A stretch of 64,000 nucleotides of DNA. Origin: Halorientalis sp. LT38. GTDB taxonomy: Archaea; Halobacteriota; Halobacteria; Halobacteriales; Haloarculaceae. The notes under the pieces are model-generated. The model was not told the DNA's origin. It saw nothing but the letters and a program-made list of their open reading frames with translations, and searched no databases. Location of the stretch: assembly GCF_037031225.1 (NCBI RefSeq), contig NZ_JAYEZN010000001.1:1922001-1986000 (forward strand). The letters are read 5' to 3'. Below, one piece after another: positions 1 to 64,000 of this stretch; the first letter of the stretch is position 1, and each line of letters begins with the position of its first letter. Position numbers and translations under genes: made by a program.

Positions 1-2
1 TC

Positions 3-224
3 GCCGACGTGGACGCGATGACGATCACGCTGAGCAAACTCGCCGCCGAGGGCGCGGTCGAACCCGGGGTCGCCACCACTGGCATCGTCATCGCCGCCAC
101 AGCCAACACGCTCGTCAAAGCCGGCCTGGCGTGGGTCATCGGGACGCGACAGCTCGGTGAACTCGTCACCGCCGTCCTCGGCGTCGTCGCCGCTGTCGGC
201 CTCGGCATCGCGCTGCTCCTCTGA
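3..224 (+). CDS. C-terminal part of a MgtC/SapB-DUF4010-like membrane protein (5' truncated by window)
   Basis: The reading frame is open from the first base, so the start lies outside the window. The visible 73 or so residues contain two hydrophobic helices and an ANTLVKAG motif following a D-A-x-T-x-x-x-x-x-L segment. This is the pattern I know from the C-terminal DUF4010 half of MgtC/SapB-type integral membrane proteins, whose transported substrate is not known. The protein ends just after a hydrophobic IALLL tail. The next gene runs on the opposite strand and converges on it, with a 73-base gap. Family assignment is from the motif only; the N-terminal half cannot be seen. Confidence 0.6.
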   Translation, partial: ADVDAMTITLSKLAAEGAVEPGVATTGIVIAATANTLVKAGLAWVIGTRQLGELVTAVLGVVAAVGLGIALLL

Positions 225-297
225 ACCTGCTCGAAAAATCCGCGTTCGTCGCGGGACGAGACGGCGAAACCGCCTCGGACGACGGTCTGCGCTACCC

Positions 298-1155
298 TCA
301 GTCGCCCTTCTCGATGGGCGCACCGACCAGGTTGCCCCACTCGGTCCAGGACCCGTCGTAGTTGATGGTGTCCTCGTACCCGAGCAGTTCGTGGAGCGCG
401 AACCACGCCACGGAGGAGCGCTCGCCGATGCGGCAGTAGGCGACCGTGGTGCCCCCGCCGTCGATGTCCTCGTCGGCGTAGAGCTCGCGGATCTCGTCGG
501 CGGACTTGAAGGTGCCGTCGTCGTTCGTGACGGCGGCCCACGAGATGTTCTTCGCGCCGGGGATGTGGCCGCCGCGCTGGGCGGTCTCCTGGAGGCCCGG
601 GGGCGCGAGGATCTCGCCGGAGAACTCCTCGGGCGAGCGGACGTCCACGAGCGGCAGGCCGCGCTCGATGGCGTTCTCGACGTCCTCGCGGTAGGCGCGG
701 ATGGACTCGCGCGGGCCGGCGGCCTCGTAGTCCTGCGCGGAGAAGTCGGCGGGCTCGTCGGAGAGCGGGTAGTCGTTCTCGACCCAGTAGTCGCGGCCGC
801 CGTCCATCAGGCGCACGTCGTCGTGGCCGTAGTACTTGAACTGCCAGTAGGTGTAGGCCGCAAACCAGTTGGAGTTGTCGCCGTAGAGGACGACCGTCGA
901 GTCCTCGGTGATGCCGGCCTCGCCCATCGTCTGCTCGAAGTCCTCCTTCGAGAGGATGTCGCGGGTCGTCTGGTCCTGGAGGTCCGTCTCCCAGTTGAAG
1001 CCGATCGCGCCGGGCGCGTGGCCCTCCTCGTCGTAGAGCTCCGTGTCCACGTCCACTTCGGCCAGCCGATACTCCGGATCGTCGCTCTGGAAGTCGTCCA
1101 GATGGTCCTCGACCCAGTCCGCAGAGACGAGAACGTCTTTGGCGTAGTCGCTCAT
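298..1155 (-). CDS. Thiosulfate/3-mercaptopyruvate sulfurtransferase (two rhodanese domains)
   Basis: 285 residues, the usual length for tandem-rhodanese enzymes that move sulfane sulfur from thiosulfate or mercaptopyruvate to cyanide or thiol acceptors in the cytoplasm. The N-terminal rhodanese domain (about residues 8-130) has no active-site cysteine. The C-terminal one carries VAYCRIGERSS, with Cys241 as the expected persulfide-forming residue, and the CRxGxRS loop favours thiosulfate over mercaptopyruvate. The ATG at 1155 follows a TATA-like ACTATATGA (minus strand, near 1181-1189) by about 26 bases, which fits a leaderless message. A second, divergent sulfurtransferase starts at 1421, so the two probably form a functional pair. 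Substrate is inferred. Confidence 0.88.
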   Translation of the reverse strand: MSDYAKDVLVSADWVEDHLDDFQSDDPEYRLAEVDVDTELYDEEGHAPGAIGFNWETDLQDQTTRDILSKEDFEQTMGEAGITEDSTVVLYGDNSNWFAAYTYWQFKYYGHDDVRLMDGGRDYWVENDYPLSDEPADFSAQDYEAAGPRESIRAYREDVENAIERGLPLVDVRSPEEFSGEILAPPGLQETAQRGGHIPGAKNISWAAVTNDDGTFKSADEIRELYADEDIDGGGTTVAYCRIGERSSVAWFALHELLGYEDTINYDGSWTEWGNLVGAPIEKGD

Positions 1156-1180
1156 ATGCGTCCATCCATACGTCCACGAC

Positions 1181-1189
1181 TCATATAGT
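1181..1189 (-). promoter_or_regulatory. TATA-like promoter element of the left sulfurtransferase
   Basis: On the minus strand the sequence reads GACTATATGA, centred about 30 bases before the ATG at 1155. That is the spacing of a haloarchaeal TATA box for a leaderless transcript. Confidence 0.55.
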
Positions 1190-1420
1190 CCTGCACGTCA
1201 CGGCACGTTCCGCCACTCCTCCCCCCTGGCGGCAGTATTTACCCCTTTGGCGGCCACGGACGGTGCGGCCGGATCACACGTCGCGGGACGCGCAGCGCGG
1301 CCGACAGCCCACCGCCCGCATCGGCGACCGACCGACCCGTGAGAGTGTCGGTCAGTGTTGCCTCTATCTGAGAGAGAGCGAGAGAGAAGGCTTGAAACGG
1401 CCGCTCGCGTATCTGGGAGT

Positions 1421-2263
1421 ATGCACGAGGTAGTGGTTCCGGCGGCGTGGGTGGCCGACCGACGCGACGAGATCGTCCTCGTCGACGTCCGCGACGCCTG
1501 GGAGTTCGACGGCATCGGCCACGTCCCCGGCGCAGTGAACGTCCCGTTCGACTCCTTCCGGGCCGGCGACGACGCGGCCGGAAGCGCGGACGCCGACGAC
1601 GCCGGGAACGGAGCGAGCGGCGAGACCGGGATGCTCCCCGGCGGCGACGTCTTCGCCGCCCTCATGGGCGAGGCGGGCATCTCCCGCGAGGACCGCGTCG
1701 TCGCCTACGACGACCACCACGGCGTCTTCGCCGCGCGGTTGCTCCTGACCGCCGAACTGTACGGGCACGACCCCGACAGACTCCACCTGCTGGACGGGGA
1801 CTTCTCGTCCTGGCAACGCGAACGCGAGACCACGAGCGACGCCACGGCCGTCGAGCCGGCGACCTACGAGACGGAGAGTCCTGGTGAGATCGAGACGCCG
1901 CTTGTCGGCGCCGACGCGGTGGCGGCCGCCGCCGACGACCCAGAAGCCGTCGTCGTCGACACCCGCGAGGACTGGGAGTTCGAGGAGGGCCACGTCCCCG
2001 GCGCCATCCGGCTGGACTGGCGCGAACTCGTCGACGACGAGAGCCGCGGGCTGAAGCCCCGCGAGGAGATGGAGGTGATCCTCGACGACCGCGGCGTCGT
2101 CCCCGAGAAGCGGATCGTCCTCTACTGCAACACGGCCCGGCGGATCAGCCACACCTACACCGTGCTGCGTCACCTGGGCTACCCCAACCTGGCGTTCTAC
2201 GAGGGGAGTCTCACCGAGTGGGAGGCGGAAGGGCGGCCGCTGGAGACGGGCGAAGCCGACTAA
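1421..2263 (+). CDS. Sulfurtransferase with two rhodanese domains
   Basis: 280 residues from the ATG at 1421. An upstream in-frame start would only add an arginine-rich stretch coded by a GA repeat, so I reject it. Rhodanese domain 1 (about 3-140) has a CH2A-like region and an acidic, glycine-rich insertion near residues 48-70. Domain 2 (about 155-275) carries LYCNTARRISHT with Cys236 as the likely persulfide carrier. The active loop CNTARR differs from CRIGER of the divergent neighbour, so the two enzymes probably have different acceptors. It is the divergent partner of the sulfurtransferase at 298-1155. Role in sulfur trafficking is inferred from family. Confidence 0.87.
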   Translation: MHEVVVPAAWVADRRDEIVLVDVRDAWEFDGIGHVPGAVNVPFDSFRAGDDAAGSADADDAGNGASGETGMLPGGDVFAALMGEAGISREDRVVAYDDHHGVFAARLLLTAELYGHDPDRLHLLDGDFSSWQRERETTSDATAVEPATYETESPGEIETPLVGADAVAAAADDPEAVVVDTREDWEFEEGHVPGAIRLDWRELVDDESRGLKPREEMEVILDDRGVVPEKRIVLYCNTARRISHTYTVLRHLGYPNLAFYEGSLTEWEAEGRPLETGEAD

Positions 2264-2284
2264 GCGTCGCGGACGCCCGAAGGC

Positions 2285-3292
2285 TCACTCAGGCTCCGCG
2301 GGTTCGACGCCCATCTCCGTCGAGAGGAGCGTGCCGGCCTCGAGCACCAGCGCGATGGCCAGCGGGCCGGCGATGAACCCGATCACACCGACGGTGAGGA
2401 TGCCGCCGGTGAACCCGACGAAGTAGAGGCTGCCGGGCATCCCTGCGGTGAAGGAGGCCAGCCGCGGGCGGATCAGCGCGTCGGGGAGGAAGGCGACCAG
2501 TACCAGGCCAAAGGAGACGACGAGGATGGCGTCGCCGGGATTGCCCAGGGTGAGGTCGTAGGCCCCGAGCGCGACCACGAGGACGCTCGGGCCGATGATC
2601 GGAATGAACTGGAGGAGGCCGGCCAGGACGGCGAGCACGAGCGAGGACTGGTAGCCAAGCACCGCGAAGACGGCGTAGGCGATGAGGAAGGTTCCGAAGG
2701 CCGTCGCCGCCTGCAGGACGTAGATCGCGTAGAGCGTGTCGCGCACCCGGCGGTGGAAGGCCTCGAGGAAGTCGTGGTAGACCGACGGCACGAGTTCGAA
2801 GGTCGTCGCCCTGATCTCGTGGGGGCGCCACAGCAGGGCGTAGACGAGCAGGGCGAACAGCGTCGCCTTGAGGGCCAGCACCGGCGCGATCGACGCGATA
2901 TCGACCGCCACGTCGCCCAGCACCGCCAGCGCCTCCGTGCGGACGACGCTGACGTCCACGACCATATCGAACCCGCCGACCGACACCGGGATCTCCGGGG
3001 GCAACTCCCGGACGAAGTCCACGAACGCCTCACGCCGGGCGTACAGCGCGCCGACGAGGGGCACAGCCGCGACGACGACGGCGAGGAACCCGACGAGGGT
3101 CGCGGCCCCCGCGGACACCCGCCGCCCGCGCCCCCGCTTGCGGACCTGCTGTCGGACGGGGTAGAGCACGTAGGCCACCGTCACCGCGAAGAACACCGTC
3201 GCCAGCACCTCGGCGAGGACGAACGTCGTCAGCGCGGCGGCGACGACGAACGCCCCCAGCAACACCCGACGTCGACGCCGATCTACCGCCAT
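2285..3292 (-). CDS. AI-2E family (PerM-like) membrane transporter
   Basis: 335 residues from the ATG at 3292; a TTG nine codons further up is less likely. It has two hydrophobic helices at the N-terminus after a short Arg-rich cytoplasmic tail, a soluble segment (about residues 75-125), a helix near 130-150, and four to five helices in the C-terminal half with the GLLQFIPIIGPSVLV segment. That segment is the signature of the AI-2E/PerM family. Family members export small molecules or ions (some are Na+/H+ antiporters), and the substrate here is unknown. The gene converges on the sulfurtransferase with a 21-base gap and stands alone. Confidence 0.85.
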   Translation of the reverse strand: MAVDRRRRRVLLGAFVVAAALTTFVLAEVLATVFFAVTVAYVLYPVRQQVRKRGRGRRVSAGAATLVGFLAVVVAAVPLVGALYARREAFVDFVRELPPEIPVSVGGFDMVVDVSVVRTEALAVLGDVAVDIASIAPVLALKATLFALLVYALLWRPHEIRATTFELVPSVYHDFLEAFHRRVRDTLYAIYVLQAATAFGTFLIAYAVFAVLGYQSSLVLAVLAGLLQFIPIIGPSVLVVALGAYDLTLGNPGDAILVVSFGLVLVAFLPDALIRPRLASFTAGMPGSLYFVGFTGGILTVGVIGFIAGPLAIALVLEAGTLLSTEMGVEPAEPE

Positions 3293-3427
3293 GTCACCCC
3301 GTTTACCCCCGGCCGACAAAACGTTTGGTCATGGCACAGGTCGGCCGACAGAAGCGTGAGTGTGTGCAGCGATACCACACCGCAATAGTAACGATCTCCA
3401 GATGAAACGGAGGGGTTGGCGAGAGCG

Positions 3428-4135
3428 TCACCCAACGACGCCGACGGTCAGGAGGGTCCCGCAGGTCCGGTATCGCTCGATCATCGCCTCGCGGGACTCC
3501 CAGTCTTCGGTTGGAAAGTCTTCGGCCGGCGGGATCTCGACTTCGCGGTCGGGGATGCGGTCCTGGGAGGCGACGTGGAAACCGGCCTCGCGGAAGGCCT
3601 CGCGATACTGGCGTTCGGACCAGCGGGTCATCTCCACGCCGACCATCTCGGGCCAGTGGTGCGAGTGAACGTTCTCCTCGTAGAAGTTGACGGCGCAGTA
3701 GAACGTGCCGCCCGGCCGGAGGACGCGGCGGAGTTCCCGCAGTGCGGCGTCGGGGTCGCTCGCGTAGTAAAAGGCCTCCATCGAGAAGCAGTGGTCGATC
3801 GCGTCGTCGTCGAACGGGAGGTGCTCGAAGTCGCCGACGAGGTACGTGATGGCCGGGTCGTCGGTGTAGGAGCGGGCGTTGCGCGCCATCTCGGGGGCGG
3901 CGTCGAGCCCGTAGACCCGGCCGGCGTCGGCGGTGTCGCGGAGCGCGCGGCCGGCGTAGCCGCTGCCACAGCCCAGGTCGAGGACCGTATCGCCGGACCT
4001 GACTGGCACCCGCGCCAGCGCGTGCTTCGCGGTGTGCCAGTGGCGCTCCTCCATCCCCTTGTCGCGGCCCTCGCTGGCCCACTCGTCGAACTCCTCGCGG
4101 ACGCTCATCGACGGATCCAGTGGCGGGGGCGCCAT
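3428..4135 (-). CDS. Class I SAM-dependent methyltransferase
   Basis: 235 residues. Motif I is VLDLGCGSGY (about residues 51-60), followed by an acidic VYGLDAAPEMA (motif post I), a DFEHLPFDDDAIDH segment and a RRVLRPGGTF motif, which together define a Rossmann-fold methyltransferase of the UbiE/Methyltransf_11 kind. The substrate cannot be read from the sequence. The start may be the ATG at 4135 or the internal ATG at 4108, which begins MSVREEFDEWA; the longer form adds only MAPPPLDPS. It is transcribed alone, divergent from the membrane gene at 4230. Confidence 0.86.
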   Translation of the reverse strand: MAPPPLDPSMSVREEFDEWASEGRDKGMEERHWHTAKHALARVPVRSGDTVLDLGCGSGYAGRALRDTADAGRVYGLDAAPEMARNARSYTDDPAITYLVGDFEHLPFDDDAIDHCFSMEAFYYASDPDAALRELRRVLRPGGTFYCAVNFYEENVHSHHWPEMVGVEMTRWSERQYREAFREAGFHVASQDRIPDREVEIPPAEDFPTEDWESREAMIERYRTCGTLLTVGVVG

Positions 4136-4229
4136 AACGGTTCGGTCCGCCCGCGCCGGGGGACGGGGTTACCGGCCGACCCCGATCCGAGCCGGGACGG
4201 TTTTAGGGGCGGGTCCCCCTCTCGCGGGT

Positions 4230-4670
4230 ATGGGACGCCGCCGTCGCTACAGGGTCGCCGACACCGCCCAGCAGATCGTCGGGGGGTTCCTGCTGGCGGG
4301 CCCGTTCGTCGTCACCGAGGAGGTCTGGGTGCTGGCGGCGCAGATGAGCGCCCTCCACACGGTCGCGGTCGTCGCCATCGTCTTCGGGATCGGTTACGGG
4401 GCGCTGTACAAGGCCGACGAGGGTCGCGACCCCGAGCGCGAGGCCGAGGTCGCCGGGATTCCGATTCGATTCGTCTCCCTGATGGTCGTCTCCTACGGTT
4501 CGGTCGCGGTGCTCGCGCTGGCCCTGACGGCCCCGGAGACGTTCCTCGTCGAGAGCGGGATCCTGTCCGACCCGACGCCGGCCGCCATGGCGTGGACGAC
4601 GGTCAAGGCCGTCGCCGTCGGCGCCATCTTCAGCGTCGTCGGTGCGGCCACCGCCGACAGCGTGTTCTGA
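4230..4670 (+). CDS. DUF2391-like four-helix membrane protein
   Basis: 146 residues with four predicted transmembrane helices (about 15-35, 40-60, 85-105, 120-140). A cytoplasmic Arg-rich start and a charged loop KADEGRDPEREAE lie between helices 2 and 3. The layout resembles DUF2391/TIGR02587-type putative integral membrane proteins of haloarchaea, whose function is unknown. A weak TATA-like GGTTTTAGG lies about 28 bases before the ATG at 4230, so I chose this start. A far upstream in-frame start would read through the divergent methyltransferase gene. Confidence 0.7.
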   Translation: MGRRRRYRVADTAQQIVGGFLLAGPFVVTEEVWVLAAQMSALHTVAVVAIVFGIGYGALYKADEGRDPEREAEVAGIPIRFVSLMVVSYGSVAVLALALTAPETFLVESGILSDPTPAAMAWTTVKAVAVGAIFSVVGAATADSVF

Positions 4671-4675
4671 CCCAC

Positions 4676-4683
4676 AAATTTAA
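4676..4683 (+). promoter_or_regulatory. TATA-like box for the RecA-fold-like gene
   Basis: AAATTTAA stands 26-33 bases before the ATG at 4709, immediately after the stop codon of the preceding membrane gene, as expected for a leaderless haloarchaeal transcript. Confidence 0.55.
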
Positions 4684-4708
4684 CGCCGGCCCTCTGCGTT
4701 TGGCCGGC

Positions 4709-5287
4709 ATGGACTACGAACTCGCCATCGAGAACACGCCGGACGCGATCCCAGGGGGGACCGGGGTACTACTTCTGCACCCGAGTACCGGCGAGACGGA
4801 CCGCATCGACACCGACTTCCTCACGACCGACACCGACCACATGCTGATCATCTCGACCCGCACCACCGCCCGCGAGGTCGAGCAGAAACTGGAGTACTAC
4901 GACGTCGACGAAACCAACGCCACAATCCTCGACACCCTCTCCATCGAGCGCGGCTACACCCGCCGACCGACCGACAACGTCCGGTACGTCTCCTCGCCCG
5001 ACGACCTCTCGGGCATCGTCGAGGCGGCCCGCGAGTTCCTCGACACCCACGACGGGAAGCTCCGCGTCACCGTCGACTCGATCACCGAGATGGCCTACTA
5101 CGCCGACGAGGAGCGCGCCCGCGGCGCGGTCGCCGACCTGCTCGCACTGCTTTCCGAACACGACGCCGTCGGCCTCTTTCACCTCTCGCCGGAGGTCCAC
5201 GAGGACGCGGTCGTCGACGACTTCCGCGAGCTGTTCGACGGCGTCGTCGAACTGTCGGCCGACGGCACCGTCGAAAGCGTTTTCTGA
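4709..5287 (+). CDS. Conserved haloarchaeal protein with degenerate KaiC/RecA-like fold
   Basis: 192 residues. The opening IPGGTGVLLLHPSTGETDRIDTD-type stretch (near residues 13-30) sits where a RecA/KaiC Walker A loop would be, but no GxxxxGK[ST] is present. A later strand LRVTVDSITEMAYY occupies the Walker B position with Asp in place. I recall such proteins as a haloarchaeal family (DUF7090-like) of inactive RecA-superfamily members. The function is unknown. It is convergent with the DUF7089-like gene 3 bases away; the two neighbours are, to my memory, often kept together. The fold assignment is inference. Confidence 0.6.
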   Translation: MDYELAIENTPDAIPGGTGVLLLHPSTGETDRIDTDFLTTDTDHMLIISTRTTAREVEQKLEYYDVDETNATILDTLSIERGYTRRPTDNVRYVSSPDDLSGIVEAAREFLDTHDGKLRVTVDSITEMAYYADEERARGAVADLLALLSEHDAVGLFHLSPEVHEDAVVDDFRELFDGVVELSADGTVESVF

Positions 5288-5290
5288 CGG

Positions 5291-6082
5291 TCACGACAGT
5301 TTCTCGAAGGTCTTCCTGGCCCACTCGACGGCGTACTCCGGACCGGTCCGGGCGTACGCCGCCGTGTCCAGCGCGGCGAACGGCGACGGAATCTCCAGCC
5401 GGTCGTCCGCCGCGTGTTTCACGGCGCTGCAGGCCAGTTCCGCGGCGGTCGCGAACTCGGTCTGGCCCCGCGCGACCTCCGTCGAGAGGTCGCCGAGCCT
5501 GGGTTCGAGCCGCTCGCCGGCGTCGACCCACGCGTCGAACAGGTCGGGATGGTCGGTCTCCCAGTCGGCGAAGACCTCGCGGGTGTGCAGCCCGCAGTAC
5601 GCGGTGTAGAGCGCCGCTGCGAGCTGGTAGACGCCCGCCGGTTCGAGGGGGACGGCCGCGTCGAGGTCGGCGTACCGCGCTCCGAAGAACGCGAGGAAGG
5701 ACTCGGGGAGGTCGAGGCCGACTTCGACGAGCGCCTCTGCGATCAGGAAGCGGACGAAGGGGTCCGGCGAGGTGCGGAGCCGCGGTTTCACGAACACGAC
5801 TGGTGGGTCGGTCTGGCGGGTCCAGGCGACGCCGCCGTCGCCGGGGAGGCCGATCGTGAACTCGCTCCCGGCGTACTCGCGGAGCTGGTCGGGTGCGTCC
5901 GCCGGGAGCCACTCCGGCGGGTAACTGACGGGATCCAGACTCTCGACCAGCAGGCCGAGTTCCTCGGCGACAGCGGGGTCGAGCGTCTCGAAGTCCCGCT
6001 CGGTGTGCAGGACGAGCGCGTCGGGGGCGGACTCGTCGCGGACGGCGGCGAGGGCCCCGTCGAGGTCGCGCGACTCGAACAT
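5291..6082 (-). CDS. Conserved haloarchaeal protein, DUF7089-like
   Basis: 263 residues, soluble, with no signal peptide or clear catalytic motif. It is rich in aromatic and acidic residues: an N-terminal alpha/beta part (DALVLHTERDFETLDP...) is followed by a helical C-terminal half (VYQLAAALYTAYCGLHTREVF). I recognise it only as a conserved haloarchaeal protein of unknown role. Its ATG at 6082 shares bases with the TGA of a 29-residue membrane microprotein (ATGA overlap), so the two are very likely translated from one message. Confidence 0.65.
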   Translation of the reverse strand: MFESRDLDGALAAVRDESAPDALVLHTERDFETLDPAVAEELGLLVESLDPVSYPPEWLPADAPDQLREYAGSEFTIGLPGDGGVAWTRQTDPPVVFVKPRLRTSPDPFVRFLIAEALVEVGLDLPESFLAFFGARYADLDAAVPLEPAGVYQLAAALYTAYCGLHTREVFADWETDHPDLFDAWVDAGERLEPRLGDLSTEVARGQTEFATAAELACSAVKHAADDRLEIPSPFAALDTAAYARTGPEYAVEWARKTFEKLS

Positions 6083-6171
6083 CAGGCGAGCGCGGCGCTC
6101 GCGATCTGTGCGACGGCGAGGAGTGCGGTGACACCGATCGTCAGCAGGACGATCTTGGTTGCCTTGCTCAT
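6082..6171 (-). CDS. 29-residue single-helix membrane microprotein
   Basis: A short frame from the ATG at 6171 encodes 29 residues: a basic N-terminus (MSKATK) followed by one continuous hydrophobic helix ending in ALA. Its TGA overlaps the ATG of the downstream DUF7089-like gene, which argues for a real, translated cistron rather than chance. Codon third positions are G/C-rich like the neighbours. Haloarchaeal genomes carry comparable tiny membrane proteins of unknown role beside this gene family. It might anchor or regulate the downstream protein; that is inference. Confidence 0.6.
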   Translation of the reverse strand: MSKATKIVLLTIGVTALLAVAQIASAALA

Positions 6172-6206
6172 ACCCACGGCTTCCGCCAGCACGGATTTAA
6201 AACCCG

Positions 6207-7676
6207 CTATTCCGCCTCGGCGCTCCCGCCCACGTCGGCCCCGCGGGCGACCCCCTGCCACTTCCCCGTCCAGAAGCGGGCGGTGTTGACCGCCGCCTTG
6301 AGGTAGAAGTCGCCGATCAGCGCCGCGAAGACGGCGGGGAGGCCCCAGCCCAGTCCCGGCGCGACCGAGACCCCGGCGATAGTGACCCCGTAGCCGACCG
6401 GCAGCGCCAGCGCCGCGACCGGGAGCCTGAAGAGGTACGCGCCGGCGAACGTGCCGTAGAGCGGCCAGCGGGTGTCGCCCGCGCCGCGCAGGCTGCCGCG
6501 CATCGTCCGCGAGATCGAGAAGCCGGCGACGATTACGCCGAACACGCGGATGAACCGCACCGCGAGATCGGGGTACTGCGTCCCGAAGGCCAGCGCCACG
6601 GGGCGGGCCGCCACCACGAGGACCGCGCCGAACAGCAACTGGGTGAGCAGGGCGATCCGCATCGTCTGCCAGCCGTACTCGGTGGCTTCGTCGTGCTCGC
6701 CAGCGCCGACGGCCTGCCCGACGAGCGTGCTCGCGGCCGTCGCGTACCCCCAGGCCGGCATCAGCGCCAGCAGCATCACCCGGCGGCCGATGGCGTAGGC
6801 GGCCACGACGGGCGTCCCGAGCACGCCCAGCACGAACAGGAACGGGAACCGGCCGAACGTCTGGAGCAGGCGCATCCCCGCAAGCGGGAGGCCGACGCGG
6901 ACGATCTCCCGACAGAGCGAGAGGTCGACCTGCGGTCCCGCGAGCGGCAGGCGGACGACGTACCGCCCCGACACCAGGAGCCCCAGGAAGACCGTCGCCG
7001 CGAGCGTATTGGCGATCGCGGTCCCCCAGGCGGCCCCGGCCACCCCCAGTTCGGGGAACGGTCCCCAGCCGAAGATGAGAACGGCGTTGAGGACGACGTT
7101 CGTCGGCAGCGTCAGCAGGCGGACGTACATGGGCGTCCGCGTGTCGGCGCTCCCCGCCAGCGCCCGCGCGGCGATCATGCTCCAGAACCGGAAGGAAAGC
7201 GAGAGCATGACGATCTGCAGGTAGATCGCCCCCAGTTCGATCGTCCGCGGGTCGTCGGTCAGCACGTCGAGCATCGGTCCGGCGTAGACCCAGGTGATCA
7301 CGGTCAGCGGGAGCGAGACGAGCAGCGAGAGCCACAGCGACTGCTTGACCGCCAGGTCCGCCCGGTCGGGCTGGTCGGCCCCCTGGAGCCGCGAGACGAC
7401 GCTGATGGTCCCCGAAGACAGCGCCAGCGAGAGCCCAAAGCCCAGGAAGTAGTACTGAAAGCCCAGTTCGAGGGCGGCGATGGCCGCGTCCCCGACGGCG
7501 ATGCCGACCATCAGGAAGTCCGCGACCCGCAACAGGACCCGGAGGCCACCCGTGACCATGACCGGAAGGGCCAGGTCGAACGCTTCGGTCCCCTTCCGCC
7601 GGTCGACCAGCCCCAGCCGGGCCAGCAGTGCGGGGAACCCCAGCAACGCGTCGCGCACGGCGGCACGAATACCCAT
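6207..7676 (-). CDS. MATE family multidrug/sodium efflux transporter
   Basis: 489 residues with about twelve hydrophobic helices in two similar halves, typical of MATE (NorM/DinF-like) antiporters that export organic cations in exchange for Na+ or H+. Typical MATE features are the N-terminal LALPVMVTGGLRVLLRVADFLMVG helix pair region, the FQYYFLGFGLSLALSSG stretch and, in the second half, GLPLAGMRLLQTFGRFPF followed by GQAVGAGEHDEATEYGW. The C-terminal tail is short and polar. The gene is monocistronic; the histidine kinase at 7873 diverges from it across a 196-base AT-rich gap. Substrate is unknown. Confidence 0.9.
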   Translation of the reverse strand: MGIRAAVRDALLGFPALLARLGLVDRRKGTEAFDLALPVMVTGGLRVLLRVADFLMVGIAVGDAAIAALELGFQYYFLGFGLSLALSSGTISVVSRLQGADQPDRADLAVKQSLWLSLLVSLPLTVITWVYAGPMLDVLTDDPRTIELGAIYLQIVMLSLSFRFWSMIAARALAGSADTRTPMYVRLLTLPTNVVLNAVLIFGWGPFPELGVAGAAWGTAIANTLAATVFLGLLVSGRYVVRLPLAGPQVDLSLCREIVRVGLPLAGMRLLQTFGRFPFLFVLGVLGTPVVAAYAIGRRVMLLALMPAWGYATAASTLVGQAVGAGEHDEATEYGWQTMRIALLTQLLFGAVLVVAARPVALAFGTQYPDLAVRFIRVFGVIVAGFSISRTMRGSLRGAGDTRWPLYGTFAGAYLFRLPVAALALPVGYGVTIAGVSVAPGLGWGLPAVFAALIGDFYLKAAVNTARFWTGKWQGVARGADVGGSAEAE

Positions 7677-7843
7677 CTACCGCGACGTCGACCGGGAGTC
7701 CCGTGGACCTTTCGCCGCGCTCGTCGGGTGTCGGGGATTTAGTTAGAGAGTTGCTACCGCGACTCATACGTTCAGGTAGTGACTTATTACTCCGCGATTA
7801 TTTTCAGGCGTTTCGATTCATTAGCTCAAACAGTACCAATCCT

Positions 7844-7850
7844 GATATAG
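7844..7850 (+). promoter_or_regulatory. TATA-like box of the 7TM histidine kinase
   Basis: GATATAG lies 23-29 bases before the ATG at 7873 within an AT-rich intergenic stretch (7740-7872) that separates the divergent MATE and kinase genes. I see no other gene in this stretch. Confidence 0.5.
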
Positions 7851-7872
7851 AGGTAGTCACAAGGAATGGGGT

Positions 7873-9600
7873 ATGTTCCCGGGGCCGGAACTGTACGCGG
7901 CGGTTCTGTTTCTCACAGTGCTGCCTGCGGCGTATCTGATTCGCGCGGTGTGGAGCAGGCTCGACCGGCCGAGCGGTCGCTGGCTCGTCGTGACGCTCGT
8001 TGGCATGAGCGGCTGGTCTGTCTCCTGGGCGCTGATGTTGCTGTTCGAAGGGTATCGGTTGTCGCTGTGGAGTTTCAACGTCGTGGTGCTGTTCGCGAGC
8101 GTGACGACTATCGGCTGGTTGTTCGTGACGATCGAGTACACCTGGCAGAAGCAGGTCGAACACCGCATCGTGGCACCGTTCCTGATCGTTCCCGCGGTGG
8201 TGCAGGTGCTCATCTGGACGAACCCGTTCCACGAACTGGTCTGGCGCCCTGGCACGTTCGTCGACGCCCAGGGGGTGCTCCATCCGGTCCACGGCCTCGG
8301 GTTCTATCTCCACATCGGCTACTCGTATCTGCTCGTCGTGGCGGGACTGGTGCTGTTGACCGTCGCCTTCGTCGAGCGAGAGGGACTGTATCGAAAGCAG
8401 GCGTTCCTGTTGCTGCTCGGTGGCTTCATTCCGACCGTGTTTCCGATCGCGTTCGTCTTCGGGATGATCCCGACGGACTACCTGAACCCGACACCGTTGG
8501 GTTTCCTGCTCGGGACGTCTATTTGGGGGTGGGCACTCTTCCGCTACCAGTTGCTCAAAACGGTCCCGGTCGCACGCCGGATGGTGCTCGCCGAGATGAG
8601 CGAGGGCGTCCTGATCGTGGACGACGGGAACGTCGTCACGGACGCGAACGATGCGCTCCACGAGATGTTCGACCTCGAATCCGATCCCACGGGCAAGCCG
8701 CTCGAGTCGGTCCTCGAACCGTACGAGGGACTTCGCTCGCTGATCCAGTCCGGGACGTTCTCCGATGAACGCATCACGGTCGAGCTCAACGGGGAACCGC
8801 GCCACCTCACCGTGAGTAAAAGCTCCGTCACCCACGACGGCGGGACCGGTGGCTGGGTCCTCGTCTTCAACGATCGAACGGCGCTGTTCCGGTACGAAGA
8901 GGACCTCGAACTACTGAAGGGCGTCCTCGCACGTGTCCTCCGGCACGACATCCGGAACAAACTGAACGTCATCCGCGCCCACGGTGAACTGCTCGCCCAG
9001 CAGACAGACGGGCAGCACGCGAAGCAGGCTCGCACTGTCGTCCAGACCTCTGACGCCGTCATCGAAACAGCAGAGAAGGCAAAGGCCATCGAGTCGCTGG
9101 TCGAGGCGGACCGGCCGCTCTACGACACCGATCTCGTCCACGTGGCCGGACGGACCGTCGACTGGGCCACGGAGCAGTACCCGGACGTCGATATCGAGTT
9201 CGACGCCCCGGATCAGGCGTGGGTGCGTGCGGACGAACGGCTCGCGCTCGGGATCCGGAGCCTGGTCGAAAACGGGATCGAACACAACGATAGCGACGCT
9301 CCGATGGTGCGAGTCGCCATCGAGCGGACCGACGACACCGTCACGCTGACTGTCGACGACAACGGCTCAGGAATCGACCGCTACGAGCAGCGCGTGTTCG
9401 AGGGCGAAGCGGTCGATCAACTCAACCACAGTACGGGCCTCGGCCTCTGGCTGGTGAACTGGGTGGTTCGCAACTCGAACGGGGCCACCACCGTCACCCA
9501 GACGGAGACCGGGACCCGATTCGTGGTGACGTTGGAGCGTCGCTTCCCCTCTGAGTCGCGCGCAGTCGACGCGTGCGAATCGGAACCTGGCTCGCGTTAA
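7873..9600 (+). CDS. Membrane histidine kinase: 7TM sensor, PAS, HisKA, HATPase
   Basis: 575 residues. Seven hydrophobic helices fill residues 1-215 (the 7TM histidine-kinase N-terminal domain type). A PAS-like domain follows (about 235-340: MSEGVLIVDDGNVVTDAND...). The phosphoacceptor box is RHDIRNKLNVI with His358. The ATPase domain has the N box at NGIEHND (about Asn467), G1 DDNGSGID (about 495-502) and G2 STGLGLWL. No receiver domain or response regulator is adjacent, so it is an orphan kinase of the kind common in haloarchaea. The signal may be a membrane or small-molecule cue; nothing shows which. The TATA box at 7844 supports the chosen start. Confidence 0.9.
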   Translation: MFPGPELYAAVLFLTVLPAAYLIRAVWSRLDRPSGRWLVVTLVGMSGWSVSWALMLLFEGYRLSLWSFNVVVLFASVTTIGWLFVTIEYTWQKQVEHRIVAPFLIVPAVVQVLIWTNPFHELVWRPGTFVDAQGVLHPVHGLGFYLHIGYSYLLVVAGLVLLTVAFVEREGLYRKQAFLLLLGGFIPTVFPIAFVFGMIPTDYLNPTPLGFLLGTSIWGWALFRYQLLKTVPVARRMVLAEMSEGVLIVDDGNVVTDANDALHEMFDLESDPTGKPLESVLEPYEGLRSLIQSGTFSDERITVELNGEPRHLTVSKSSVTHDGGTGGWVLVFNDRTALFRYEEDLELLKGVLARVLRHDIRNKLNVIRAHGELLAQQTDGQHAKQARTVVQTSDAVIETAEKAKAIESLVEADRPLYDTDLVHVAGRTVDWATEQYPDVDIEFDAPDQAWVRADERLALGIRSLVENGIEHNDSDAPMVRVAIERTDDTVTLTVDDNGSGIDRYEQRVFEGEAVDQLNHSTGLGLWLVNWVVRNSNGATTVTQTETGTRFVVTLERRFPSESRAVDACESEPGSR

Positions 9601-9601
9601 C

Positions 9602-10549
9602 TTACTCGAACCCCCACCCAAAGAAGACGCTCGAACAGGTACAGGCCGTGTCGAACCCGCACTCGGGACACTGCCACTTCGATGGCGACGTCTCCTCGAA
9701 CTCCGTCAGCACCTCCGCGCCGTAGTCGTCCGCGAGTTTCAGGTTCCCGTCGTTCTCCCGTTTCCACATCATCGATACCACCGGCGGATGTTCGGCCAGA
9801 TACGCCATCGCGTGGGTCGCGAGCGCCGCGCCGATACCCTGCCCCTGGTGCTCCGGATGGACTGCGATGAGTTTGTACATCCCCAGCGGGAAGTGTTCCT
9901 CCCGAATCGGCGTCCGAGCGAGGAGTTCGTCAAGGGACACCGGAAGGGCGTCCGCGAACGACGCCCGGTCGAACAGCCCAGTGACGGAGAACCCGAGCAC
10001 GGTGTACTCCCTGTTGAGGTGCGTCGGGTCGGTGAGTTCGCGGACCCCCTCACCCTCGACGTAGACGTAGAGGTGCCTGTCGTCGGGTTCGACGTACCGC
10101 GTGGCGAGTTCCGCGACGGTGGGTGCGTAGTCGGGACTCAACTCGGTCTCGCTGATCCCGACGATCTGTGCCCCAGCCGTCCGCCCCGATTCGTACTGTT
10201 CGAGCCGTTCCGCGAGTCGCCGGAGCGATTCGGGCCTGGTCGCCGCGCGGGTCACGACCCCCGTCACGTCGTCCTGGATATGGTACGAGTTGGCCTCGTG
10301 CGTCAGCCGGACCGTCGTCGTCTCGGTGCGCCACTGGATGTCGCCGTCCTTCCCGGGCAGTCGCGTCACGTCTCCGTCGGCCTCGAGTTCCGAGAGCACC
10401 GCGTCGATGGTCTCGGACGTCGCGGCGAGCATCGCGCTGATCTCCTCCGTCGAGACCGGCCCGCTCGCCCGCGCCAGCATCCCCTGCACCGCTTCGCGCA
10501 GTCTGTCCGCCGATCCCACATCGCCCACGTGCCGATGTCTAGATGACAT
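9602..10549 (-). CDS. Winged-helix, GNAT acetyltransferase and zinc-finger fusion protein
   Basis: 315 residues. An N-terminal helix-turn-helix-like segment (about 13-75: VSTEEISAMLAATSETIDAVLSELE) is followed by a linker and a GNAT domain (about 150-275). The GNAT coenzyme A loop reads HPEHQGQGIGAALATHA. The C-terminus holds a small metal site, CPEC followed by CTC. A DNA-binding module joined to an acetyltransferase suggests a regulator or an enzyme acting on DNA-bound protein; this is inference. The ATG at 10549 follows a minus-strand TATA-like TTTTAATTA (10571-10579). It converges on the histidine kinase with one base between the stops. Confidence 0.82.
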   Translation of the reverse strand: MSSRHRHVGDVGSADRLREAVQGMLARASGPVSTEEISAMLAATSETIDAVLSELEADGDVTRLPGKDGDIQWRTETTTVRLTHEANSYHIQDDVTGVVTRAATRPESLRRLAERLEQYESGRTAGAQIVGISETELSPDYAPTVAELATRYVEPDDRHLYVYVEGEGVRELTDPTHLNREYTVLGFSVTGLFDRASFADALPVSLDELLARTPIREEHFPLGMYKLIAVHPEHQGQGIGAALATHAMAYLAEHPPVVSMMWKRENDGNLKLADDYGAEVLTEFEETSPSKWQCPECGFDTACTCSSVFFGWGFE

Positions 10550-10570
10550 CGGTCCGCAATTAGACGCGGA

Positions 10571-10579
10571 TAATTAAAA
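10571..10579 (-). promoter_or_regulatory. TATA-like box of the winged-helix/GNAT gene
   Basis: Minus-strand TTTTAATTA, 22-30 bases ahead of the ATG at 10549. It supports a leaderless transcript and the chosen start. Confidence 0.55.
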
Positions 10580-10660
10580 CTGTATGTGGTGTGGAAACAT
10601 TCATCGGGCACTCCCCCTGAACCCCTCCCAGCGGTCGCGATGGCCGATGCCGGCGACCGG

Positions 10661-10906
10661 TCAGGGGATCAACTGCTCGCCGTCGTCGTCGTAGACGGCG
10701 ATGGCTTCGACCGGGCAGGAACGGGCGGCGAACTTCGCGTCCAGTTCCTCGTCGGCGGGTATCTCGCGGACGAACAGGTCCGGGTCGGTCTCCTCGCTGT
10801 CGGCCAGGACGGCCTTGCCGGCGTCGGTGTCCTTCTCGAAGGCGTCCCACTCGGCGACGCACTGGAACATCCCGATACAGGTGTCGCGGTCGAACTCGAT
10901 TCGCAT
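10661..10906 (-). CDS. Small single-cluster ferredoxin (3Fe-4S type)
   Basis: 81 residues. Cysteines are Cys10, Cys16 (CIGMFQC) and Cys64 (SCPVEAI). The usual second cysteine of a CxxCxxC motif is replaced, leaving three ligands, the pattern of 3Fe-4S ferredoxins that often serve cytochrome P450s or other redox enzymes. The long acidic stretch between the cysteine groups (residues 20-60) is a haloarchaeal insertion. No redox partner gene is adjacent; the upstream gene in the same direction is a CheC-like protein 45 bases away. Cluster type is inferred from cysteine count. Confidence 0.85.
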   Translation of the reverse strand: MRIEFDRDTCIGMFQCVAEWDAFEKDTDAGKAVLADSEETDPDLFVREIPADEELDAKFAARSCPVEAIAVYDDDGEQLIP

Positions 10907-10951
10907 GTGCGAGGGTTCGAGCGACGACCGCTTGAGTGTGGCGACGGCGGG

Positions 10952-11617
10952 CTAGACGAGTTCGGAGAAGTCCGCGGGGGCGGTGTCGGCCTCGGCGATC
11001 GAGTCCACGTCGATGCCGTGGATCAGGTCGACCAGCGGCTTCAGTTCGGGGAAGGTGTAGCAGGTCAGCGAGAAGTCCACGTCGGCGGCGGTGATCTTCG
11101 AGTCGACGACGAACACGAGGTCCGTGTCCGGCCACTCCGTGATCTCGGCCAGCATCGCGTCGCTGTCACCGAAGGCGAAGTGGGGCGGGGAGTGGGCGAT
11201 GGTCGTCCCGAGGACGTTCGCCCAGCCGTCGATGAACGCGGAGGTCAGGATGTTCCCCACCTCCTGGATGGCCGACCGCTGCATGTCCGTGAAGCCACCG
11301 GCGTCGCCGGCCTCGGGCCCCTGGCCGAGCATGGCGTTTGCCAGTCGCCTGGCCTCGGTCTGGGAGACCAGAAAGAGGAGGTACCCGTACGGGATGTCCT
11401 CGAGTTCGGTGTAGATTCCCACGTAGGAATCTGAGCTAGAGGCCGTGCTGAGGTGGGTGCCGACGTCGTCGAAGTCGAGGAAGTTCAGCTTCGAGACGGC
11501 GGCGCTGGTCTCCAGCCCGCTCATCTGGTGGAGGTCGTCGGCGACGGTCGCGGCCCCCTCCTTGGCCAGCCCGTTGAACAGGTGGAGCTTCCGCACGTCG
11601 ACCTGCAGGGAGTCCAT
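10952..11617 (-). CDS. CheC-like chemotaxis phosphatase
   Basis: 221 residues from the ATG at 11617. An upstream in-frame start would add a poorly conserved 21-residue tail. CheC proteins dephosphorylate CheY-P or act through CheD in archaeal and bacterial chemotaxis. One phosphatase centre is recognisable, RSAIQEVGNILTSAF, with the Glu and Asn of the ExxN signature. The corresponding first site near residues 12-30 (NGLAKEGAATVADDL) lacks the Asn, so this protein likely has a single active centre. No other che or fla genes lie in the window, so its partner is elsewhere. Confidence 0.78.
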   Translation of the reverse strand: MDSLQVDVRKLHLFNGLAKEGAATVADDLHQMSGLETSAAVSKLNFLDFDDVGTHLSTASSSDSYVGIYTELEDIPYGYLLFLVSQTEARRLANAMLGQGPEAGDAGGFTDMQRSAIQEVGNILTSAFIDGWANVLGTTIAHSPPHFAFGDSDAMLAEITEWPDTDLVFVVDSKITAADVDFSLTCYTFPELKPLVDLIHGIDVDSIAEADTAPADFSELV

Positions 11618-11767
11618 GACGAAGCCTACGGCTGGACCGGCATGAAACCACGGTGCAACTAAGTCGTCGATATCGCGCAACTGTCCCGTCGCGTCGGGCG
11701 AGCACCGCCGTCCCGTGGACGCCGACTCCGCCGAAGGAGGTTAGTGGCGTTCGACCGACCCAAGGGT

Positions 11768-12211
11768 ATGCCGACGGTCACCGACACGTACATCGAGAAC
11801 CGCCAGCGGGTCCAGCCCAACCACACCAACAACTACGCGGCCGCACACGGCGGGAACGTCGTGAAGTGGATGGACGAGGTCGGCGCGCTGTCGGCGATGC
11901 GGCTGGCCGGCGAGACCTGCGTCACGGCCCGCATCGAGGGGCTCGACTTCGAGCGCCCCATCCCGCAGGGCGACACCTGCGTCATCGAGTCCTACGCCTA
12001 CGCGACCGGGCGGACGAGCGTCCGCGTGCGCCTCCGTGCGTTCCGCGAGGCCCCGCGCACCGGCGAGCGCGAGCAGACGACGGACGCTCGGTTCGTCTTC
12101 GTCGCCGTCGACGCGGCCACCGATCCGACACCGGTTCCCGAGATCGAGGTGGGGTCGGAGCGCTGTCGAGAGCTTCGGGACGCGGCGGTCGCGTCCGACC
12201 CCGAACTGTGA
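11768..12211 (+). CDS. Acyl-CoA thioesterase (hotdog fold, YciA/BACH type)
   Basis: 147 residues from the ATG at 11768. The N-terminal NHTNNYAAAHGGNVVKWMDE segment carries the hotdog helix with the HGG-x-x-x-x-W-M-D/E pattern of acyl-CoA hydrolases of the YciA/BACH group. It is followed by RIEGLDFERPIPQGDTC and a SYAYATGRTSVRV strand. The enzyme would hydrolyse an acyl-CoA to fatty acid and CoA in the cytoplasm. It is transcribed alone between the divergent CheC-like gene and hel308. The chain-length preference is unknown. An upstream in-frame start at 11744 is possible but less likely. Confidence 0.88.
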   Translation: MPTVTDTYIENRQRVQPNHTNNYAAAHGGNVVKWMDEVGALSAMRLAGETCVTARIEGLDFERPIPQGDTCVIESYAYATGRTSVRVRLRAFREAPRTGEREQTTDARFVFVAVDAATDPTPVPEIEVGSERCRELRDAAVASDPEL

Positions 12212-12264
12212 GGGGGCGTCAACGAGCGGGACGGCGGGACGGGACCACCGCGGCGGGACGACAG

Positions 12265-12270
12265 TTTAAA
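12265..12270 (+). promoter_or_regulatory. TATA box of the hel308-cgi121 operon
   Basis: TTTAAA, 27-32 bases ahead of the hel308 ATG at 12297, within a GC-rich intergenic region. The spacing fits a leaderless operon transcript. Confidence 0.6.
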
Positions 12271-12296
12271 CCCCGGGACGCGCAAAGGGTGGCGTA

Positions 12297-14717
12297 ATGG
12301 ACGTCGCGGCGATTCCGGGCGTTCCCGACTGGCTGCCCGGACACCTACAGGACGACGGCATCGAGGCGCTCTATCCGCCCCAGGCCGAGGCCGTCGAGGC
12401 CGGCGTCACAGAGGGCGCGAACCTCGTCGCCAGCGTGCCGACCGCCAGCGGGAAGACCCTCGTCGCGGAGCTGGCGATGCTGTCGGCCCTCGCCGAGGAG
12501 GACAGCGGGAAGGCACTCTACATCGTTCCCCTGCGCGCGCTGGCCTCCGAGAAGAGCGAGGAGTTCGAGCAGTTCGAGCAGTACGGCGTCGACGTGGGCG
12601 TATCGACTGGCAACTACGACTCAGACGGCGGCTGGCTCGCCGACAAGGACGTCATCGTCGCCACGAGCGAGAAGGTCGACTCGCTCGTGCGCAACGACGC
12701 CGCCTGGATCGAGGACCTCTCCTGCGTGGTCGCCGACGAGGTCCACCTCGTCGACGACGGGCAGCGCGGCCCCACGCTGGAGGTCACCTTGGCGAAACTC
12801 CGCCAGCTGAACGCCGACCTCCAGACCGTCGCGCTCTCCGCGACGATCGGCAACGCCGACGAACTGGCCGACTGGCTCGACGCCGAACTGGTCGACTCGG
12901 ACTGGCGCCCCATCGAGCTCCAGAAGGGGGTCCACTACGGGCAGGCGCTCCATCTGGAGGACGGGAGCCAGCAGCGCCTGGAAGTCAGGAACGGCGAGAG
13001 CGAGACCGCGGCCATCGTCCGGGACACCCTCGCGGACGACGGGTCGACGCTCGTGTTCGTCAACTCCCGCCGGAACGCCGAGGCGGCTGCCCGCCGGCTC
13101 GCCTCGACGACGAGCGACTTCCTCGATCAGGAGGAGCGCGAGCGACTCGCCGAGATCGCCGCCGAGATCCGGGACGTGAGCGACACGGAGACGAGCGACG
13201 ACCTGGCCGACGCGGTCGCGAAGGGGGCGGCCTTCCACCACGCCGGCTGTTCGAACGACCACCGGGCGCTGGTGGAGGAGGCCTTCCGCGACCGCCTGCT
13301 GAAGGTCGTCTGCGCGACGCCGACCCTGGCGGCCGGCGTCAACACCCCCTCGCGCCGGGTGGTGGTCCGGGACTGGCGGCGCTACGACGGCTCCGCGGGC
13401 GGGATGGCGCCCCTGTCCGTGCTGGAGGTCCACCAGATGATGGGGCGAGCCGGCAGACCGGGGCTCGACCCCTACGGCGAGGCGGTCCTGCTCGCCAACA
13501 GCCACGACGAACTCGACGAACTGTTCGAGCGGTACGTCTGGGCCGATCCCGAGCCGGTGCGGTCGAAACTCGCCGCCCAGCCCGCCCTCCGGACCCACCT
13601 GCTGGCGACGGTCGCCTCCGGGTTCGCCAGTTCCCGGGACGGACTGCTCGCCTTCCTCGAACGGACGCTGCACGCCAGCCAGAACGCCGACCGGAGCGAG
13701 CTGGAGCGAGTGACCGACGCGATGCTCGACTACCTGGAGGTCAACGGCTTCCTCGAACGCGACGGCGACCAGTTGCAGGCCACGGGGCTGGGCCACACCG
13801 TCTCGCGGCTCTACCTGGACCCGATGAGCGCCGCCGAGATCGTGGACGGCCTGCGCGACTGGGAGCGCTCCGGCGGGCGCAGTTCGAGCCGGAGCGGCCG
13901 GAGCGGCGAAGACGGCGAGGAACCCGAGGAGCCCGCCGGCTTCACGCCCGCGAGCGAACTCGTCGACGACGGGGACGACGACGCGGAGGCCGACGAACCC
14001 CCCTCCGCGCTGGGACTCTACCACCTCGTCGCGCGGACGCCGGACATGTACGAACTCTACCTCCGGAGCGGCGACGAGGAGGAGTACTCGCAGATCGCCT
14101 ACGAGCGCGAGACGGAGTTCCTCGGGCCGATGCCCAGCGAGTTCGAGGACAACCGCTTCGAGGACTGGCTGTCGGCGCTGAAGACCGCCCGCCTGCTCGA
14201 GGACTGGGCCAGCGAGGTCGAGGAGAGCCAGATCACCGAGCGCTACGACGTGGGGCCGGGCGACGTCCGCGGGAAGGTCGAGACCACCCAGTGGCTGCTC
14301 GGGGCCGCCGAGTCGCTGGCGGCCGAACTCGACATGGACTGCGTGCCGGCCATCCGCGAGGCCCGGACGCGGGTCGAACACGGCGTGAAGACCGAACTCG
14401 TCGATCTGGCCGGCGTACGCGGCGTCGGCCGCAAGCGCGCCCGGCGGCTCTACGACGCCGGGATCCGGACCCGGGCGGACCTCCGGGAGGCCGACAAGGC
14501 GGTCGTACTGGGGGCGCTCCGCGGTCGCGAGAAGACCGCCGAGAACGTCCTCGAGAACGCCGGCCGGGAAGACCCGTCGATGGACGGCGTCGAACCGGCC
14601 GAGGTAGAGGGGGTCGAGGTCGATCCCGGGGGATCGAGTGGAAGCGGCAGCGACCGTGGGACGGGCGCCGAGGCGGCCGATGACTCGGAGGACCAATCGA
14701 GCCTCGGTGATTTCTGA
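12297..14717 (+). CDS. hel308: ATP-dependent DNA helicase Hel308
   Basis: 806 residues, a superfamily 2 Ski2-like helicase that unwinds lagging strands at stalled or damaged replication forks. Seen motifs: motif [10 protein letters not shown] (46-54), motif II DEVH (147-150), motif III SATIGN (181-186), motif [17 protein letters not shown], motif [12 protein letters not shown] winged-helix and ratchet region follow, and a C-terminal helix-hairpin-helix ([18 protein letters not shown], about 702-720) binds DNA. An acidic insertion near residues 525-565 and an acidic, Ser/Gly-rich tail are typical halophilic additions. Its TGA overlaps the ATG of cgi121, so helicase and KEOPS subunit are co-translated. 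Confidence 0.96.
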
Positions 14718-15214
14718 TGGAGGTCGTCGAAGGAACGGCGACGGTCGGGGACGTCGACGCGTTCGTCGCCGAACTCGTCGAGGTCGGGGCCGACTCCGAG
14801 TGTGCGGTGCAGGCGTTCGACGCCCGGTACGTCGTCGACCGCGAACACCTCGAACGGGCGGTCGCCTGTGCCGACCGGGCCCGCGAGCGCGGCGAGGCCA
14901 TCGCGGACGACCACGCCGTCGAGATCCTGCTGTACGCGGCCGGTCGCCGGCAGATCTCGCGCGCCCTCGAGATGGGCGTCGACGCCGGGGAGTCCCCCGT
15001 GGTCGTGGTCGTTCACGGCGGGGACGGCGGTGACGAGGGCGCTGCCGCCTCGGCGGTCGCCCGACTGCTGGACCCGGCCGAGACGCTGGGGGCGTTCGAC
15101 GAGGAGCGGGTCCGCGAGTTCTTCGACGTGTCCGACCGCGAACTCGGGGCCACCGACGCGGGGCTGGCCGCACTGGTGCGCGAGCGGGTGGCGATGCTCG
15201 CCGTCGAGAAGTGA
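14717..15214 (+). CDS. cgi121: KEOPS complex subunit Cgi121
   Basis: 165 residues starting on the ATG that shares its A with the hel308 TGA. Cgi121 binds Bud32 and the tRNA 3' end in KEOPS, the complex that makes the t6A modification at position 37 of ANN-decoding tRNAs. The family pattern is visible: VQAFDARYVVDREHLERAVACA, then a helix with ILLYAAGRRQISRALEMGV, where the AAxRQI segment is diagnostic. The family's typical length is about 150-180 residues. Other KEOPS genes (kae1-bud32, pcc1) are not in this window. Co-translation with a repair helicase is notable because KEOPS has also been linked to recombination. Confidence 0.9.
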   Translation: MEVVEGTATVGDVDAFVAELVEVGADSECAVQAFDARYVVDREHLERAVACADRARERGEAIADDHAVEILLYAAGRRQISRALEMGVDAGESPVVVVVHGGDGGDEGAAASAVARLLDPAETLGAFDEERVREFFDVSDRELGATDAGLAALVRERVAMLAVEK

Positions 15215-15297
15215 GCGGCGGGGTCCGGTCACCGCGGTACGCGGACCGGTTGCGGTAGACCGAAGACACATGGTAGGCGGTTGCGACTGTCCAGTGA

Positions 15298-16182
15298 ATG
15301 GCAGGCAGCAGTGACGCGGCCCCGGTTGTCGGGGACGCCCAACGTGCGGTCGAGGTGACGGCCGAGGACGGGTCGGGGCGGTCGACGACGACGACCGTAC
15401 GCTACAGCGACACGGGCGAGGGACGGCCGCTCCTGTTGTTACACGGCGTCGGGCTCGACGCGAGACACATCTCCTGGAAACACGCGATCCCCCGGCTGGC
15501 GGCGGACCACCGGGTTATCGCGCCCGATCTGCCCGGCCACGGCGAGAGCGACAAGCCGCGGATCCGGTACACGACGGACTACTTCGTCGACGTGCTGTCG
15601 GCGTTCGTCGAGGAACTCGGGCTGACGCGACCGAGCGTCGCCGGCATCTCCATGGGCGGGGCCATCGCGCTCGGCTACGCGCTCAGTGCCGACGTGGCGC
15701 GACTGGCGCTGATCGACAGCTACGGGCTGGGCGAAGACGCCAGCTGGCGGCCGATGGCCTCGCTCGCGCTGCGCATCCCGGTCGCCGACCAGTTCGTCTG
15801 GAACGCGATGGGGGTCAACGAGGGGACCGTCCGGGACGCGCTCCGCGGGTACATGACCCAGGCCTCCGAAGCGTTCGTCTCGGAGGTCCACACGGTGCTC
15901 CAGGACGACGACTGCGGCCGGACGCTGCGCAGTTGGCAGCGCAGCGAGTTCGGCGTCTACGGGTTCCGGACCTGTTACCTGGACGCCCTCGAGGCGTTCG
16001 GGACGCCCACGCTGTTGATCCACGGGGCCGACGACACGCTGTTGCCGTCCTCGTGGTCCGAGCGAGCCCACGAGCGGCTGCCGGACAGCCGGCTGCACGT
16101 CTTCGAGGACTGCGGCCACTGGCCGCCGCGGGAGCGGCCGGCGACGTTCAACCGCGTGCTGGGGGAGTTCCTGGCGACCTAG
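15298..16182 (+). CDS. Alpha/beta hydrolase
   Basis: 294 residues. The fold is shown by the oxyanion strand LLLLHGVGLDARHISW (about 45-60), the PDLPGHGESDKP loop, the nucleophile elbow GISMGG with Ser118, an acid near HGADDTLLP (about Asp241) and a C-terminal DCGHWPPRERP with the catalytic His. This is the usual set for esterases, lipases and dienelactone-type hydrolases of about 280-300 residues. It lies upstream of the PHA cluster and converges on maoC, but nothing in the sequence shows that it acts on PHA oligomers. The N-terminal 28 residues are polar and low in complexity. Confidence 0.87.
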   Translation: MAGSSDAAPVVGDAQRAVEVTAEDGSGRSTTTTVRYSDTGEGRPLLLLHGVGLDARHISWKHAIPRLAADHRVIAPDLPGHGESDKPRIRYTTDYFVDVLSAFVEELGLTRPSVAGISMGGAIALGYALSADVARLALIDSYGLGEDASWRPMASLALRIPVADQFVWNAMGVNEGTVRDALRGYMTQASEAFVSEVHTVLQDDDCGRTLRSWQRSEFGVYGFRTCYLDALEAFGTPTLLIHGADDTLLPSSWSERAHERLPDSRLHVFEDCGHWPPRERPATFNRVLGEFLAT

Positions 16183-16262
16183 CCTGGGCTGGATGGCTCA
16201 GTCGCGGCGGAGAAAACGGAAGAGAGATGTCGACCGCCGGCGCGGTCGGAGCGCGTGCTGGA

Positions 16263-16874
16263 TTAGGCCGGTTGCTCGTCGACGAGGATGACGGCTTCAC
16301 CGTCGATGACGACCTCGTCGCCCTGTTTGACCTGTGTCGTCAGTCGGAACTGGTCGTTCCCCAGATCCTCGACGATCTCGATCTCGGCGGTGAGCCGGTC
16401 GCCGATGCGGACCGGGTTGTGAAACTCGAGATCTTGCGAGAGGTAGACGACCAGTCCGGGGACGCGTGCGAGCGCGGCGCTGATGAGGCCGCCCACGAGC
16501 GTGCCGTGGGCGATCCGGCCGCGAAAGCGCGTCTCCGAGGCGTACTCGTCGTCGAGGTGCAGCGGGTTCGTGTCGCCGCTGGCGGCCGCGAAGTTGCGCA
16601 CGTCCTCGGCGGAGATGGTCTTGGTGAACTCGATGCGGTCACCGACGCCGAGTTCGGTCCGTTCGTCCGCCGTCCGCTCGATGCTCCACTCGGGGAGGTC
16701 TTCGTCGGGCTCGATCCGCTCTCGCGGCGGCGACGTCGGGGCCTCCTCGTCGTCGGAGTTGACGCCGAAGGCCGCGAACGCCGCTCTGTTGGCTTCCAGG
16801 ACGCTGTTGAAAACGTGAGACGACGTCTCCGTCCACGTGTCCAGCAACGCGCTCCGATGCGGGTTGGAGCTCAT
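16263..16874 (-). CDS. maoC: MaoC-like (R)-specific enoyl-CoA hydratase of the PHA locus
   Basis: 203 residues from the ATG at 16874; a GTG two codons upstream is the alternative. The C-terminal hotdog domain (about 70-200) carries the hydratase-2 motif AASGDTNPLHLDDEYA, with the catalytic Asp and His, and RIAHGTLVGGLIS. It would supply (R)-3-hydroxyacyl-CoA to PhaC from beta-oxidation intermediates, as PhaJ does. The N-terminal 65 residues are not part of the hotdog and contain a helical NSVLEANRAAFAAFG segment resembling phasins, which might hold the enzyme at the granule. A minus-strand TTTAATA lies about 25-33 bases before the ATG. It diverges from phaR. Confidence 0.87.
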   Translation of the reverse strand: MSSNPHRSALLDTWTETSSHVFNSVLEANRAAFAAFGVNSDDEEAPTSPPRERIEPDEDLPEWSIERTADERTELGVGDRIEFTKTISAEDVRNFAAASGDTNPLHLDDEYASETRFRGRIAHGTLVGGLISAALARVPGLVVYLSQDLEFHNPVRIGDRLTAEIEIVEDLGNDQFRLTTQVKQGDEVVIDGEAVILVDEQPA

Positions 16875-17024
16875 TGGCACCAGTTGTTGGCAGTGGCTCT
16901 ATTAAAGCGTGGTGGTTCAGACGATTCGCCGGCGACAGAGCGGCGTCTCGGGGCCGTTACCGGAGAATCACGCGCACGCGTCGGGGTCGGTGGGGACGGG
17001 GATCCGTCGCCCGAGAGGTCAGTC

Positions 17025-17044
17025 GCTACCATTTGCTACCATTG
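17025..17044. repeat. 10-bp direct repeat ahead of phaR
   Basis: GCTACCATTT is followed at once by GCTACCATTG. The ACCAT half-site recurs in the palindromes at 17056-17081, so this may be an additional low-affinity contact for the same regulator. Confidence 0.55.
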
Positions 17045-17055
17045 GAGGGTAAACG

Positions 17056-17081
17056 ATGGTCAGAACCATAACCCTTATGGT
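17056..17081. promoter_or_regulatory. Candidate PhaR operator: two overlapping inverted repeats
   Basis: Two perfect inverted repeats share a half-site: ATGGT-CAGA-ACCAT (17056-17069) and ACCATAA-CCC-TTATGGT (17065-17081). The block ends 29 bases before the phaR ATG at 17110, so a bound repressor would cover the expected TATA/BRE region. AbrB-type PhaR of Haloferax mediterranei is known to regulate its own phaRP promoter; that this is the site used here is inference. Confidence 0.7.
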
Positions 17082-17109
17082 GTGCAGTGGCTTAGAGAGG
17101 GATGAAGGG

Positions 17110-17421
17110 ATGACCGAACACGGCGAAAGTCAGGACGGGTCAATGTGGCCCCCCGCGATGATGAAGGGATTTCAGCAGGCCAGCGAGCAGGCCATGGAGC
17201 AGCAACAGGAGTTCATCCAACAGCTGCTCGGTGCCAGCACGTCGGGCGTTGGCGTCCCCCAGTTGGGCGCGATGAGTCAGATGGCGACGTTCAAGACCCG
17301 CGTCCAGAGCGGCGGACGCATCAGCATTCCCGACGCCGAGCGAGAGGCGCTCGACATCGAGGAGGGCGACATCGTCCAGACAGTCGTCGTGCCGGTCAAG
17401 CGCAAGCGTTCCCAGGAGTGA
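17110..17421 (+). CDS. phaR: PhaR, AbrB-type regulator of PHA synthesis
   Basis: 103 residues from the ATG at 17110. An ATG at 17102 is followed directly by a stop. The C-terminal part (about 60-100) is an AbrB/SpoVT swapped-hairpin DNA-binding fold: FKTRVQSGGRISIPDAEREALDIEEGDIV. The N-terminal half has a Gln-rich helix, SEQAMEQQQEFIQQLL, which may bind granules or PhaP. In Haloferax mediterranei the equivalent PhaR represses phaRP and controls granule formation. It is followed after 7 bases by phaP and is preceded by a double palindrome that fits autoregulation. Confidence 0.87.
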   Translation: MTEHGESQDGSMWPPAMMKGFQQASEQAMEQQQEFIQQLLGASTSGVGVPQLGAMSQMATFKTRVQSGGRISIPDAEREALDIEEGDIVQTVVVPVKRKRSQE

Positions 17422-17428
17422 ACCCACT

Positions 17429-17980
17429 ATGACAGAATACACCACCCCCATCACGACCACGTTCGAGATGCAGCGTCAGGCGATCAAGCAGGGCCAGCAG
17501 GCCGTCCAGCAGGGCGTCGAGTTCCAGCAGACCGTCGGCGAAGCGTTCGCCGACAGCCTCGACAGCCAGGAGTCGGCACAGCGCCGCACCGTCGAGCTCA
17601 CCCGCTCGGCCTTCGAGGGCTACCTCGACACCGTCGAGAGCACCGTGCCCGGCGCCGCCGGCTCCGTCCAGGAGATCCGCGACGCCGCCGACGAACAGTT
17701 CGAGTTCGTCCTCGACAACCACGCGGAGCTGTTCGCCAACCTCGAGGAGGAGACCCGCGAGGGTCTCGACGCCTACGACGAGCTGACCGCGGACTACCTC
17801 GACGCCGTCGACGAGCAGATCGAGATGGTCCTCGAGGCCCACGAGGACCTCGAAGGCCAGTCGATCGAAGCCGCAGAGCAGGTCGAAGACCAGCTCGAGC
17901 AGATGCAGGAGCAGGTCGAGCAGGTCAGCGAGCAGGTCCAGGAAGTCCAGGAGCAGGCCCAGGAATCCCTCGAGGCCTGA
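17429..17980 (+). CDS. phaP: Phasin PhaP, PHA granule structural protein
   Basis: 183 residues, entirely helical in appearance, rich in Glu, Gln and Ala, with no cysteine. The C-terminal 50 residues form a heptad-like coiled coil (VEDQLEQMQEQVEQVSEQ and onward) and the middle has the amphipathic LTRSAFEGYLDTVESTVPG segment seen in haloarchaeal phasins. PhaP coats PHA granules and sets their size. It is cotranscribed with phaR (7-base gap). A T-rich tract after the stop suggests that this transcript ends before phaE. Confidence 0.9.
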   Translation: MTEYTTPITTTFEMQRQAIKQGQQAVQQGVEFQQTVGEAFADSLDSQESAQRRTVELTRSAFEGYLDTVESTVPGAAGSVQEIRDAADEQFEFVLDNHAELFANLEEETREGLDAYDELTADYLDAVDEQIEMVLEAHEDLEGQSIEAAEQVEDQLEQMQEQVEQVSEQVQEVQEQAQESLEA

Positions 17981-18001
17981 GGCGGCGAACGACCAACCCG
18001 A

Positions 18002-18013
18002 TTTTTTTATTTT
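18002..18013 (+). promoter_or_regulatory. T-rich tract between phaP and phaE (terminator and/or promoter)
   Basis: TTTTTTTATTTT lies 22 bases after the phaP stop and 21-32 bases before the phaE ATG at 18034. The T-run is typical of a haloarchaeal transcription stop, and the same AT-rich block is at TATA-box distance for phaE, so it may do both jobs and split the locus into phaRP and phaEC units. Confidence 0.6.
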
Positions 18014-18033
18014 GCGGTCTCAAACTAATACCA

Positions 18034-18576
18034 ATGAGCGAGACAACTAACGATCCGATGGACGAGTGGAACGAGATGGTAGAGGAAATGAACGAGGCGG
18101 TGGCCGACTCCGTCGAGCAGAACATGAAAGCCCAGGCGGCCTTCATGGAGTCCTGGGCCGAGGCCGTCGAGGGCTCGATGCCCGAGGAAGACGAGTTGGC
18201 CGAGGGATTCGAGGGGTACAACCGCGCCTACGAGGTGTGGATGGACGCCTCCGAGAAGATGTTCGAGCGCTCGACCGACGCCGCCCAGGGCGAGGACGTC
18301 GAGCCCTCCGAGCTGCGCGACATCTGGCTGCAGTCGGCCAACGAGGCCTTCAAGGAGGTCATGGGCACCTCCGCGTTCGCGGCCGCCAACGGCCAGCTGG
18401 TCGAGGCGATGATGGACCTGCAGGACGAGGCCGACGAGGTCACCCAGGACACGATCCAGCAAATGGGCCTGCCCACCCGTGACGACGTGATGGAGATCGG
18501 CGAACGGCTCGTCGAACTCGAGCGCCGGCAGCACGCCGTCGAGCAGAAGCTCGACGAGATCCTCGAGGAACTATGA
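18034..18576 (+). CDS. phaE: PhaE, class III PHA synthase subunit
   Basis: 180 residues, helical and acidic, the usual length for the haloarchaeal PhaE that is shorter than bacterial PhaE. Seen: [18 protein letters not shown] at the start, a Trp/Met-rich middle ([18 protein letters not shown]) and a C-terminal [32 protein letters not shown]-like coiled coil, in which GxPTRxDVxxxxxRLxxLE is the PhaE/PhaC-associated signature. PhaE binds PhaC and is required for its activity. Its TGA overlaps the phaC ATG (ATGATGA arrangement). Confidence 0.9.
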
Positions 18577-20102
18577 TGAACCCGTTCACGGCCGCGCTGG
18601 ACGCACAGCGACAGGGGTTCGAGGCGATGACCGACGGGCTCGAGAAGGCGCGCGTCGCGCCCGAGCGGGCCGGCCCGCTCGCCCACGTTGAGGTGGGCCA
18701 GACCCCGAGCGAGGTCGTCTACACCGAGAACAAGCTCGAGCTGCTCCACTACAAACCGGAGGAGGCCGGCATCGACGTCCCCGAGGAGGAGCGGTGTGAC
18801 GTTCCGATCCTGATCGTCTACGCGCTGATCAACAAGCCGTACATCCTCGACCTCCAGCCCGAGCGCTCGGTCGTGCGCCGCCTGCTCGAGGCGGGCCACG
18901 ACGTCTACCTGATCGACTGGAACGAGCCCTCGCGGATGGACCAGTACCTCACGCTCGACGATTACGTCAACCGGTACATGGACAACTGCGTCGACGAGGT
19001 GTGCGAGCGCTCCGGGCAGGACGCGATCAACGTCCTCGGCTATTGCATGGGCGGGACGATGAGCGCGATGTACGCCGCGCTCCACCCCGAGAAGGTCAAC
19101 GCGCTGGCGCTGATGGCGGCCGGGCTCTACTTCGACGACACGGGCGGCATCCTCGAAGAGTGGGGCAGCGACGAGTACTACGACCCCGAGGACGTGACCG
19201 AGACGTTCGGGAACGTCCCCGCGGGCATGCTCGACGTCGGCTTCGCCCTGATGGACCCCGTCGACAACTACGTCTCGAAGTACGTCCGCCTCTACGACAA
19301 CCTCGAGAACGAGGACTTCGTCGAGAACTTCGCCCGGATGGAGCGCTGGCTGGGCGAGGGCATCGACCTGGCGGGCGCGGCCTACGAGCAGTTCCTGGGC
19401 GACATCTACCAGGACAACAAGCTCTACGAGGGCGAACTGTCCCTGAACGGGAAACGGGTCGACCCCTCGAAGATCGACATGCCCGTCCTCCAGCTGATGG
19501 GCGAGTACGACCACCTCATCCCGGCGGCCGCCTCGAAGCCGTTCAACGACGTGATCGGCTCCGACGACGTCGAGACCATCGAGTACCCGACCGGCCACAT
19601 CGGCCTGTCGGTGTCTGGCTCGTCCCACGAGGACGTCTGGCCCCGCGCCGCCGAGTGGTTCCACGAGCGAAGCGAGGACGACGAGGGCGACGAGGAAGCT
19701 GCCGAGGGCGACGAGGAAGCTGCCGAGATCGACCAGGGAGCCACCGAGATCGAGATCGGTGACGCCGCCGAGGAGGCCGCCGAGGAGGCCGTCGAGGCCG
19801 AGAAAGCGGCCACGGAGAGCGAGGCGGAACTGGCCGAAACCGAGCCCGAGGCTTCCGAGGCCGCGGAGGAACCCGAGGCCGAGGCGGAGACCGACCCCGC
19901 TGACGACGACCAGGCCACCCTGGACGAGTCCGCCCCGGGCGTCGACGCGGTCAGCGGCATCGGCCCGACCTACACCGAGCGCCTCCGGGACGCCGGCATC
20001 GAGACGACCGCCGACCTGGCCGCGGCCGACGCGGCGACCGTCGCCGACGCGGCGGAGGTCTCGGAGTCACGCGCGGCCGACTGGATCGACCAGGCGGCCT
20101 GA
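18573..20102 (+). CDS. phaC: PhaC, class III poly(3-hydroxyalkanoate) synthase with C-terminal HhH extension
   Basis: 509 residues. Residues 1-365 form the synthase: lipase-like box GYCMGG (156-161) with nucleophile Cys158, Asp313 (MGEYDHLIP) and His342 (PTGHIGL). Together with PhaE it polymerises (R)-3-hydroxyacyl-CoA on the granule surface. Residues 366-455 are an Ala/Glu-rich acidic linker containing a 7-residue tandem duplication. Residues 456-509 ([29 protein letters not shown]...) form a helix-hairpin-helix of the kind seen in DNA-binding and DUF4332-like proteins. This is longer than bacterial PhaC (about 355-365 residues). The HhH may tie granules to DNA or act as a protein adaptor; this is inference. 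Confidence 0.93.
19683..19724 (+). repeat. 21-bp tandem duplication inside phaC linker
   Basis: Two identical 21-bp units encode EGDEEAA twice in the acidic linker of PhaC. The exact identity of the copies points to a recent in-frame duplication, and the linker length is likely variable between strains. Confidence 0.85.
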
Positions 20103-20140
20103 TTCCCACGAGGGAACTGTTGGCGGCGCGACGAACGCCC

Positions 20141-20146
20141 TTTTTT
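20141..20146 (+). terminator. T6 tract after phaC
   Basis: TTTTTT preceded by a GC-rich segment, 39 bases after the phaC stop and 26-31 bases before the phaB ATG. It may stop phaEC transcripts; the same T-run is also at promoter distance for phaB. Confidence 0.5.
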
Positions 20147-20171
20147 GTACGCGGCGACCGAACCCGGGAGT

Positions 20172-20912
20172 ATGCTCGAGGAACAGACCTGCCTGGTCAC
20201 CGGAAGCTCACGCGGGATCGGTCGCGGCATCGCCGAGGAACTGGGTCGTCACGGGGCGGACGTCGTCGTCAACTACCGGTCCTCCGAGGGGGCGGCCCAC
20301 GAGGCGGTCGACGCCATCGAGGACGAGGGCGGAACGGCCATCGCCGTCCAGGGGAACGTGGCCGAGTACGACGAGGTGCAGGCGATGTGCGAGGAGATCC
20401 ACGACGCGTTCGGCCGGGTGGACGTGCTCGTCAACAACGCCGGGATCACGGTCGACAAGAAGTTCCAGAACATGACCCGCGAGGACTGGGACCGGGTCAT
20501 CCAGGTGAACCTCGGCGGCGTCTTCAACTGCACCCACTGTCTGTTCGACGACGTGAAGGCCTCGGACACCGGCCGCCTCATCAATATCTCCTCGGTCGTC
20601 GGCCAGCAGGGCAACTACGGGCAGGCCAACTACGCCACCACCAAGTCCGGCCTCTTCGGCTTCACGCGGACGCTCGCACTCGAACTGGCCGCGTCCGGGT
20701 CGACCGCCAACTGCGTGGCCCCCGGGTTCGTCGAGACCGATATGCTGGAGGAGGTGCCCGAGCGCGTCCAGCAGAAGATCCTCGACCGCATCCCCCTGAA
20801 TCGCTTCGCGACGGTCGACGACATCGCAGGCATCGTCCGGTTCGTCGCCAGCAAGGATTCGAGTTACATGACCGGCCAGATCCTCGCCGCCAACGGCGGC
20901 ATGGAGTGGTAG
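20172..20912 (+). CDS. phaB: PhaB/FabG-type 3-oxoacyl (acetoacetyl-CoA) reductase
   Basis: 246 residues from the ATG at 20172, the standard length for FabG/PhaB short-chain dehydrogenases. Cofactor loop TGSSRGIGRGIA (about 10-21), NNAG at about 89-92, catalytic Ser in INISSVVG, and YATTKSG with the catalytic Tyr and Lys. The NYRSSEGAAHE stretch at the end of strand 2 has the Arg-Ser that favours NADPH. Placement right after phaC argues that it makes (R)-3-hydroxybutyryl-CoA for PHA rather than for fatty acid synthesis. A thiolase (PhaA) is not in the window. Confidence 0.88.
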   Translation: MLEEQTCLVTGSSRGIGRGIAEELGRHGADVVVNYRSSEGAAHEAVDAIEDEGGTAIAVQGNVAEYDEVQAMCEEIHDAFGRVDVLVNNAGITVDKKFQNMTREDWDRVIQVNLGGVFNCTHCLFDDVKASDTGRLINISSVVGQQGNYGQANYATTKSGLFGFTRTLALELAASGSTANCVAPGFVETDMLEEVPERVQQKILDRIPLNRFATVDDIAGIVRFVASKDSSYMTGQILAANGGMEW

Positions 20913-20971
20913 GCGGGGCGCCGCTGCCGGACACCACCGATATTTTGGTCGCGGCCCGCGGAGTCGCGACC

Positions 20972-21418
20972 ATGCGAGTCAGCGTCATCGGCGGCGGGCG
21001 GATCGACGAGGCGACGGCCGCGACCGCCCGTGCGGTCGGCCGCGAACTCGGCGCTCGCGGCCACGAGATCGTCTGCGGGGGACTGGGCGGGGTGATGGCG
21101 GCCGCCTGCGAGGGCGCGCACGAGACGGGCGGCCACACGATCGGCATCCTTCCCGGCCCGGACCGGACGGCCGCGAACGAACACGTCGACACCGCCATCG
21201 CGACCGACATGGGCAACGCCCGAAACGTGATCGTCGCGCTCAACGGCGACGCGGTGATCGCGATCGACGGGGCGACGGGGACGCTCTCGGAGATCGCCCA
21301 CGCCCTGGACGTCGGTCGCCCGGTCGCTGGGATCGACACGCACGATATCGATGGCGTCGAGGCAGTCGACTCCGCGGGCGACGCCGTCGACTACGTGGAG
21401 AAGGCGGTCGAGTCGTGA
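20972..21418 (+). CDS. TIGR00725/LOG-like Rossmann-fold protein
   Basis: 148 residues from the ATG at 20972, with a TATA-like GATATTTTGG about 25-33 bases ahead. The N-terminal VIGGGRIDEATAATARAVGRELGARGHEIVCGG-type stretch and the middle GGVMAAACEGAHETGGHTIGI are typical of the SLOG superfamily (TIGR00725, near the lysine-decarboxylase-like LOG proteins), which bind nucleotides or release cytokinin-like bases. The LOG motif PGGxGTxxE is represented by IDGATGTLSEIA. The substrate is unknown. Its TGA overlaps the GTG of the next gene, so they form one unit. Confidence 0.85.
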   Translation: MRVSVIGGGRIDEATAATARAVGRELGARGHEIVCGGLGGVMAAACEGAHETGGHTIGILPGPDRTAANEHVDTAIATDMGNARNVIVALNGDAVIAIDGATGTLSEIAHALDVGRPVAGIDTHDIDGVEAVDSAGDAVDYVEKAVES

Positions 21419-21747
21419 CCCGTCCGGACCGACTGCGCTGGGTACTCGAGAACCGCCGCGCACGTCGGTTGCTCGTCGAGACGGCGGTCGTGTTCGTCGG
21501 CGCGTTCACCGTCTTCGCGGTCTGGATCGGGCCGACGCTGCAGTCCGTCGCGCCCGGCGTGTTCGCCAGAGCGCCGGTCGATACCGGGCCGTACGAACTC
21601 CCGAAGACGGCACTGGGGTGGGCGCACCTGTTCGTCGTCGGGACGGCGACGCTCGGCTATCTCTACTACCGGCTCTACCGGACCGAGATGAGGCGATCGG
21701 TCTCGGCGGCCTTCCGTGACCGAACGGCGGAGCGTCGGCGGGACTGA
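21415..21747 (+). CDS. Two-helix membrane protein, unknown function
   Basis: 110 residues starting at a GTG that overlaps the TGA of the LOG-like gene (GTGA). Hydrophobic helices at about 18-42 and 67-85 and Arg-rich ends (RRARRLL at the start, RDRTAERRRD at the end) suggest both termini face the cytoplasm. I do not recognise the family. The overlap and the shared direction make it likely to be coexpressed with the SLOG-fold protein. It converges on the GCS2-like gene 39 bases away. Confidence 0.7.
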   Translation: MTRPDRLRWVLENRRARRLLVETAVVFVGAFTVFAVWIGPTLQSVAPGVFARAPVDTGPYELPKTALGWAHLFVVGTATLGYLYYRLYRTEMRRSVSAAFRDRTAERRRD

Positions 21748-21786
21748 TCGGGGACGACCCGGACTCGCCGCCCGACGAGGTGTGGT

Positions 21787-23307
21787 TCAGTCGTTCAGCC
21801 AGTCGGCGAAGGAACCCTCGATCAGCGTCTCGGACTGTTTCTCGACGTACTTCGCCTGCATCCCCCAGATCGCCTCGGTGAGCGGGACGCCGCGGTCGAC
21901 GGCGCGCTCGACGAGGCCGTGTTTCCAGCGGGCGGGCGTCGTCCGGCGGTCGACCCGCTCGCGGAGGGGGCGGATGTACCGCCGGGCCTCCTCGGTCGAG
22001 AGCCCCCTGAGTTCGAGGCCGTCGCGGGCGTACTCGAAGATCTCGCCGTAGATCTCGTCGACGGCACCGGTCTCCGTCGCGTCGGCGGTGAGCCAGGTGA
22101 ACTCGGCGTCGAGGCCGTCGCAGACGGCGGCGTAGAAATTGGCCTTGGCCGTCTGCCAGTCCAGGTTCTGGACCGGGTGCTCGCGTCTCGGGAGGCTCTC
22201 CATGAGGCCGGCGAAGAGGGCCTGGAAGGCGACGGCGTCCCGGATCGTCGGCTGGCCCGAGAGGGGGCGGAACTCGATGCGGGCGTTGGCCGCGGACCGG
22301 GAGCCACCGTCGAAGACCGGGCGCACCCAGCGCCAGTAGGAGCCGTGTTTGTGCCGGAAGTGCCGGAAGCGGTCGTCGAAGCGCTGGCCCTCCGGGATGT
22401 CCATCGGGACGATGGTGCGGTCCTGCGCGATGTCGTGGATGGCGTCCTCGACGGTCTCGAAGTCGGGCGGGAAGCAGACCTTGGGGTCGCCCTCGCCGGT
22501 CGGCGGGTTCAGCACGTCCTCGAAGACCGTGATGCGGTGTTCCATCCAGGCGTCGGCGAGGATCTGCCCCGCCGGCACGTCGTCGTACAGGTCTGGCGGG
22601 AAGAATGGTGAGTTCGCGCCGAGCGCGGCGAGGGGGCCGGCCACCCGCAGCGCGTATGTGAAGTGCTCGGGGAGGTCGGGGGCGTGGGCGACCTGGTAGT
22701 GGGGCTGGATGGAGGTGATGAGGCTCTCGAGCATCACGGTGTCGTCCTCGACGTGGACGTGGGGCGCGTCGATCTCCAGGCCGGAGGGGTAGTCGGTGTT
22801 GGCCATCGCGTGGTAGCGCACCGAGTCGGACATGTTGGTCGCGATCTTGACGGAGTCGGCCTCGATGGAGTCACAGAGGTAGGTGGTCGCGGTCTCGCCG
22901 TTGGGCGGGACGGTCCACATGCCGTCGGAGACCAGCTGGATGTTCTCGCGGCCGACGGCCGTCTCGGCTGCCTCGACGTGGGCCTGGAGTTCCGCCGCCT
23001 GCTGTTCCAGCCCGTACCGCGAGAGGGGGACCGGCGAGGTCTGGATCTCGGCGTTGTGCAGGCCGAGTTCCTTCTCGAAGCCGATGCGATCCAGTAGCTG
23101 CCGGGGGACGCGCATCAGCGCGTCCGTCCGGTCGTCGACGGCGTATAGCTCCTGTTCGAGTCCGATTATCGACTGGGAGTTGTCGAAGGTGCCGGCGTAC
23201 ACCTCCTCGATCAGTTCTTCGGCCTCGGCCTCGGCGCGCTCCTGGAACGATTCGGCGTCGACGGCCAGCGCCTCCCGGACCTGCGCCGCGAGCTCGGAGC
23301 CGGACAT
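21787..23307 (-). CDS. Glutamate-cysteine ligase (GCS2)-like carboxylate-amine ligase
   Basis: 506 residues. The N-terminal 55 residues are helical and acidic. Then SIIGLEQELYAVDD has the G-x-E-x-E signature of GCS2/YbdK ATP-dependent ligases, NAEIQTSP continues the active site, and ARIEFRPLSGQPTIRDAVAFQAL is the C-terminal GCS2 motif. Such enzymes join an amino acid to the gamma-carboxylate of glutamate or to a related acid. At 506 residues it is much longer than ordinary GCS2 proteins (about 360-380), with extra material at both ends, so a substrate other than cysteine is possible. It is monocistronic. Confidence 0.82.
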   Translation of the reverse strand: MSGSELAAQVREALAVDAESFQERAEAEAEELIEEVYAGTFDNSQSIIGLEQELYAVDDRTDALMRVPRQLLDRIGFEKELGLHNAEIQTSPVPLSRYGLEQQAAELQAHVEAAETAVGRENIQLVSDGMWTVPPNGETATTYLCDSIEADSVKIATNMSDSVRYHAMANTDYPSGLEIDAPHVHVEDDTVMLESLITSIQPHYQVAHAPDLPEHFTYALRVAGPLAALGANSPFFPPDLYDDVPAGQILADAWMEHRITVFEDVLNPPTGEGDPKVCFPPDFETVEDAIHDIAQDRTIVPMDIPEGQRFDDRFRHFRHKHGSYWRWVRPVFDGGSRSAANARIEFRPLSGQPTIRDAVAFQALFAGLMESLPRREHPVQNLDWQTAKANFYAAVCDGLDAEFTWLTADATETGAVDEIYGEIFEYARDGLELRGLSTEEARRYIRPLRERVDRRTTPARWKHGLVERAVDRGVPLTEAIWGMQAKYVEKQSETLIEGSFADWLND

Positions 23308-23347
23308 ACGCCCCCCTGTGCCGGCCTCGGTGATAAGCGCGGGGGTC

Positions 23348-23728
23348 TCAGGAGAGATCCGGCAACGGAACGACGACGACCGGCACGTCCAGACTCACCA
23401 GCACGTCCGCGGCGGTGCCGCCCAGCCCCGGGGCGGCGTCGGGATCGCCGCGGCGCGGGCCGATCAGCACCTCGTCGACCGACCGCTCGGCCACGAGCGA
23501 CTGGATCACGTCGCTCGGGCGCCCCTCCTGGGTGATCGTCTCGACGGTCGGGTCGACCAGCCGGGTCCGGGCGACGTTCGTGGCGTCGCCGGCGTCGCGG
23601 GGATTCGAGTCGGGTTCGGTGACGCTCACGACGAGGACGGTGTCGTCGGCGGTCGCGCGGTCGGCGAGGTAGTCGCAGGCGGCCGCGGTCGTGTGGACCG
23701 AGGCGGTGGCGACGAGGAACGTGGTCAT
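23348..23728 (-). CDS. Universal stress protein family (UspA-like)
   Basis: 126 residues from the ATG at 23728. An alpha/beta UspA fold is recognisable from TTFLVATASVHTTAAACDYL at the start, a VLVVSVTEP second strand, and the C-terminal VDEVLIGPRRGDPDAAPGLGGTAADVLVSLDVPVVVVP. The ATP-binding G2xG9xG(S/T) motif is only partly kept (GPRRG, then GGTAADVL), so ATP binding is uncertain. It is divergent from the nuclease gene at 23839 and 40 bases upstream of the GCS2-like gene in the same direction; the two may share a message. Confidence 0.8.
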   Translation of the reverse strand: MTTFLVATASVHTTAAACDYLADRATADDTVLVVSVTEPDSNPRDAGDATNVARTRLVDPTVETITQEGRPSDVIQSLVAERSVDEVLIGPRRGDPDAAPGLGGTAADVLVSLDVPVVVVPLPDLS

Positions 23729-23838
23729 ACCGGAGTCTGCGACCGCGAGCGACAAACCAGTTGTCCCGAACCGTGGAGCGGGCGTCCGCCGGACCGGAAG
23801 GCGACAGCGTTTTCCCCACCGGACTCGCCTCCACCTGT

Positions 23839-24594
23839 GTGCGAATCGAGAACAGCTTCATCCCGGTCCGGGGCGTGGGCGAGACGACCGAGCGCCGGCT
23901 CTGGGAGGACGGGATCACCCACTGGGACGACTTCGACCCGTCGGTGGTCGGCGACACCACCGCCGAGCGGATCCAGTCGTTCATCGACACCGCGCGGGAC
24001 CGCCTGGCCGACGGCGACGCCCGCTACTTCGGCGAGCAGTTCCCCAGCGGCGAGCAGTGGCGCCTCTACGAGAACTTCCGCTCTTCGGCCTGTTTCTTCG
24101 ACATCGAGACGACCGGACTCTCCCAGGACCGGGACCACGTGACGACCGTCAGTTTCCACCACGGCGGCGAGACCACGACCCTGGTCCGGGGCGACGACCT
24201 CACCGCCGACGCCCTGCGCGCGCAGTTCGACGACGCCGCCATGCTCGTCACGTTCAACGGCAAGCGCTTCGACGTCCCCTTCCTCGAGACCTCCTTCGAC
24301 CTCTCGCTGGATCATCCCCACCTCGACCTCATGTACCCCTGCCGCCAGCTCGGACTCACCGGCGGGCTCAAGCGGATCGAATCGGAGATCGGCGTCGAGC
24401 GCGACCGCCCGGACATCTCCGGCGAGGACGCGGTGCGGCTCTGGCGCGAACACGAACGCGGCCGCGACGGCGCGCTGGAGACGCTCGTCTCCTACAACCG
24501 CGAGGACGCCGTCAACCTGCAGACGCTCACCGAGACCGTCGCCGACCGCCTCCACGCCGACGTGTTCGCGCCCGCGGCCGGCATCGACGGCTGA
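23839..24594 (+). CDS. RNase H-like 3'-5' exonuclease domain protein (YprB type)
   Basis: 251 residues from a GTG at 23839 (VRIENSFIPVRGVGE). An upstream in-frame ATG at 23761 would add an unlikely 26-residue stretch overlapping the divergent promoter. The N-terminal 60 residues have a helix-hairpin-helix-like GVGETTERRLWEDGITHWDDF. The nuclease domain has all DEDD-type blocks: CFFDIETTGLS (Asp and Glu), TFNGKRFDVPFLE and, at the end, YNREDAVNLQTL. This is the YprB/RNase_H_2 family, which acts on nucleic acid ends; the substrate is unknown. Confidence 0.85.
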   Translation: MRIENSFIPVRGVGETTERRLWEDGITHWDDFDPSVVGDTTAERIQSFIDTARDRLADGDARYFGEQFPSGEQWRLYENFRSSACFFDIETTGLSQDRDHVTTVSFHHGGETTTLVRGDDLTADALRAQFDDAAMLVTFNGKRFDVPFLETSFDLSLDHPHLDLMYPCRQLGLTGGLKRIESEIGVERDRPDISGEDAVRLWREHERGRDGALETLVSYNREDAVNLQTLTETVADRLHADVFAPAAGIDG

Positions 24595-24706
24595 GCAGAC
24601 GCCACGGCACATCCTCAGTTCCCAACCCCACACCCCCTCGTTTCGACTGCACGGACCGTCGCCGTACGTGAATCAGTCACGAGGACAGTCCCAGTCGAAG
24701 CGATGG

Positions 24707-25411
24707 TTACTCCTCGGCGTCCTCGGTCGACTCGAAGAGCGCGTCGACGTCGCCGGCGTCGAGCCACTCCTCCAGTCGGAACCAGTCCGGCGCGTCCGGA
24801 TCCGGAATCCGGGGAATCGCGGGCCCGCCGGGGGCGTCGCCGGCTCCCGGGTCGGGGCGCTCCCCGTCTTCCCGCGGGTCGGTTTCACCGTCGGGAGCCG
24901 CGGCGTCGCCCCACCCGTGGCCCCCGTCGGCGTCGACGTGTTTGCGCATGCGGACGAAGGCGACGTCGACGTCGTCGATGGTGGTCACCTCGTCGTCGAG
25001 GCGCCAGTAGCCGACCGACTCGTAGAAGGGGACGGCGTTACGGGCGGCGACGATGTCGATCTCCTCGATCCCCTGGAAGCGGGCGGAGAGTTCCAGTTGC
25101 TTGACCAGCGCCGTTGCCACGCCCTGGCCGTGGTGGTCCGGGTGGACGTAGACGGCGTCGATGCGCTCGTCGGGGACGTTCAGGGCGCCGTAGCCGGCGA
25201 TCCGGCCCTCGCGTTCCCCCACGTGGACGACGAAGCGGTCGTCGTCGATGGCCTCGGCGAAGGTGTCGGCGTAGCTGTCCTTCGGTTTCCAGGCCTGGAC
25301 CTGCTCGGGCGAGTACTGCCAGTGTTCGAGGTCCTCGATCGCGTCCCGCTTGATCGAGAGGATCTCCTCGGCGTCCTCCGGCCGGGCCCGGCGAAAGCGG
25401 ACGTCTGACAT
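24707..25411 (-). CDS. GNAT N-acetyltransferase with Pro/Asp-rich tail
   Basis: 234 residues. The GNAT domain (about 1-155) shows RRARPEDAEEILSIKRDAIE, the central strand IDAVYVHPDHHGQGVATALVKQLE with the Q/RxxGxG/A CoA loop, and ARNAVPFYESVGY. The substrate is unknown. The C-terminal 75 residues are low-complexity (Gly, Asp, Pro) and end in an acidic helix, ..WLDAGDVDALFESTEDAEE, which may bind a partner. The gene is alone, flanked by non-coding stretches of about 110-120 bases. Confidence 0.85.
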   Translation of the reverse strand: MSDVRFRRARPEDAEEILSIKRDAIEDLEHWQYSPEQVQAWKPKDSYADTFAEAIDDDRFVVHVGEREGRIAGYGALNVPDERIDAVYVHPDHHGQGVATALVKQLELSARFQGIEEIDIVAARNAVPFYESVGYWRLDDEVTTIDDVDVAFVRMRKHVDADGGHGWGDAAAPDGETDPREDGERPDPGAGDAPGGPAIPRIPDPDAPDWFRLEEWLDAGDVDALFESTEDAEE

Positions 25412-25533
25412 CGTTGTGGGGGACCTACCCGATTTTGCCGATCCGAGCGTAAAAGTAGTCGCATCGTACCAGCCCCTGAAACGAACGGTGAGCGGTCGGT
25501 ATCGGGCACGAACCCGGCGGCGAAGTCGCGAGG

Positions 25534-25908
25534 TTATTCGGCGGCGTGCTCAGCGACGGGTTCGTCACGGTCGACGCTCTCGACTGCTACCTCGGACCCG
25601 TCCTCGGCGTCCGTTAGAGCGTCCGCCTCACTCGTCGCCCGGCGTCGGTACATCGTCCGGGCCGCCACCGCGACGCCCGCGAGCGCGACCAGTCCGATCA
25701 CGCCGCCACGACGGGAGGGCGTCCGGGATTCGGACTCCGCCTCGGGCGCCATACGGTCGGGGTCGGTCACGCTGACCTCCTCCGCCGCGTCGGGGGCCAT
25801 GCGGTCGGGGTCGGTGATCGCGACCTCGTCCTCGCGCCCGCCGAAGGGGGATCGGAAGTTCGCGCCGTCGAAGTGCATCTCGAACAGTGTGACGTCGTCG
25901 AATGCCAT
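25534..25908 (-). CDS. Haloarchaeal single-TM protein with duplicated DPDRMAP motif
   Basis: 124 residues from the ATG at 25908. I do not recognise a family. It begins MAFDDVTLFEMHFDGANFRSPF and contains an imperfect duplication, AITDPDRMAPDAAEE then SVTDPDRMAPEAESE. One transmembrane helix follows (VIGLVALAGVAVAARTMY), and the C-terminal tail is acidic. The membrane helix is followed by Arg-rich residues, so the tail is probably cytoplasmic. It lies 70 bases downstream of the multi-helix membrane gene in the same direction and could be coexpressed with it. Confidence 0.6.
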   Translation of the reverse strand: MAFDDVTLFEMHFDGANFRSPFGGREDEVAITDPDRMAPDAAEEVSVTDPDRMAPEAESESRTPSRRGGVIGLVALAGVAVAARTMYRRRATSEADALTDAEDGSEVAVESVDRDEPVAEHAAE

Positions 25909-25978
25909 ACCACCAGTACGTCTGCCGAGCACTTATAGACGTACTGATACGTGATAGCAGTGTCGCCGGGAGCGGCGC

Positions 25979-26731
25979 TTAGAACCCGCCCCAGCGCAGG
26001 TACACCATCGCGGCGATGATGGCAAGCTGGAAGAGGCCCTGGATCGCGCTCAGCCTCGCGTTGCGCATCCCGATCGCACCGATCAGTTCCGCGTCGGGGT
26101 TCGGAGAGCGCATCTCCAGGTACATCCGCACCTCGCCGGGCATCAGCACACCGAAGCCGACCACGCTGAGGACCGTCACGATCCCGAGGATGGCGACGAA
26201 GATCGGGCGCGTCATCCCGAAATCGGGGAGTGCGACGGCCAGGTAGGCCCCGCTGCCCACGAGGGCAATCCCGAAGGCGGTCAGCCACCGCCAGTCACGC
26301 AGCGCGTCGAACTGCCATCCGATCAGCGCCAGCGCGGGCAACAGGGTGGCCGCCGTCGTGAGCGCCAGCCACGCGTGGGCGTGCGGGAACGCCCAGGGCC
26401 CGCGGAGCGCGAGCGTGATGCCGCCGGCGATGGTGACGAGCGCCAGCGACGGCAGCAGGAAGGCAGTCTTGGGCGTGAGCCGCTCGAAGACGCTCGCTCG
26501 CTCCTGGACCGTCAGGCCACCGAGTACCGGCCCGAGCACGATGGCCAGGAACAGGTCGATGCCCGTCCAGAGCACGCCGGCCATGACGTGCACGTAGGTG
26601 TGCTGCGTGAGCGTCCCCAGCGTCAGCGCATAGAGCAATAGCGCCACCGGCACCGCGATCGCACCGACCGCGAACGCCGGATTCGCCCGCGTCCCCATAC
26701 CACGTACCGTATCGCGTACCGAGACAGCCAT
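25979..26731 (-). CDS. Multi-helix membrane protein, unknown function
   Basis: 250 residues with about six to seven hydrophobic helices. Two His residues lie in LTQHTYVHVMAGVLWTG and another two in WAFPHAHAWLALTT, facing the membrane centre. Paired helix-borne histidines are common in heme-b or copper membrane proteins, so a redox or metal role is possible but unproven. The C-terminal region has GMRNARLSAIQGLFQLAIIAAM. The start could be the ATG at 26731 or the internal ATG at 26698 (MGTRANPAF). It is separated from leuS by 60 bases. Confidence 0.65.
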   Translation of the reverse strand: MAVSVRDTVRGMGTRANPAFAVGAIAVPVALLLYALTLGTLTQHTYVHVMAGVLWTGIDLFLAIVLGPVLGGLTVQERASVFERLTPKTAFLLPSLALVTIAGGITLALRGPWAFPHAHAWLALTTAATLLPALALIGWQFDALRDWRWLTAFGIALVGSGAYLAVALPDFGMTRPIFVAILGIVTVLSVVGFGVLMPGEVRMYLEMRSPNPDAELIGAIGMRNARLSAIQGLFQLAIIAAMVYLRWGGF

Positions 26732-26791
26732 CTCGACTGGCAGGTCGGCTACCTGTCACTAAATCGTACTGGTCGCGGCAGAAGCGACCCC

Positions 26792-29455
26792 TCAGCTGAT
26801 GTGGATGGCCGGGCGGTTCGGCTCGGCCTTGGCCGCGAGGTCGTCGCTGCTGGCTCCGTCGGCGGAACGAACCCGCACGTCCGCACCGAACTCGTCCTCG
26901 AAGAGCCAGGCCGCCTGTTCCAGCACCTCGTGCTCGCGCCCGGGGTCGAGGACGGGACCGAGTTCCGCGCTCCGGTCCTGCAGGGCGGCGGCGAAGTCGG
27001 CGGCCGCCTCCCCGTGTTCGCGGACCGCCTCGTCGTCCATGACGCGCTCGACGACGGGCCGGTCGCCGTCGGCGGCGTCGCGGGCAATCTCGTGGGCCCT
27101 GTACTTCCACGCCTCGGCGACCACGAGTTCGATCGCCTCGGGGTCGGCGATGTCGACCACGTCGGTGATGTCGCGCACGTCGTCGAGCGTCCGGCGGATC
27201 AGCCCGCGCTCGATCCGGTAGTCCTCGACGTCGTGCAGCGGCGTCGGCCAGTCAGCAGTCGCAGCCAGGCCCTCCTCGCCGAGGAGGTGCCACAGTTCCT
27301 CGCCCAGATAGGGGGCGATCGGCGCGACCATCGCCGACAGCGCCCGCAGCGCCCGTCCGTAGGCGTACTTGTAGGGCGGCGCGTAGTCGCGGTAGCGCCG
27401 CAGCAGGCGGGCGAACCGGCGGAGTTCGCCGACCACCTGGTGGAACCGGAATCGGTCGTACTCCGCGGTGACCGCCGCGACGGTCCGGTCGATCTCGCGT
27501 TCGAGGTAGGCGTCGTGGGCCTCGCTCTCGGTCCTGGTCTCCAGTTCCCCGTTGGCGAACTCCGCGACCATCCCGTACAGTTCCTGCTGGAACTCGTAGA
27601 CGGTCCTGACGTCCTCGGCCGTCCACTCGAAGTCCTGCTGGGGGTGGGCCGCCGAGAGGACGAAGAGCCTGGTCGTCTCCGCGCCGTACTCGTGGGGCGC
27701 GATGGCGTTGCCCTTCGACTTGGACATCTTCTCGCCGCCGTGGAGGACCGTCCCCTGGTTGACCAGTTTCTCGACTGGCTCGCGGCGGTCCAGCAGGTCC
27801 AGGTCGGCCAGCGCCCGGGTGAAAAACCGGATGTAGAGCAGGTGGAGGATGGCGTGTTCCTCGCCGCCGACGTAGACGTCCACCGGGAGCCACTCGTCGG
27901 CGATGTCGGCGTCGAAGGGCGCCTCGTCCAGTTCCGGACTGAGGTAGCGCAGGAAGTACCACGAGGAGTCGACGAAGGTGTCCATCGTGTCCGTCTCGCG
28001 CTCGGCCGGCCCGCCGCAGTCAGGGCAGGTCGCCTCGACGAACTCGTCGTTCTCGGCCAGGGGGTTCCCCGTCGTCTGGACGTACTCGGGCAGTTCCACC
28101 GGCAACTCGTCCTCGGGGACCGGGACGGGGCCACAGTCCGGGCAGTGGACGACCGGGATGGGCGTCCCCCAGTAGCGCTGGCGGGAGATGAGCCAGTCCC
28201 GGAGCCGGTAGGTCACGTCGTGGGCGACCGCGTCGTGCTCGCGCAACTGCTCGCGGGCGGCGGCGCTCGCGAGGCCGTCGTACTCGCCGCTGTCGGTGAG
28301 CATCCCGTCGTCGGTGAACGGCTCCTCGGGCAGTCGCGTCTCGGCGTCGCCGATGGGTTCGATCACCTGCCGGAGCGGCAGGTCCTGCGCCCGTGCGAAG
28401 GCGTGGTCGCGTTCGTTGTGGGCCGGGACGCCCATCACCGCGCCCGTCCCCACGTCGTCGAGGACGTAGGCGGCGACGTACACCGGCAGTTCCTCGCCGG
28501 TCAGCGGGTGGGTCGCGGTCAGCCCGGTGTCGATGCCGGTCGTGCCGGCCTCGCCAGGGTCGGCCGCCCGGACCGCCTCGACGTAGTCGGCCACGTCGTC
28601 GTCCTCTGCGGCGATCTCGGCTGCCAGGTCGTGGCCCGGCGAGAGCGCGAGGTAGGTCGCGCCGAAGACCGTGTCCGGCCGGGTGGTGAACACGTCCATC
28701 TCGTCGCCGTCCACCTCGAACGTGACCCGTGCGCCCTCCTGGCGGCCGATCCAGTTGCGCTGGATGTCACGGACGCCGTCGGGCCACTCCTCAAGGTCGT
28801 CGAGGCCTGCGTGCAGTTCCGCGGCGTAGTCGGTGATCGAGAGGAACCACTGGTCGAGTTCGCGGCGGCCGACCGGCGTCTCGCAGCGCCAGCACACCTC
28901 GACGGTCCCGGTCGTCCCGTCGTCGTGGTCCCGTTCGTGCTCGGTCACTTGCGCGTCAGCGAGCACGGTCTCGCAGTCCGGACACCAGTTGACGGCGGCG
29001 GCCTCGTAGTCGACGAGGCCGGCCTCGTAGAACTGCGTGAAGAGCCACTGGTTCCAGCGGTAGTACTCGGGGTCGCAGGTCGTGATCTCCCGGGACCAGT
29101 CGTAGCCAAAGCCCATCCGCTCGAGTTCGTCGCGCATCCGCTCGATGCAGGTGCGGGTCCAGGACTCGGGGTCGGTGTCGCGGTCGAAGGCCGCGTTCTC
29201 CGCCGGGAGGCCGAACGCGTCCCAGCCCATCGGGTGGAGGACCTCGTCGCCGCACATCCGGCGGTAGCGAGCGTAGGCGTCGGTGATCGCGTAGTTGCGG
29301 ACGTGGCCCATGTGCAGCGCCCCGGACGTGTAGGGGAACATCCCGAGGACGTAGGTCGGATCGTCCGCGTCGTCGGGACAGTCGTAGACGCCCTCCTCGG
29401 CCCAGACGTGCTGCCAGTACTCCGTGACCTGTGACGGGTTGTAGCGCTGGGACAT
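26792..29455 (-). CDS. leuS: Leucyl-tRNA synthetase
   Basis: 887 residues from the ATG at 29455 (MSQRYNPSQVTEYWQHVW). An upstream in-frame extension is Arg-rich and not part of the family. It charges tRNA-Leu with leucine. The HIGH motif is HMGH (48-51, in YTSGALHMGHVRN) and KMSKS is GGEKMSKSKGN (about residues 572-582). A connective-peptide editing domain lies between (about 220-400), a zinc-binding pair CPDC/CWRC is seen near 170-230 and another CPDC pair near 440-490. The C-terminal anticodon-binding helical domain and the LeuRS C-terminal domain are present. The enzyme appears full length and intact. Confidence 0.97.
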   Translation of the reverse strand: MSQRYNPSQVTEYWQHVWAEEGVYDCPDDADDPTYVLGMFPYTSGALHMGHVRNYAITDAYARYRRMCGDEVLHPMGWDAFGLPAENAAFDRDTDPESWTRTCIERMRDELERMGFGYDWSREITTCDPEYYRWNQWLFTQFYEAGLVDYEAAAVNWCPDCETVLADAQVTEHERDHDDGTTGTVEVCWRCETPVGRRELDQWFLSITDYAAELHAGLDDLEEWPDGVRDIQRNWIGRQEGARVTFEVDGDEMDVFTTRPDTVFGATYLALSPGHDLAAEIAAEDDDVADYVEAVRAADPGEAGTTGIDTGLTATHPLTGEELPVYVAAYVLDDVGTGAVMGVPAHNERDHAFARAQDLPLRQVIEPIGDAETRLPEEPFTDDGMLTDSGEYDGLASAAAREQLREHDAVAHDVTYRLRDWLISRQRYWGTPIPVVHCPDCGPVPVPEDELPVELPEYVQTTGNPLAENDEFVEATCPDCGGPAERETDTMDTFVDSSWYFLRYLSPELDEAPFDADIADEWLPVDVYVGGEEHAILHLLYIRFFTRALADLDLLDRREPVEKLVNQGTVLHGGEKMSKSKGNAIAPHEYGAETTRLFVLSAAHPQQDFEWTAEDVRTVYEFQQELYGMVAEFANGELETRTESEAHDAYLEREIDRTVAAVTAEYDRFRFHQVVGELRRFARLLRRYRDYAPPYKYAYGRALRALSAMVAPIAPYLGEELWHLLGEEGLAATADWPTPLHDVEDYRIERGLIRRTLDDVRDITDVVDIADPEAIELVVAEAWKYRAHEIARDAADGDRPVVERVMDDEAVREHGEAAADFAAALQDRSAELGPVLDPGREHEVLEQAAWLFEDEFGADVRVRSADGASSDDLAAKAEPNRPAIHIS

Positions 29456-29842
29456 CGAATTCGCCGTTGTGCCCATCTGGCACCGCGACCCACATGACTG
29501 TTCGGTTGCCGCCCCACGGGAATCGGGACGTCTCCGCCGCGAGAGCCGGAGCCAGAAGAGCGCGAGGGCCGACGGGAAGCGGGGACGGAACGTCCCATCA
29601 CCGGCTCGAAAAAACACTACTGACTGATATCGCATACGACGTCGGTAGCCCGTGAAATCTGATACGATTCCCAGTTCTCAGAAATAGGGGAGAGGGCGCT
29701 TTTCCGCGTATAGGGACCGGTATCCAGATAGTTGCGTGGTAGTATCCATCTTGCACACAGATATTCATTCTAAAAGATATATTGATATCAGATGGTTCCG
29801 AGAGTCAGTGTGCTCGTGGATCGGCCACGAGGTGAGAGAACA
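29456..29842. other. 387-base intergenic region with an AT-rich promoter at its right end
   Basis: No convincing gene. The left two thirds is GC-rich and holds only a 51-codon frame with Arg-rich product. The right third (from about 29690) drops sharply in GC and includes TAAAAGATATATTG (29771-29784), a good TATA candidate for the Tat-exported protein that starts at 29843. The low GC hints at an old insertion scar, but no repeats or transposase remnants are seen. Confidence 0.55.
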
Positions 29843-30760
29843 ATGAGCAAACACGACGATCTGGACGGCGACATCGACGAGCGAGCGGCCGACCGGGACG
29901 GGTTCGGCCTGAACCGGCGGACGGCGTTGAAGGGGAGTGTGGTCGGGCTCGCCGCCCTCACCGGCTTCGCATCGAACGCTGCGGCGCACCACAGGGACGG
30001 CCACGGCGGTAGCCAGGGCGGCAGCGGGAGTCCCGGTGGCAGCGGTGCGAACCAGTTCAGGTTCGCGGGCGAGGAGTGGCAGTTCATGTACGCTTCCTCG
30101 GACCCAGGAGCGAACACGTCCGAGGTCCGGACGCTGATGCGACTCGACGACGTGAAGAAGTCCACCAGCTGGCAGGATTCACTCGTCCTCCAGCCGAGCA
30201 TCGAATCGAGCCTCGTGACCGACGTCGGGCTGACCGGCGACTACGACCGGTCACGTGCAGCAGCGGGCATCCTCGGGTGGATCGAGATCCGGGAGTCCGC
30301 GGGCGGCGACTGGCAGATGGTGACCATCGACGACGATCTGGTCGCCCCACCGACCGAGACCGAGGTCGACGCCGACGGGGAGTTCGCCGGGACGACCGAG
30401 CGGGTCGCGGAACTGGCGCGCGGCGTCGTCGCCTTCAATACCCGCGACTTCCAGGCGCAGTGGGACCTCAGGGAGATTACCGAGGCCATCGAGACGCTCG
30501 ACCAGGACGACATTCTCGAGACGGACTGGGACGAGCTGTTCCTCGACCTCTACCTCAGGACCCGGAGTGCGAATTCGTTCAACTACACGAAAACGAACCT
30601 GCCCGGGACGCACGACGTCCGGCTCCGGGGCGCCCTGCACGTCTTCGTCGACGACGATTCCAGCGAGGACGTCTACGCGGAGGCGGTCGTCGGGAACCGA
30701 ACGATGCTCGTCGAACCGCGGAAAATCCGCGCCGCCGTCGATTCCCGGACCGAGCAGTAG
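29843..30760 (+). CDS. Tat-exported protein of unknown function
   Basis: 305 residues from the ATG at 29843. The twin-arginine signal is LNRRTALKGSVVGLAALTG (about 24-42) ending in NAAAHH, so the protein is exported folded, as most haloarchaeal secreted proteins are. A short Gly/Ser-rich linker follows (about 50-68), then a globular domain of about 230 residues starting FRFAGEEWQFMYASSDPG. No known catalytic motif or cysteine is visible and no lipobox is present. The C-terminus is charged. A T9 tract after the stop marks the end of transcription. It may bind a cell-surface ligand; I cannot identify a family. Confidence 0.75.
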   Translation: MSKHDDLDGDIDERAADRDGFGLNRRTALKGSVVGLAALTGFASNAAAHHRDGHGGSQGGSGSPGGSGANQFRFAGEEWQFMYASSDPGANTSEVRTLMRLDDVKKSTSWQDSLVLQPSIESSLVTDVGLTGDYDRSRAAAGILGWIEIRESAGGDWQMVTIDDDLVAPPTETEVDADGEFAGTTERVAELARGVVAFNTRDFQAQWDLREITEAIETLDQDDILETDWDELFLDLYLRTRSANSFNYTKTNLPGTHDVRLRGALHVFVDDDSSEDVYAEAVVGNRTMLVEPRKIRAAVDSRTEQ

Positions 30761-30795
30761 CCCATCACCTGCAGGGCACAGGGTGCAGCGTTGAC

Positions 30796-30804
30796 TTTTT
30801 TTTT
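30796..30804 (+). terminator. T9 tract after the Tat-exported protein gene
   Basis: TTTTTTTTT begins 36 bases after the stop at 30760 in a high-GC background. A poly-T tract of this length is a strong archaeal intrinsic termination signal. Confidence 0.7.
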
Positions 30805-30889
30805 CGCTGTCGGTCCAAGATCGAATCGGGAGACTGTCCGTTCAGGAACCACCAGAACCCAGTCGACCGTCGAACGTCTACGCCTACAG

Positions 30890-31096
30890 ATGACCCGAAC
30901 CAAGACACTCACCGTCACCGACATGTCCTGCACGGGCTGCGAGGAGACCGTCGAGGACGCGCTCCGGAAGATCGACGGCGTCCGGAGCGTCCAGGCCGAT
31001 CACGAGGGCGACCGTGTCACCGTCGAGGCCGACGACGACGTCGCCGAGACCGAACTGACCAACGCGATTTCGGACGCCGGCTACCACCCGGCCTGA
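30890..31096 (+). CDS. CopZ-like heavy-metal-associated (HMA) domain protein
   Basis: 68 residues from the ATG at 30890, exactly the size of a stand-alone HMA domain. The metal-binding loop is MSCTGCEE with Cys14 and Cys17, followed by EDALRKIDGVRSVQADHEGD and ISDAGYHPA. Such chaperones carry Cu(I) or Zn to P-type ATPases or sensors. The Asp after the loop start and the acidic surface suit a halophile. No copper ATPase or CopR-type regulator is adjacent, so the partner lies elsewhere. It converges on the M50 protease gene, 33 bases away. Confidence 0.9.
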   Translation: MTRTKTLTVTDMSCTGCEETVEDALRKIDGVRSVQADHEGDRVTVEADDDVAETELTNAISDAGYHPA

Positions 31097-31129
31097 ATCC
31101 GCCGCAGAATCGCCGGAGAGCCGCCGCCC

Positions 31130-32305
31130 TCACCGCGGCAGCGAGGACTCTCCGGTCGGCTTGCCGAGCGCCGCAGAGCGGCCGTCCTTGAGGATCTCGA
31201 AGACGGTCATCAGATCGGTGCGAGAGACCAGTCCGACGAGGTCGCCCCGGTCGTCGAGGACGAGCAGTCGGCCGACGTTCTGGCGCGTCATGGTCGAGAT
31301 GGCGTCCTCGGCCGCCGTCTCGGGGGTGACCGTCCGCAGGTCACTGGTCATCACGTCCTCGACGCGGATCGCGTCCCGCTCGACCGAGTCGACCCCCTGC
31401 ACGTCAGAGAGGGTCACGATCCCGCGGAGGTCGCCCGACGCCGTGACGACCGGGTAGCCGGTGTGGCGTTCGCGGACCATGCGGTCCACGAGGTCGGCGA
31501 CGCTCGTCTCCGGCGTGACCGTCGAGAGTTCGCCCGCCGGCGTCATCACGTCGGCGACGCTCAGCCCCTCGAAGGCGGCCTCGAGGATCAACTGCCGGGT
31601 TTCGCCCGACGCGCCGATGTAGATGAAGAAGGCGATGGCGATCCAGAAGATCTGCCCCAACATGATCCCGCCCAGTCCGAGCAGGACGGCGAAGCCCTTC
31701 CCGACGCCGGCGGCGATGCGGGTCGCTTCCAGTCGCGTGCGGTTGCGCGACAGGAGCGCTCGCAGGATGCGCCCGCCGTCCATCGGGAAGCCGGGGAGCA
31801 TGTTGAACGCGGCGAGGAAGACGTTGAGGACGGCCAGGTAGCCGAAGACGAACCGCGGCGCGGGCTGGCCGACCGGGAAGGCGAGGAAGGCCGCGTAACA
31901 GAGCGCGCCGACGCCGACGCTGACGATGGGTCCGGCGACGGCGATGGTGAACTCCTGGCGCCAGTCCTCGGGGAACTCCTCGAGCTGGGCCAGGCCACCC
32001 AGGAACCAGAGGGTGATCGAGTCGACGCCGACGCCGTAGCGCTGGGCGACCAGCGCGTGCCCGAACTCGTGGACGAGGACGCCGCCGAACAACCCGAGCG
32101 CGGCGGCCAGCCCCAGCACCCACGGGAGTGACCCGCTGGTCAGCGCCGCCGCGTCGATGGTCGTCCCCAGAGACTCCGCGAGGACGTCCGCAGTCACGTC
32201 GACCTGCGATCCGATCAGGAACACGAGGACCGGGAGGACGAGCAGGAACGAGCCACCCAGTCGAATCGGGATCCCGAACGCCGAACCGATCCGCACACTT
32301 GCCAT
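31130..32305 (-). CDS. Site-2 protease (M50) with C-terminal CBS pair
   Basis: 391 residues. Six hydrophobic segments with the zinc site HEFGH (79-83) and the third ligand in NMLPGFPMDGGR (about 160-172) define an intramembrane metalloprotease that cleaves membrane-bound regulators. Two CBS domains (about 255-375: VADVMTPAGELSTVTPETSVADLV and VEDVMTSDLRTVTPETAAEDAI) sit in the cytoplasm and likely gate activity by adenine nucleotides, as in SpoIVFB-like/CBS proteins. A minus-strand TATA-like ACTTATCC (32329-32336) precedes the ATG at 32305. Substrate is unknown. Confidence 0.92.
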   Translation of the reverse strand: MASVRIGSAFGIPIRLGGSFLLVLPVLVFLIGSQVDVTADVLAESLGTTIDAAALTSGSLPWVLGLAAALGLFGGVLVHEFGHALVAQRYGVGVDSITLWFLGGLAQLEEFPEDWRQEFTIAVAGPIVSVGVGALCYAAFLAFPVGQPAPRFVFGYLAVLNVFLAAFNMLPGFPMDGGRILRALLSRNRTRLEATRIAAGVGKGFAVLLGLGGIMLGQIFWIAIAFFIYIGASGETRQLILEAAFEGLSVADVMTPAGELSTVTPETSVADLVDRMVRERHTGYPVVTASGDLRGIVTLSDVQGVDSVERDAIRVEDVMTSDLRTVTPETAAEDAISTMTRQNVGRLLVLDDRGDLVGLVSRTDLMTVFEILKDGRSAALGKPTGESSLPR

Positions 32306-32340
32306 GGCTCAGTGTAAGAGCATCGGCCGGATAAGTCGTG

Positions 32341-32387
32341 CCCTCCGGGTCGAACCCTGTCGCTTCGGGTCGAGAACCCCCGGAGGG
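32341..32387. other. Nested inverted repeat (47 bases) upstream of the M50 promoter
   Basis: Outer arms CCCTCCGGG (32341-32349) and CCCGGAGGG (32379-32387) are perfect. An inner pair, TCGAACCC and GGGTCGA, can stack inside with one bulged A. It lies just upstream of the M50 TATA-like element and downstream of the SprT stop, so it could be a transcript-end hairpin of SprT or an upstream control element. Confidence 0.5.
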
Positions 32388-32432
32388 GAGAAGGATCACA
32401 CCCGGCAAACGGGCAGCCGAAACGCACCCCTC

Positions 32433-32450
32433 GAGCGCTCCGGAGCGCTC
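32433..32450. repeat. 18-bp perfect palindrome after the SprT gene
   Basis: GAGCGCTCCGGAGCGCTC reads the same on both strands and begins 13 bases after the SprT stop at 32463 (minus strand). It may help end the SprT transcript or be a protein site. No T-tract follows it. Confidence 0.55.
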
Positions 32451-32462
32451 CTGTGAGAACCG

Positions 32463-33023
32463 TCACCAGTCGTCGCCGATGGCCTCGCGAGCGCGCTCGT
32501 AGCCCGCGGCGGTGCGCCAGGTCCGCCCCGTCTCGCGGTGGCGGACGACGTACTCGCTCCCGCACTCGCCGCAGCGGTAGCCCGCGTCCGGCTTCCGGAC
32601 GGGTTTCGAGGCGCGGTGGCGCTCGGGCCGCCAGGCGCAGTCGTCGCTCGTGCAGACCAGTTCGAGGCGGCCGTCGGTGAACGAGCGGCAGTACCGCGGC
32701 GCGTCGATCTCGTCGGCCTTCGCGCGGAAGCGCTCGCCGTGGCCGGACTCGCCGTACCGCTCGAACTCCCAGGCGTGGACGAGTTCGTGGCGGATCGTCC
32801 CGCGAAACTCCGTCCAGCCGAACTCGCGGTAGGCGTCCCAGGTGAGGACGACGGTGATCGCCTCCGTCTCGGGGTCGTACCGGCAGCTCCCGGCCCGCCG
32901 CCTGGCACGCTCGGAGACGTCCCACGAGAGCGCGTCGGTGTCGAGGTCGATCGGCACGGTCTCGGCGTACTCGGCCGCCCGCTCGAGCAGCGCCTCGCGC
33001 GTCGCCGGCTCCGCCGTCGTCAC
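32463..33023 (-). CDS. SprT-like zinc metalloprotease
   Basis: 186 residues. HELVHAWE with zinc ligands His79 and His83 and catalytic Glu80 is the SprT-like signature; a further His is in ESGHGERFRAKADEI. A C-terminal zinc ribbon is formed by Cys residues in the CRSF...LVCTSDDC and YRCGECGSEY segments. SprT/Spartan proteins cut DNA-protein crosslinks in eukaryotes, and the role of the archaeal version is unproven. The gene stands alone, separated from M50 by 157 bases of hairpin-rich DNA. Confidence 0.87.
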   Translation of the reverse strand: MTTAEPATREALLERAAEYAETVPIDLDTDALSWDVSERARRRAGSCRYDPETEAITVVLTWDAYREFGWTEFRGTIRHELVHAWEFERYGESGHGERFRAKADEIDAPRYCRSFTDGRLELVCTSDDCAWRPERHRASKPVRKPDAGYRCGECGSEYVVRHRETGRTWRTAAGYERAREAIGDDW

Positions 33024-33078
33024 GGGCGACCCCTCTCGGCGGTCCCCCTAATCCGTTCCGCCCACACCGGCGGCATGT

Positions 33079-33145
33079 TTCTAACAACGTGTACTATTGC
33101 CCGTTGAAATTCTAACATTGTGAGAATTCGGCGCTAGATTTATTT
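33079..33145. promoter_or_regulatory. Control region of acyl-CoA dehydrogenase 1
   Basis: TTCTAACA is repeated at 33079-33086 and 33110-33117, exactly 31 bases (about three helical turns) apart. The second copy is part of an inverted repeat AATTCT-N9-AGAATT (33108-33128). A TATA-like ATTTATTT lies at 33138-33145, 31-38 bases before the ATG at 33176. This looks like a repressor site for fatty-acid control of the dehydrogenase. Confidence 0.55.
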
Positions 33146-33175
33146 CGGTCGCGGGGGAACCGTTGGGGTATCGAC

Positions 33176-34393
33176 ATGCTCACGTTCAACGACTCCGAGG
33201 CGGCCGAGGAACTGGCGGCGCGCGCACACGACCTGATGGAGGACGTGGTCCTCCCGAAAGAGCGGGAACTGTCCGGCGGGATGTCGGTCTCGGACAGCAC
33301 GATCAACGAACTTCGGGAGGCCGCCCGCGAGTACGGCGTCTACGCGCCACAGATCGACGAGGAGTACGGCGGCATGGGCTATGACTTCCGTGACACCCTG
33401 CCGACCTTCGAGGAGGCCGGGCGGTCGACGCTGGGCCAGATCGCGATGCGGGTCGACGCCCCCGACGAGGGGAACATGCACCTGCTGGAACTGCACGGCT
33501 CCGAACTCCAGAAAGAGGAGTACCTGAAGCCGCTCGTCGACGGGGAGATCGCGTCCGGCTTCTCGATGACCGAGCCGATGCAGGGCGGCGGCTCCGACCC
33601 GAAGATGCTGAAGACGACAGCGGAGAAGGACGGCGACGAGTGGGTCATCGACGGCCACAAGTGGTGGACCAGCAAGGGCATCAAGGCCGACGTGTTGCTC
33701 GTGTTCGCCCGCACGGACCAGGAGGCCCACCCCTACGAGGGCTGTTCGGTGTTCCTGGTGCCCAAGGACGCCGACGGCGTCGAGGTCGTCCGGAACATCC
33801 CCCACGTCGGCAGCGACGTCCACGGGATGGGCCACGCCGAGATCAAGTACAACGGCGTGCGCGTCCCCGAGGAACACCTGCTGGGCGAGGAGGGCAAGGG
33901 CTTCCAGCACGTCCAGGAGCGGCTCGGTCCCGCCCGGCTGACCCACTGCATGCGCTACTCCGGGATGGCCGAGCGGGCGCTCGACGTGACCAAGGCCTAC
34001 ATGAGCGAACGCGACGCATTCGGCGACAAGCTCGCCGAGAAACAGCACCCCCGCATGGTCATCGCCGAACAGGAGACCAACCTGGCGGCCGCCCGTTCTT
34101 TGGTTCGCCAGGCCGCAGACCGGATCTCCGCTGGCCACGAGGCCCGCGTCGAGGTCTCGATGGCGAAGGTGTTCACGGCGAACGCGACCCAGGAGGCCAT
34201 CGACACCGCGCTGCAGTTCCTCGGCGGCAACGGCATCGCCAAGGACCTGCCCGTCGCGGACTTCTACGAGAGCGTCCGGCAGTTCCGCATCGTCGACGGG
34301 GCCGACGAGGTCCACAAGCGCACCGTCGCCCGCGAGGCCTTCGCGGACGTGCCCGAGGAGGAACTCGACGCGCTCACGCGGTACGACGGCTGA
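33176..34393 (+). CDS. Acyl-CoA dehydrogenase
   Basis: 405 residues. Middle-domain FAD/substrate motifs are clear: GFSMTEPMQGGGSDPKML, WVIDGHKWWTSKG, and the C-terminal helical bundle ends with ALQFLGGNGIAKDLPVADFYESVRQFRIVDGADEVHK. It would oxidise an acyl-CoA to the 2-enoyl-CoA in beta-oxidation, passing electrons to ETF. The base residue is not assignable by eye. It has a clear promoter/operator region and converges with a four-base gap on an acyl-CoA synthetase gene. GMC oxidoreductase and thioesterases nearby suggest a lipid-degradation district. Confidence 0.92.
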   Translation: MLTFNDSEAAEELAARAHDLMEDVVLPKERELSGGMSVSDSTINELREAAREYGVYAPQIDEEYGGMGYDFRDTLPTFEEAGRSTLGQIAMRVDAPDEGNMHLLELHGSELQKEEYLKPLVDGEIASGFSMTEPMQGGGSDPKMLKTTAEKDGDEWVIDGHKWWTSKGIKADVLLVFARTDQEAHPYEGCSVFLVPKDADGVEVVRNIPHVGSDVHGMGHAEIKYNGVRVPEEHLLGEEGKGFQHVQERLGPARLTHCMRYSGMAERALDVTKAYMSERDAFGDKLAEKQHPRMVIAEQETNLAAARSLVRQAADRISAGHEARVEVSMAKVFTANATQEAIDTALQFLGGNGIAKDLPVADFYESVRQFRIVDGADEVHKRTVAREAFADVPEEELDALTRYDG

Positions 34394-34397
34394 CGCG

Positions 34398-36122
34398 TCA
34401 GTCCAGCCCCTCGCGCTCGCGCAGGGTCGCGCGCCTGACTTTCCCCGTCGCGGTCTTGGGGAGGTCGTCGACGAACTCGATCGCGCGGGGGTACTCGTAC
34501 TCGGCCAGGCGGTCGCGGACGTGCTGGCGGAGGCGCTCCCGGGTGTCCTCGGTCGGGTCGTCCCCGTCGGCGAGGACGACGAACGCCTTCGGGACCGTCC
34601 CCCGCTCGTCGTCGGGGACGCCGATCACGGCGGCGTCGGCGGCGGCCGGGTGGCCCGCGACGCTGTCCTCGACTTCCTCCGGGCCGATGCGGTAGCCCGC
34701 CGAGATGATCACGTCGTCCTTGCGCGATTTGAACTGGAGGTAGCCGTCCTCGTCCAGCAGGCCGAGGTCCTCGGTCAGCAGCCAGCCGTTCTTCACCTTG
34801 CCGGCGGTCGCCTCGGGTTTCTCCCAGTACTCGACGAAACAGACCGGGTTCCCTTCGTAGCGCACCGCGATCTCGCCGACCTCGCCGCGCTCGACCGTCG
34901 GTTCGGCGGTGTCGGGGTCGACGATCTCGATCTCGTGGCCGGGGCCGGCCCGGCCGATGAACCCCTCGCGGAACTCGGTGAGGGCGGTACAGCCGCCGAC
35001 GAGCATGTTCGCCTCGGTCTGGCCGTATCCCTCGTGGACGGTGGTGCCGCCGAAGGTGTCGGCGGCCCAGTCGACGATGGTCTCCCCGAGGGACTCGCCG
35101 CCGCTGGCGATGGTTCGCAGGCTCCCCGCGTCGAAGCGGTCGGGGTCCTCGACCTGCATCATCATCCGCAGCGCCGTCGGCGGCGCGAAGAAGTTCGTGA
35201 CGCCGTAGCGCTCGACGACCTCGAAGGCCGTCTCCGGATCGAAGGGGCCGCCGTCGTACGCGACGACCGGGCGGCCGTAGAAGAGGGCGGGCACCACCAC
35301 GTCGAACAGGGAGGCGATCCAGGCCCACTCGGCCGGCGTCCAGAACACGGTGTCCTCGGGCGACTCCAGATTCAGCATCGTCGTGACGAAAAGCGGGAGG
35401 TGGCCCAGCAGCGTGCGGTGGGCGTGGCGAACTCCCTTCGGATCGCCGGTCGTCCCCGAGGTGTAGATGACGATGGCGTCGTCCTCCGCGTCGGTCTCGA
35501 CGGTGTCGAACGTCCGGGGCTGGTCGGCCAGCGCGTCCTGCAGCGCGATCTCGTCGTCCCGTAACTCGGCGTCGCCGACCGTCACGACGGTCTCGAGGGC
35601 GGGCAGCGACTCCCGCGCCTCCCGGACGGCGTCGAGGTTGGCGGCGTCGACCACGGCGGCGACGGCGTCGCAGTCGTCCAGCCGGTACTCGACGGCGTCG
35701 GGGCCGAACAGCGTCGACAGGGGGACCGAGACCGCGCCGAGTTTCCAGGCCGCGACGTGGGCGAACACCGTCTCCGGCCGCTGGGGCGCGTTCACGCCGA
35801 CGCGGTCGCCCCGCTGGACGCCCTGGGCGCGCAGGTAGTTCGCCAGGCGGTTCGCGATCCGCTGGAACTGCCAGAAGGTGTAGGTCTCACGGTCGGCCGC
35901 TGCCACGCCGGTCGCGTCCCGGCGCGACGACGGGTCGCCGTCGGACTCGCGTTCGGCGAACAGCGCGACGCGGCGCCTGTCGGTGGCCCAGCGGTCGCAG
36001 AGGTACGTCGCCATGTTGAACTGCTCGGGGACCTCCCAGTCGAAGGCCGCCCGGAGCTGGTCGTAGTCGTCCCACTCGTCCTCGTAGAAGTGATAGGCGT
36101 CGAGCCGGTCGCCACGTGCCAT
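34398..36122 (-). CDS. Acyl-CoA synthetase (AMP-forming), medium-chain/ACSM type
   Basis: 574 residues from the ATG at 36122 (MARGDRLDAYHFYEDEW); a second ATG five codons upstream (36137) lies in a perfect hairpin and may be used instead. The P-loop is IVIYTSGTTGDPKG, with GYGQTEANM (A5), the adenylate hinge (EDLGLLDEDGYLQFKSRKDDVI, A8) and the C-terminal Lys in DLPKTATGKVRRATL (A10). It activates a fatty acid to acyl-AMP and then acyl-CoA. Fatty-acid import feeding the acyl-CoA dehydrogenase it converges on is likely. Chain-length choice is inferred. Confidence 0.92.
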   Translation of the reverse strand: MARGDRLDAYHFYEDEWDDYDQLRAAFDWEVPEQFNMATYLCDRWATDRRRVALFAERESDGDPSSRRDATGVAAADRETYTFWQFQRIANRLANYLRAQGVQRGDRVGVNAPQRPETVFAHVAAWKLGAVSVPLSTLFGPDAVEYRLDDCDAVAAVVDAANLDAVREARESLPALETVVTVGDAELRDDEIALQDALADQPRTFDTVETDAEDDAIVIYTSGTTGDPKGVRHAHRTLLGHLPLFVTTMLNLESPEDTVFWTPAEWAWIASLFDVVVPALFYGRPVVAYDGGPFDPETAFEVVERYGVTNFFAPPTALRMMMQVEDPDRFDAGSLRTIASGGESLGETIVDWAADTFGGTTVHEGYGQTEANMLVGGCTALTEFREGFIGRAGPGHEIEIVDPDTAEPTVERGEVGEIAVRYEGNPVCFVEYWEKPEATAGKVKNGWLLTEDLGLLDEDGYLQFKSRKDDVIISAGYRIGPEEVEDSVAGHPAAADAAVIGVPDDERGTVPKAFVVLADGDDPTEDTRERLRQHVRDRLAEYEYPRAIEFVDDLPKTATGKVRRATLREREGLD

Positions 36123-36139
36123 GGGTTGGGAACCCATGG
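36119..36139. promoter_or_regulatory. Perfect hairpin across the start of the acyl-CoA synthetase
   Basis: CCATGGGTT-GGG-AACCCATGG: 9-bp perfect arms with a 3-base loop. It contains both candidate start codons of the synthetase on the minus strand, so it could block translation as RNA or bind a repressor as DNA. A related palindrome, TGGGTT-C-AACCCA, lies at the start of the GMC oxidoreductase gene (39148-39160). Confidence 0.65.
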
Positions 36140-36183
36140 CGATATGGCGGGGGCCGTGATACGCGTTTCCCTGAGCTACCCGG

Positions 36184-36558
36184 TTAGTAGGGACTCACTC
36201 GAACAGGCGTCCGCGAGAACCCCTCGGCGTTGCGCGTCACGACCGGCTCGTCGCGTACGACCGCGATGCCGGCGATCATTGCGTCGACGGCACCGATTCG
36301 CGCACCCTCGTCACGAAGTCCGCGCTGGATGTCCACGGCGCGTCTCGCGGCCGCTCCGTCGTAGGGAACGAGCGTCACGTCGTCCATGACGTCCTCGAAC
36401 CGCCGACCGGTCCCGCTGTTCGGATCGATCCCGACGCCGACTTCGGTGTAGACCAGTGTCGGAACGACGAGGTGCTCGTCCCGGATCTCGTCGAGTTTCG
36501 CGACCGCGGCGTCGTCGCCGTCCAGCAGATCGATCAGAAAACAGGCGTCGAGGATCAC
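36184..36558 (-). CDS. vapC: VapC-type PIN-domain toxin
   Basis: 124 residues. The PIN active-site acids are Asp4 (MILDACFLIDLL), Glu39 (VYTEVGVG) and Asp92 (GAVDAMIAG); Asn110 (TRNAEGF) supports the fourth position. PIN ribonucleases of VapBC modules cut tRNA or rRNA. It starts on an ATG that overlaps the TGA of vapB, the arrangement of a toxin-antitoxin operon. It reads as intact. Confidence 0.88.
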   Translation of the reverse strand: MILDACFLIDLLDGDDAAVAKLDEIRDEHLVVPTLVYTEVGVGIDPNSGTGRRFEDVMDDVTLVPYDGAAARRAVDIQRGLRDEGARIGAVDAMIAGIAVVRDEPVVTRNAEGFSRTPVRVSPY

Positions 36559-36788
36559 CGTTCGCCGTCCGTGCCCACTCTGGCGACCACGTCCGACCGG
36601 AACGATCGAGAGCGCTCCCGGAGCGTCTCTGCCTCCTCGTCGTCCAGCGCGCCGACCAGGTCGTATAGCGGGTGCTCGTCGTTCCCGAGCAGGCGGTCGA
36701 CCACGTCGCTGAAGCTCTCGTCTTCGCCTTTCGCCCGGCGGAGCCGTTCGTAGGTCTCCGCTTCGAGACTGACCGTCTTGCTCGACAT
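36555..36788 (-). CDS. vapB: VapB-type antitoxin (ribbon-helix-helix/AbrB-like)
   Basis: 77 residues from the ATG at 36788. The N-terminal MSSKTVSLEAETYERLRRAKG with ESFSDVVDRLLG is the pattern of the archaeal DUF217/ribbon-helix-helix VapB group, in which one strand and two helices bind DNA as a dimer. The C-terminal half (ALDDEEAETLRERSRSFRSD) would wrap the PIN toxin. ATGA overlap with vapC and the TGTATAT direct repeat upstream are consistent with autoregulation. Confidence 0.87.
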   Translation of the reverse strand: MSSKTVSLEAETYERLRRAKGEDESFSDVVDRLLGNDEHPLYDLVGALDDEEAETLRERSRSFRSDVVARVGTDGER

Positions 36789-36797
36789 CCGTGTCTC

Positions 36798-36821
36798 TGT
36801 ATATTCTGAATCTGTGTATAT
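36798..36821. promoter_or_regulatory. TGTATAT direct repeats upstream of vapBC
   Basis: TGTATAT occurs at 36798-36804 and 36815-36821, 17 bases apart, within a TATA-rich stretch. The minus-strand box GATATACAC is 27-35 bases before the vapB ATG. Antitoxins of this type usually bind DNA repeats at their own promoters. Confidence 0.5.
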
Positions 36822-36883
36822 CAAATTTGGCGGCCCTCGGCCGCCCCCGGGAAGTTTATCGGGCCGCCCACACACTCACGGCC

Positions 36884-37687
36884 ATGGTAGACGCGACGGT
36901 CTCGGTCGTCGATCGCGGCTCCGTCCGGTCGGACGTGAACTACGTCGTCGAGGGGTTCTCCGTCGGCACCGCCACGGAGCCCGACCCGGACACGGTCCGG
37001 GCCGACGGCGCGGTGTACAACCTGGTGATCGACCACCCCGAGGCGACGATCCTCTGGGACACCGGCTCTCACCCGGAGGCGGGCGACGGCCACTGGCCGC
37101 CGGCGCTGTACGACGCCTTCGAGCACTACGACGCCGACGAGCACCCGCTTCCCGAGGCCCTGGACGAGGTCGGCTACGCCATCGACGAAATCGACGCCGT
37201 GATCCAGACCCACCTCCACATCGACCACGCCGGCGGCCTGCAGCACTTCGCCGGCACCGACGTCCCGATCTACGTCCACGAGGAGGAACTGAAGTTCGCC
37301 TACTACAGCGCGAAATCCGACGCGGGCGACGACGCTTACGTCACCGCGGACTTCGACCACGATCTGAACTGGGAAATCGTCCACGACGACCGGACGATGC
37401 CCTTCGCCGACCTCGAACTGCTCCACCTGCCCGGCCACACGCCCGGCCAGCTGGGCGTGAAACTCGACCTCGACGGCTTCGGGACCGCCCTGTTCGCCGG
37501 CGACGAGGCGTTCAGCCGCGCCAACTACGACGGGGAACAGCCGATGGGCGGCCCGCTGCTGTGGAGCAAGCGCGACTGGTTCGAGAGTCTGCAGTTCCTG
37601 AAGGACCTCGAACGGCGGACCGACGCCGCCGTCTACTGCGGCCACGACGCCGACGACGTCGACCGCATGCGCGAGGAGTTGCCCTGA
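36884..37687 (+). CDS. Metallo-beta-lactamase fold hydrolase, AHL-lactonase-like
   Basis: 267 residues from the ATG at 36884, with TATA-like GTTTATC about 25-31 bases ahead. The dinuclear zinc motif is THLHIDHAGG (His110, His112, Asp114, His115), with further ligands HLPGHTPGQLG and AGDEAF and a C-terminal YCGHDAD. The length, the N-terminal YNLVIDHPEATILWDTGSHPE and the PGHTPG segment match N-acyl-homoserine lactonase-type (AiiA-like) enzymes. The natural substrate in an archaeon is unknown. It is followed by a thioesterase gene in the same direction. Confidence 0.88.
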   Translation: MVDATVSVVDRGSVRSDVNYVVEGFSVGTATEPDPDTVRADGAVYNLVIDHPEATILWDTGSHPEAGDGHWPPALYDAFEHYDADEHPLPEALDEVGYAIDEIDAVIQTHLHIDHAGGLQHFAGTDVPIYVHEEELKFAYYSAKSDAGDDAYVTADFDHDLNWEIVHDDRTMPFADLELLHLPGHTPGQLGVKLDLDGFGTALFAGDEAFSRANYDGEQPMGGPLLWSKRDWFESLQFLKDLERRTDAAVYCGHDADDVDRMREELP

Positions 37688-37747
37688 CCGGCCGCGGCGG
37701 CTGCCTCCGCCGGACCGCTTTTGTCCGCCCCGCGTCTGCGTCGGGGC

Positions 37748-38191
37748 ATGACCGCGAACGAGGACCATTACCGGAAGCTCGAAGCGATGTACCACGGCTC
37801 GAACGTCACCGAGCACGTCCCCGCGACGCTCTCGATCGAGGAGGGCGCGGCCGAAGTCGAGATCCCCGTCGGCGAGGAGTACCACCACGCGCTCGGGGGC
37901 GTCCACGGGTCGATCTACTTCAAGGCGCTCGACGACGCGGCCTTCTTCGCCGCCAACTCCCTGGTCGAGGACGTGTTCGTGCTGACGACGGACTTCAACC
38001 TCTACATGGAACGGCCGGTCTCCTCGGGGACGATCCGCGCCGAGGGCGAGGTCCTGAACGACAACCCCAGCCAGTTGATCGCCGGCTCAATCGTCCGCGA
38101 CGAGGAGGGCAACGAACTGGCCCGGGGGACGGGTACCTTCCGGAAGAGCGACGTCGAACTGAGTGCCGAGATCGGCTACGAACTGGCGTAG
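37748..38191 (+). CDS. PaaI-type thioesterase (hotdog fold)
   Basis: 147 residues from the ATG at 37748. The core ...HHALGGVHGSIYFKALDDAAFFAANS... contains the HGG-like hotdog helix with a catalytic acid at the DDAAFFAA position, followed by TTDFNLYMERPVSSG and a strand AEGEVLNDNPSQLIAGSIVRDEEG. PaaI-type proteins hydrolyse phenylacetyl-CoA or related acyl-CoA thioesters. It is downstream of the lactonase-like gene in the same direction (60 bases) and ends 8 bases from the convergent SDR gene. Confidence 0.87.
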   Translation: MTANEDHYRKLEAMYHGSNVTEHVPATLSIEEGAAEVEIPVGEEYHHALGGVHGSIYFKALDDAAFFAANSLVEDVFVLTTDFNLYMERPVSSGTIRAEGEVLNDNPSQLIAGSIVRDEEGNELARGTGTFRKSDVELSAEIGYELA

Positions 38192-38198
38192 GCTCGCG

Positions 38199-38927
38199 CT
38201 ACCGGAAGAGCCGCCGTTTCAGCAGATCCGGCATGGCGTCGATCAGTTTCGCGACCAGGCGCCACCGCCGCGTGACGTAGGCGTGGCGGCGCTCGTTCTC
38301 GATCGCGCGGCGGATCTGCGTGGCGGCGGTCTCGCGGGAGGCCTTCCAGAAGTCGCCCCCCGCCAGTTCCGTGTCGACGTAGCCCGGTTCGATCGTGGTC
38401 ACGTCCACGTCGGCGTCGAGTCGGCCCGCCCGGTAGCGCAGCGCGTCGAGGTAGTTCGAGACGAACGCCTTCGACGCCCCGTAGGCCGGCGCCTCGCCGT
38501 TGCCGAAGCGCGAGGCGACCGACGAGATGCCGACGAGGTGCCCGTGGCCCTGGGTCTCGAAGCGGTCCATCGCCGCGGCGGCCAGCGCCGCGAACCCGCG
38601 GACGTTCGTGTCGATGGTGTCCAGTTCGGGGCCCCACTCCAGCCCCGGGTTCTCGAAGGCGACGCCGGCGTTGAGAACCACCAGATCGACGCCGTCCATC
38701 GCGTCGACGACCTCCCCGAACGTCTCGCGGGCCGCCTCGATCTCGGTCACGTCCATGCGCGCCACGTACGCTTTCGTCGGGAGGACCCGCCCCAGGTCCT
38801 CGAGCAGTTCCCGCCGTCGGGCGGTCAGCCCGACCTCGTAGCCCACGTCCGCGAGTTCCCGCGCGAGCGCCTCCCCGATCCCAGACGACGCGCCCACCAC
38901 GACCGCTCGCTGTCTCGCCTCAGCCAT
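38199..38927 (-). CDS. Short-chain dehydrogenase/reductase
   Basis: 242 residues from the ATG at 38927. TGXXXGXG-type loop VVGASSGIGEALARELADVGYEVGLTARRR (about 9-38; Arg after strand 2 favours NADP), LNAGVA in place of NNAG, and the active site ISSVASRFGNGEAPAYGASKAFVSNYLDALR with Ser, Tyr and Lys. The substrate is unknown. The product ends in KRRLFR, a basic tail. It converges on the PaaI thioesterase and diverges from the GMC oxidoreductase across 219 bases. Confidence 0.88.
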   Translation of the reverse strand: MAEARQRAVVVGASSGIGEALARELADVGYEVGLTARRRELLEDLGRVLPTKAYVARMDVTEIEAARETFGEVVDAMDGVDLVVLNAGVAFENPGLEWGPELDTIDTNVRGFAALAAAAMDRFETQGHGHLVGISSVASRFGNGEAPAYGASKAFVSNYLDALRYRAGRLDADVDVTTIEPGYVDTELAGGDFWKASRETAATQIRRAIENERRHAYVTRRWRLVAKLIDAMPDLLKRRLFR

Positions 38928-39146
38928 ACTGGGTGTTCCGTCGGGTTGCCACATTACTCTGCGGGTCCAGTATTGAGGGGGTGGCGTCCGCGCGGGGCCG
39001 GAACCCGGGAGTCCGCGTCCGTCCGAACTGCGTGAGGCCGGGCTCGGCAGTCGAATGAAACGAGTCTGCCGGCGTCCGTCCGATCCCGTTCGGATTGACT
39101 ACAGGTAGCATCCATCTTTACAATGCGTTCGTCCTTGGTGCGTGCC

Positions 39147-40679
39147 ATGGGTTCAACCCACACGCACGATTACGTCGTGGTCGGGGCCGGATCGGCCGGC
39201 TGTGCGATGGCACACCGGCTCTCCGAAGACGGGGACGCCGACGTCCTGCTCCTGGAGGCCGGGACGCCGGACGAGAAAGACGAGATTCACGTCCCCGCGC
39301 TGTTCGGGGAGCTATTTAAAACGGACGTGGACTGGGAGTACTACACGGAGCCCCAGTCGGAACTGGGCGACCGGGAGCTGTACTGGCCCCGCGGGAAGAC
39401 GCTGGGCGGGTCCAGTTCGATCAACGCGATGATCTACATCCGGGGCAACGAACTCGACTACGACACCTGGGCCGCGCAGGGCAACGAGGGCTGGGGGTAC
39501 GACGACATGTTGCCTTACTTCAAGCGCGGCGAGCACTTCGAGCCGGGCGCCGACGAGTTCCACGGCGAGGGCGGACCGCTCAACGTCACCGACCAGATGG
39601 ATCCCCACCCCACCTCGGCGGCGCTGATCGAGGCGGCCGAGTCGGTCGGCATCCCGCGCAACGACGACTTCAACGGGGCGACCCAGGAAGGGGTCGGCTA
39701 CTACCACGTCACCCAGGAGGGCGGCGCGCGGTGTTCCGCGGCGGCGGCCTACCTGAAGCCGGCGCTGGATCGGGACAACCTGACCGTCGAGACGGGCGCG
39801 CAGGTGACCGAGGTGACCGTCGAGGGCGACCGGGCGACCGGCGTCGTCTTCGAGCAGGACGGGGAGCGCCACGAGGTCGCCGCCGAGTCCGAGGTGATCC
39901 TCAGCGCCGGCGCGGTCAACTCCCCGCAGTTGCTCATGCTCTCGGGGATCGGCCCGGCCGACCACCTCCGCGAGCACGGGATCGACGTCGCGGTCGACAG
40001 CCCGGGCGTCGGCCGGAACCTCCAGGATCACCTGTTCGCGTTCACCGTCTACGAGCGGACGAGCGGGCCGCCCGACCCCGCACCGACGACGAACATCGCC
40101 GAGAGCGGCGGGTTCGTCCGGACAGATCCGGACCTGGACGCGCCGGACTTACAGTTCCACTTCGCGCCGGTCTACTACATGGAACACGGGTTCGCCAACC
40201 CCGAGGAGGGCATGGGCTTCTCCATCGGCGCGACGCAGGTCCGCCCGGAGAGCCGTGGGCGGATCGCGCTCGACTCGGCCGATCCGTTCGACGACCCCGT
40301 CATCGATCCCCGGTACCTCTCCGACGAGCGGGACCTGGAGGTGCTCGTCGAGGGGATCGAACGCTCGCGGGAGATCGCACAGGCGGCCCCGCTCGACGAG
40401 TACCGCGGCGACGAGGTCTGGCCAGGCGAAGACGTCCAGACCGAGGACGAGATCAGGGAACACGTCCGCGAGACGGCGCACACGGTCTACCACCCCGTCG
40501 GGACCTGCAAGATGGGCGACGACGACGCGGCCGTCGTCGACGACCGCCTGCGCGTCCACGGCGTCTCCGGCCTCCGGGTCGTCGACGCGTCGGTGATGCC
40601 GACGCTCACCAGCGGGAACACGAACGCCCCGACCATCGCTATCGCGGAGAAGGCCGCGGACCTGATCAGAAACCGGTGA
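39147..40679 (+). CDS. GMC-family FAD oxidoreductase (choline dehydrogenase-like)
   Basis: 510 residues from the ATG at 39147; a TATA-like CTTTACA at about 39114-39120 is 27-33 bases ahead and supports this over the ATG at 39123. The FAD loop is VVGAGSAGCAMAHRL, GGSSSINAMIYIRG is the GMC signature 1, and the C-terminal active site has VYHPVGTCKMGDDDAAVVDDRLRVHGV with the His and the NTNAPTIAIAEKAADL end. It would oxidise an alcohol such as choline or a long-chain alcohol to an aldehyde. The last 14 bases overlap the convergent M50 gene. Confidence 0.9.
   Translation: MGSTHTHDYVVVGAGSAGCAMAHRLSEDGDADVLLLEAGTPDEKDEIHVPALFGELFKTDVDWEYYTEPQSELGDRELYWPRGKTLGGSSSINAMIYIRGNELDYDTWAAQGNEGWGYDDMLPYFKRGEHFEPGADEFHGEGGPLNVTDQMDPHPTSAALIEAAESVGIPRNDDFNGATQEGVGYYHVTQEGGARCSAAAAYLKPALDRDNLTVETGAQVTEVTVEGDRATGVVFEQDGERHEVAAESEVILSAGAVNSPQLLMLSGIGPADHLREHGIDVAVDSPGVGRNLQDHLFAFTVYERTSGPPDPAPTTNIAESGGFVRTDPDLDAPDLQFHFAPVYYMEHGFANPEEGMGFSIGATQVRPESRGRIALDSADPFDDPVIDPRYLSDERDLEVLVEGIERSREIAQAAPLDEYRGDEVWPGEDVQTEDEIREHVRETAHTVYHPVGTCKMGDDDAAVVDDRLRVHGVSGLRVVDASVMPTLTSGNTNAPTIAIAEKAADLIRNR
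39148..39160. promoter_or_regulatory. Palindrome at the start codon of the GMC oxidoreductase
   Basis: TGGGTT-C-AACCCA is a perfect 6-bp inverted repeat that includes the second base of the start codon at 39147. It matches the core of the hairpin at the acyl-CoA synthetase start (36119-36139). Confidence 0.5.
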
Positions 40680-41802
40680 AGACGATCGGCGTGGGCGTGA
40701 AGGTGAGGACGGCGAACACGAGCGTCACGGCCGCGACGGCCTGCCGCCGGGCGTCCACGGGCGTCTGGTCGAGGGGGTCGGCCCCGCCGAGACGGGTGAA
40801 AAGCAGGGCCAGCAGCCCCCAGAAGCCCCAGAGGCCGGCGACCATCCAGGCGTCCAGGATCGCGTAGGTGTAGGCGGCCAGCCCGAACAGGGCCAGGGGG
40901 ACGAGTAGCTGGAGGCGGTCCAGCCAGTCGCCGATCAGCGCCCGGAGGACGTGCGCGCCGTCGAGTTGCCCGACCGGGAGCAGGTTCAGGAAGGTGACGA
41001 ACGCGCCGACCCAGCCGCCGATGACGACGGGGTTGGCGATCAGCGACGGGTCGCTGTAGCGGAGCGGTTCTCCAAGCACCAGCGCGATGCCCTGGATCAG
41101 CGGCGGGTAGCCCAGCCGATACTGCTCGGCGATGGACGTGCCGGCGGCCGCCCCCACGTCGACGGGGGGCAGGGAGACGCCGATGGCGGTGACGACGATC
41201 GTCGCCCCCAGGCCCGCGAGCGGCCCGGCGACGCCGATGTCGAAGAGGACCCGGCGGCTCGGGATGTGCTCGCGCATCCGGATCACCGCGCCCCAGGTGC
41301 CCAGGAAGTTCGGCATCGGGATGAAGTAGGGCAGCGAGACCTCGACCTCGTGGTACCGGGAGAGGGCGTAGTGGCCGAACTCGTGAATCCCCAGGACCGT
41401 GAGCACCGAGAGGGCGAAGGGCCACGCCTGCAGCAGCAGTTCGGGGTGCTCCTCGACGGGGAGCCCGTACCACCGGGCGCCGGCCAGCAGCGTCGTCCCC
41501 ACGGTGATACAGAACAGGAGGACGTTCGTCCAGGGGACGCCCTCGACGCCCGTCGATCGCTCGGTCGCGACGAGGACGTGCTCGCCGGTCTCGCGGGCGA
41601 TCCGGACGCGATAGCCGCGTTCGCGAAAGAGCGGGGCCAGTCGCTGGAGGGCCGCCTCCTGGGCGCCGCGCAACTCCCCGTAGTACCGGACGTCGCCGTC
41701 GTCGACCTCCACGTCGTAGACGCGGAAGAAATCGGGGAGCGACTCGGGGTCGGGCACCTCCGGCGGCAGCGACGCAGGCGTCGACGACGGCGGAGTCGAC
41801 AT
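40666..41802 (-). CDS. Site-2 protease family (M50) membrane metalloprotease
   Basis: 378 residues. The first 85 residues are soluble and include a possible regulatory domain. HEFGH (140-144) and LLPVGQLDGAH (about 285-295) are the zinc-ligand motifs of an intramembrane protease with about seven helices. It lacks the CBS pair seen in the other M50 protein in the window. The gene carries a minus-strand TATA-like GTATTTACC about 25-33 bases upstream of the ATG at 41802. The start may instead be inside the first 15 residues. Substrate is unknown. Confidence 0.88.
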   Translation of the reverse strand: MSTPPSSTPASLPPEVPDPESLPDFFRVYDVEVDDGDVRYYGELRGAQEAALQRLAPLFRERGYRVRIARETGEHVLVATERSTGVEGVPWTNVLLFCITVGTTLLAGARWYGLPVEEHPELLLQAWPFALSVLTVLGIHEFGHYALSRYHEVEVSLPYFIPMPNFLGTWGAVIRMREHIPSRRVLFDIGVAGPLAGLGATIVVTAIGVSLPPVDVGAAAGTSIAEQYRLGYPPLIQGIALVLGEPLRYSDPSLIANPVVIGGWVGAFVTFLNLLPVGQLDGAHVLRALIGDWLDRLQLLVPLALFGLAAYTYAILDAWMVAGLWGFWGLLALLFTRLGGADPLDQTPVDARRQAVAAVTLVFAVLTFTPTPIVFTGF

Positions 41803-41872
41803 CGGCGGCGCTAGGGACGCGACGGGTAAATACCTGTTCGCACGCCAGCGGGCGGGTGCGGGTCGGGCAGCG

Positions 41873-42976
41873 TCACTGGCTCGGGGCAGTCCCCGGCGGC
41901 TCGTAGACGTACACGAGCGCGTCCGTGACCACGAGGTATCGGCCGCGGTCCGGAACGTGCAGGACCCGCGTCTCGCTATCGATCGCGGCGTCGACCAGCG
42001 CGTCGAGCGAGGCGACGGCGAAAGTGGGACGCGACGCGACGTCGCCCGCGAGCGCCCCCGTGGTGATCCAGTCGTCGTAGGCGGCGCGGTCCGCGGCGAA
42101 GGCGAGGCGTTCGCGCTCTTCCGCCGACACCGCGAGGCGGCCCGTCAGCTGGAGGGTCCCCAGCCCGACGAGTCCGGCGCTTCCGACCAGCAGGAGCAGG
42201 ACGGAACCCACGCCACGCACCGGCCCGTAGGTCGCGGGGACCGTCGCGGTGTCCGTCGTCTCGACGGCAGTCGTCTCCCGGTCCCCCTGGGAGACTGCGT
42301 AGGTGGCACCCCCGAGACCGAGGTGGAGTTCGTAGGCCTCGGTCAGGTCGACCGGCCGCCCCTCGATGGTCCCCCGCACGCGAACGGTCGTCCGGACGGT
42401 CGCCTCGGGGCGGCCGGGGTCGCCGCCCAGGTCCGCGTCGATGCGGTCGGCGCGGTCGGCCAGCGCCGAGACGTTCACGCCGAACGGGACCCTGACCACA
42501 CCGTCGCCGGCGACGGTCGTCGATTCGCTCCCGGCGAGCGGGCGCGTCTCGCGCCAGTACTCGGTCTCGCCCGTGCGGTCGACCGAGCGCGTCACGAGTT
42601 CGGCCCGGGTCGTCACCGTCACCGGGTCGTCGTGCGGCGAGTCGTAGCGGTAGACGAGCGTCCCGTTCAGGACCGGGGCGACGCTCGTGAAGTAGACCGA
42701 CCGGTCCCGCAGCGTCGTCCCCGCGGGGTACAGGTCCGTGGACCGCGCGACCGTCGCCCGGTGGTCGTAGCCCCCGCTGCGCTCGAAGAGGACCTCGGTG
42801 CGCCGTTCCTCTGCCGTGCCCGGGGCGACGTGCGTGTCGAAGACGAGCAGACCGCCCCCGGCGAGGGCGAGGACACCGAGAACGAGAAGGAGCGTCCGCC
42901 AGTCGGCGAGCGCCACCCGCAATCGGTCCCATCGGTCGACGGCCGCAGAGTCGGCGGTCGACGGCGGCGGCGTCAT
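41873..42976 (-). CDS. DUF5305-type membrane protein (fibre operon)
   Basis: 367 residues from the ATG at 42976, which overlaps the signal peptidase stop (ATGA). One helix near the N-terminus (about 27-46), a large extracellular part (about 50-245) with strand-rich repeats (VYFTSVAPVLNGTLVYRYDSP, VRVPFGVNVSALADRADRID) and a second helix near 255-285 (VLLLLVGSAGLVGLGTL), followed by a cytoplasmic tail with a strand-rich domain. I recall this as a DUF5305-like family found beside S26 peptidases in haloarchaea. A role in assembling surface proteins is inferred from the operon. Confidence 0.68.
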   Translation of the reverse strand: MTPPPSTADSAAVDRWDRLRVALADWRTLLLVLGVLALAGGGLLVFDTHVAPGTAEERRTEVLFERSGGYDHRATVARSTDLYPAGTTLRDRSVYFTSVAPVLNGTLVYRYDSPHDDPVTVTTRAELVTRSVDRTGETEYWRETRPLAGSESTTVAGDGVVRVPFGVNVSALADRADRIDADLGGDPGRPEATVRTTVRVRGTIEGRPVDLTEAYELHLGLGGATYAVSQGDRETTAVETTDTATVPATYGPVRGVGSVLLLLVGSAGLVGLGTLQLTGRLAVSAEERERLAFAADRAAYDDWITTGALAGDVASRPTFAVASLDALVDAAIDSETRVLHVPDRGRYLVVTDALVYVYEPPGTAPSQ

Positions 42977-44088
42977 CGCACCCACCGCCGGAGTCGGACG
43001 CGAAGCGGCACGGGGCGAGTTCGGGCCGCCAGCCCGCCGCGAGCGACGAGGACTCGCCCGACGAGCAAGACGGGGCCGGCCACCAGCGCGTCGACGACCA
43101 GGATCGGGAGCCACGGATGGATCCCGCGGAGCGCGGCCAGGACGGACGTCGGCAGCACGGCGAGATAGCGGTCCTCGACGAGCGCGTAGCGGTAGTAGCC
43201 CGTCGCCGGTGGCGCGGTGATCGAGACCGTGGCGTTCGTCGCAGTGGTGCCCTCGACGGAAACGTGGTCGGGCGTCACCGCCACGGCGTCGTCGGGCGCT
43301 TCGAGGAAGGCCACGACGGGTACGAGCCCCGGGTTCCGCAGCGAGTAGTTCGTCGTCTCGGTCGTCCCGGCTTCGATCACGCGCGGCCCGGGCGCGTCGG
43401 TGTCGGCGCTGACCACGTCGAGTCGCGTCGCACCGGCCGGGAGCACCACGCTCGCGGTCGTCACGGCGACGACGAGGACGACCAGCGCGAGGACGAGCGC
43501 GTTCCCGTCCAGCGACGGCCCAGCGCCCTCCCGCGTCGGGCGCCGGTCCGCCCGGACCGTCCCGACCAGGTAGAGGGCGACACCGAGGACGCCGAGGACG
43601 AGAACGAGTCCGGCGTGGGCTCCGAGTCCCAGCGCGGTGGCGACCGGGGCCGCGAGCCCGCGGATACCAGTCACGACTCGGCCGACACCGGGGAGCACCA
43701 GGACGTCGCCGCCGACGGCGAGGGCGGTCGCGACGACCTGTTCCTCGCGGACCGGCGGCTCGACGCTCTCCTGGTCGGTCACCGCGTTCGCGTCCCCCTT
43801 CGTGACGTAGCCCGCGTCGGTCACCGCGACGACCCGGTGCGTCGTCAGCCCCCCTCCCTGGAGCCGTTCGGCTCGATAGGTCACCACGTCGCCGGGTTCG
43901 ACGGGGCCCGCGAGCGCGGCCGGGACGGCGACGAAGCCGTCGCCCGGCTGGAGGGTCGGCGCCATGCTCCCGGTCTCGACGTAACTCAACAGCACGGGCT
44001 GCCCGAGCACCAGGCCGAGCAGGACGGCGACCGCCAGGCAGGCGACGAGGAGTTGTCCGCCGCGCACCAGCAGGCGACGCGCGGTCAC
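42973..44088 (-). CDS. Signal peptidase I (S26, archaeal Ser-His type) with Ig-like extension
   Basis: 371 residues from a GTG at 44088 that overlaps the upstream gene stop (GTGA). An N-terminal anchor helix is followed by SYVETGSMAPTLQPGD with catalytic Ser41, then LTTHRVVAV with His84 in place of the bacterial Lys, and YVTKGDANAVTD (Asp99). This is the archaeal/eukaryotic Sec11 architecture. After further helices, a strand-rich Ig-like domain (about 215-300: NYSLRNPGLVPVVAFLE, VSITAPPATGYYRYAL) and a C-terminal helix pair follow, making it more than twice the size of a minimal signal peptidase. It would process the two secreted proteins upstream, like SipW. Confidence 0.85.
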   Translation of the reverse strand: MTARRLLVRGGQLLVACLAVAVLLGLVLGQPVLLSYVETGSMAPTLQPGDGFVAVPAALAGPVEPGDVVTYRAERLQGGGLTTHRVVAVTDAGYVTKGDANAVTDQESVEPPVREEQVVATALAVGGDVLVLPGVGRVVTGIRGLAAPVATALGLGAHAGLVLVLGVLGVALYLVGTVRADRRPTREGAGPSLDGNALVLALVVLVVAVTTASVVLPAGATRLDVVSADTDAPGPRVIEAGTTETTNYSLRNPGLVPVVAFLEAPDDAVAVTPDHVSVEGTTATNATVSITAPPATGYYRYALVEDRYLAVLPTSVLAALRGIHPWLPILVVDALVAGPVLLVGRVLVARGGLAARTRPVPLRVRLRRWVR

Positions 44089-44561
44089 GACGGCGCCTCC
44101 GCGGGACCAGTACAGGCGACGGTCACCGTGCGAGTCGCGCGGATTTCCGTGTCCGGGCCGGTCGCGACGATCGATAGCGTCCACTCCTCCTGGAACTGCC
44201 CGCGACCGCCGCAGACGACCGCGGCGGTGACCGTGGCGGTCTCGCCGACCGACAGCGGGCGCACCCACTCGTCGGTCCCCGAGCGCGGCGGCCGGGCGTC
44301 CGGATCCGCGATGGTGACCCGAACCGTATCCAGGTCGGCGGGCAGCCGGTTGTGGAGCCGCAGCAGCCCCACCTCCCGCTCCCGGCCGTTGGCCAGCGGC
44401 GGGTCCAGCGGCTCGAGGCCGAGGGACGCCTCGGCGTCGGTGCCGGTCGCGATCGACGCCGCGCGGTCGGCGCTCACGGCCGTCGTCCCGGCCGAGCCGG
44501 TGACGGCGAGTGCGACCGCCAGCACGACGCACGCGACGCCGAGCCGTGCGAGTGCAGTCAC
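44085..44561 (-). CDS. Secreted TasA-like (DUF1102-type) small protein
   Basis: 158 residues with a signal peptide (LARLGVACVVLAVALAVTGSAG) followed by TTAVSADRAASIATGTDAEASLGLEPL. That ADRAASI...D..A.LGL pattern recurs in the neighbour at 44621-45766 and resembles the mature start of TasA/SipW-dependent proteins. The rest is a strand-rich domain with two Cys (VVCGGRG and VTVACTG) that could form a disulfide. It starts 59 bases after the larger fibre gene and overlaps the signal peptidase start. Exact fold is inferred. Confidence 0.68.
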   Translation of the reverse strand: MTALARLGVACVVLAVALAVTGSAGTTAVSADRAASIATGTDAEASLGLEPLDPPLANGREREVGLLRLHNRLPADLDTVRVTIADPDARPPRSGTDEWVRPLSVGETATVTAAVVCGGRGQFQEEWTLSIVATGPDTEIRATRTVTVACTGPAEAPS

Positions 44562-44620
44562 GGTCGGGTCCGGACGACCGAGGTCGTCAGTGCCGGGCCG
44601 GGCCGGCGTGCATTCCGCAT

Positions 44621-45766
44621 TCAGTCGTCACCGACCGCTTCGGCGTTCAGGAAGCCGTTCTCCATGAGCTGGCGGTCTGTCGGCTCCATGTTGTCCGGGT
44701 CGGTGACGAACGAGTCGCCCGGGAAGAAGTTCGCGTCCGGGAAGGCGGTCTCGTCGACGTTCCAGTCGGCCCCGGGGAAGAACGTGCTGTCCGGGAAGAA
44801 CGCGCTGTCAGGGAAGAATATGCTGTCGGGGAAGAACGTGCTGTCCGGGAACGCCGTCGCCGGCGTCACCACGACCCCGTTCGCCATGACGGTCGCCTCG
44901 GCGTCGCCGAGGACGACGCCGTCGGCGGCGACCGTCTCACCGGGGACGTACACGAGGTCGTCAGCGGCGAAGGCGTCCGAATCGAACAGCGTGTCCGGGA
45001 ACCAGGTCTCGCCCGGCTGGAACGCCGCGTAATCCGTGTAGTACGCCTTCGGCACGGCCGAAGCCGGGAGCGCGACGTAGCTGTCGCGGAGGTAGGCGTC
45101 CGCGGTCTTGCTGTAGAGCGCGCCGTCCGAGTTCACGAAGGCCGTCCCGTTGACGAGCAGCGAGGAGTTCTCGCGGTCGAATTGCGCCGCTTCGACGGGC
45201 GCGTCGCCGCCATCGCCGACGATGGCGTTCGCGTTGATACGCACGGTTTCGAGGAGCGTCGTCCCGACGTCGACGCCGCGCGTGTCGATACCGATCCCCA
45301 CGGTGACGGACTCGCCCGGTGCGAGGGCGACCGCGCCCTCGGGGCCGGCGTCGAGCGGCTGGAAGGATCCGAAGCCGGTGATGGCCGTCCCGTCACCGCC
45401 GTCGGAATCGGGGGCGTAGAAGACGACCTCCTCGACGCCGTCTTCGAGCCAGACGCCGACGGTCTGGGTCCCCTGGTTCGTCACCGTGAACACGTCGTCG
45501 ATGCGCGTGCGAGCCTCCGTCCCGACGCCGGTGTCTCCGGCGATATCGAGACTCAGGACGCCGTTCGCGTCGACGGTCGCGTACGCGCCGTTGGGGCCGT
45601 CCGAGGGTGCCAGACCGAGCACCTGTTGGTCGTCGTTGACGACTTCGACTGCGGCCGCCCTGTCGGCGGTGATCGCGGTGAACGCGCCGGTTGCCGTGAC
45701 CGCTGCCACGACGACGGCGAGTCCGAGCGTTGCCACTGCGAGGTTCCGTGTATAGCGTGTACTCAT
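44621..45766 (-). CDS. Secreted TasA-like protein with FFPDS hexapeptide repeats
   Basis: 381 residues from the ATG at 45766. Signal region LAVATLGLAVVVAAVTATGAF (about 8-28) is followed by TAITADRAAAVEVVNDDQQVLGL, the mature-start pattern of SipW/TasA-type proteins. A strand-rich body (about 55-250) has QGTQTVGVWLEDG and DPVR-like segments. Residues about 300-350 carry tandem TFFPDS-like hexapeptides (five near-perfect copies, then ETAFPDANFFPGDS). The C-terminus is acidic. It is the first gene of the operon and the likely major subunit, secreted by the signal peptidase encoded downstream. Confidence 0.72.
   Translation of the reverse strand: MSTRYTRNLAVATLGLAVVVAAVTATGAFTAITADRAAAVEVVNDDQQVLGLAPSDGPNGAYATVDANGVLSLDIAGDTGVGTEARTRIDDVFTVTNQGTQTVGVWLEDGVEEVVFYAPDSDGGDGTAITGFGSFQPLDAGPEGAVALAPGESVTVGIGIDTRGVDVGTTLLETVRINANAIVGDGGDAPVEAAQFDRENSSLLVNGTAFVNSDGALYSKTADAYLRDSYVALPASAVPKAYYTDYAAFQPGETWFPDTLFDSDAFAADDLVYVPGETVAADGVVLGDAEATVMANGVVVTPATAFPDSTFFPDSIFFPDSAFFPDSTFFPGADWNVDETAFPDANFFPGDSFVTDPDNMEPTDRQLMENGFLNAEAVGDD
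44781..44852 (+). repeat. Four 18-bp tandem repeats encoding FFPDS hexapeptides
   Basis: Units of 18 bp (GAACGTGCTGTCCGGGAA type, read on the plus strand) follow each other four times with one to five base changes per copy. On the minus strand they encode the [T/I/A]FFPDS hexapeptides of the fibre protein. The changes sit mostly at third codon positions and at the variable sixth residue, so the protein repeat is under selection. Confidence 0.85.
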
Positions 45767-45857
45767 CGTTTCCCCCGCCGAGACCCCATCAGCAGGGACC
45801 GACCCACCGGCCCGTCCGAATCGTCTCGACTGGTTACCGTCAAGAAGCCAGCTGCGC

Positions 45858-45907
45858 ATATATAAGTTGTCGTACACTTGACGTTCAGACGTTCACGGCG
45901 TGAACGT
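45858..45907 (-). promoter_or_regulatory. Promoter and candidate operator of the fibre operon
   Basis: The minus-strand TATA-like CTTATATATG (45857-45866) lies about 92 bases before the ATG at 45766. Just upstream are three half-sites: a direct copy ACGTTCAG (45881-45888) and a perfect inverted repeat ACGTTCAC-GGC-GTGAACGT (45889-45907). Its position over the BRE region suits a repressor or activator, most simply the FilR1-like regulator encoded at 45979-46773. Confidence 0.7.
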
Positions 45908-45978
45908 TTCGGCAGAGTGCGTCCCGTGAGGCTCTCCGGACCGATCGCTCGATCCAGTGTTACTCCACGAAGAACCGA

Positions 45979-46773
45979 TTACGGAGAAATATCAGCTGCC
46001 GTCACTTTCGTCGCCGCGGCCCGGTACTCGTCGAGCGTCCCGGTCGCCCAGTCGTGGAGCCGGGGGTCGGTCGCCTCCAGAAGCGCCTGTGATCGCCCCC
46101 GGTCGTCGTCGATGCCGAGCGAGATCAGGTCGTCCGCGACGGCGAGGATGTGCGGGATCTCGCCGTCGTAACGGAAGACGGTGGCCGCCGACGACGCTGT
46201 CAGGTCCCGGAGTTTCGCGGCGAGATCCGGGTCGCTCGCGACGACGGAGAGGACCTCGGCGGTGACGATCATCTCCAGGGTCAGTTCCCCGTCCATGACG
46301 CGTCGGTGGACGGTATCGACGATCGCCGGGGTGAACGCGTGGGAGAGCATCGCCAGATCGGTGGCCTCGCGCACGGTTTCGTGGGCGCGCCGGAGCGCGG
46401 CCTGGGGGTCCGATCGCTCGGGCGTGACCACCGTCGCGTCCGCCAGCCAGGTCACGTCCAGTCCCAGATCCGCGAGAGGGAGCCACTCGAGCACGTCTCC
46501 GAGGGTCGCCGCGGCCGTGAGCCGGTCGTCGAAGTCCGCCAGGGCATCGGCCACGACCTCACCCATCGGCGTCAGCGCGTACGCGTCGTCTCGCTGCCGC
46601 ACCCAGCCGAACTCGACCAGATCCGCGAGCACGCGGCCCGCGGTCACCCGGTTGACGTCGGCCTCCCGCTGGAGCGTCCGCCTGTCCCGCGGACCGGCGG
46701 CCAGCGTCTCGAACAGCCGAATCCGGTTGCGCGACCCGCCGAAGAACTCGAGGGCGTCGAACACGTCGGTCAT
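45979..46773 (-). CDS. Winged-helix regulator of the FilR1/DUF1724-like group
   Basis: 264 residues. The N-terminal winged helix (about 12-75) reads GSRNRIRLFETLAAGPRDRRTLQREADVNRVTAGRVLADLVEFGWV. The rest has a middle helical domain with the FilR1-type DPQAALRRAHETVREATDLAMLSH and LEMIVTAEVLSVV segments, likely a small-molecule or ligand-binding part. It lies directly upstream of, and in the same direction as, the fibre operon, 212 bases from its first gene. Control of that operon through the ACGTTCAC palindrome is inference. Confidence 0.82.
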   Translation of the reverse strand: MTDVFDALEFFGGSRNRIRLFETLAAGPRDRRTLQREADVNRVTAGRVLADLVEFGWVRQRDDAYALTPMGEVVADALADFDDRLTAAATLGDVLEWLPLADLGLDVTWLADATVVTPERSDPQAALRRAHETVREATDLAMLSHAFTPAIVDTVHRRVMDGELTLEMIVTAEVLSVVASDPDLAAKLRDLTASSAATVFRYDGEIPHILAVADDLISLGIDDDRGRSQALLEATDPRLHDWATGTLDEYRAAATKVTAADISP

Positions 46774-46865
46774 CTCTCTGGAACGGGTATGGGAACCGAC
46801 TTGAGTCTACCCGCTCGGCCGCGAGTGCGGCGGTACGTCGCGGCCGCAGAGCGACGACAGCCCCG

Positions 46866-47876
46866 TCAGTCCTCGACTTTCACCAGCTGCTTGCCGACGT
46901 TGACGCCCTCGAAGAGCCCGAGGAACGCCTCGGGCATGTTCTCGAAGCCCTCGGTGACGGTCTCGCGGTACTGCACGTCGCCGGCCTGGACCCACTCGGC
47001 CAGCTGTTCCGTGGCCTCGCCGAACCGGCCGGCCCAGTCCCGGACGAGCAGCCCCTCGACGCGAGCGCGGGTCTCGATCAGGCCCGCCAATTTGCGGGGC
47101 CCCATCGGCTGCTCGGTGGCGTTATAGAGGGAAATCTGGCCGCAGATCGCCACGCGGGCGCGGACGTTCAGGTGGGCGAACGCGGCGTCCGTGATCTCCC
47201 CGCCGACGTTGTCGAAGTAGACGTCGACGCCGTCGGGACAGGCCTCGCCGACCGCGGCGTAGAGGTCGTCGGTCTCTTTGTAGTTGATCCCCGCGTCGAA
47301 GCCCAGGTCCTCGGTCAGCCAGTCGATCTTCTCGTCGGCACCCGCGATGCCGACGACGCGACAGCCCGCGAGCTTGCTGATTTGGCCGACGACGGAGCCG
47401 ACCGCGCCCGCCGCACCGGAGACGAGGACGGTGTCGCCGGGGTCCGGTTCGGCGACTTCCAGCGTCCCGAAGTAGGCCGTCCGGCCGGGCATCCCCAGCA
47501 CGCCCAGCGCGGTCGAGACGGGCGCGAGGTCCGGATCGACGGGCTGGAGCGCGTCGCCGTCCGCGACGCTGTACTCGGCCCACCGGAGGTTCCCCGTGGC
47601 GACGTCGCCTTCCTCGAAGTCGGGGTGGTTCGATTCGACCACGTCACCGACCACGCCGGCTTTCATCACGTCGCCCACGTCCCACGGCTCGGCGTAGGAC
47701 TCGGCGTCGCGCATCCGGCCGCGCATGTACGGGTCGACCGAGAGGTAGCGGGACTCGAGCAGGACCTCCCCGTGATCGGGTTCGGGCACGTCGCCCTCGC
47801 GCAACTCGAAGTTGTCCATCGTCGGTTCGCCGGTCGGGCGACTCTCCAGGATCCACTGCCGGTTGGTGCCAGCCAT
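46866..47876 (-). CDS. NADPH-dependent medium-chain oxidoreductase (zinc-independent, curcumin reductase-like)
   Basis: 336 residues. The MDR pattern is visible: ..SVDPYMRGRMRDAESYAEPWDVGDVM near residue 45, LGMPGRTAYFGTLEVAEPDPGDTVLVSGAAGAVGS with the nucleotide-binding loop AAGAVGSVVGQ, and GLDVYFDNVGGEITDA. It lacks the zinc cysteines of alcohol dehydrogenases, placing it with curcumin/2-alkenal and prostaglandin reductase-like enzymes that reduce activated double bonds. The gene is divergent from a VOC-family gene 110 bases away. Substrate is unknown. Confidence 0.88.
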   Translation of the reverse strand: MAGTNRQWILESRPTGEPTMDNFELREGDVPEPDHGEVLLESRYLSVDPYMRGRMRDAESYAEPWDVGDVMKAGVVGDVVESNHPDFEEGDVATGNLRWAEYSVADGDALQPVDPDLAPVSTALGVLGMPGRTAYFGTLEVAEPDPGDTVLVSGAAGAVGSVVGQISKLAGCRVVGIAGADEKIDWLTEDLGFDAGINYKETDDLYAAVGEACPDGVDVYFDNVGGEITDAAFAHLNVRARVAICGQISLYNATEQPMGPRKLAGLIETRARVEGLLVRDWAGRFGEATEQLAEWVQAGDVQYRETVTEGFENMPEAFLGLFEGVNVGKQLVKVED

Positions 47877-47986
47877 GACTCCGGGAAACGGGTCTCTGCC
47901 AGTTCAGTGTTCGGTTCGGCGAACCCGCCAGCTCGGCCCCCGAGGCTCCCGACAGGCCCAAACGGCTCCCTTCCCTAGGCGGGGCC

Positions 47987-48598
47987 ATGGCAGACGACAC
48001 CCCCGAGGTGACCGCGGACCTCCCGGACAGCCCGATTCACACGACAGGGACCGACCACATCACGCTGATCGGCAGCAACGAGGCGGACACGATCGAGTTC
48101 TACCGCGACCTGCTGGGGATGCCGCTGGTGCTCCGCCAGCCCAATCTCGACGACCCCTCGTCGACGCACCTCTTCTTCGACACCGGCGACGGCCGGATCA
48201 TCACCTTCTTCGTCGGCGACCGACCGTCGAACCAGCAGCCCCCGCGGGGCGGCGTGGGGGGCGTCCACCACCTCGCGCTCTCGATCGACCCCGAGCGGTT
48301 CGTCGAGATCCGGGAGGCGCTCGAGGACGCCGATCGCCACTACAACGAGTTCGACCGGGGTATCTTCCACTCGCTGTACACCCGCGACCACAACGGCTTC
48401 CTGCTCGAACTGTCGACGGACAAGTTCTCCGTCCCCGACGAGCGCAAAGGGGAGGTACTGGCGACCGCCCAGCGCATCCGCGAGGAGGCCGGCGCGGACT
48501 TCGCCCGCGAGGAAGATATGGAGGCGGCGCTGAACGAACTCGGCATCGAGTACGAGAAGGTGGAACTGCCCGACGCGCCGAGCGGGTCGACGTTCTGA
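47987..48598 (+). CDS. VOC-superfamily (glyoxalase/dioxygenase-fold) protein
   Basis: 203 residues. The N-terminal beta-alpha-beta-beta-beta unit is clear: DHITLIGSNEADTIEFYRDLLGMPLVLRQ, then a second unit GVHHLALSIDPERFVEIREAL...GIFHSLYTRDHNGFLLELS. The metal positions His (DHITL), His/Glu (LFFDT, HHLALS, LLELS) fit an iron- or divalent-metal-dependent glyoxalase or extradiol dioxygenase. The C-terminal 55 residues are an acidic helical tail not part of the fold. It is a single-domain-pair protein; substrate is unknown. Confidence 0.82.
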   Translation: MADDTPEVTADLPDSPIHTTGTDHITLIGSNEADTIEFYRDLLGMPLVLRQPNLDDPSSTHLFFDTGDGRIITFFVGDRPSNQQPPRGGVGGVHHLALSIDPERFVEIREALEDADRHYNEFDRGIFHSLYTRDHNGFLLELSTDKFSVPDERKGEVLATAQRIREEAGADFAREEDMEAALNELGIEYEKVELPDAPSGSTF

Positions 48599-48624
48599 GC
48601 AGCCACCGGTTTCCCGTCGTCTGA

Positions 48625-48764
48625 GAGAGCGGAGCGCTCTCGTGATGTCGCCAGACGTCTTCGACTTCTGACTGCTAACCAGACCGCTCCGCGTTCTGGT
48701 ACTGACGAAAGGCGCGAAGCGCCCCCATCAGTGAACAGTCGACACACACCACCGGTATCATTTA
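48625..48764. promoter_or_regulatory. Hairpin-rich promoter region of the carotenoid oxygenase
   Basis: Three hairpins: GAGAGCG-GAG-CGCTCTC (48625-48641), ACCAGA-N11-TCTGGT (48678-48700) and GGCGC-GAA-GCGCC (48711-48723). A TATA-like CATTTAC (48758-48764) lies 26-32 bases before the ATG at 48790. The first may be the terminator of the VOC gene (27 bases after its stop); the others could be operator or attenuator structures. Confidence 0.5.
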
Positions 48765-48789
48765 CCCGTCGTGGACCGGTTGGGAGAGT

Positions 48790-50277
48790 ATGGAGTCGTA
48801 TCCTGGCTTCCACTCGCTCGAGGACGAGCGGGCGGCGTCCCTCGCCGTCGAGGGATCACTCCCCGAGTGGTTGACCGGGAGTCTCATCCGCAACGGCCCA
48901 GGAACCTTCTCGCTCGCCGGCGGCGAGAGCGTCGATCACTGGTTCGACGGTCTGGCAATGTGCTACCGGTTCACCTTCGACCCCGGCAACCAGGCCAGAG
49001 GATCCACCACCGGAGCGGAGGACGCCGTCCACTACCGGAACCGATTCCTCGAAACGGACGCCTACGAGGAGGCCCGAACAGGGCAGTTCACGGGCGGGTT
49101 CGCCACCGGTGAGACCACGCTTCGGGAACGCCTCAGAGCGTTCGTTACCGAGCCGTACGACAATACCAACATCATCGTCGAACGGATCGGCGACCGCTAC
49201 CTCGCGCTGACCGAATCACCGCGCGCCGTCGTGGTCGATCCGGACACGCTCGGGGTCGAGGGACACTTCCAGTACGACGGGTCTGCACCCGTCGGTCAGC
49301 TCGCGTGCGCCCACTTGAAACGCGATCCCGCCACGGGGACGATGTTCAACTTCGAGACGGAATTCGGCCGCACCAGTACCTATCACGTACACGCCCTGAC
49401 AGACGACGGCGGACGGCGACACGTCGGCAGCGTCGAGACGGATGCGCCAGCGTATATGCACAGCTTCGCGTTGACTCCACGCTACGTCGTCCTCACGGAG
49501 TTCCCGCTCCGGGTGAACCCGCTCACCTTCCTCACACCGGGGCGGCAGGCCCCGTTCATCGAACAGTTCGAGTGGCAGCCAGACCGCGGAACTCGGGTGA
49601 TCGTTATGGATCGATCCAGCGGCAGGGTACTCGCGGAGCCCGTCGCGGATGCCGTGTTCGGTTTTCACCACGTCAACGCGTTCGAGCGGGACGGCGGGAC
49701 GGAACTCGTCTTCGACGTGGAGACCATTCCGGACGCGACCGCCATCGGGGAACTCTCCCTGGAAAGCCTCCGCGACGGTGATCTGAACGCCATCGCGGGG
49801 CGTCTCGAGCGATTCACTGTCGACCTCGGGGGCGTGACGGGACGTGCCCGATACGGCGCCGAAGACACAACTGTAAGCCGGGAAATGCTGTACGACGATG
49901 GCACGGCCCTGCCGACAGTCTCGCCGGCACGCTGGTGTCGGTCGCACCGCTACGTCTACGCGATGAGTATGGACCAACCGGCGACCGAGTGGGCGACCGG
50001 CGTGGTCAAGTACGATACGGAAACCGGCGACGTGAGCGAATTCGATAGCGGCGGCGACTACTTCGGCGAGCCAATATTCGTCCCCGGAGACGGCGCTACC
50101 GAGGATGCCGGCGTGGTGCTGACGGTGGCTCTGGACGTCGACGCGGGCCGCTCGCGCCTGCTCGTCCTCGACGGTCAGCGGTTCGACGAGCGGGCGCGAG
50201 CCGTCCTCCCTCACTTCGTCCCCTTCGACTTCCACGGCCGGTACTTCCCCGAGGTCCGGGCGAAGCCCGCCGGTTGA
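48790..50277 (+). CDS. Carotenoid oxygenase (RPE65/BCO-type)
   Basis: 495 residues, typical for the family that cleaves carotenoid chains to apocarotenoids or retinal with a single Fe(II). The four iron His lie in the AHLKRDPATG, YMHSFALT, FGFHHVNAFE and PFDFHGRYFPE segments. The opening LPEWLTGSLIRNGPGTF and VDHWFDGLAM are standard for carotenoid oxygenases. It may provide retinal for a rhodopsin or break down bacterioruberin precursors; no opsin gene is in the window. Codon use is slightly more AT-rich than the neighbours and the gene is flanked by a 343-base AT-richer stretch, possible signs of transfer. Confidence 0.92.
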   Translation: MESYPGFHSLEDERAASLAVEGSLPEWLTGSLIRNGPGTFSLAGGESVDHWFDGLAMCYRFTFDPGNQARGSTTGAEDAVHYRNRFLETDAYEEARTGQFTGGFATGETTLRERLRAFVTEPYDNTNIIVERIGDRYLALTESPRAVVVDPDTLGVEGHFQYDGSAPVGQLACAHLKRDPATGTMFNFETEFGRTSTYHVHALTDDGGRRHVGSVETDAPAYMHSFALTPRYVVLTEFPLRVNPLTFLTPGRQAPFIEQFEWQPDRGTRVIVMDRSSGRVLAEPVADAVFGFHHVNAFERDGGTELVFDVETIPDATAIGELSLESLRDGDLNAIAGRLERFTVDLGGVTGRARYGAEDTTVSREMLYDDGTALPTVSPARWCRSHRYVYAMSMDQPATEWATGVVKYDTETGDVSEFDSGGDYFGEPIFVPGDGATEDAGVVLTVALDVDAGRSRLLVLDGQRFDERARAVLPHFVPFDFHGRYFPEVRAKPAG

Positions 50278-50620
50278 CTGCAGCCCCCTGGACCAGTGGT
50301 GCGGCGCAGGACTTCCGCAGCGGGCTATCCCGTGATGCGATCTCGGGCAAAGACGAGACTGTCAAGGAACCCTTCTTGCTGGATATGCGCCCTGTATGCA
50401 GCAGAGTCACCTGATCGTCAACGAGGTCTGGTAGAACCGACAGCGATACCTCGACGGACACACGGAGCAGGTTGTTCACGCTCAGCGGAGTTGAAATCGA
50501 TCCTCCTGTGATCCATGTAACGACACGCTGCAGTTTTACTAGCCCCTGTGGCGGACTTCGAGGGGAGACACCCTGCCGATCAACCGGGAAGAAACCGGCC
50601 AACAGTAGTCTTCGGCTCCC
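50278..50620. other. 343-base AT-richer non-coding stretch
   Basis: No convincing gene. GC is visibly lower than in flanking genes, and the stretch holds only short frames without conserved motifs. It may be a degraded insertion or recombination scar next to the carotenoid oxygenase. I see no transposase, terminal inverted repeat or tRNA. Confidence 0.5.
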
Positions 50621-51727
50621 TCAGAACGCCCGGAAGTACTGCGACGGCACGTCGACCGCCTCCTCTCTCCCCAGTTTCTGCGCGGCGTGGAGCGTGAAGT
50701 ACGGATCCCGCAGGTGCTCCCGGCCGACGATCGCCAGGTCGCCCCGGTCGTTTCGCACGAGGGCATCGGCCTGTTCCGGCGTCGTGATGCCGCCGACGGC
50801 GCCGACCTTCAGGTCTTCCGGTGCCGCCTCGCTCTCTTCTCTAATGCGCCGGCCGTAACTGATCTGGTAGCCCGGTCCCCCGTCGGGCACCTGCTGGTCG
50901 GGGTGGATCCCGCCGCCGGAGACGTCGATGAGGTCGACGCCGGCCTCGCTCGCCCGGTCGGCGAAGCGGATCGAGTCGTCGACGGTCCACGAGTCGCGAT
51001 CCGGGAGCCAGTCGGTCGCGGAGATGCGGACGAACAGTGGCCTGTCGTCGGGCCAGACCTCGCGGACGGCTTCGATCACCTCGAGGGGGAAGCGGATCCG
51101 GGACTCGAAGTCACCCCCATAGGCGTCGTCGCGGGTGTTGGTGACCGGCGAGAGGAACTCGTGGAGGAGATAGCCGTGGGCGGCGTGGACCTCGGCGATC
51201 TCGAAGCCCGCGTCGCGGGCCCGGCGGGCCGCGTCGGCGAAGGCCTCGCGCACGTCCGCGAGGTCGGCCTCGGTGGCCCGGCGGATCGGCGGCGCGTCGG
51301 CCTCGTAGGGGTAGGGCTCGTCGGTCGGCGCGAGCGTCTCCCAGCCACCCTCGTCGGGCTGGAGGGGGCCGTGGCCTTCCCACGGGCGAGACGTGGCGGC
51401 CTTCCGGCCGGCGTGGGCGAGCTGGATGGCGGGGGCGCTCCCCTGCTCGCGGACGAATTCGGTGATGTCCGAGAGGGCGTCGGCGTGCTCGTCGCTCCAG
51501 ATTCCCAGGTCCTCGGGGGAGATGCGACCGCGGGGCTCGACGGCGGTGGCCTCGGTCATCACGACGCCAGCGCCACCCACGGCGCGGCTGGCGAGGTGCT
51601 GGAAGTGCCAGTCCGTCGCGAGCCCGTCGCGGTCCTCGCAGGAGTACTGGCACATCGGCGACACCATCACGCGGTTCGGAAGCGTTGTTTCCGAGAGCTG
51701 CAGCGACGTAAAGAGATCGGCACTCAT
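50621..51727 (-). CDS. Old Yellow Enzyme-like NADH:flavin oxidoreductase (YqjM type)
   Basis: 368 residues from the ATG at 51727. FMN-binding LPNRVMVSPMCQYSCEDRDGLATDWHFQHLASRAVGGAGVVMTEATAV, then QLAHAGRKA, EVHAAHGYLLHEFLSPVTNTRDDAYGG, RISATDW, IDVSGGG and the C-terminal VGAVGGITTPEQAD and ..VGREHLRDPYFTLHAA. Cys in SPMCQYS and Tyr/His pairs fit the YqjM subgroup of ene-reductases. The electron donor would be NAD(P)H. The gene is transcribed alone, divergent from a methyltransferase. Confidence 0.92.
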   Translation of the reverse strand: MSADLFTSLQLSETTLPNRVMVSPMCQYSCEDRDGLATDWHFQHLASRAVGGAGVVMTEATAVEPRGRISPEDLGIWSDEHADALSDITEFVREQGSAPAIQLAHAGRKAATSRPWEGHGPLQPDEGGWETLAPTDEPYPYEADAPPIRRATEADLADVREAFADAARRARDAGFEIAEVHAAHGYLLHEFLSPVTNTRDDAYGGDFESRIRFPLEVIEAVREVWPDDRPLFVRISATDWLPDRDSWTVDDSIRFADRASEAGVDLIDVSGGGIHPDQQVPDGGPGYQISYGRRIREESEAAPEDLKVGAVGGITTPEQADALVRNDRGDLAIVGREHLRDPYFTLHAAQKLGREEAVDVPSQYFRAF

Positions 51728-51858
51728 CACGGACCCGACGGGTCGGCCCGGCAAAGCCCCGGCGCTCGCGGCGAGACGGGCCGGTTCCGGTGCCGCGCGG
51801 CTCCCCGCGACGCCCTCGATCCCCGGTATTGACGGTCCCGCCGGCCCTCGACACGCCC

Positions 51859-52464
51859 ATGCCCACCTGGGACGAGCGGTTCCGCGAGGGGGAGTACCCG
51901 ACCGATCCGGAACCGGATCCGCTGCTGGAACGGTACGTGGATTCGTTTCCCGAGGGCCGCGCGCTGGACGTGGCGACCGGGACCGGCCGGAACGCCGTTT
52001 TCCTGGCGAGCGAAGGGTATCGCGTCGACGCGCTGGACCAGTCCCGCGCCGGTCTGGAGATCACCCGGAGGAACGCCCGCGAACGCGGCGTCGCCGACCG
52101 CCTCGAACTCGTCCAGACCGACGTGCCGAGCCACGGGTTCCCCGACTCCCGATACGCGGTGGTGACCATCAGTTTCTACCGCGCGCTGGACCGCCTCTCG
52201 GACATCAAGGACGCGCTGGAACCCGGTGGCTACCTCTTCGTCCAGCACCACCTCCGGTCGAGCGACGAACTGGACCGGGGGCCGAGCACCGACCGCTATC
52301 GCTTCGCCGCGAACGAACTGCTGCGGGCCTGTCTCGATCTCACAGTCCTGTACTACGACGAGCGCACGGAGCGCCGCGACGGGCGGCGGGGCGCGACCGC
52401 CCGCGTGCTCGCCCGGAACACGACCGGCGGGCACCAGTCCTATCCCGAGATCGCCGACCCCTGA
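51859..52464 (+). CDS. SAM-dependent methyltransferase
   Basis: 201 residues from the ATG at 51859. Rossmann motif I is GRALDVATGTGRNAVFLASEGYRVDALDQS (about 33-62), which is the tehB/MT11-type pattern. It is followed by LVQTDVPSHGFPDSRYAVVTISFYRALDR and ALEPGGYLFVQHH. The substrate is unknown. The gene starts 131 bases from the OYE start (divergent). The C-terminal segment AARVLARNT is typical of small cytoplasmic methyltransferases. Confidence 0.85.
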   Translation: MPTWDERFREGEYPTDPEPDPLLERYVDSFPEGRALDVATGTGRNAVFLASEGYRVDALDQSRAGLEITRRNARERGVADRLELVQTDVPSHGFPDSRYAVVTISFYRALDRLSDIKDALEPGGYLFVQHHLRSSDELDRGPSTDRYRFAANELLRACLDLTVLYYDERTERRDGRRGATARVLARNTTGGHQSYPEIADP

Positions 52465-52534
52465 TCTAGTCCACGTTTATTTACACCAGTCTTCGATCCC
52501 GAGAGTTTCCTTAACACCGTAATCCCCTCCCGGA

Positions 52535-52543
52535 ATATATTTT
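52535..52543 (+). promoter_or_regulatory. TATA box of acyl-CoA dehydrogenase 2
   Basis: ATATATTTT, 25-33 bases ahead of the ATG at 52568, in an AT-rich strip flanked by GC-rich coding DNA. Confidence 0.6.
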
Positions 52544-52567
52544 ACAGAAAAGGCCGAAAACGGAAGT

Positions 52568-53704
52568 ATGGCGTTCCAGCTATCCGACGAACACCGCGCG
52601 ATCCGGAAGGCAGTGCGCGAGTTCGGGGAGAAAGAGATGGAGCCGGTCGCGAAGGAACACGACGAGAACAAGGAGTATCCGGAGGAGATCCGGCGGAAGG
52701 CCGCCGAGGCCGACTTCGTCGCGCCGAACATCCCGGTCGAGTACGGCGGCGCGGGGATGGACTCGCTGTCCTCGAGCATCGTGACCGAGGAGCTGTGGCG
52801 GGCCGACCCGGGCATCGGGAGCGCCGTCGGCTCGGCCGGCTTCGGGACGAACATGATCGTCAAGTACGGCGACGACTGGATGAAAGAGGAGTACCTGCCG
52901 CCGATCGCGAACGGCGAGTCGGCCTCCTGTTCGATGATCTCCGAGCCGGCCCACGGGTCGAACGTCGCCGGCATCGAGACCCGCGCCGAGAAGGACGGCG
53001 ACGAGTGGGTCATCAACGGCAACAAGATGTGGATCACCAACGGCACCGTCGCCGACGTCGGCGTCGCGATGACCAAGACCACGCCCGACGCGGGTCACAA
53101 GGGGATCACCGCCATCCTCGTGCCGATGGACACCGAGGGCGTCGAGACCGAGAAGATCGACAACAAGCTCGGCATCCGCGCCTCCGACCTGGCCGAGGTA
53201 ATCCTCGACGACGTCAGAGTCCCCGAGGACAACGTCATCGGCGAGGTCGACAAGGGCTTTTACCAGCTGATGGACTTCTTCGCCTCCGGGCGGACGAGCG
53301 TCGCGGCCCAGGCCGTCGGCGCGGCCCAGGGCGCGCTCGACGCCGCCCTCGAGTACGCCGACGAGCGCGAGCAGTTCGGCCAGAAGATCAACGAGTTCCA
53401 GGCCATCCAGCACAAGCTCGCCGAGATGGCGACGAACGTCGAGGCCGCCCGCTCGCTTACCTACCGGGCCGCCTCCACAGTAGAAGAGGGCGACGACCAG
53501 CTGGCCGCGAAGTTCGCCAGCATGGCGAAGCTCTTCGCGTCGGAACACGCCGTCGACGTCGCCGACGAGGCCATCCAGGTCCACGGCGGCGCCGGCTACG
53601 TCACCGACCACCCCGTCGAGCGATATTACAGGGACGCCCGGATCACCAAGATCTACGAGGGCACCAGCGAGATCCAGAAGAACATCATCGCCGACCGGCT
53701 CTAA
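52568..53704 (+). CDS. Acyl-CoA dehydrogenase
   Basis: 378 residues, the ordinary length. SCSMISEPAHGSNVAGIETRAEKDGDEWVINGNKMWITNG is the FAD-contact motif region, DFFASGRTSVAAQAVGAAQGALDAALEYADEREQFGQKINEFQAIQHKLAEMA the helical start of the C-terminal domain, and HGGAGYVTDHPVERYYRDARITKIYEGTSEIQKNIIADRL the typical end with the active-site Glu in YEGTSEIQ. It oxidises an acyl-CoA and hands electrons to ETF. A T6 tract after the stop ends the transcript. It is not clustered with the other dehydrogenase of the window. Confidence 0.94.
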   Translation: MAFQLSDEHRAIRKAVREFGEKEMEPVAKEHDENKEYPEEIRRKAAEADFVAPNIPVEYGGAGMDSLSSSIVTEELWRADPGIGSAVGSAGFGTNMIVKYGDDWMKEEYLPPIANGESASCSMISEPAHGSNVAGIETRAEKDGDEWVINGNKMWITNGTVADVGVAMTKTTPDAGHKGITAILVPMDTEGVETEKIDNKLGIRASDLAEVILDDVRVPEDNVIGEVDKGFYQLMDFFASGRTSVAAQAVGAAQGALDAALEYADEREQFGQKINEFQAIQHKLAEMATNVEAARSLTYRAASTVEEGDDQLAAKFASMAKLFASEHAVDVADEAIQVHGGAGYVTDHPVERYYRDARITKIYEGTSEIQKNIIADRL

Positions 53705-53718
53705 ATCGGCACCCGTCG

Positions 53719-53724
53719 TTTTTT
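53719..53724 (+). terminator. T6 tract after acyl-CoA dehydrogenase 2
   Basis: TTTTTT begins 15 bases after the stop codon at 53704, preceded by GC-rich DNA. Typical archaeal poly-T termination. Confidence 0.55.
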
Positions 53725-53800
53725 CGCCGAGTGCGGACCCAGTTGTCGAGGGATACGTAGCAGGAGGCCCGTGACACCGATTCGCCGAGACAGTCGATAA

Positions 53801-53828
53801 TACATCGTACATCATACAGGATATAGGC
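53801..53828 (+). promoter_or_regulatory. 7-bp periodic repeats in the toxin-antitoxin promoter
   Basis: The units TACATCG, TACATCA, TACAGGA and TATAGGC follow each other without gaps, 41 bases before the start of the MarR-like gene at 53869. Heptad-spaced repeats of this kind are bound by antitoxin oligomers that autoregulate their own operon. Confidence 0.5.
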
Positions 53829-53868
53829 ATACATTTTTCAGGCGGGCAGCCTTAGGGTAGAGTGAGCG

Positions 53869-54207
53869 ATGCCGATCAGCATCGACGAGTTCGACGAGTT
53901 CGACGCGGCCGACCGGAGCGTCACGAACGCCGAGCGGGCCCTCGAGTTTCTGGTTCGCAACCGCGAGCAGGCGTTCAAGGCGGCCGAAATCGCCGACCGA
54001 ACCGGCGTCGCGGAGAACTCGATTCATCCGGTCTTGAATCGCCTCGAAGACCGGGGGCTGGTCCGGCACAAGGAACCGTACTGGGCGGTCGGCGACCTCG
54101 AGCGTGTGCGAGACGCGGCGATGTTCCAGTCGGCCGCGGCCTTCCTCGACGAGGAACTGGGTCCCGAGAGCCGCGAGGAGTGGCTCGACGCCGCCGAGGA
54201 ACAGTGA
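53869..54207 (+). CDS. MarR-like winged-helix protein, likely antitoxin
   Basis: 112 residues from the ATG at 53869. A winged-helix DNA-binding domain covers about residues 17-80: RALEFLVRNREQAFKAAEIADRTGVAENSIHPVLNRLEDRGLVRHKEPYWAV. The C-terminal acidic helix MFQSAAAFLDEELGPESREEWLDAAEEQ may contact a partner. Its stop overlaps the GTG of a PemK-like gene (GTGA), a classic toxin-antitoxin arrangement with the DNA-binding antitoxin first. The winged-helix type of antitoxin is unusual for PemK/MazF toxins, which normally pair with AbrB or RHH proteins. Confidence 0.75.
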   Translation: MPISIDEFDEFDAADRSVTNAERALEFLVRNREQAFKAAEIADRTGVAENSIHPVLNRLEDRGLVRHKEPYWAVGDLERVRDAAMFQSAAAFLDEELGPESREEWLDAAEEQ

Positions 54208-54554
54208 GCGAACAACCCGACTTCGAGTCGTTGCGTCGGGGCCACGTCGTCCTCGCACCGGACCCGTTCAAGCCCGACGACGAGGCGACGCGGCCGTGGG
54301 TCATCGTGAACAACGAGCGCCACCCGTTCGACGGCGAGCAGTACGTCGTCATGGGGCTGACCACCCGGACGTGGTACGACGAGCGAATTCCACTGACCGA
54401 CGGTGACTTCAGACACCGGCGCGCGCCGCGTGACAGCGCGATTGTCCCACACGCTGTCGCGTCCCTGGACCCGGCTCTCGCGACCGACTACGTCTGCCGG
54501 ATCCGAGATTCACCCATCGACCGTGCGGTCGAGACGTTACAGACGTATCTCTGA
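54204..54554 (+). CDS. PemK/MazF-like toxin
   Basis: 116 residues from a GTG at 54204 overlapping the preceding TGA. RRGHVVLAPDPFKPDDEATRPWVIVNNERHPF is the N-terminal SH3-like strand pair of MazF/PemK ribonucleases, followed by YVVMGLTTRTWYDERIPLTDGDF and the C-terminal strand with VCRIRDSPIDRAVETLQTYL. MazF family members cut mRNA at short sequences. The Arg and Thr residues expected in the active site are present (RPWVIVNN, LTTRTW). It likely forms a toxin-antitoxin pair with the winged-helix gene upstream. Confidence 0.75.
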   Translation: MSEQPDFESLRRGHVVLAPDPFKPDDEATRPWVIVNNERHPFDGEQYVVMGLTTRTWYDERIPLTDGDFRHRRAPRDSAIVPHAVASLDPALATDYVCRIRDSPIDRAVETLQTYL

Positions 54555-54636
54555 ACGCCCTGCCGCCCCGCCGTCGACTGCCCGCCGGCGGTCGAACCCG
54601 CCGGCCTTTAGGTCGGCGACCCCGTAACATCGGGGA

Positions 54637-56286
54637 ATGAGTGGGTTCCCGCAGCGGTTCTCCGACCGGGTGACGAGACCTGAGGCCGCGGTCTTCGTCT
54701 CCGGCGTTGTCAGCATGGGACTCGAGATCCTGGCGGGGCGGATGGTGGCGCCCCAGTTCGGGAGCAGCATCTACACCTGGGGGTCGATCATCGGCGTGTT
54801 CCTGGCGGCGCTGTCGCTGGGGTACTACCAGGGCGGGAAGCGCGCCAGCAGACGCGCGACGGACGAGCGACTCGTCCGGATCCTGCTCGCCACGGGCGCG
54901 TTCGTCGCCGTGCTCATCCTGGCCGGTGACCTCCTGCTGGTCGGACTTTCGGGCTTCCCGCTGCCGCCCCGCTTCTCGTCGCTCCCGGCGGTGACGGTCC
55001 TCTTCGGGCCGCCGACCTACCTGCTGGGGTTCATCAGCCCGTACGGGGCGGAGCTATCGAGAAAGGAGAGCACCGGGGCGGCCTCCGGGCACGTCTACGC
55101 CGTCGGGACGATCGGTAGCATCGTCGGTGCCTTCGGCGCGACCTTCGTGTTGATCCCCGCGCTGTCGGTGTCGATGATCGGCCTGGTCTTCGGCCTCCTC
55201 CTCGTGGTCACGTCGCTCTACATCCTCTCGCCCGCGTTCCCCCGGCGGACGGTGCTGGCGACTGTCTTCGTCGCCGTCCTGCTCGTCGGCGCCGTCGCCG
55301 TCCCCTCGGCGGGTTACTCCGTCCGCGGCGAGACGGTCTACCAGACCCAGACGGCCTACCAGGAACTCGTCGTCGCCGATCTCGGTGACACCCGGACGCT
55401 CTATCTCGACGGCCAGCCCCACAGCGCGATGGACCTGGAGCAGCCCAATCGCCACGTCTTCGACTACACCCGCTACTTCCACCTCCCGCTCCTGATGACC
55501 GACTGGCGCAACGGGACCGCGGGGTCGAACGGCTCTGACGGCCCGGATGGCGGGACTGCGGACGCCCCCCACGAGTCGGGCGACGTCGACCGCGTCCTGT
55601 TCATCGGCGGCGGCGGGTTCACGGGGCCCAAGCGCTTCGCGAACGACTACGACGTGACCGTCGACGTGGTCGAGATCGACGGCGAGGTGATCCGCGTCGC
55701 CGAGGACTACTTCGGGGCCGAGGAGCGGCCGGACATGCGCGTCCACAACGCCGAGGGCCGCCAGTTCCTCCGCGAGACCGACCACACCTACGACCTGATC
55801 GTCCTCGACGCGTACAAGAAGGACAAGGTCCCCTTCCAGCTGACGACCCTGGAGTTCATGCAGTTGACCGCCGACCGACTCGACGAGGACGGCGTCCTCA
55901 TGGCGAACGTCATCTCCGCGCCGACGGGGCCGGCCTCGCAGTTCTACCGCGCGCAGTACAAGACCATGAACGAGGTCTACCCGCAGGTGTACAGCTTCCC
56001 GACCCAGGGCGGCACGGTCGTCCAGAACGTCGAGGTGATCGCGACCAAATCGGAGGAACGGATCACGCAGAAACAGCTGGAGCGGCGCAACGTGCGCCGC
56101 GACGTCGGCATCGACCTCGCCGCGGAGATCGGCGACTACCGCGCCGACGTCGAGACGGACGACGTGCCGATCCTCACCGACGACAAGGCGCCGGTGGACG
56201 CGCTGCTGGAGCCAAACGCTGGCCGGCGATACGTCGTGTCCCAGACCGGGAACGCCACGACCGGGGCCGGCGCGGCGGCCGGCTAG
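54637..56286 (+). CDS. Membrane-fused spermidine-synthase-like protein
   Basis: 549 residues: six or seven helices (about 15-215) joined to a Rossmann aminopropyltransferase-like domain (about 230-520). Landmarks: VVADLGDTRTLYLDGQPHSAMDL, the GGGGFT nucleotide loop in VLFIGGGGFTGPKRFANDY, DVVEIDGEVIRVAEDYFG, and DAYKKDKVPFQLTTLEFM. This two-part architecture is the fused MFS-/SpeE-like group, often annotated as spermidine synthase. Whether it makes polyamines is uncertain, because the catalytic Asp pattern GGGdG is altered. The C-terminal tail is Gly/Ala-rich. It converges on the small membrane gene at 56283. Confidence 0.85.
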   Translation: MSGFPQRFSDRVTRPEAAVFVSGVVSMGLEILAGRMVAPQFGSSIYTWGSIIGVFLAALSLGYYQGGKRASRRATDERLVRILLATGAFVAVLILAGDLLLVGLSGFPLPPRFSSLPAVTVLFGPPTYLLGFISPYGAELSRKESTGAASGHVYAVGTIGSIVGAFGATFVLIPALSVSMIGLVFGLLLVVTSLYILSPAFPRRTVLATVFVAVLLVGAVAVPSAGYSVRGETVYQTQTAYQELVVADLGDTRTLYLDGQPHSAMDLEQPNRHVFDYTRYFHLPLLMTDWRNGTAGSNGSDGPDGGTADAPHESGDVDRVLFIGGGGFTGPKRFANDYDVTVDVVEIDGEVIRVAEDYFGAEERPDMRVHNAEGRQFLRETDHTYDLIVLDAYKKDKVPFQLTTLEFMQLTADRLDEDGVLMANVISAPTGPASQFYRAQYKTMNEVYPQVYSFPTQGGTVVQNVEVIATKSEERITQKQLERRNVRRDVGIDLAAEIGDYRADVETDDVPILTDDKAPVDALLEPNAGRRYVVSQTGNATTGAGAAAG

Positions 56287-56480
56287 TACCGGGTCGGACC
56301 CCGCCGGCGGAGGTCTCGGTAGAGCGCACCGGCGACGCTCGCGATCACCAGCACGCCGACGAGCGCGAGTACCACGCCGAGTTCGGGGCTGACGAAGCGA
56401 TAGAGCGCGGCCGCGGCGGCGAAGTCCAGGGCCGCGAGCGGGAGGGCACGGAGGGCGGGACTAACCGAGCGGGCCATCAC
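56283..56480 (-). CDS. Small two-helix membrane protein
   Basis: 65 residues from the ATG at 56480, with two hydrophobic helices (about 10-28 and 34-52) and a basic C-terminal tail DLRRRGPTRY. I do not recognise a family. Four bases overlap the stop region of the convergent spermidine-synthase-like gene. Because two hydrophobic helices and a proper start are kept, I regard it as a real, though uncharacterised, gene. Confidence 0.55.
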   Translation of the reverse strand: MMARSVSPALRALPLAALDFAAAAALYRFVSPELGVVLALVGVLVIASVAGALYRDLRRRGPTRY

Positions 56481-56611
56481 CCGAGGAGTCGTCGGTCCCC
56501 GACATAAACTTCCTCAAACCACAAACGGGCGTTGTAGTTACTGGGTGGTTGCGGGGTAGAGCAGTGATCGCCTCACTCGTCTGCGAAAGATTCAACAGAA
56601 ACCGACACGTT

Positions 56612-56633
56612 AGATCGGTCAAGTCACCGATCT
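56612..56633. promoter_or_regulatory. Perfect inverted repeat upstream of the HerA-like gene pair
   Basis: AGATCGGT-CAAGTC-ACCGATCT: 8-bp perfect arms with a 6-base spacer, ending 22 bases before the ATG at 56656. Such a site can overlap the promoter and be bound by a dimeric regulator specific for the two-gene system. Confidence 0.65.
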
Positions 56634-56655
56634 GGGGGGTGACGGGGGACGTCAG

Positions 56656-57957
56656 ATGGGGATCAGCAAAGGCATCGAGGGGCTACTCGGCTGGCTCGGC
56701 GTGGGGCAGCAGCCGTACGAGAGCCGCGAGCTCACGGCGGACGACGTATCGGAGATCGAGAGTGCTGCGGCCGACTACCACGAGGACGGCGGGGTCGTGC
56801 TCCGGACGCGACCGCCGCGGGAGAGCGACGGCATCGACGCCGCCGTCTCCCTGCTCCGGGCGGTCCACGACGTCGAGGTGGAGCTGGGCATCTCGAACGA
56901 GAGCGCCCACCACGCCCACGAGATCTACAGTGACGGGGAGCGCGTGACCTTCCACTGGGCGGCGGCCAGCGAGGCGGACGCGGACCGGTTCGACCGCCAG
57001 GTGCGCGCGGCCTACGACGGGGTCACCGTCGACGAGGTCGACCGGGGGTTCCCGACCGTGGAGCCCGGGGAGTACGCGGCGGCTGCGACGGCCCGACTCG
57101 CGCGACCGTTCTGGTACCCGCTGCAGTCGCCGCTGACGGCCGCGGTCGACGGCGAGGTCCTGGCCGATCCCTACGCCGACGTGATCGCGGACGCGACCGG
57201 CACCGACGCGCGCGACGACTGCCGGGTCTTCGTCCAGACGGTCTTCGAGCCGGCGCGGGACAGCTGGTCGCGGGGCGGCCCCTGGGGCCACGACGTGAGC
57301 GTGACCGCCTACGAACTCCGCGAGACTCATCAGGAGCAGAGTCTCAGCGGAGGCGTCCGCACCGTGGAGCCGACCCCCCGCGAGCAGAAGCTGGGACGCC
57401 TGATGGAACAGCAGGCCGGCGCCGCCGGGTTCTACGTCACCATGCGCGTCTTCGCCGTGGCGAGCGACCCCGAGACCGCCGAGCGGCGCGTCCGACAGAT
57501 CGCCGGCGACTACGAGGGCTACACGCACCCGGTGACCGAGCAGGCGGTCGTGCCCGCGCCGATATCGCCGCGGGCGGTGCCGAGCTTGCTCCGGGACGCC
57601 GCCGGGCGCGACCACGAGGTCTCCGCGTTCGACCGGCTGACCCGCTTCAACGAGCGGAAGTTCCTCGTGACGGCGGCGGAGCTCGCCGGGCTCTGTCACC
57701 TCCCGAACGCGGCCATCAACGCGCCGAGCGTCGACTGGGCGAACATGGACGCCGGCCCCGGCGTCCCCCCGGAGACCACCCAGATGGAGGACGTGATCGG
57801 TGCCGACGGGAGTGCCGAGGGGACCGCCGAGGCCGACCGGTTCCAGCCCCTCTCGGCCGCCGACGCGGACGGGGGCAGGGGCAGCGAAGACCCGGGAGCC
57901 GACCGGGACGAGGACGACCCGCTCGACGGCGAACTCGACGACCTCTTCGAGGTGTGA
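56656..57957 (+). CDS. Partner protein of a HerA/TraD-like ATPase (VirB4/TraM-like N-terminal module)
   Basis: 433 residues from the ATG at 56656. No Walker motifs are visible. The protein is strand/helix-mixed with segments such as SAHHAHEIYSDGERVTFHWAAASEADADRFDRQVRAAYDGV and VFVQTVFEPARDSWSRGGPWG, and a C-terminal acidic tail. Its N-terminal part (VEVELGISNESAHHA...) has the look of the non-ATPase half of conjugative VirB4/TraC-like proteins, now encoded separately from the ATPase. It ends four bases into the next gene, so the two are translated together. No other conjugation genes are in the window. Confidence 0.55.
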   Translation: MGISKGIEGLLGWLGVGQQPYESRELTADDVSEIESAAADYHEDGGVVLRTRPPRESDGIDAAVSLLRAVHDVEVELGISNESAHHAHEIYSDGERVTFHWAAASEADADRFDRQVRAAYDGVTVDEVDRGFPTVEPGEYAAAATARLARPFWYPLQSPLTAAVDGEVLADPYADVIADATGTDARDDCRVFVQTVFEPARDSWSRGGPWGHDVSVTAYELRETHQEQSLSGGVRTVEPTPREQKLGRLMEQQAGAAGFYVTMRVFAVASDPETAERRVRQIAGDYEGYTHPVTEQAVVPAPISPRAVPSLLRDAAGRDHEVSAFDRLTRFNERKFLVTAAELAGLCHLPNAAINAPSVDWANMDAGPGVPPETTQMEDVIGADGSAEGTAEADRFQPLSAADADGGRGSEDPGADRDEDDPLDGELDDLFEV

Positions 57958-59816
57958 TCGAGATGGCGGAGACCCCCCACGCCGACGACGACGCCACCCT
58001 CGCGAGAGTCCGCGAGACCCTCGCCGACTCCGTCGCGGAACTGGAGGAGCGGCGGCTGGCGGCGGCCGACCGCGAACCCGTCGCCGAGGCCGTACTGGAC
58101 GTGCTGCTGGCGGGCGATCGCTGCACCGCCGAGGGCGTGGAGTTGCGACACGTCCCGCCGGCGGCCGGGCCGAGCGCGAGCGAACTCGCGACGACGCTCG
58201 CCGACCTCCGCGACGCCCTCGCCGACGGCGACCTCGGAGCCAATGCGTCCCAGACCGACGTCAAGCGCCTCGGCGACCGACTCGACGACCTCGACGCGGC
58301 CCTGGAGGCGGCCGAGCCGTTCCCATACGCGATCGTCGAGACGGAGATCGAACGCGAGCACGGCAAGCCGGTGCGGTCGCGGGGGGTCCGAACCGACGAC
58401 GTCGACGAGGGGAACCTCGCAGGCGCCCCGGAGGGCGTGTTCGCCGGCCCGCGCGCCCGCCAGCAGATCGAGACGGTGCCTCGCGAGTCCGGCGGCGCCC
58501 CGCTGTTCGTCGGGACGGGCACCCGCGCCGGTCGGGACGCCAGCATCGAGAAGGACCACCTCTTCCGCCACCGCGCGGTCTTCGGCGTGACGGGCTACGG
58601 CAAGTCGACGCTGCTGACGAACGAGTTCAAACAGCTCGTCGAGGCCGGCGCGGGCGGCTGCTTCGTCGACCCGAAGGGCGACGACAGCGAGCGACTCGTC
58701 GAGATCCTGCCCGAGCGCCGGCTGGACGAGGTGCGCTGGCTCGAACCGGGCAGCACCCGCGGGGCCGTCAGCGGCTTCAACTTCCTCGAACTCGACCTCG
58801 ATCCGGGCGATCCGGCCTTCGAGACGGCCGTGACCGCGCTCGTCGAGGACCTCGTGGCGCTGCTTTCCGTCCGCGACGCCTGGGGCCCGCGGCTCGACCG
58901 CGTCGCCCGCGAGACAGTCGCCGCGATCAATTCCTACAACCGCACCCGACCCGACGAGCCGGACCTCACGCTCGTCGATTTCGCCCGCCTCGTCTCCGAT
59001 CCGTCGGCCCGCGAGGCGTTCGTCGCCCGGATGGAGGCGGCGGGCGTCGATCTCGAGCCCGGCTACGTCGACCGGTTCGCCGAGGTCCCCGAGAGCGCCC
59101 GCGAGCGCGTCGGTGAGGCACTGGTCCCCTGGCTCGAGAACCCGATCACGCGGCGGATGGTCGCGATGCGGGACTCGGGGATCAGCGTCCCCCGCGCCGT
59201 CGCCGAGGGCGAGATCCTGCTCGTGCGGATGGGCGGCGAGCCCAAGGAACTCAAACGGCGGCTCTCGATGGCGGTCCTGCGCCGGATCTGGAGCGCCGTC
59301 CGGGCCCGCTCCGAGCGGGACCGCCGGGATCGGGACCCCTTCTACCTCTTTTGCGACGAGTTCGACAACGTGGCGCTGGCCGACGAGACCATCACGGCGA
59401 TGCTCTCCGAGAGCCGGAGTTACCGCCTCTCGCTGACCTTCTGCACCCAGTACCCCGGCCAGCTCCCCGAGTCGGTCGTCGAGGGGATGGTCTCGAACTG
59501 CGACACGGTCGTCTCGTTCAATCCCGGCTCGCGCCGCCAGGCCGAGACCTACAACAGTCAGCTGGGCGTCGACGCCGAGACGCTGACCGGCGAGTCCAAC
59601 TACCACGTCTGGCTCCGGACGACCCTCTCGGAGTCGATGGAGCGGTCGGCGGCCTTCCGGGTGTACACCCACCCGCCGTTCCCGCCGCTGCGGACACGCG
59701 ACGAGCGCGACCGCCTGATCGAGCGGGCGCTCCGGCGGGACGGGCGGCCGAAGGAGGAGGGCGGAACCGGGCCGACCTCACCGCTCGATAGCGGTGACGG
59801 CGAACGGTCCGTCTAG
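57954..59816 (+). CDS. HerA/FtsK/TraD-like DNA-translocase ATPase
   Basis: 620 residues from a GTG at 57954 overlapping the previous TGA; the ATG at 57963 is the alternative. Walker A is GVTGYGKST (211-219), Walker B is FYLFCDEF (463-470) with the Asp/Glu pair, and a sensor-like LTFCTQYPGQLPE follows at about 494-505. FVDPKGDDSERL after Walker A is typical of the TraD/VirD4 branch, where the protein helps DNA into or out of the cell, or of HerA-like motors. A helical N-terminal 200 residues has no membrane segment, so it probably acts from the cytoplasm on DNA. The pair may be a defence or DNA-transfer module; this is inference. Confidence 0.82.
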   Translation: MIEMAETPHADDDATLARVRETLADSVAELEERRLAAADREPVAEAVLDVLLAGDRCTAEGVELRHVPPAAGPSASELATTLADLRDALADGDLGANASQTDVKRLGDRLDDLDAALEAAEPFPYAIVETEIEREHGKPVRSRGVRTDDVDEGNLAGAPEGVFAGPRARQQIETVPRESGGAPLFVGTGTRAGRDASIEKDHLFRHRAVFGVTGYGKSTLLTNEFKQLVEAGAGGCFVDPKGDDSERLVEILPERRLDEVRWLEPGSTRGAVSGFNFLELDLDPGDPAFETAVTALVEDLVALLSVRDAWGPRLDRVARETVAAINSYNRTRPDEPDLTLVDFARLVSDPSAREAFVARMEAAGVDLEPGYVDRFAEVPESARERVGEALVPWLENPITRRMVAMRDSGISVPRAVAEGEILLVRMGGEPKELKRRLSMAVLRRIWSAVRARSERDRRDRDPFYLFCDEFDNVALADETITAMLSESRSYRLSLTFCTQYPGQLPESVVEGMVSNCDTVVSFNPGSRRQAETYNSQLGVDAETLTGESNYHVWLRTTLSESMERSAAFRVYTHPPFPPLRTRDERDRLIERALRRDGRPKEEGGTGPTSPLDSGDGERSV

Positions 59817-60580
59817 TCCTGTTGATCGGACTGCGCCGCGTACGTCGGCCGCTCGGCGTACTCGATGGGGTCCCGGACGCCGAGGTTCTGGAACGCCTCG
59901 AGCCGGAAGGCACAGGCGTCGCAGGTGCCGCAGGCCGGCGCCTCCTCGCGGTAACAGCTCCAGGTCAGCTCGTAGGGGACGCCCAGGTCCAGCCCCCGCT
60001 CGGCGATGTCGGTCTTGGACCACTCGACGAACGGCGCGACCAGGTCGATCTCGGTCTCGGGTTTCGTCCCGACGTCGATCACGGTCTGGAAGGCCTCGAA
60101 GAAGGCGGGCCGGCAGTCGGGGTAGCCCGAGAAGTCCTCGCTGTGGGCGCCGACGAACACCGCGGAACAGTCGCGGGCCTCGGCGCAGGAGACGGCCATC
60201 GAGAGCAGGTTGGCGTTGCGGAAGGGGACGTAGGAGGTCGGAATCCCCCCGCCGTCGGGGTCGGCGTCGGCCACGTCGATCTCGTCGTCGGTCAGGCTGG
60301 AGCCCCCGATCGCCGCCAGGTGCTCCGTCTCGACGCGGAGGAAGTCGGCGGCGTCGACCTCGGCAGCCAGGGCCTCGGCGCACTCGCGTTCCTTCGCCTC
60401 GGTCTCCTGGCCGTAGGAGGTGTGCAGCAGGTACGGGTCGTAGCCGCGCTCGATGGCCTCGTAGACGGCCGTCGCGCTGTCCATGCCGCCGGAGACCAGG
60501 ATCACGGCGCGGCGGTCGGCTGCGGGCCCCTCGCGGTCAGTCGTCGATGCGTCGGCGTCGGTGGTGGCGTCTCGGGTCAT
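59813..60580 (-). CDS. queC: QueC, 7-cyano-7-deazaguanine synthase
   Basis: 255 residues. PP-loop SGGMDS (30-35) for ATP activation, the family-specific ..SYVPFRNANLLSMAVSCAEAR and ..PETEIDLVAPFVEWSKTDIA, and zinc ligands Cys209, Cys217, Cys220 and Cys223 (CYREEAPACGTCDAC). QueC converts CDG to preQ0, the precursor that archaea insert into tRNA position 15 (archaeosine). It overlaps the HerA-like gene by four bases at the 3' ends (convergent). It is the last gene of the queD-queE-queC unit, 26 bases after queE. Confidence 0.95.
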   Translation of the reverse strand: MTRDATTDADASTTDREGPAADRRAVILVSGGMDSATAVYEAIERGYDPYLLHTSYGQETEAKERECAEALAAEVDAADFLRVETEHLAAIGGSSLTDDEIDVADADPDGGGIPTSYVPFRNANLLSMAVSCAEARDCSAVFVGAHSEDFSGYPDCRPAFFEAFQTVIDVGTKPETEIDLVAPFVEWSKTDIAERGLDLGVPYELTWSCYREEAPACGTCDACAFRLEAFQNLGVRDPIEYAERPTYAAQSDQQD

Positions 60581-60605
60581 GGTGGGTGTGTCCTGTGCGG
60601 TCGGG

Positions 60606-61409
60606 TCAGGTACCGGGCGCGTCGTTCCAGAGGTCGACGTGGAGCCGGGGCGTGTAGCGATAGCCCCGGTCCAGCGCCAGTTCTGCGACCGTCCCGCGGT
60701 TCTCGTCCAGTGTCTCCCGGGTCGTGCCCTCGGGCATCAACAGCACGTCGGTGTCGGCGACGGTGGCGCTCGCGGCGTCGCGGACGCGGTCGACCAGGCG
60801 GTCGATCTCGTCCAGGTCGTCGGGCCCGGTGACGACGAACTTCAACTGGGTGTCGTAGTCCTCGACCAGTCGGGCCAGCGCGGCCAGGTCGAGCCGGTCG
60901 GCCTCGTGGCGCTCGGCGGCCGCGGCGTCGACCGGTTCGCCGTCGGGGCGGGGCGTCCCCTCCGCGACCAGGTCGGCCACGGGGGTACTGCTCGCCAGTT
61001 TCGGGCTGACGCTGGCGAGGTCGATGGCGGCGTCCCGGTAGACCGTCCCGTTGGTCTCGACGGTGGTGTGATACCCCGCCGCGTCGAGCCGGTCGAGCAG
61101 GGCCACCGACTCCTCGTGGAGCAGTGGCTCGCCGCCCGTCAGGACGACGTGGTCGGCCGCGAACCGCTCGACTTCGGCGACGATTTCGTCCAGGTCGAGC
61201 CAGGCGTGGGACGGCTCCCAGGAGGTGTGATAGGAGTCACAGAACCAGCACCGGAGGTTACAGCCGCTGGTGCGGACGAACACCGACGGGACGCCCGCGA
61301 GACGGCCCTCGCCCTGCAGGGAGTGGAACAGTTCGTTGATCGGGAGTGCCGACTCGGTGTCGCCGTCGCCCTCGCCGGCCAGGTCCGCGGGGTCGGCGTC
61401 GACCGGCAT
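60606..61409 (-). CDS. queE: QueE, 7-carboxy-7-deazaguanine synthase (radical SAM)
   Basis: 267 residues from the ATG at 61409, overlapping the queD stop (ATGA). The radical-SAM cluster motif is C50-N-L-R-C54-W-F-C57 (SGCNLRCWFCDSY), with FHSLQGEGRLAGVPSVFVRT before it and VVLTGGEPLLHEESVALLDRL after it; these are characteristic for QueE. The enzyme turns CPH4 into CDG using SAM. The N-terminal 20 residues and the region near 175-200 carry halophilic acidic insertions. Confidence 0.94.
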   Translation of the reverse strand: MPVDADPADLAGEGDGDTESALPINELFHSLQGEGRLAGVPSVFVRTSGCNLRCWFCDSYHTSWEPSHAWLDLDEIVAEVERFAADHVVLTGGEPLLHEESVALLDRLDAAGYHTTVETNGTVYRDAAIDLASVSPKLASSTPVADLVAEGTPRPDGEPVDAAAAERHEADRLDLAALARLVEDYDTQLKFVVTGPDDLDEIDRLVDRVRDAASATVADTDVLLMPEGTTRETLDENRGTVAELALDRGYRYTPRLHVDLWNDAPGT

Positions 61410-61870
61410 CAGTAACTCGCACAGAGTTCGCCGGTCTCGGCCACCTCGACGGCCACGTCCGACACCGTGTCGGGGAGGCGTTCGTCGAGTCGATGTTCGA
61501 GGACGACGCTCATCACCTCGGCCGTCGGCGGGTGGTCGAGGACGACCACGGCGTCGCCGTCGCCGCTCGCCTCGAAGGCCTCGACCAGCGGATCGCCACG
61601 CTCGAGGAGGAACCTGTGATCCCACTCGGAGAGTACCTCTGTAATATCTCCCTTATCAACTACCCAGCCCTCGTCGGTGAGTTCGCCCGTGACGGCGACG
61701 CTGACCTCGTAGTTGTGGCCGTGGGGCCGCGCGCACTTCCCGTCGTGATGGCGGATTCGATGGCCCGCACTGATGCGGATCGGGCGGTCACGGCCGACGT
61801 GGAGCGTCCGCTCGCCCGCGTCGGTGAGGGCGTCGGTGGCGCGTCGCTCCCTGGCGGCGCTGTCAGTCAT
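61409..61870 (-). CDS. queD: QueD, 6-carboxy-5,6,7,8-tetrahydropterin synthase
   Basis: 153 residues from the ATG at 61870. Zinc ligands His37, His50 and His52 (SAGHRIRHH, RPHGHNYEV), catalytic Cys46 and the VDKGDITEVLSEWDHRFLLER segment are the QueD/PTPS signature. It makes CPH4 from dihydroneopterin triphosphate, the first step of preQ0 synthesis. It is the first gene of the three-gene operon; a TATA-like TTTTTGTATTCC is seen just upstream on the minus strand (about 61890-61901). QueD and queE overlap. Confidence 0.94.
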   Translation of the reverse strand: MTDSAARERRATDALTDAGERTLHVGRDRPIRISAGHRIRHHDGKCARPHGHNYEVSVAVTGELTDEGWVVDKGDITEVLSEWDHRFLLERGDPLVEAFEASGDGDAVVVLDHPPTAEVMSVVLEHRLDERLPDTVSDVAVEVAETGELCASY

Positions 61871-61913
61871 ATCCCAGGATTATCTCAGGAATACAAAAAG
61901 CTATCTGCCGCGA

Positions 61914-62030
61914 TCAGTCCGCGCCCTGGGGCGGCGTCCAGCCACACTGCTCGCAGGTCTCGATCCCGTTGCGGCGTTCGAGGTCGGTCCGGCACGTCGG
62001 GCAGACGAGCGCGGAGGTGGGCTCAGGCAT
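61914..62030 (-). CDS. 38-residue zinc-ribbon microprotein
   Basis: An ATG at 62030 opens a 38-residue frame with two CxxC pairs (CPTC and CEQC, spaced 14 residues apart), followed by GWTPPQGAD. The eight bases ATGCCTGA contain both the start of this gene and the TGA of the aldehyde dehydrogenase upstream, so it is translationally coupled to it. Paired CxxC motifs with an Arg/Asp/Glu-rich linker are typical of single-metal zinc ribbons. Its role is unknown; it may be a metallochaperone, a redox switch or a ribosome/RNA-binding element. Confidence 0.72.
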   Translation of the reverse strand: MPEPTSALVCPTCRTDLERRNGIETCEQCGWTPPQGAD

Positions 62031-63546
62031 CGTCCTCGGTGGTGATGTCCGCGGAGAGGCCCTGCGCCATCTGGATGTCTTTGGAGTTGTTCAGCGTCCA
62101 CGCGGTGCGGTCGGTGACGGCCTCGATGATCTCGCGGGCAGAGGGGTAGCCGTTGCCGGACTTCTTGACGCCGCCGAAGGGCAACTGGACCTCGGCACCG
62201 ATACAGGGGAGGTTGCCGTACGCCAGGCCGAGTTCGGCGTGGTCGCGGTAGTAGTTGATCTGACGGTAATCCTCCGAGACGATGGCGCCCGCCAGTCCGT
62301 AGGCGGTGTCGTTCTGGATCTCGACCGCCCGCTCGATGTCGCCCTCGTACTCCAGCAGGGCGACGTGGGGGCCGAACACCTCCTCGCTGGTACAACGGAG
62401 GTCCTCGTCGGGGTCGGCCTCGTAGACGAACGGGCCCGCCCAGTGGCCCTCGGCGTGGCCTTCGGGGATCTCCTCGGCGTCGAGTTCCGTCCGGTCGACG
62501 AGGACGTTGACGCCCTCCTCGCGGGCGATATCGGCGTACTCGGTGACTTTCTCCCGGTGACCGGCCTCGATGAGCGGACCCATGAACGTCGTTTCGTCGA
62601 GCGGGTCGCCGACGGCGACCGAACTCGCGGCCGCGACGAACCGGTCTCTGAACTCCTCGTACACGTCGGTGTGGACGATCAGGCGCTCGCTGGAGACGCA
62701 GCGCTGGCCGGTCGTCTTGAACGAGGACATCACCGCCGCGTGGACGGCGATGTCGAGGTCGGCCTCGTCGGTGACGACGATGGCGTTTTTCCCGCCCATC
62801 TCACAGGCGACGCGCTTGCCGGACTCGCCGGCGAGGTCGGTGGCGATGCTGTGCCCGACCTCCGCGGAGCCGGTGAAAAGCACCGTGGCCACGTCGTCGG
62901 ACTCGACGATGGCGTTGCCGGCGTCGCCGAAGCCCTGCACCATGTTGAACACGCCCGGCGGGATGCCGGCGTCGTCGAACATCTCCGCGATGATCTGGGC
63001 GCACCACGGCGTCTGCTCGGCGGGCTTGAACACGACGGTGTTGCCCTCCACCAGCGCGACGGCCATGTGCCAGTAGGGGATCGCGATGGGGAAGTTCCAC
63101 GGCGTGATACACCCCGTGACGCCGCGGGGTTTCCGGCGCATGTAGGCGTCCTTGGCGGCGATCTCGGAGGGAACGACGTCGCCTTTCGGGTGGCGAGCGT
63201 CGCCGGCGGCCCACTCGACCATGTGTGCGGCCTCGACGACGTCGGCTCGCCCCTCGCTGATCTCTTTCCCGCACTCCCTGGTGACGATCTCCCCGAGTTC
63301 GCCCGTGCGATCACGGAGTTCGTGGTAGACGTCCCACAGGAACTCCGCGCGGTCGATGCGGGAGAGTACCCGCCACTCCTCGTACGCGGCGTCGGCGGCG
63401 TCGACTGCGCTGTCGACGTCCGCCGGCGTGCCGCGTCGGAACTCGCCGAGCCGCTCGCCGGTCGCGGGATTCTCGCTGGTAAAGGTGTCAGTTCCCTTTC
63501 CTGTTACCCACTCGCCGTCGATGTAGTGCTGGTACGTCTCTGTCAT
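62023..63546 (-). CDS. Aldehyde dehydrogenase (NAD(P)+-dependent)
   Basis: 507 residues from the ATG at 63546. GVTGCITPWNFPIAIPYWHM has the catalytic Asn (TPWNFP), TGSAEVGHSIATDLAGESGKRVACEMGGKNAIVV the catalytic Glu and the cofactor loop, and TTGQRCVSSERLIVH the nucleophile Cys. EEVFGPHVALLEYE and GVKKSGNGYP end the fold. Some members prefer betaine aldehyde or succinate semialdehyde; the substrate is not clear here. The gene is divergent from a regulator at 63715, with two perfect palindromes between them. A 38-residue zinc protein is coupled downstream. Confidence 0.92.
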   Translation of the reverse strand: MTETYQHYIDGEWVTGKGTDTFTSENPATGERLGEFRRGTPADVDSAVDAADAAYEEWRVLSRIDRAEFLWDVYHELRDRTGELGEIVTRECGKEISEGRADVVEAAHMVEWAAGDARHPKGDVVPSEIAAKDAYMRRKPRGVTGCITPWNFPIAIPYWHMAVALVEGNTVVFKPAEQTPWCAQIIAEMFDDAGIPPGVFNMVQGFGDAGNAIVESDDVATVLFTGSAEVGHSIATDLAGESGKRVACEMGGKNAIVVTDEADLDIAVHAAVMSSFKTTGQRCVSSERLIVHTDVYEEFRDRFVAAASSVAVGDPLDETTFMGPLIEAGHREKVTEYADIAREEGVNVLVDRTELDAEEIPEGHAEGHWAGPFVYEADPDEDLRCTSEEVFGPHVALLEYEGDIERAVEIQNDTAYGLAGAIVSEDYRQINYYRDHAELGLAYGNLPCIGAEVQLPFGGVKKSGNGYPSAREIIEAVTDRTAWTLNNSKDIQMAQGLSADITTEDDA

Positions 63547-63583
63547 TGCACTCACTTCCACACTACCGCATGAGGTTCCCCGT

Positions 63584-63597
63584 CCGACCATGGTCGG
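63584..63597. promoter_or_regulatory. Palindromic operator 1 (CCGACCATGGTCGG)
   Basis: A perfect 14-bp palindrome 38 bases ahead of the aldehyde dehydrogenase ATG. It matches the second site at 63647-63662; the centres are 64 bases apart, close to six turns of DNA, so one dimeric regulator could bind both on the same face. Confidence 0.7.
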
Positions 63598-63646
63598 TTC
63601 GCGGGAAACCCGCCGCAGTCTGTCGGTCTCGCCCGCTATTTCCCCA

Positions 63647-63662
63647 CCCGACCATGGTCGGG
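63647..63662. promoter_or_regulatory. Palindromic operator 2 (CCCGACCATGGTCGGG)
   Basis: A perfect 16-bp palindrome that shares the CCGACCATGGTCGG core with the site at 63584-63597. It sits 53 bases before the divergent HTH gene at 63715. Two copies of a long palindrome in one short intergenic region is strong evidence of a shared regulator. Confidence 0.72.
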
Positions 63663-63714
63663 CGGGGGTTTGTGACGTCGACACATACATACACGCATAG
63701 GCTAGTACAGACTC

Positions 63715-64000
63715 ATGGCTGCTATCGACCAGAGATCAACCACACGGCTGACACTCGACCTGTGGCACCCGAACTGCTGGGCGATCGAGGCCACGGAGCG
63801 AACGGCGGGGGGCGTCCTGGCACACGCGATCTACAACTCGCCACGGACGGGTGGCGACGCGCCGACCTCGGTACAGGGACTGTTCACGGCGTACGGCGAC
63901 GACGAGGGCGAGGTCGAAGCCCTCCTCGAGACGATCCGCGACTCCGATCACGCGGGCGAACTCTCGGAGTTACAGGAGCGGTTCGGCCGCGAGCGCAACG
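63715..64000 (+). CDS. Haloarchaeal HTH-10/Bat-like regulator, N-terminal part (3' truncated by window)
   Basis: From the ATG at 63715 the frame is open to the last base (95 residues visible). The opening ..TRLTLDLWHPNCWAIEATERTAGGVLAHAIYNSP, followed by QGLFTAYGDDEGEVEALLETIRDSDHAGEL, matches the N-terminal module that precedes an HTH-10 domain in haloarchaeal regulators of the bacterio-opsin activator kind. The DNA-binding C-terminus is beyond the window. It diverges from the aldehyde dehydrogenase and probably controls it, and itself, through the two CCGACCATGGTCGG palindromes. Confidence 0.7.
   Translation, partial: MAAIDQRSTTRLTLDLWHPNCWAIEATERTAGGVLAHAIYNSPRTGGDAPTSVQGLFTAYGDDEGEVEALLETIRDSDHAGELSELQERFGRERN

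Follow-up and report, generated by a model that had tools for sequence, protein, structure and literature searches.

A five-gene block of Halorientalis sp. LT38 that probably encodes a Tafi/Taf-type fimbria

Introduction

In the tapA-sipW-tasA system of Bacillus, TasA assembles by a donor-strand mechanism and the tapA and sipW genes show a codon overlap (PMC9674648, PMC10151520). Fibres of the Tafi/Taf family are already known in haloarchaea, where a Tafi pilus structure (PDB 9P0A, Natrinema sp. J7-2) and the Taf family models of NCBIfam are available; the statement of the original prediction that no such haloarchaeal system has been described therefore does not stand.

In this study, a stretch of 64,000 nucleotides of Halorientalis sp. 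LT38 (contig NZ_JAYEZN010000001.1, positions 1,922,001 to 1,986,000), hereafter the window, was analysed. It carries a block of five genes that is very likely a compact, divergent cassette for a Tafi/Taf-type haloarchaeal fimbria. The useful outcomes are a survey of related gene neighbourhoods and the recognition of a discrete cassette, both of which bear on how archaeal TasA-like donor-strand fibres get started, anchored and assembled.

Results and Discussion

Gene organisation of the block

All five genes, designated E, A, B, C and D, lie on the minus strand (Table 1). E is placed 212 bases ahead of A, the gap between A and B is 59 bases, and the last three genes overlap by 4 bases each (GTGA for B/C and ATGA for C/D). 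The original prediction had given the same five genes and the same overlaps, which were confirmed by the gene models, and its span (41873-46773) departs by no more than about 100 bases from the limits of the 5.0-kb inserted block, which runs from 41855 to about 46865.

Table 1. Features of the five-gene block (positions refer to the window)
Feature	Position	Strand	Description
D	41873-42976	-	DUF5305 membrane protein; PF17231, 160.4 bits; present in 117/127 loci; two membrane segments flanking a large exported domain
C	42973-44088	-	archaeal/ER-type signal peptidase; TIGR02228 above cut-off; SEC11A/C match
B	44085-44561	-	exported Ig-like protein, TafC N-terminal-like; TafC 54 bits, below cut-off
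A	44621-45766	-	exported TasA/Tafi-like pilin; DUF1102 above cut-off; TafE 43 bits, below cut-off
E	45979-46773	-	FilR1-type winged-helix regulator; HVO_A0261_N and FilR1_middle
Candidate operator palindrome	45889-45907	no strand	ACGTTCAC-GGC-GTGAACGT, perfect
TATA-like box	45859-45865	-	TTATATA; sequence, motif match only
Inserted five-gene block	41855-46865	no strand	empty site in four same-genus genomes

Peptidase C and membrane protein D

Judged by its sequence, C is a Ser-His signal peptidase of the archaeal/ER type. It exceeds the cut-off of TIGR02228 (58.4 against 51.85 bits), its residues S41, H84, D99 and D105 are invariant among 19 aligned sequences, and its profile finds human SEC11A/C as the nearest solved relatives. 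Beyond the catalytic part, C contains further membrane-like segments; a conserved extracytoplasmic region (about residues 217-320) is also present and appears Ig-like according to the original prediction and a weak Cep192_D3 match. The earlier assignments of C as an archaeal Ser-His signal peptidase, of D as a DUF5305-type protein and of E as a FilR1-type regulator are all upheld by the profile matches.

Fold and family of protein A

A has a TasA/Tafi-like beta-sandwich core (residues 29-190) behind an N-terminal signal segment, and the core is followed by a low-complexity tail (residues ~196-381). The AlphaFold model has good confidence over roughly residues 50-185 and very low confidence past 190. 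As the original prediction anticipated, the core resembles solved TasA-like archaeal pilins, the Tafi pilus 9P0A being ranked first (rmsd 3.0 over 121 residues, 20% identity) with a Z of 9.4, which exceeds generic Ig/MSP folds (about 7) only modestly, as unrelated Ig-like chains reach about 7. Later ranks included the Pyrobaculum bundling pilus 7UEG (Z 7.8), FimA (7.5) and the Sulfolobus thread 7PNB (6.9). The fold class is secure, and the link to Tafi is strengthened by a phmmer sequence match between A and 9P0A (E 7e-5) and by the gene order. At the level of families, A lies just above the Pfam cut-off for DUF1102 and below that of NCBIfam TafE (43 against 155 bits). The viral structure library gave no meaningful match.

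None of the block proteins reached the curated cut-off of the NCBIfam TafA, TafC, TafE or TafF models. Since the solved Tafi pilin also misses the TafE cut-off (77 of 155 bits), the coverage of these models seems limited to one sub-lineage; as the cut-offs were missed, we call the block Tafi-like and assign no Taf equivalog. The Tafi identity of the block rests on the PDB title of 9P0A, the NCBIfam models and the gene order.

N-terminus and processing of protein A

A common ADRAA-type pattern, noticed in the original prediction, is present in both secreted proteins (FTAITADRAAAVEVVNDDQQVLGL in A and TTAVSADRAASIATGTDAEASLGL in B). The motif G-A-F-x4-A-x-R is family-wide and extends beyond A and B, with A28, F29 and R36 invariant in an alignment of 36 A-type sequences. 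ADRAA had been regarded as the mature start; by analogy with TasA, however, the cut is expected about 6-7 residues earlier, at TG-A-F, so that it would precede ADR and leave ADRAA within the mature N-terminal strand of A. We predict the cut at A28/F29, because these residues are family-wide and because the site at which SipW cuts TasA is comparable, its P2' residue being F (PMC10269814). The donor strand of TasA itself comprises residues 28-38 (PMC9674648). In the structure library, the 9P0A chain comprises 188 of 215 residues, and residue 215 is included in the alignment; provided that the model is contiguous, this count would be consistent with a mature N-terminus near F28.

The FFPDS tail and protein B

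The FFPDS repeats reported for A are real: four FPDS hexapeptide units, accompanied by degenerate copies, lie within residues 196-381, and 0 of 10,000 tail shuffles reached four. The tail has roughly 185 residues, is as long as the core and, according to the model, is probably disordered. Searches in 391 genomes returned nothing but short matches of the repeat type, several of which lay in lipoprotein-like proteins, and the repeats were therefore rejected as a unique feature or a known domain. Repeats like FFPD(S/G) or FPGD(S/T) occur in haloarchaeal proteins with lipoprotein-type signals; loci L207, L212 and L215 encode haloarchaeal proteins of 690-790 residues that combine such signals with long FFPDS / WFPGDT hexapeptide runs. 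By the pattern used, no other ORF in the 140 Tafi-type loci has FFPD(S/G) or FPGD(S/T) repeats. An adhesive role for the tail of A is a guess.

B has no match in Pfam, and its similarity to TafC (54 bits, cut-off 410) concerns the N-terminal part of that model. It is modelled as an Ig sandwich (pLDDT 82.9), for which the best structural matches are generic Ig domains, including those of pilus chaperones. Two Cys residues (117 and 150) are conserved in the alignment.

Neighbourhood survey

A homologue of C was found in 99 of 145 relatives, representing 38 of 51 genera. In addition, 140 loci were fetched by homology to C, and 127 of these contain C with enough flanking sequence on either side; as the loci were picked via C, the following counts describe the company of C, and a few genomes are in both sets. 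Proteins of the A/B type lie within 4 kb of C in 124/127 loci and a DUF5305 protein is encoded in 117/127, in 94 of them directly adjoining C on the same strand. The C and D families thus nearly always accompany A/B-type proteins, including the solved Tafi pilin gene, and the conservation of the cluster in other haloarchaea on which the original prediction had been made to depend was borne out for pilin, C and D. Canonical Taf loci, in which TafA, TafC, TafE and TafF exceed their cut-offs, contain C and D of the same type, and in a genome encoding the 9P0A pilin (identical at 177/177 compared residues) the order is pilin, A-like protein, C and D. A same-type peptidase and a DUF5305 protein encoded with a pilin, which is a criterion that we defined here from the loci, are found together in the block. 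The idea of a fibre system that encodes a peptidase for itself is therefore retained, on the strength of the core fold of A and the co-occurrence of pilin, C and D, but its nearest relative is Tafi/Taf and not Bacillus TasA.

Several variants of these neighbourhoods were seen. In several related loci a rhomboid-like membrane protein is encoded ahead of C, as in the Tafi-type loci L107 (6970-7887) and L139 (6894-7799), where it directly precedes the peptidase. Helix-turn-helix proteins adjoin the Taf clusters of L089 (5281-5841) and L127 (1711-2295); that of L127 matches DUF7344, that of L089 is similar by eye, and these possibly represent the usual Taf-cluster regulator in place of FilR1. Shorter C homologues form a deep, well-supported side branch (L099, L100, L101, L102 and L060 4886-5920) and also have pilin-like and DUF5305 neighbours.

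Further clusters were identified in the genome of Halorientalis sp. LT38. A second Tafi-type cluster (L014, G000:C1:2300000-2314000, 4677-11566) encodes a TafC-like protein, a C homologue, a pilin-like protein and an A-like protein of 594 residues; a DUF5305 gene was not found there. Two camelysin-type clusters (L012 3657-9540 and L013 4776-11941) possess their own signal peptidase and several 'LGTSAxFSDTESF'-type exported proteins, one of which, when tested, matched the cognate-SipW signal model TIGR04088. A whole-genome search with PF12389 matched three places, all outside the window.

Regulator E and the upstream region

E exceeds the cut-offs of PF25213 (HVO_A0261_N; 88.1 bits) and PF08350 (FilR1_middle; 81.6 bits, cut-off 27). 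It is one of two FilR1 proteins of the genome, and its relatives within the genus are 29-36% identical and located elsewhere. The regulator predicted for this system is indeed adjacent and within the same inserted block, but as a conserved partner it does not hold, an E-type regulator being encoded near C in only 5/127 loci.

The gap between E and A has a G+C content of 0.59, compared with 0.69 for the window. Its palindrome is the sole occurrence in the window at up to 2 mismatches, and 5 of 100 shuffles have one; the palindrome core CGTTCACNNNGTGAACG is present once in the 3.58-Mb genome and in none of the other fetched loci. Binding of E at this palindrome is put forward as a hypothesis. 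The TATA-like box lies ~93 bases upstream of the start codon of A and 23 bases downstream of the palindrome. No bacterial-type promoter or terminator was found, a result that is uninformative for archaea.

Origin of the block

In four same-genus genomes the block is absent and the flanking genes, encoding an M50 protease and an NADP-dependent oxidoreductase, adjoin; homology breaks at 41854/41855 and at 46860-46872. This comparison included four genomes of the genus and left out three others. The C protein of the window groups apart from the C proteins of its own genus in a quick tree, which had modest support and biased composition. Loss of the block in the same-genus relatives would give the same pattern, but its gain by transfer is the simpler reading, and this copy of the block was probably imported. 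No recombinase gene was detected inside the block. A viral or plasmid origin was considered and rejected, as one weak partial hit to a viral contig and only partial matches to haloarchaeal plasmids were obtained, with no sign of a phage element.

Proposed mechanism and alternative explanations

The fibre reading of the block is well supported, and we propose the following course of assembly. A and B would be exported by Sec, and C would remove the signal segment beside the conserved A-F. The freed N-terminal strand (FTAITADRAAAVEVV) would then enter the beta-sandwich of the next subunit by donor-strand exchange, as in TasA, so that A would polymerise without an ATPase or usher. B, encoded by a gene that overlaps that of the peptidase just as tapA does with sipW, would serve as a cap, adapter or initiator. 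C and D would keep subunits at the membrane by means of their extracytoplasmic domains, A would present its FFPDS tail for contact, either all along the fibre or at the tip, and E would govern the promoter ahead of A, perhaps via the palindrome. A bolder version, which we consider doubtful, is a Tafi cassette that is self-contained and moves horizontally, in which the disordered FFPDS tail of the single pilin is exposed on every subunit and the Ig-like region of C and the DUF5305 protein form a processing-coupled assembly platform that replaces chaperone and usher. The peptidase with an added Ig-like region and the DUF5305 membrane protein are a near-universal pair and, according to the survey, likely assembly factors, a role for which the compact cassette of five genes offers a convenient test case.

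The product may also be a short or tip structure, or there may be none, because a single core pilin is fused to a long tail and the block encodes neither the small separate pilin nor the rhomboid-like protein that many relatives have. An alternative that we judge unlikely is that A and B form no polymerising fibre and are a monomeric or short surface adhesin pair, with an FFPDS adhesive tail on the pilin-like domain of A and C as the dedicated peptidase. The absence of a separate small pilin, the disordered tail equal to the core in length and the occurrence of FFPD(S/G)-type hexapeptides otherwise in lipoprotein-like proteins, not in pilins, would suit such a pair; however, long-tailed A-like proteins also occur in loci holding clear pilins, and A keeps a donor-strand segment with A28-F29 and R36. 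Still less probable is that A is a tip or accessory subunit of fibres from the second Tafi-type cluster (C1:2304677-2311566) and is merely processed by C. That cluster does supply a second C homologue with pilin-like neighbours, yet the block is a discrete insertion that encodes both a C and a D, and the two C proteins share only 42% identity.

A different question concerns E, which could lie beside the operon by chance and play no part in it, an explanation that is compatible with a fimbrial function of A-D. The location of E within the insertion, in the same orientation as A and shortly ahead of it, the unique palindrome between them and the presence of only two FilR1 genes in the genome argue for a role, whereas the rarity of E-type genes near C argues against one; on balance, a chance association is a reasonable possibility, though not the one we expect.

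Comparison with known systems

The bundling pili of Pyrobaculum calidifontis (7UEG) and the threads of Sulfolobus (7PNB) share a donor-strand beta-sandwich pilin with the block, but are farther from it than Tafi. The tapA-sipW-tasA system of Bacillus is similar in (i) the dedicated ER-type peptidase encoded with exported fibre proteins, (ii) the codon overlap of tapA-sipW, which that of B and C resembles, and (iii) the TasA-like donor-strand fold class. It differs in that, at E<=1, A and B match neither PF12389 nor TIGR04088, the model of the cognate-SipW signal, and the block has an extra Ig-like peptidase region, a DUF5305 protein and an archaeal regulator. The Tafi/Taf systems (9P0A; TafA/C/E/F) have the pilin-like core, the G-A-F-x4-A-x-R N-terminus, a peptidase of the same architecture as C and a DUF5305 protein in the cluster; unlike them, the block combines one pilin-like protein bearing an FFPDS tail with a short TafC-like B and a FilR1 regulator.
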